DNA of 14,293 bases from Nitrosomonas eutropha (GTDB taxonomy: Bacteria; Pseudomonadota; Gammaproteobacteria; Burkholderiales; Nitrosomonadaceae). The translations under genes were made by a program, and so were the position numbers. This document shows positions 1 through 14,293 of this stretch, piece by piece (the first letter of the stretch is position 1; every line of letters starts with the position of its first letter). Location of the stretch: contig JACTML010000189.1 of NCBI GenBank assembly GCA_014584635.1, forward strand, positions 1-14,293, read 5' to 3'. The notes under the pieces are model-generated. The model was not told where the DNA came from and searched no databases. It was given only the letters and a program-made list of their open reading frames with translations.

Positions 1-52
1 GCGTGTGTACGGTAATACCGTACCGCGGGTTCGAATCCCGCCTTCTCCGCCA
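1..52 (+). tRNA. tRNA-Ser, 3' part (5' end outside the window)
   Basis: The visible part folds as the 3' portion of a tRNA with a long variable arm. A 7-bp variable-arm stem (7-13 with 17-23) has a 3-nt loop. It is followed by a 5-bp T stem (25-29 with 37-41) enclosing the 7-nt loop TTCGAAT, the 3' acceptor strand CTTCTCC (42-48), discriminator G at 49 and encoded CCA at 50-52. A long variable arm with a G discriminator points to serine, because the other long-arm types, Leu and Tyr, usually carry A. The anticodon lies before the window, so the isoacceptor cannot be read. The gene is the integration target: its last 20 bases are part of the attL core. Confidence 0.88.
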
Positions 53-53
53 C
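33..53 (+). repeat. attL: 21-bp att core at the tRNA-Ser 3' end
   Basis: A 21-bp segment beginning GAATCCCG and ending TCCGCCAC is repeated exactly at 8256-8276 in the same orientation. The identity stops at both edges (C32 versus T8255, T54 versus A8277). The core covers the T loop, T stem 3' half, acceptor strand and CCA of the tRNA, so the tRNA is restored after integration. This is typical of P4-family integrases that target tRNA 3' ends. Confidence 0.9.
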
Positions 54-141
54 TATTATCCCACCAACACCCACGATTAACAAACAAACCCGCATAAACG
101 CTTACTCCGTAGCAAATTTGGTAATCATTGGTAACCTTAAT

Positions 142-216
142 AAAACCGGGTAGAGTTTAGAAAACTGGGTAAAATACCGGGTACATTTTTACCCTGTTTT
201 ACTTTTACCCGGTTTT
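142..216. repeat. Left-end arm-type integrase sites (five AAAACCGGGTA-like copies)
   Basis: Five copies of an 11-bp motif lie between attL and the int start. Three are on the plus strand: 142-152 (AAAACCGGGTA), 161-171 (one mismatch) and 173-183 (one mismatch). Two are inverted: 190-200 (one mismatch) and 206-216 (exact). The same motif recurs twice at 8176-8198 near attR and nowhere else obvious. Such paired clusters fit the arm-type sites bound by the N-terminal domain of tyrosine integrases. They also cover the expected int promoter, so Int binding could repress its own gene. The binding role is inferred. Confidence 0.7.
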
Positions 217-220
217 CACC

Positions 221-1420
221 ATGAAACTCACTGATTCAGCCATTCGAGCAGCAAAACCAAAAGAGAAAAAATACAAGCTAGCAGACGGCAACGGCCTAAC
301 CCTGCTGATACACCCTGACGGTTCAAGGCACTGGCGTTATCGTTATTCGTTCAATGGAAAAGAATCAATGCTTTCCCTTGGGAAGTACCCGGAAGTAACC
401 TTAGCGCAAGCTCGGGGCGTTCATGCCGAGTACAGAGCGCGGCTAAAACAGGGAATCAATCCAGCTAATCACCGAAAGGAAGAAAAGCGTAAAGCGAGCA
501 TAGCCGCTGAAAACAGCTTTGAAGCCGTGGCGCGTGCGTGGTGGGAACAATGGAGGCACGGCAAGACTGAGCGCCATGCTGATTATGTATTGCGAAGAAT
601 GGAAGCTGACGTTTTTCCAATCATTGGAGAGCGACCAATCAATGAGCTGAAAGCTATGAGTTTTATTGATCTTGCCAAACGGATTCAGGAACGTGGTGCG
701 CTGGATATTGCGGGGCGTGCCTTGACCACATGCGGGCAGATTATGCGTTACGCAGTACAGAATGAACTGGCAGAACGAAACCCGGTAGCGGACATTAAGC
801 CAGCCGACATTCTAAAGCAACGGGAGAAGGTTAATCACAGGCGAATCCCTGAATCAGAACTGCCCGAGTTGCTCTTGAAGATTGAGCAGTACGACGGGCA
901 GCCACTTACCCGGTTAGCGCTGCAATTAATGACGCTAACATTCGTTCGAACAAGCGAGTTAATTGACGCGCGCTGGGAAGAGATTGAGTTTGACCGCGCC
1001 TTGTGGCGAATCCCGCCAGGGCGAATGAAAATGCGCTGTGAGCATATCGTTCCTTTGAGCAGGCAGGCAATGGTTATTCTGCAAGAGATCAAGGCGCTGA
1101 ACGTTGATCCCGTGTTGGTGTTTCCCAGCGAACTGCACAATGGAAAGCCCATGAGCAACAATACTATTCTTTACGCGCTGTACCGCATGGGGTATCACGG
1201 CCGTATGACAGGGCACGGCTTCCGTGGGCTGGCGTCAACCATACTGCACGAGAAAGGATTTAATCATGAGCATATAGAACTACAGCTGGCACACTCGGAA
1301 CGCAATGAAGTATCAGCTGCCTACAATCACGCCATGTACCTTGAGCAGCGAAGGGAAATGATGCAGTGGTGGAGTGACTATATCGACATGAGAAGACCAG
1401 CTGCGGCTAACCCTGCATAG
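221..1420 (+). CDS. int: P4-type site-specific tyrosine recombinase (integrase)
   Basis: This 399-residue protein catalyses integration and excision of the element at the tRNA-Ser att site. Residues 1-85 match the N-terminal arm-DNA-binding domain of P4-like integrases (DUF4102 type: KLTDSAIRAAKPKEK... ADGNGLTLLI). Residues about 95-190 form the SAM-like core-binding domain and about 205-375 the catalytic domain. The full catalytic set is visible: R243 (FVRTSEL), K270, H332 and R335 (HGFR), H358 (LAHSE) and the nucleophile Y368 (AAYNHA). Length is normal for the family and nothing is truncated. The ATG at 221 follows directly after the arm-site cluster; the Shine-Dalgarno is weak, but the N-terminus aligns with the family. 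The gene reads away from the tRNA, the usual layout for elements in tRNA 3' ends. Confidence 0.95.
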   Translation: MKLTDSAIRAAKPKEKKYKLADGNGLTLLIHPDGSRHWRYRYSFNGKESMLSLGKYPEVTLAQARGVHAEYRARLKQGINPANHRKEEKRKASIAAENSFEAVARAWWEQWRHGKTERHADYVLRRMEADVFPIIGERPINELKAMSFIDLAKRIQERGALDIAGRALTTCGQIMRYAVQNELAERNPVADIKPADILKQREKVNHRRIPESELPELLLKIEQYDGQPLTRLALQLMTLTFVRTSELIDARWEEIEFDRALWRIPPGRMKMRCEHIVPLSRQAMVILQEIKALNVDPVLVFPSELHNGKPMSNNTILYALYRMGYHGRMTGHGFRGLASTILHEKGFNHEHIELQLAHSERNEVSAAYNHAMYLEQRREMMQWWSDYIDMRRPAAANPA

Positions 1421-1620
1421 TGGTGGCCACTGCTATGGCCGAATTATCTAGCCAAGCTGTGGTGATTAAATCGACGGCAAAGACAAAGGCGGGGTTAAGC
1501 GGTAATGCCCATTCGGCGCCCGTTTAAGTGGTAACACAAAACACGCTTCAGTTTTACAGCGCCGGACAAAACACAATATATAGTATCATTGCCCTTCCTT
1601 CACTACCAGATAAAAGGATT

Positions 1621-1650
1621 GCCCAGAAGTAATTGGCGTTACTTCCGGGC
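1621..1650. promoter_or_regulatory. Strong hairpin in the alpA operon upstream region
   Basis: GCCC-A-GAAGTAA, a 6-nt loop, then TTACTTC-C-GGGC: eleven base pairs with a single A/C mismatch. The plus-strand 3' side is not T-rich. The minus-strand 3' side is moderately T-rich (...CCTTTTATC), so it could end leftward transcription, or it could be a protein-binding site or part of a small RNA. Function is unknown. Confidence 0.5.
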
Positions 1651-1776
1651 GGGCTGAGTGTATCAGCAGTAATTGCACTGTTTGCACGCTGCCCATAAGC
1701 AACAGCATGGGATTTATGGTTGTTTGGATATTGTCATTCGCTATCGCTGAACAACAAATACAAACAACAGTAAAAA

Positions 1777-1803
1777 GTATTACCAGTATATAACTGTTAA
1801 TAC
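1777..1803. promoter_or_regulatory. Operator-like palindrome upstream of alpA
   Basis: The arms GTATTACCAGT and ACTGTTAATAC flank a 5-bp spacer ATATA; ten of eleven positions pair. The spacer and arm include TATAAC, a plausible -10 for the rightward operon, so a bound dimer would block the promoter. The binding protein is not known; candidates are AlpA-like or the ribbon-helix-helix-like protein of this element. Confidence 0.5.
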
Positions 1804-1870
1804 AAATACTCAAACAAAATAACCCCCCTGCCCGCGCTATCTGGATATTTCAATTCTTGAGGTATCTACA

Positions 1871-2137
1871 ATGCAAACGAAAGAATCACGCGGCAAAACC
1901 ATTAAGGCAATCACCCCACACGAAGTAATTCCGCCTACCGGCAAATCTCGCTGGTCGCAAATCAAGCCGTTTATCCCAGTCTCGATGGAGAAGTTCCGCC
2001 TGCTTTCGAATGAAGGACTTGCGCCACCGCGTATAAAGATTGGCGAACGTATAGCAATGTACGACAACGCCGAACTGCACCGTTGGTTAGCCGATCCTGC
2101 TGGCTATCGTGCGAGCGATAAAGGGGAGGCCAAATGA
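1871..2137 (+). CDS. AlpA-like DNA-binding regulator / putative excisionase
   Basis: This 88-residue protein resembles the AlpA/MerR-like winged-helix family that activates integrase or acts as an excisionase in P4-like satellites and cryptic prophages. The family pattern is seen in residues about 25-75: SRWSQIKPFIPVS, then LLSNEGLAPPRIKIGERIAMYDNAELHRWLADP, i.e. helix-turn-helix, a wing with GERIAMY and a closing helix with WL. The N-terminal 20 residues are basic and variable. GAGG at 1859-1862 gives good spacing to the ATG. The stop overlaps the next start (ATGA), so this is the first gene of the replication operon. An operator-like palindrome lies about 70 bp upstream. No symbol is given because orthology to E. 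coli alpA is not shown. Confidence 0.8.
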   Translation: MQTKESRGKTIKAITPHEVIPPTGKSRWSQIKPFIPVSMEKFRLLSNEGLAPPRIKIGERIAMYDNAELHRWLADPAGYRASDKGEAK

Positions 2138-2268
2138 AAAAGCGCCCAACCTCATCAGAAAGATTGAGCGCCAATAAGACATGGCAATTATACCTTGTTT
2201 CCATTGCTGGCGGGCTTATCACAGGTCAGTTAATCGGCCTTATCACCAGTGCAATCATTGCGGGGTGA
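2134..2268 (+). CDS. Small single-span membrane peptide, 44 residues
   Basis: This open frame overlaps the alpA stop as ATGA and has a strong ribosome-binding site, GGGGAGG at 2123-2129, inside the alpA 3' end. The product begins with a basic, polar segment (MKKRPTSSERLSANK). It continues from about residue 18 with one hydrophobic stretch to the end (LYLVSIAGGLITGQLIGLI...IIAG) rich in small residues, consistent with one transmembrane helix with the N-terminus inside by the positive-inside rule. The stop is 3 bp before the next ATG. Tight coupling on both sides supports real translation. No family is recognised; possible roles are membrane anchoring of replication or a holin-like or toxin-like activity, none shown. 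Confidence 0.6.
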   Translation: MKKRPTSSERLSANKTWQLYLVSIAGGLITGQLIGLITSAIIAG

Positions 2269-2271
2269 ACA

Positions 2272-3108
2272 ATGGATAACCTCATATTCACCGACACACT
2301 ACAAGAGGCATTCCTGACTGCTGGACTGGACAATCCCGGGCTGGATAGGCGCGGTACCGGCGCGGTATTCGGTGATTGGCGTACTGGTGAAAAGTATGTC
2401 TGGCAGCGCAAGCGCGAGGGTGGGCCAAAGGTCAAAGTAGATGTATACGCCATAGAGAACGCCAGAAAGGAGGCAAACAAAAAGCTGGAGCAGAATATAC
2501 AGAAGGCGCATGCTGCGGCAGCCGGAAAAGCCCGCGCGCTGTGGAACAACTATTCCGGGGAAGCTGACGCCAATCATCCTTATCTGGTGAGGAAGAGACT
2601 GCCACCGCTGGGATTGCGCCAGTTTAAAGACAATCTTCTGGTTCCTGTTTATAGCGCAAATGGAGAGACAGTTAATCTCCAAACAATCACGCCGGAAGGA
2701 AAAAAGCGGTTCAGCAAGGGCGGGGAGGTAAAGGGCTGCTTTGGTTATATCAGCGGCTCAAATGAACTGCTTTATGTCTGCGAGGGTTGGGCAACGGGCG
2801 CTGCGCTTCATATGCTCACAAGGGCGAGCGTTGCTTGCGCCATGAGTGCGGGGAACCTTTTATCAGTCACTGGGGCAGTGAAAGCGGCTATGCCCGGGGG
2901 AATAAAGATTGTTGTTGCTGGTGATGATGACCGCTTCAGCAATATTAATCCGGGGCGGGATGCGGCCAACAACGCCGCACTTGTTCATGGGTTGGAAGTT
3001 GCATTTCCGACATTCGCGCCGGATAGTAAAGGTACTGACTTTGCCGATATGTGGCTGGAGCTTCAAGGAGACAGACAGGCGGGGAGCGAAAAAAAAAGGG
3101 GGGTGTGA
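2272..3108 (+). CDS. Toprim-domain primase-like protein
   Basis: This 278-residue protein is likely the primase-like part of the element's replication machinery. The central part (about 88-160: ARALWNNY... ANHPYLVRKRLPPLG... LLVPVYSANGETVNLQTITPEGKKRF) matches the linker found in P4-alpha/TraC-type primases. The Toprim core follows: E171 in YVCEGWATG, then IVVAGDDD (acidic 218-220), GRDAANNAA and a closing KGTDFADMW motif. The N-terminal zinc-binding domain of full primases is missing, as in many satellite versions. GGGGTGA precedes the ATG. The next gene is in the same frame, after only the stop and one codon, so the two could once have been one polypeptide. The end contains an A9G6 tract (3069-3083). 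Confidence 0.82.
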   Translation: MDNLIFTDTLQEAFLTAGLDNPGLDRRGTGAVFGDWRTGEKYVWQRKREGGPKVKVDVYAIENARKEANKKLEQNIQKAHAAAAGKARALWNNYSGEADANHPYLVRKRLPPLGLRQFKDNLLVPVYSANGETVNLQTITPEGKKRFSKGGEVKGCFGYISGSNELLYVCEGWATGAALHMLTRASVACAMSAGNLLSVTGAVKAAMPGGIKIVVAGDDDRFSNINPGRDAANNAALVHGLEVAFPTFAPDSKGTDFADMWLELQGDRQAGSEKKRGV

Positions 3109-3111
3109 CAA

Positions 3112-4995
3112 ATGAGCGCCAATGATATGAATACCCCGAATGCCAATGAATTAACCTCCTCCCCGGCTGCCGGACAGGCAAGGATAAGCGGCACCATTAA
3201 ATCAAATAAGCCTGACAGCCCAAACGTAATCCCGCTGGACAGGCTTCCACCACCAACGCCCTTCCCTCTTGAGGATATGCCGGATAACTTCCGCGCAGTA
3301 GTGGGTGAGATTACGGATCGCGTCAAGGTAGGATCCCCACTGGCAGCCCTAACCGTGCTGGCGGCAATGGCTCACGTTGCGCAGACTCGTGTTAATGCCA
3401 CGCGACTTGACGGCGGCACTATGCCAACAAGCTTGTACCTTCTGACTCTGGGAGATTCTGGATCAAGGAAGACCAGCGTTTTTGATCTGGTTTTTGAGCC
3501 GGTGCGTGAAGCCGAAAGGGATTTATCAATCAAGTATATGCGGGAATTTGAAAGCCTTGAAAAAGAAGAGGCTGGTATTACGCATAAGAAGGGAAAGGAG
3601 GAGTTCAGGAAGCAGAATCCGCTACCAGAAGATCCGCGCTCACTAATCAGCAGTGATGCGAGTATATCCCGCGTTGCTGGTGACTATGCCGCCGGGAAGG
3701 TGGCATATACATGGTTGACTGATGAAGGCGGCGCTTTCTTTGGTTCTCACAATTTCACCAACAATGAAACCAGTTCAGCCTCCCGCGCCATATTGCTCAA
3801 GCTGTTTGATAATGGCAGCGGAGAAAGGCTACGGGCCAAATCAAACCTTGATGGTTCCGGCTCTTTTTACAATCGCCGCTTAACGGCTTTTATCATGGCA
3901 CAGCAGATAGCTGTGCAGGAATATCTTAATGACCCGGTAGCACAAGGTCAGGGCTTCCTTCCCCGCTTTATCTTTGGTGCATCGAATACGCCATATGAAG
4001 ACAGGATTGTTTCACTTGAGGAATGGAACAAGAACAGGCGGAAGGCTCGCGCGTCATCAGTAATAGCTTCATTCCATGAGCGGCTAAAGGATCTAAATAG
4101 CGCGCCACAGCTTATCAAGGATAACGACCCAATCAGCGGCATTGACCCGCAAAAGAACGTGTTCGACTGGTCAGCCGGGGCTAATGAGGTATTTTTTCAC
4201 TGGAACAATGAGGTGAATCAAAAGCAGTGCCAGGGCGGGGAATATGTTCACCTAACGGCGTTTGCTTCCCGATCGGCAGAACTTGCGGTACGGACGGCAA
4301 CCGTACTGGCCTACTTCTATAATCACAAGCAGGTAGAGAGGGAGGACGCGCACGCCGCAGTGGCTTTGGTCAGATACTCGCTGGCTGAATGGTCGCGATT
4401 CCTGTTTGCCTCCAGTGACAGGATCACGGTTGATGCTATCAATTGTATTGACTGGATCCGGGCCAAGGTCAGTAAAGGGGATAAACACTGGTTAAGGTTC
4501 ACCAACAAAAAATGGTCGCAATTCGGCCCCAATAAATACCGAAGCGCAAAGATACGTGATGCAGTGCTTGGGAAACTGGTTGAGCATAAATATCTTTACT
4601 TTGGCGGTAGTGAATACATATATGCCAGCGGTGATGATGATGTAAATGGTGCACCCCTTGCTAATCCTGCTAATTCCGCTAACGATTCCCCGCAAACCCA
4701 GGCCCAGCAAGGCTTAGCACCGGAAAGTGAAAGTTGCTACCAGTTGCTAACGGTTGCTAATCCGACCGTTAGCGAGTTGGGCGAGCGGCAAAGAGAACCG
4801 GCAATTAGCAATAAATTAGCAACCGTTAGCAAATCGTTAGCAACCCAAAACCCGCATGAACAGGAGGCTTTAGCGGAATTAGCGGAATTAGCAACTCCCT
4901 CACATGAATATATCAATCTAGATAGTGATTCGCTGACCGACTCCATCGACCCGGTGACCGGGAAGAGAATGCCTAAAGAGCAGGAGGAGATATGA
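3112..4995 (+). CDS. DUF3987 (YfjI-like) helicase-like replication protein
   Basis: This 627-residue protein is of the DUF3987 family that accompanies Toprim primases in satellites and cryptic prophages. Residues about 50-130 hold the family start (PFPLEDMPDNFRAVVGEI, then SPLAALTVLAAMAHVAQ) and a P-loop-like motif GDSGSRKT at 114-121, with R where the classical Walker A has G; I recall this variant as common in the family. A Walker-B-like WLTDEGG lies at 201-207. Residues about 330-510 form the C-terminal helical part, followed by a winged-helix-like segment (KWSQFGPNKYRSAKIRDAVLGKLVEHKYL). From about 515 the tail is low-complexity and carries the GCTAA/TTAGC array in its DNA. It is likely an ATPase that opens or unwinds the origin; activity is inferred. 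Its ribosome-binding site is the AGGGGGG at the end of the upstream gene. Its stop overlaps the next start (ATGA). Confidence 0.82.
   Translation: MSANDMNTPNANELTSSPAAGQARISGTIKSNKPDSPNVIPLDRLPPPTPFPLEDMPDNFRAVVGEITDRVKVGSPLAALTVLAAMAHVAQTRVNATRLDGGTMPTSLYLLTLGDSGSRKTSVFDLVFEPVREAERDLSIKYMREFESLEKEEAGITHKKGKEEFRKQNPLPEDPRSLISSDASISRVAGDYAAGKVAYTWLTDEGGAFFGSHNFTNNETSSASRAILLKLFDNGSGERLRAKSNLDGSGSFYNRRLTAFIMAQQIAVQEYLNDPVAQGQGFLPRFIFGASNTPYEDRIVSLEEWNKNRRKARASSVIASFHERLKDLNSAPQLIKDNDPISGIDPQKNVFDWSAGANEVFFHWNNEVNQKQCQGGEYVHLTAFASRSAELAVRTATVLAYFYNHKQVEREDAHAAVALVRYSLAEWSRFLFASSDRITVDAINCIDWIRAKVSKGDKHWLRFTNKKWSQFGPNKYRSAKIRDAVLGKLVEHKYLYFGGSEYIYASGDDDVNGAPLANPANSANDSPQTQAQQGLAPESESCYQLLTVANPTVSELGERQREPAISNKLATVSKSLATQNPHEQEALAELAELATPSHEYINLDSDSLTDSIDPVTGKRMPKEQEEI
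4660..4892. repeat. Iteron-like GCTAA/TTAGC array, candidate replication origin
   Basis: Fourteen copies of the pentamer lie in 233 bp. GCTAA occurs at 4660, 4669, 4678, 4746 and 4756. TTAGC, its complement, occurs at 4714, 4769, 4805, 4816, 4826, 4837, 4870, 4879 and 4888. Many are extended to TTGCTAA(C) or GTTAGCAA. By chance fewer than one would be expected in this length. The left third is mostly GCTAA and the rest TTAGC, giving a roughly two-armed layout. Copies fall in three codon registers (for example GCT-AAT, TTA-GCA, GTT-AGC), so the repetition acts on DNA rather than on one protein repeat. Position inside the replication gene fits an origin bound by its own product; this is inferred. 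Confidence 0.6.
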
Positions 4996-6158
4996 CCAAA
5001 CTGGGGCGAGTGATTCGACTGGAAGATATAGCCCGGCCGAGGGGGGCCAACACAAGCCCGGCTAGCGAGAAGGTTAACGGGGCTGGGGTGATAGCGCATT
5101 GGGATCCGGACAGCATTGTCATGTTCATAAGGGAGTTCGATGAACCCGTTGTCTTGAGCGAAGACAGTGCGCCAAAAGAAGTGGTTGATTTCGCCCTATC
5201 TGTTGGTGTGCTGCTCACCACTGACGGACACACAATAAAGCCGTTTAGTGACAACCCTTTGCCAGCTGATCTTGTTGGCGCAATCAGGAATAACAGGCCG
5301 CTGATTATTAAGGAGATTCAAGCAAGGGAAGACCGCTGGCGCTATGAACTTACTCATTATCTCGGAGTGACAAGCGCCTATCTGGCGAACAAGGGGGTGC
5401 TGTTTTGGCGTGATGCTCAAAGACTGTGGGCTACATGCCCACGGGAGACAGGCGACGCACTCAAGGCCAATCATCCTGAAGCATTCGCCAAAGTCAGCAA
5501 ACACCTGCCCGAACCAGTAACCCCGGGCACATGCGTTTACTACCAGCCCGATCCAGTCAATCCGGAGGCTGGCGGCGGCAAGTGCAAATGCAACGGGCTG
5601 AACGGCCCTGACAAGTACACCTACCCCATGAAGAAGATACAGTGTTCCGTATATAAGCCAGCAGCGGCTTCAATGGCGGTGACCCCAATGGCAGCAACGG
5701 CTTCCATGCCGCCTTCAATGCCGCCCGCTACCGGGCAAAGTGAACCACCTTCCATAGAGGGAGAGGACGGCCAGCAAGAAGACAGCGCGAAAGTAACAGA
5801 AGGCAGCGTGAAGGAGGCAGAAGAGCGCGCAAGCCAGCTGGTTGATACAATCCTTTCTTATGGCGTACGAATATCGACTGATGGGGAGAGGGTTATCCCG
5901 ATCGACGGGGTGGAGTTCGGCGAGAAGTTAGCCGGGCTTATCGACCTCATGCAACCTGACATGGCTTTGGTTCTGTCCAGACGGCAAGCGGCATGGCTTG
6001 ATTCGCTATCCGCCCTTATTAGTGAACCATGGAACAATCACCTTGAGCCTGACGACGTCATGACCGTATGGCATACACCAGTTGAAGTAATTGCCGCCAC
6101 CATTAAAGGAGCGCCAGTTAATCGGCAACCAGCAGGAGCAATACCCCATGCGTTATAA
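4992..6158 (+). CDS. Unknown protein with duplicated TubC-like docking domain and Cys cluster
   Basis: This 388-residue protein has no firm family. Two copies of a ~50-residue unit are visible. Residues 62-116 (VVDFALSVGVLLTTDGHTIKPF... PADLVGAIRNNRPLIIKEI) and 281-340 (LVDTILSYGVRISTDGERVIPI... EKLAGLIDLMQPDMALVL) share the pattern hydrophobic helix, G-V-x-hydrophobic-x-T-D-G, strand, helix. This resembles the TubC N-terminal docking fold. Between them lie cysteines C149, C181, C198, C200 and C218, a possible metal site, then a Met/Pro/Ala-rich linker (224-256). A strong AGGAGGAG precedes the ATG, which overlaps the DUF3987 stop by 4 bp. Context suggests a partner of the replication proteins or an adaptor; not demonstrated. 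Confidence 0.7.
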   Translation: MTKLGRVIRLEDIARPRGANTSPASEKVNGAGVIAHWDPDSIVMFIREFDEPVVLSEDSAPKEVVDFALSVGVLLTTDGHTIKPFSDNPLPADLVGAIRNNRPLIIKEIQAREDRWRYELTHYLGVTSAYLANKGVLFWRDAQRLWATCPRETGDALKANHPEAFAKVSKHLPEPVTPGTCVYYQPDPVNPEAGGGKCKCNGLNGPDKYTYPMKKIQCSVYKPAAASMAVTPMAATASMPPSMPPATGQSEPPSIEGEDGQQEDSAKVTEGSVKEAEERASQLVDTILSYGVRISTDGERVIPIDGVEFGEKLAGLIDLMQPDMALVLSRRQAAWLDSLSALISEPWNNHLEPDDVMTVWHTPVEVIAATIKGAPVNRQPAGAIPHAL

Positions 6159-6453
6159 AGAAGAGGCGCCCATACCTAATAAACGCAATCTTAATCCTGA
6201 CGGTATCGAACTGTCCCTAACCGGTGATCGCAATCAATGCCGTGTCTGCACCGAGTACTTCAACAGCACCCACGCCTTCGATAAGCACAGGCGCAATGGC
6301 AAATGCCTCACTCGGGCGGAAATGACCAGGCGCGGAATGACCATGATAAATGGCGGGTATTGGGTTGGTGCGGTGATGGATAGCAACGCGCTCGAGTTGC
6401 GTAGTCGTGTTAGACAGGCTGGTGAAGAGGAGCCACTACGCAGTAACGCTTAA
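6148..6453 (+). CDS. FDXHR-type putative zinc-binding protein
   Basis: With start ATG at 6148 the product has 101 residues. The motif C31-x2-C34, then AFDKHRR (F44, D45, H47, R48) and C53 matches the short FDXHR zinc-binding family of phages and mobile elements: a C2HC finger of uncertain function, probably binding DNA or protein. An in-frame ATG at 6091 would add 19 residues that overlap the previous gene deeply. I prefer 6148 because AGGAG lies at 6134-6138 with normal spacing and the overlap with the upstream gene is then only 11 bp. It closes the long replication operon; about 160 bp of gene-free sequence follow. Confidence 0.75.
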   Translation: MRYKEEAPIPNKRNLNPDGIELSLTGDRNQCRVCTEYFNSTHAFDKHRRNGKCLTRAEMTRRGMTMINGGYWVGAVMDSNALELRSRVRQAGEEEPLRSNA

Positions 6454-6524
6454 TCTACACAGAGCAGCACACCAGCCCGGCTAACACAACGCCCCTGCTC
6501 CCATAACGAAAATACGGCGTTTTT

Positions 6525-6538
6525 ACCCCAAGGGGTAC
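6525..6538. other. Short perfect inverted repeat in the convergent gap
   Basis: TACCCC-AA-GGGGTA lies between the FDXHR gene and the convergent minus-strand gene. A T run precedes it on the plus strand rather than following it, so it is not a standard intrinsic terminator on either strand. The rest of 6454-6611 shows nothing I can name. Confidence 0.3.
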
Positions 6539-6611
6539 TACCCTATTGCCTTGCAGAGAAGTCTTGTTATTTCGCGTTACGCCTACCCTTGCAGGGCATT
6601 TCCAAAGGGGA

Positions 6612-6875
6612 TCAATCCTCCCGTTGGTTGTAATAGCGATTGTACTCAAGGGAGTCTAATTCCAGACTGTTAACCGTAGCTCGATCGGCTTCGAGTATGA
6701 GTTTCTGAATCATGGCCTTTTCCGTTATTCCGTAAATCTTTGCCAGACGCTTAAGAGCAAGTGATGCTCCTGTTGAAATCCACGTATTCAATTGACGCTC
6801 GCCGTTATTATCCGGGCCTTCGAACTTACGACGTTGTCGATAGGCCTTCTGCCTTTCCGCATTGGTAAGCGCCAT
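6612..6875 (-). CDS. Small ribbon-helix-helix-like regulator
   Basis: I set the start at the ATG at 6875, which gives 87 residues and a GGGGGGA ribosome-binding site. A longer in-frame extension to 7172 would run through the divergent promoter region and into the next gene, so it is not used. The product starts with a basic segment (MALTNAERQKAYRQRRKF). A strand-helix-helix pattern follows at about 27-66: RQLNTWISTGASLALKRLAKIYGITEKAMIQKLIL. This fits MetJ/Arc-type repressors and is reminiscent of RepB/CopB-type plasmid copy regulators. It is the only leftward gene of the element. A palindrome (6919-6931) next to a TATAAT box lies upstream, consistent with autoregulation. Role in repression or copy control is inferred. 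Confidence 0.7.
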   Translation of the reverse strand: MALTNAERQKAYRQRRKFEGPDNNGERQLNTWISTGASLALKRLAKIYGITEKAMIQKLILEADRATVNSLELDSLEYNRYYNQRED

Positions 6876-7073
6876 TCTTTTCCCCCCATTGAGTGTATTT
6901 GATGGAATAATTATAATCGTTACTGTGTAACTCCCGGGAACTAATATTGAGATTTGGCTGTGCCGACAACACAGCACGGCTAAAACATCCTCTAGAATCG
7001 ACCAGAATGCGATTTGAGGCTGGAACAATGAGGCGCGTATCAGCCCGACAACTGATTTAAAAAGGATTTCACC
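6876..7073. promoter_or_regulatory. Divergent promoter region with palindrome GTTAC-TGT-GTAAC
   Basis: Between the leftward regulator and the rightward pair, TATAAT boxes occur on both strands (minus 6915-6910, plus 6912-6917). They lie directly beside a 13-bp palindrome, GTTACTGTGTAAC, at 6919-6931. No good -35 is seen, which suggests activator dependence. A 6-bp stem hairpin (GCTGTG...CACAGC) lies at 6957-6975. The palindrome is a good candidate operator for the ribbon-helix-helix-like protein. Confidence 0.45.
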
Positions 7074-7529
7074 ATGAGCAACGACAACAACGGCAAGAAG
7101 CCGGCTCCTCAACCGCGCTATATGGGAGGTCGACCTAAAGGCGCTGTAAACAAGCGCACGCTGGTGCGCCAAGCATTGATGAAGACTTACGGCCTTGAGG
7201 GTGAAGAAGGCTTCTGGATTGCCATTGCAATGCAGGCAAAGGCTGGCGATATGCAGGCAGCCGAAATGATAGCCAGCCGGTTATATCCCAAGCTTAAGCC
7301 ACAAGCTGAAGCAGTCACACTATCCAAGCCACTGGACGGCAGTCTGGCCGACAGTGCCAGAAGCATTTTGCAAATGGCCTCAACCGGTGAGCTGACACCA
7401 GATACGGCTAGTGAACTATTAGGCGTGCTGGCAGATGTTGCGAAGGTTGTCGAGGTACAAGAGCTGCAACAACGGCTTGAGCGGTTGGAGTCCATAACCG
7501 CAGTGCCAATAGAAAAGGGCAGGAAATGA
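7074..7529 (+). CDS. DUF5681/TerS-like protein
   Basis: This 151-residue soluble protein begins with a disordered, basic segment ending in the motif GGRPKGAVNKRTLVRQAL (18-35), typical of DUF5681-type proteins, some of which sit beside phage terminases. A helical part follows (FWIAIAMQAKAGDMQAAEMIASRLYPKLKP, 47-76), like the family pattern in which a GDM segment leads to a helix ending in a proline-containing turn. The C-terminal half (88-139) looks like a helical coiled-coil (ADVAKVVEVQELQQRLERLE). AAGGA at about 7061-7065 serves the ATG, and the stop overlaps the next start (ATGA). In a satellite, a small-terminase-like protein could redirect packaging, but similarity here is from pattern only. 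No terminase large subunit is present. Confidence 0.55.
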   Translation: MSNDNNGKKPAPQPRYMGGRPKGAVNKRTLVRQALMKTYGLEGEEGFWIAIAMQAKAGDMQAAEMIASRLYPKLKPQAEAVTLSKPLDGSLADSARSILQMASTGELTPDTASELLGVLADVAKVVEVQELQQRLERLESITAVPIEKGRK

Positions 7530-7951
7530 GCACAATCAACACCCGCAGAAGTAAGGCGCTATACAACCACCTGACCGATCGTCAGCGGATAGCCGTATTG
7601 CTTGAGCTGATCGCTGATCAGGACACTGACGAGATCCAACGCCTAGTGCAGCATATTCCGAAGCGTACCTATATCCAACGTGATGCTGCCGTTTTCGATG
7701 TAGTCGATCACGTAATGATTCAGTTGCTAGCCATTGCCTCTGATTATTGGCGATGGAGCTTTGCATTGGTGGCAGCAACAAGCGATGATGACATTGCATT
7801 GGCAGAAGGCCAGCGGGATGAGACTGTTGGACGGCTGCGGGCATTGGCCGATAGCGCAGGTGTTCCGGTGGCGTTATTGGTTGATATTGCCGGGCTGCCG
7901 GGTGATGCCATTGTGGAGCAGCGCCACGAACCCGACAGACAGACTAGATAG
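7526..7951 (+). CDS. Unknown protein, 141 residues
   Basis: I do not recognise this family. The protein is predicted helical, acidic and soluble, with no signal or membrane segment. Visible parts are LTDRQRIAVLLELIADQDTDEIQRLV (17-42), a helix with DVVDHVMIQLLAIASDYWRWSFALVAA (58-84) and a C-terminal helix pair (GRLRALADSAGVPVALLVDIAGLPGD). It is translationally coupled to the preceding DUF5681-like gene through ATGA, so the two probably work together. It is the last intact gene before the decayed right end. Confidence 0.65.
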   Translation: MSTINTRRSKALYNHLTDRQRIAVLLELIADQDTDEIQRLVQHIPKRTYIQRDAAVFDVVDHVMIQLLAIASDYWRWSFALVAATSDDDIALAEGQRDETVGRLRALADSAGVPVALLVDIAGLPGDAIVEQRHEPDRQTR

Positions 7952-7963
7952 ACAAGCAACGCG

Positions 7964-8133
7964 GCGTGGGTAGAAATATCGGAATTGGTTGATTCCTGAC
8001 ATGACAACGTGAAGCGCACCATAGAACGTTTGTCTAATCAAGGAGTTATCTCACTTGCTCAGACTGAGAAAGTCAAAATCCAACGGCAACTAAGCCCGTC
8101 AATGTCTACAAGTTCACCGGTGATAAAGGTAAG
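7964..8133 (+). pseudogene. Decayed Rha-like phage regulator fragment
   Basis: Reading from about 7964 gives VEISELVDS, then an in-frame TGA at 7997-7999, then HDNVKRTIERLSNQGVISL and onward to QRQL at 8092. Shifting frame near 8092 gives KPVNVYKFTGDKGK (8092-8133). Together these resemble the N-terminal half of Rha-type phage regulators (EIAEL... RHDNV.R.IE... then F.G..GK). TGA in the place where the family often has Arg suggests a CGA to TGA change, and the frame change suggests an indel. No usable start or full domain remains. It marks loss of a lysogeny- or phage-response gene at the element's right end. Confidence 0.5.
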
Positions 8134-8175
8134 ATCCCCATGCCCATTTACCGAAGTTCGGATAGTAGCAAAATA

Positions 8176-8198
8176 AAAACCGGGTAAAAAACCGGGTA
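8176..8198 (+). repeat. Right-end arm-type integrase sites (two exact AAAACCGGGTA copies)
   Basis: Two exact copies, 8176-8186 and 8188-8198, have a 12-bp period, the same period as two of the left-end copies (161 and 173). They lie about 60 bp from the attR core. Matching clusters at both ends support a role as integrase arm sites. Confidence 0.65.
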
Positions 8199-8255
8199 AT
8201 TTTAATGAGACTAAAAACCAGAATGGCCTGTGATAACGCTTTACTGAGACAATAT

Positions 8256-8276
8256 GAATCCCGCCTTCTCCGCCAC
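8256..8276 (+). repeat. attR: 21-bp copy of the att core
   Basis: This is an exact copy of 33-53 in direct orientation. It contains the tRNA T-loop-to-CCA segment without the rest of a tRNA, so it marks the far end of the insertion. Confidence 0.9.
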
Positions 8277-8539
8277 AATCAATAAAATCAATAATTTACA
8301 CAAAAACCATGGCCATATTTAAGCATATTTGGTCACGTTTTTTTGCATTGCATTGTTTAGCCAGCTTTTTCCAGGAATATACCAGCCATCCAACATCGGT
8401 TTTAAGCACTTGGCCACCCTGTAAAGAGTGAAATTCAAAAACATCAGAAACTATCATAGCTGCTCAAGTTATTTCTGTCTCATTCCCGACAATACTCTTC
8501 TGATTGCAGAACTTCTGATCATCGGCAGCTTTAAATCTA
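8277..8539. other. Flanking gap without a firm gene
   Basis: A 53-codon leftward open frame (8457 to 8296) begins MIVSDVFEFHSLQGG and ends MAMVFV. It has no clear ribosome-binding site and no family I know, so I do not call it as a gene. Otherwise the stretch is A+T-rich with no tRNA, terminator or repeat I can support. Confidence 0.35.
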
Positions 8540-8556
8540 TATTTACATTGTAAATA
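8540..8556. promoter_or_regulatory. Palindromic candidate operator for brnTA
   Basis: TATTTAC-ATT-GTAAATA is a perfect 7-bp inverted repeat, 11 bp before the brnT ATG. BrnA-type antitoxins are known to bind and repress their own promoter, so this is the likely operator. Confidence 0.55.
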
Positions 8557-8567
8557 CAAATGATAAA

Positions 8568-8870
8568 ATGCCCTCAATGAACATCTACTATGAGCTGAAC
8601 GGCGATTTGTTCGTTTGGGACACAGGCAAGGCAGAAAAAAACCTGCGTAAACATGGTATTCGTTTCGAGGAAGCAGCTACAATTTTTTCCGACCCATTGT
8701 TTGTGTTGACGGATGCTTCCCGTAACGATGAAGCACGCGATGCCGCTATTGGTTTTGATGTGACCGGCCGCTTGCTCTATGTGGTTCATATTGAGATTGA
8801 AGGATCTTGTATCCGTCTTATTTCCGCGCGCCGCGCCGAACCAGAAGAGGAACTCAACTATGCTCTCTGA
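8568..8870 (+). CDS. brnT: BrnT-family toxin (RelE-like ribonuclease)
   Basis: This 100-residue protein matches the BrnT family, toxins of type II systems that act as RelE-like ribonucleases on mRNA and slow growth. The signature is clear: FVWDTGKAEKNLRKHGIRFEEAATIFSDP (15-43), then DEARDAAIGFDVTGRLLYVVH (54-74) and the family end IRLISARRAEPEEELNY (82-98). An ATG three codons later (8577) could also be the start. The gene follows a perfect palindrome and overlaps brnA by 11 bp, the usual toxin-first order of this family. It lies outside the element, 290 bp beyond attR. Confidence 0.88.
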   Translation: MPSMNIYYELNGDLFVWDTGKAEKNLRKHGIRFEEAATIFSDPLFVLTDASRNDEARDAAIGFDVTGRLLYVVHIEIEGSCIRLISARRAEPEEELNYAL

Positions 8871-9147
8871 ACGCTTGAAGAAACGCCTGCAGAAGAATCG
8901 CCCCATGACATCGATCACTCTGCGCATCCCGGTCGATGTGGTGGAATCTTTAAAGGAAATTGCCCCGCATAAAGGTTTTTCCGGATACCAGACATTGCTG
9001 AAATCATACATCAGCGAAGGATTACGCAGAGATGAAGAACGATATTCCGGTCTATCCACAGCGCGGCTGATCGAAGCGCTGAAAAAATGTGGTGTATCCG
9101 ATGCGATAATCGAAGAAGCGACACGAGATCTGGCAGATTCCCAATGA
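8860..9147 (+). CDS. BrnA-like CopG/ribbon-helix-helix antitoxin
   Basis: The start at 8860 gives 95 residues. It has AGAGG at 8846-8850 and overlaps the brnT stop by 11 bp; an upstream in-frame ATG at 8779 would lie deep in brnT and is rejected. The N-terminal part holds a ribbon-helix-helix pattern (MTSITLRIPVDVVESLKEIAPHKGFSGYQTLLKSYISEGLRR, about 16-57). The C-terminal part (60-95) would bind and block the toxin. The product is expected to repress its own operon through the 8540-8556 palindrome. It is of the short GYQTLL type rather than the longer classic BrnA, so no symbol is given. Confidence 0.78.
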   Translation: MLSERLKKRLQKNRPMTSITLRIPVDVVESLKEIAPHKGFSGYQTLLKSYISEGLRRDEERYSGLSTARLIEALKKCGVSDAIIEEATRDLADSQ

Positions 9148-9176
9148 GGCTGTCAGAAAACGCATCATGAATGAAG

Positions 9177-10250
9177 TCAGATACGTACAGCCTGTCTGAC
9201 TGTGCCCGTCAACCTGGAGAGAATACGTCCGGCCATGTCTCTTAGCGAAACGATTTCATCTACAGCTCCGATCGCGATTGCTTCGCGGGGCATGCCAAAC
9301 ACCACGCTGCTGTCTTCATCCTGCGCCAGATTGTAGGCGCCGGCCTGATGCATGGCGAGCATACCCGCTGCGCCATCCTTACCCATACCGGTCAGAATCA
9401 CGCCAACAGCATTTTTTCCCGCATATTGGGCAGCAGATTGAAACAGTACATCGACCGAGGGACGATGACGATTGACCGGATCTGCCTGGCTCAACTCAGT
9501 CATATAATTCGCACCATTTTTCTTCAGCTGCAAATGGGAATGCCCCGGAGCGATATAGGCATGACCAGGCAATACTCGCTCCCCTCCTTCGGATTCCTTC
9601 ACTTCAATTTTGCATAACCGATTGAGTCGCTCGGCAAAAGAACGAGTAAATCCCGGAGGCATATGCTGGGCAATCAGGATTCCCGGACAATCCGGAGGCA
9701 GATGAACCAGTACATCTTTAATGGCCTCGGTACCGCCGGTGGATGCACCAATAATGATCAATTTTTCGGTTGATATGCCATGATGCTCTGAAATCTGAGG
9801 CGTTCTGCCATTCGTAGCATTTGCACTGCCTGGCTCCAGACGACGTACACGCGCTACACTGGCAACCCGTATTTTTCGTGCGATTTCCTCACCATAGGCT
9901 TCAAGACCATGACGAATATCCATCTTAGGTTTGGCCACAAAATCAACCGCACCCAGCTCAAGTGCGCGGAAAGTTACCTCTGAACCCCGTTCTGTCAAAG
10001 TAGACACCATCACCACCGGCATGGGCCGCAATCGCATCAGTTTTTCCAGAAAATCCAACCCATCCATTCTGGGCATTTCCACATCCAGTGTCAGCACGTC
10101 CGGATTCAAGGTCCGGATCATTTCACGCGCTACCAGCGGATCCGGTGCCGCTCCAATCACTTCCATATCAGCCTGGCTATTAATAATTTCGGTCAGTAAT
10201 TTGCGAATCAAAGCGGAATCATCAATAACCAGTACACTGATTTTTTTCAT
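9177..10250 (-). CDS. cheB: Chemotaxis protein-glutamate methylesterase/deamidase CheB
   Basis: CheB removes methyl groups from (and deamidates) chemoreceptor glutamates, resetting receptor sensitivity. The 357-residue protein has a receiver domain (1-125) with D10, D11, phospho-acceptor D56 ([12 protein letters not shown]), T84 and K107. A linker of about 125-160 follows, then the catalytic domain with S170 (GASTGG), H196 (AQHMPPGFT) and D292 ([12 protein letters not shown]), the Ser-His-Asp triad. Length is standard. GAGGA precedes the ATG with good spacing. It is the last gene of the leftward mcp-cheR-cheD-cheB block, 17 bp after cheD. Phosphorylation by CheA, encoded elsewhere, is expected to activate it. 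Confidence 0.97.
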
Positions 10251-10267
10251 AAATTAATCCTCAATAT

Positions 10268-10921
10268 TCAGGAAGATTTCATCTGCTCTTCCGATTGCGC
10301 TGTCGATAACAGTAACCGGCTGTAATTTTGTTCACGCTCAGCAATGGTATCGTTACGCGATACATACAGTTTCTTCAGTAATACCCGGCCGCTTTTTGGA
10401 AAAAAATGCAGCTTGCGTGGATAAAATCCTTCCAGATCCCCGGCCAGAACAGGAATACCACACTCATTCAGATATTTTTTTACAAATCTGGCATTTTGCG
10501 AACCAATCATCGAAGTAACCATAGCCGGCTGTACATTGCCGCCTCCAAATACCTTGGCAACCAGATTTTGTTTACGCGCACCATTTTTGAGTAACTCACG
10601 TATCAGAATATCCATCGCATAGCCACCAAAACGCGCACATTCCGCCGGGAATCCGCTATCATTTTCACCGCTTGGCAGCATAAAGTGATTCATGCCGCCT
10701 ATCTTGCTATGCTGATCGTAAATGCAGGCGGAAACACAGGAGCCAAGCACTGTACTCAACACCATATCCCTGGTAGTCACAAAATATTCCCCGGGCAGTA
10801 ACTTGACCGCATCAATATTCAAACGCTGATCAAAATAAAAAGTTGAAGCAAACTGAGGATCAATCATGGCAGGATAAAATCGTCTGACAGTTTGACGAAT
10901 CTGTTTCCAGTAGAAGGACAC
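10268..10921 (-). CDS. cheD: Chemoreceptor glutamine deamidase CheD
   Basis: CheD deamidates receptor glutamines to glutamates so that they become methylation sites. The 217-residue protein contains the catalytic Cys-His pair C62 ([12 protein letters not shown]) and H79 ([10 protein letters not shown]), spaced as in the family, plus KVFGGGNV (123-130) and the closing [15 protein letters not shown] (166-180). The frame opens with GTG at 10921. No good ribosome-binding site is seen there, and an internal ATG giving MIDPQFAS is a possible shorter start, so the N-terminus is uncertain. The C-terminal tail beyond the core (about 185-217) is longer than in minimal homologs. The gene lies between cheR and cheB. 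Confidence 0.95.
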
Positions 10922-10975
10922 ACATAGTATTTATCCTGTTGTTATCGGAACGCCTCTAAACTCCAGAAGCTCCCA

Positions 10976-11824
10976 TTATTTGGCAATCGGTTTGTAGACA
11001 GTTCTGTCAATAAGCCTGATCAGATCAGAAGCATGCTGAAACACCTCCGAATGGCCCATGAACAGCAATCCATCATGACTCAACAAGGGCACAAACTTCT
11101 GCAAAATCTGGTATTGCGTTGGTTTGTCAAAATAAATCATAACGTTACGGCAGAAAATTGCGTTGAATGGTCCGCGCATGGGCCATCTGGTATCCAGTAA
11201 ATTAAACTGGCGAAAAGTGATCAGATCACGCAGCTCCTGCCTGACCCGGGCATAACCGGAAGTATTATTCTTCCCTTTGAGAAAGAAACGCCTGATTCTT
11301 TCAGATGGCATAGATTCCAGTCTGTCCAGTGCGTAAACGCCTTCACGCGCAACCGCCAGTACATCGGTATCAATATCAGTCGCAAGAATACGAACAGGCG
11401 GCTTCAGGGAGTCAAAAGTTTCCACCATCGTCATGGCCATTGAATAGGCCTCTTCCCCAGTAGAAGAAGCACTGCACCAGAGTTTTATAATCTGTCCGGG
11501 TTGTCGCTTTTTTGCATGCTCAGCCAATATCGGAAAATGATGCGCTTCCCGAAAAAAGGCAGTGAGGTTGGTGGTCAATGCATTAGTAAAAGATTCCCAT
11601 TCCGTATCCTCATCGTCCCTTTCCAGCCGCTCCAGATACTCGCCAAAGCCTTTTGAGTCGGTTGCACGTAAACGCCGCGACAACCGGGTATAAACCATTT
11701 CCTGCCGATTCTCAGCCAGCGCGATACCGGCTCGCGCGTAAATCATTCTTTTCACACATTCGAAATCACGCGCGGAAAATGCATATTCACGAGAACTCTG
11801 CTCACTGGAAAGAAGTGCATTCAT
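10976..11824 (-). CDS. cheR: Chemotaxis protein methyltransferase CheR
   Basis: CheR transfers methyl groups from S-adenosylmethionine to receptor glutamates. The 282-residue protein has the N-terminal helical domain (about 15-75) and the class-specific TNLTAFFRE (85-93). The SAM-binding region includes WCSASSTGEEAYS (116-128), ATDIDTDVL (148-156) and FCRNVMIYF (224-232), with GHSE (257-260) near the end. All hallmark motifs are present and length is typical. The start ATG at 11824 follows 28 bp after the mcp stop; no strong ribosome-binding site is seen, so translation may depend on coupling. The mcp in front ends in a candidate tether for this enzyme. Confidence 0.97.
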   Translation of the reverse strand: MNALLSSEQSSREYAFSARDFECVKRMIYARAGIALAENRQEMVYTRLSRRLRATDSKGFGEYLERLERDDEDTEWESFTNALTTNLTAFFREAHHFPILAEHAKKRQPGQIIKLWCSASSTGEEAYSMAMTMVETFDSLKPPVRILATDIDTDVLAVAREGVYALDRLESMPSERIRRFFLKGKNNTSGYARVRQELRDLITFRQFNLLDTRWPMRGPFNAIFCRNVMIYFDKPTQYQILQKFVPLLSHDGLLFMGHSEVFQHASDLIRLIDRTVYKPIAK

Positions 11825-11852
11825 AGCAAAAAATCGTTAAGTAAACCGGTTC

Positions 11853-14195
11853 TTAAAATTCTTCCCATTCTCCGTCTGTACCAGTGGGCACGGACGCAAC
11901 ATAACTCTTGGCAGGTACTTTCTTCTGATCTTTCGCCTGGGATTTTTTGGCCTGTGGCAACCGCTCAACGTTGGTTGCACGATTAGGGCCGCGCCGTTCA
12001 ACAAATGCCTGGTTATCTGTTGCAGCCAGAGGGTTTTGTTCCAGCCTGAATACCGCCACTGCGCGTGATAATTGTTCCGCCTGCTCACGCATTGACTCGG
12101 AAGCAGCTGCTGCCTGTTCCACCAGCGCGGCATTCTGCTGGGTAATTTCATCCATCTGCGAAATCGCCTGATTCACCTGTTCGATCCCCTGGCTTTGCTC
12201 CTGGGAAGCCGCCGAAATTTCGCTCATGATGTCCGTCACACGCTTGACTGACTGCACCACTTCACCCATGGTTTTACCCGCCTGATCCACCAGCTGGGTG
12301 CCATCTTCCACTTTTAGTACCGAATCATTGATCAGTTCCTTGATCTCTTTCGCTGCCGCCGCTGAACGCTGTGCCAGTGTCCGTACCTCGGTTGCCACCA
12401 CTGCAAATCCACGCCCCTGTTCACCCGCGCGCGCTGCTTCCACCGCTGCATTCAGCGCCAGGATATTGGTCTGGAAAGCAATGCCATCAATCACGCTGAT
12501 AATGTCCACAATTTTCTTGGAGCTGTCGTTGATCGCACTCATGGTCTGTACCACTTCACCCACAACCTGACCGCCTTTTACAGCGACACCGGAAGCGGAA
12601 GCAGCCAGTTGATTCGCCTGGCGCGCATTATTCGCGTTTTGTTTGACGGTTGAGGTCAGCTCCTCCATGCTGGATGCAGTTTTTTCCAGATTAGCCGCTT
12701 GCTGTTCAGTACGCTGCGAAAGATCGGTATTACCGTCAGCAATCTCTTTGGAAGCAGTACTAATCATGCTGACTGCCTCCTTGATTTGCGCCACGATACC
12801 GGTCAACTGCGCGACCGTTGAATTGGAATCATCCTTTAATCGCCCCAGCATCCCCTGGTAATCGCGGGTAATCTTCTGCGTTAAATCACCTCCTGCCATA
12901 GCTTCCAGGATAGTGGCCAATTCATCCAGTCCCTGGGAAATACTTTCCATCAGCCGATTAATACCTTCAGCCAGTTGTTTGAAAAACCCTTCCTTGCCAA
13001 CCAGAGTAAGGCGTTTGCTGAAATCCCCGGCCACACCTGCCCGCACAATATCCATGATCTCTTTTTCGACGGTCAGCTCCTGGGTACAATCGCGCCACTC
13101 AACCACAGAGCCGGCACGCTCTCCGGATTCATTGGAAACAGGCATCAATATCAGTGAATAGGTTCGCTCCCCAATCTTGATGTTGTCGATCTGCTGCTGC
13201 CCGGTCAGATCACGCAAATGATTTTGCAGCGATTGCCGTATTTCCTGTTCAACAGTCTTATCCAGCAGAATTTCCCGCACCATCCGGTTCATGAAAATAA
13301 TCGTGCCACCGGTATCGGCAATCATGACAGCAGAGGTAGCAATATCCAGCGCATTGCGCACACGCAAATTTTCCATATTCATACGTTTGGTTTCAGTAAA
13401 ATCGATTCCCGCACGAATCTGCATGGACTTAAGCGCCTCAGTTAACTTTCCGATTTCATCATTACGTTTAATTGTGATCTGGGTGGTGTAGTCTCCTTGT
13501 GCCATCTTATCCAGATGATGAATCATGGTACGCAGCGGCTGATGGATACACGAGTACAACAACACACCCATTCCACCTGCCAGACAGGCGCTCACCCCCA
13601 TTCCGGCAAAGGCCAGGCTGAACTGATCCTGCATCATCAACCAGGCCGATCCCGCCATCACCAGTAATGGCACGGTACAGACCCCGATAATCCGGGTTTT
13701 CAGGCTGAGATGGCGAATTTTTTCGCGCAGCAGTCCCAGCCAGTTATCTGCAATCACATCTCCGGCAACAATCCGTACTTTTGCCGTGCCTTCCCGCATC
13801 TGGCGATACAACGTTTCGGCTGCCTGAATCTGATCGCGTGAAGGTTTACTGCGTACGGACATATGCCCGGTTACCTTGCCGTGCTCCCTGACAGGCGTCG
13901 CGTTAGCATAAACCCAGTAACTGCTGCCATCCTTACTCCGGTTCTTGACCATGCCACTCCATGGCCTGTCCTGTTTAAGCATGTTCCAAAAATCAGTGAA
14001 TGCTTCCGGTGGCATATCAGGATGACGAATAATATTGTGTGCCTGCCCGATCAGTTCCTGTTCGGTAAAACCGCTCATCCTGACGAATGGTTCATTGATA
14101 TAGGTAATCACTCCTTTCGCTGTGGTTTTGGAAACAAGAAACTCTCCATCCCGCATCTCATGTTCCACATTGGTTACCGGTAGATTGACTCTCAT
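11853..14195 (-). CDS. Aer-like PAS chemoreceptor with C-terminal EWEEF tether
   Basis: This 780-residue methyl-accepting protein probably senses redox or energy state. Residues 15-120 form an Aer-type PAS domain; NIIRHPDM (54-61) carries R57, H58 and D60 at the same numbers as FAD-binding residues of E. coli Aer, followed by PWSGMVKNR. Two membrane spans (about 168-188 and 192-214) form a hairpin, then a HAMP domain (215-268), a second PAS-like domain (about 280-375), further HAMP-like helices (380-470) and the signalling domain (480-710). The hairpin tip IAFQTNILALNAAVEAARAG is at 572-591. A linker ends in EWEEF (776-780), the xWxxF type that tethers CheR/CheB, absent from E. coli Aer as I recall it. 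GAGGAA precedes the ATG. Confidence 0.92.
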   Translation of the reverse strand: MRVNLPVTNVEHEMRDGEFLVSKTTAKGVITYINEPFVRMSGFTEQELIGQAHNIIRHPDMPPEAFTDFWNMLKQDRPWSGMVKNRSKDGSSYWVYANATPVREHGKVTGHMSVRSKPSRDQIQAAETLYRQMREGTAKVRIVAGDVIADNWLGLLREKIRHLSLKTRIIGVCTVPLLVMAGSAWLMMQDQFSLAFAGMGVSACLAGGMGVLLYSCIHQPLRTMIHHLDKMAQGDYTTQITIKRNDEIGKLTEALKSMQIRAGIDFTETKRMNMENLRVRNALDIATSAVMIADTGGTIIFMNRMVREILLDKTVEQEIRQSLQNHLRDLTGQQQIDNIKIGERTYSLILMPVSNESGERAGSVVEWRDCTQELTVEKEIMDIVRAGVAGDFSKRLTLVGKEGFFKQLAEGINRLMESISQGLDELATILEAMAGGDLTQKITRDYQGMLGRLKDDSNSTVAQLTGIVAQIKEAVSMISTASKEIADGNTDLSQRTEQQAANLEKTASSMEELTSTVKQNANNARQANQLAASASGVAVKGGQVVGEVVQTMSAINDSSKKIVDIISVIDGIAFQTNILALNAAVEAARAGEQGRGFAVVATEVRTLAQRSAAAAKEIKELINDSVLKVEDGTQLVDQAGKTMGEVVQSVKRVTDIMSEISAASQEQSQGIEQVNQAISQMDEITQQNAALVEQAAAASESMREQAEQLSRAVAVFRLEQNPLAATDNQAFVERRGPNRATNVERLPQAKKSQAKDQKKVPAKSYVASVPTGTDGEWEEF

Positions 14196-14259
14196 GATCG
14201 TGCTTCCTCAAAAGATTGTTTTATTCATACTGCGTACAGATTCATCACCGTCTATAAAT

Positions 14260-14293
14260 CCTCGTCATTGCACAAAAGATTGTCATTGCGAGG
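14260..14293. repeat. Possible start of a dispersed GTCATTGCGAGG repeat
   Basis: GTCATTGC occurs twice (14264-14271 and 14282-14289), and CCTCG at 14260-14264 is complementary to CGAGG at 14289-14293. The second copy reads into GTCATTGCGAGG, the opening of a short intergenic repeat that I recall from many bacterial genomes. The window ends before it can be confirmed. It lies in the upstream region of the receptor gene. Confidence 0.3.

Follow-up and report, generated by a model that had tools for sequence, protein, structure and literature searches.

The 3' tail of a DUF3987 gene in Nitrosomonas eutropha is crowded with copies of the pentamer GCTAA and its complement TTAGC, and the question raised by this locus is what such an array does inside a coding sequence. 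The analysis was performed on the whole stretch of 14,293 bp that holds the gene (hereafter, the window) and on relatives of the DUF3987 protein. As set out below, the array is very probably the replication origin, in its initiator-binding part, of an 8.2-kb integrative element, and the element's own DUF3987 helicase is its likely binder. A search of the open-access literature returned no published origin for a DUF3987 protein.

The element of about 8.2 kb is bounded by two exact copies of a 21-bp direct repeat, at a tRNA-like 3' end (Table 1). ARAGORN found no complete tRNA in the window, because the window presumably starts inside the tRNA. In addition to the integrase, the Toprim protein and the DUF3987 protein, the element holds several ORFs to which Pfam and PHROGs gave no named function. 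Assignment of the central protein to DUF3987 (PF13148) was clear, with 164 bits against a curated Pfam cut-off of 27. Searches of Pfam, PHROGs and NCBIfam gave no family match for the 88-aa ORF at 1871-2137, AlpA included, nor for the ORF at 4992-6158.

Table 1. Positions of the features of the window referred to in the text, with the basis of each assignment.
Feature	Position	Strand	Basis
attL-like 21-bp direct repeat, 3' end of tRNA-like sequence	33-53	+	Exact second copy; tRNA by reading only
Tyrosine integrase	221-1420	+	Pfam Phage_integrase, Phage_int_M, Arm-DNA-bind_3
Toprim primase-like protein	2272-3108	+	Pfam Toprim_3; PHROG DNA primase
DUF3987 protein, proposed initiator helicase	3112-4995	+	Pfam DUF3987, 6e-48; PHROG 2373 DNA helicase
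Predicted MCM-like AAA+ domain, aa 57-435	3280-4416	+	
Predicted C-terminal winged helix, aa 433-507	4408-4632	+	
Codons K466 to Q470; columns 466/470 vary with core bases 6/4	4507-4521	+	Unguided scan; tree test for 470
Dyad iteron array, 14 exact GCTAA/TTAGC	4660-4892		
Outer left triplet, spacing 9-9 (4660, 4669, 4678)	4660-4682	+	
Inner left sites, degenerate (GCTAC 4736, GCTAA 4746, GCTAA 4756), spacing 10-10	4736-4760	+	
Inner right quartet, spacing 11-10-11 (4805, 4816, 4826, 4837)	4805-4841	-	
Outer right triplet, spacing 9-9 (4870, 4879, 4888), 33 bp past last quartet site	4870-4892	-	
attR-like copy of 21-bp repeat	8256-8276	+	Exact match to 33-53

The window contains 30 copies of GCTAA/TTAGC, 14 of which lie in 233 bp (the first starts at 4660 and the last ends at 4892), within the last 112 codons of the DUF3987 gene and past its folded part. 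When all pentamers were counted with complements merged, GCTAA reached the highest number per 233-bp stretch (14), followed by TAGCA (10), which overlaps it, and then by pentamers with 9. When the amino acids of the tail were recoded with codons sampled from elsewhere in the gene, the mean was 1.9 pentamers and the maximum 8 in 20,000 draws, by which chance was rejected as the cause of the array. Permuting the tail's own synonymous codons yielded 6.7 on average and never more than 12, versus 14 observed. Since both procedures produced fewer pentamers, codon choice, and not the amino acids alone, makes them. The original prediction had held that the number of copies is far above chance and that they occur in several codon registers on both strands; the resampling bears out the former, GCTAA proved to be the densest pentamer cluster over the window, and all three registers are used (10 sites in register 0, three in register 1 and one in register 2).

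That prediction had missed the geometry of the array, which is a dyad. From the arrays of relatives we wrote two templates of exact spacing. Type A, to which the window and its nearest clade belong, has 14 places, arranged as a triplet spaced 9-9, a step of 33, a quartet spaced 11-10-11 and then the mirror image; type B has eight, with four cores spaced 6-9-9 and mirrored as 9-9-6. Type A was matched at 14 of 14 places in L142 (core TGCGG) and L144 (core TGCGA), at 12 in L178 and at 10 in the window, where the right half-array is exact for the relatives' template and the left half keeps the outer triplet but is degenerate in its inner part. The TTAGC copies at 4714 and 4769 are off the template, and the central gap of the window's array measures 57 bp, versus 13-34 bp in the other five best type-A loci. 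All eight places of type B were matched in 18 loci. In Acinetobacter loci a third arrangement, seen by eye only, has inner quartets flanked by outer pairs.

Of 155 non-redundant loci, the window included, 55 have a match of at least six sites to either template close to the DUF3987 stop (24 type A, 32 type B, one locus having both). Elsewhere in these loci, matches of the same quality occurred in two loci in 738 kb, and one of them, L079, belongs to a DUF3987 gene split into two frames. The array is therefore not universal in the DUF3987 family, as 100 of the 155 loci had no template match of at least six sites; its geometry and position are conserved in part of the family. The type A template scored in 31 of 156 loci versus none of 312 shuffles, and the type B template scored above 4 of 8 in 47 of 156 loci versus none of 312 shuffles (6 of 312 scored at all); both templates were made after viewing arrays, and their source loci and the window are counted among the matches. 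When the spacings were jittered by 1-3 bp (12 trials each), the matches among the 156 loci fell from 25 to 0-12 for type A and from 32 to 0-2 for type B. L156, which has no open frame, was left out, and L185, a duplicate of L182, is still present in the 156-locus and 53-array counts and absent from the 155-locus counts. A template-free scan found one 5-mer clustered on both strands, above 95% of dinucleotide shuffles, in 81 of 156 DUF3987 loci, and in 65 of these 81 the centre of the cluster falls from 300 bp before to 200 bp after the DUF3987 stop; the scan counts palindromic words (CTTAAG, CTGCAG) twice, which inflates the scores of L139, L141 and L149. A single-protein scan of genome contigs for relatives gave 12 pattern matches and no relatives, and tblastn in phages gave no match.

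The array is a DNA-level site, independent of the reading frame. Among 53 arrays of at least six sites, placed relative to ORFs of 60 codons or more, 11 (one a duplicate) lie in the DUF3987 tail, 10 run across the stop, 21 lie in the next ORF and 11 in no ORF; in these counts the frame of L144 stays open up to the end of its contig, and the genes that precede the arrays of L076 and L079 have broken or split frames. Among distant relatives most of the tail residues differ, and an array of the same spacing with another core holds the same place. Under one geometry the tail reads LANPANSAN in the window, AESADFAES in L142, TATTATTAT in L182 and AEVAEVAE in L178. A tail kept while its pentamers were lost would have spoken against the original prediction; the relatives show the opposite, a changing tail and a persisting array. 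In the closest homologue, P0002 (70% identity, available as protein only), the tail residues touching a pentamer are identical at 27 of 29 positions versus 36 of 49 for the others (Fisher p 0.040). Judged from that protein, 13 of the 14 pentamers are still codable, and the sole loss is the off-template copy at 4769.

These placements bear on two readings that would keep the site out of DNA recognition. If Leu-Ala and Ala-Asn triplets were selected as protein and the pentamers were a by-product, one would expect what is seen in 10 of the 14 sites, which share register 0, and in the outer triplets, which encode ANPANSAN and LAELAELA; but the synonymous codons are far from random, the inner sites are spaced 10 or 11 bp apart, the tail is predicted to be disordered, and in relatives the array sits in another ORF or in none. 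We rejected this reading, which now has a negligible probability, on the existence of arrays outside the DUF3987 frame. The same arrays, together with the synonymous resampling, agree with the earlier statement that protein repetition alone does not explain the pentamers. The arms of the array are also mutual inverted repeats and might be thought to form an RNA hairpin or terminator. As core pairing is imposed by the template, the pairing of the spacers alone is informative, and between mirrored cores the spacers pair no more often than expected by chance (91 of 246 positions in type A, 27 of 100 in type B). This favours protein sites over a hairpin; furthermore, changes in the core accompany a residue of the DNA-binding domain. 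A hairpin was rejected on the spacer pairing and is hardly credible. With the array taken as a DNA site, the low-complexity tails (LANPANSAN, AEVAEVAE, TATTATTAT) are explained as its translated shadow. The original prediction had also supposed that the tail may have been recruited to host the origin: relatives with the array outside the gene fit recruitment of the tail as host of the array, and the origin part of that statement carries the same "very probably" as the origin itself. As a separate observation, in L006, L013, L019 and L032 a small ORF at the DUF3987 stop translates the whole array (MTLAALIRKRES...VATAIPAIAAT... in L013), and in L013, L019 and L032 it overlaps that stop by ATGA.

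Structure prediction assigns DUF3987 the fold of an MCM-like AAA+ helicase, with a winged helix on its C-terminal side. By sequence, comparison with solved MCM chains gave two matches up to E 1, neither of them significant, to the unrelated Hot protein (0.037) and to MCM3 (0.095). In the model, pLDDT is below 50 for most residues from position 501 onwards. An earlier study predicts DUF3987 to be a helicase and predicts that the winged helices of fused primase-helicases recognise origins (PMC5862659).

In order to relate the cores to the protein, we ran an unguided scan of array cores against the columns of an alignment that spans the last 520 residues and has 453 well-filled columns. The best predictor of core base 4 was residue 470, in the winged helix: Arg or Lys at 470 goes with G at base 4 and other residues go with other bases, in agreement in 63 of 65 loci, the rule being broken by L221 and L085. 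Examples of a core and its residue are TGCTAA with Gln in the window, TGCGGA with Lys in L178, TGCGAC with Arg in L147 and TGCAGA with Thr in L149. On a tree built without that segment (a quick tree with several long branches, the window's included), base 4 and residue 470 each change 13 times, and of nine independent pairs on supported branches an average of 8.4 changed in the same direction (median p 0.008). This pairs test, made for base 4 and residue 470, is the one that allows for relatedness, which the permutations of the scan ignore. With that same limit on its permutations, the scan placed residue 466 at the top for core base 6, with Arg or Lys in 14 of 18 loci having C at base 6 versus one of 35 without it; the window breaks this rule, having K466 with A. 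Both residues belong to helix 2 of the winged helix, whereas recognition usually falls to helix 3. Linked changes between core and winged helix point to DUF3987 itself as the binder, and the joint change of residue 470 and core base 4 gives indirect support to the view that the repeats are bound by the initiator.

The residue-base set comprised 53 loci, obtained from 64 with a picked array by dropping 14 by hand, adding six by eye and removing three with broken frames. The 14 dropped loci were weak or not readable as a TGC-type core, and in eight others the core was reset by eye. Among the dropped loci, L016, L036, L105, L109, L146 and the duplicate L185 agree with the base-4 rule and L183 probably does; L062, L093 and L184 do not fit it, and L021, L115, L126 and L157 have no comparable core. 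L062 and L093 have their cores in reversed orientation and differ at residue 470; the site may be read there in the flipped direction. Among 12 held-out loci whose core is of the GC type, the rule fitted 11. These 12 are included in the 65 and are relatives of training loci, not independent draws; they came from 58 loci, 15 of them above the array threshold, after removal of L208 and L241 (other cores) and L246 (broken frame), and the consensus of L204 is weak.

We infer that the winged helix of the element's own DUF3987 would bind the short cores on both strands, that the inverted half-arrays would most likely seat two helicase rings head to head, much as MCM rings are loaded face to face on chromosomes, that these rings would open the DNA between or beside them, and that the Toprim protein, encoded just upstream, would then make primers. 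Multiple short repeats at the initiator gene, one mark of an iteron-type origin, are present here with DUF3987 as the putative initiator. In the window the array is translated as part of the gene, into a tail predicted to be disordered, because it is sited at the 3' end of the helicase gene. A cis-acting origin carried within its own initiator gene, as originally predicted, gains support from relatives with arrays of the same spacing and other cores.

A site recognised by DUF3987 could serve other ends. As a regulatory operator, through which DUF3987 or another protein of the element controls downstream genes or its own operon, it would be well placed, since the operon is compact and the array frequently coincides with the beginning of the following ORF (21 of 53), and linked changes tell who binds, not why. 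However, the 8-14 sites of the array form a large dyad where a helicase gene ends, away from its promoter, the protein most strongly linked to the cores is that helicase, and precedents at this location are origins in the available text of PMC7581432; we regard an operator as improbable. Less probable still is a partition, packaging or replication-control (handcuffing) site that DUF3987 binds apart from the start of replication. The geometry suits any multi-protein complex, and the array centre has no consistent A+T-rich opening element (compared with its surroundings, the centre alone was richer in A+T in 18 of 31 arrays, poorer in 12 and equal in one), but no partition family was named for the eight (Pfam) or nine (PHROG) proteins scanned, which are part of the element's ORFs, and binding by a helicase favours a role in initiation. 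An initiator-binding origin thus stays the preferred reading.

The SV40 T antigen, whose sites are GAGGC, offers a likeness in that short pentamers are bound by a ring helicase. Lambda O is not known to be a helicase and belongs to another family, and the Rep protein of SaPI presumably also belongs to a family other than DUF3987. The SCCmec protein Cch2, like DUF3987, is a mobile-element helicase with short repeats at the 3' side of its gene: its C-terminal domain binds 5-nt iterons (AAGTG) directly downstream of the gene, at a putative origin, and it has a primase-polymerase partner in its operon (PMC7581432); its relative Cch is called MCM-like in the title of another paper. Cch2 has three intergenic repeats, whereas DUF3987 elements have 8-14 cores, mirrored, fixed in spacing and differing between elements, and the window's array lies inside the coding sequence of a protein that Pfam places in DUF3987. 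SaPI Rep is an island helicase whose C-terminal domain recognises iterons just downstream of its gene, apparently as two hexamers (PMC7581432); in the window the array is inside the reading frame, and the available text gives no residue-base relation for SaPI Rep.

In lambdoid phages the initiator-binding iterons lie inside gene O, mid-gene and beside an A+T-rich region (PMC7466680). The window likewise has its iterons in the coding sequence of the proposed initiator (4660-4892 within 3112-4995), but in the 3' tail, and Pfam finds DUF3987 only, not an O-type initiator. In PLE, a Vibrio satellite, the DNA-binding domain of RepA and the origin vary together between elements, and the phage nuclease Odn attacks the PLE origin and copies RepA specificity; unlike the DUF3987 arrays, that system has a RepA_N initiator and, in noncoding DNA, three semi-palindromic repeats, each about 30 bp long (PMC8263062). 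PICMI satellites are small integrative elements, searches for which use integrase, AlpA, Fis and a primase gene (models DUF3987 and DUF5906), and removal of the primase gene leaves fewer circular or concatemeric copies (PMC10803314). The available text mentions no origin array for PICMI (PMC10803314). Integration beside fis and phage-dependent transfer also characterise PICMI. The window's 88-aa ORF has no AlpA match in Pfam, PHROGs or NCBIfam, and the window's element ends at a tRNA-like 3' end. On the archaeal plasmid pRN1, a replication gene with a C-terminal winged helix is immediately followed by an essential origin region; in the available account that region is a stem-loop without iterons, unlike the DUF3987 arrays (PMC4234260).

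It is an evenly balanced question whether DUF3987 helicases share an origin code, by which a mirrored array of base-exact spacing would load two MCM-like rings, all 8-14 cores would switch with residues 470 and 466 so that each element has a private origin, and the array would enter and leave coding sequence without loss. We conjecture that incompatibility, or phage nucleases that target satellite origins, may drive core switching; different elements in one cell would gain from private origins. The locus offers a concrete and testable candidate origin for a widespread family of mobile-element helicases whose name is still that of a domain of unknown function. It also suggests that MCM-like initiators able to find their own origins exist in bacteria. 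As fixed geometry goes together with switching cores tied to single residues, the way in which an initiator and a dozen sites change specificity jointly becomes testable.

Several other records of the family deserve mention. The circular 19-kb Pseudomonas putida record L140 has TGTCGCC repeats just 3' of its YfjI-type (DUF3987) gene, and its gene table, self-declared incomplete, names no further replication initiator. The Psychrobacter plasmids L139 and L141, which also carry repM, show about 11 distinct CTTAA-type sites at most 150 bp downstream of DUF3987 (17 if both halves of CTTAAG are counted), so that two initiator systems may coexist on a single replicon. Strong downstream clusters of unrelated words, fitted to neither template, were detected in L077 (GTGTTA, +153), L078 (CACCTA, +151), L135 (CAAAAG, +62) and L104 (GCTTCC, +47), in a scan from which 30 of 138 loci were dropped as duplicates or for an ORF running off the locus; these are possibly further origin types. 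In L028, whose DUF3987 gene is broken, TGCGAA occurs 13 times at positions 2437-2625 of the oriented locus, ahead of the point where its longest ORF ends.

With regard to the rest of the window, the 151-aa ORF at 7074-7529 matches PHROG 9747, of unknown function (1.2e-12). Just beyond the right repeat, the ORFs at 8568-8870 and 8779-9147 may form a toxin-antitoxin pair, the 100-aa member of which had no NCBIfam match, and the 122-aa member a weak BrnA match below the NCBIfam cut-off. The chemotaxis-like genes at 9177-14195, recognised by reading of the ORFs only, lie beyond the 8.2-kb element and look chromosomal.
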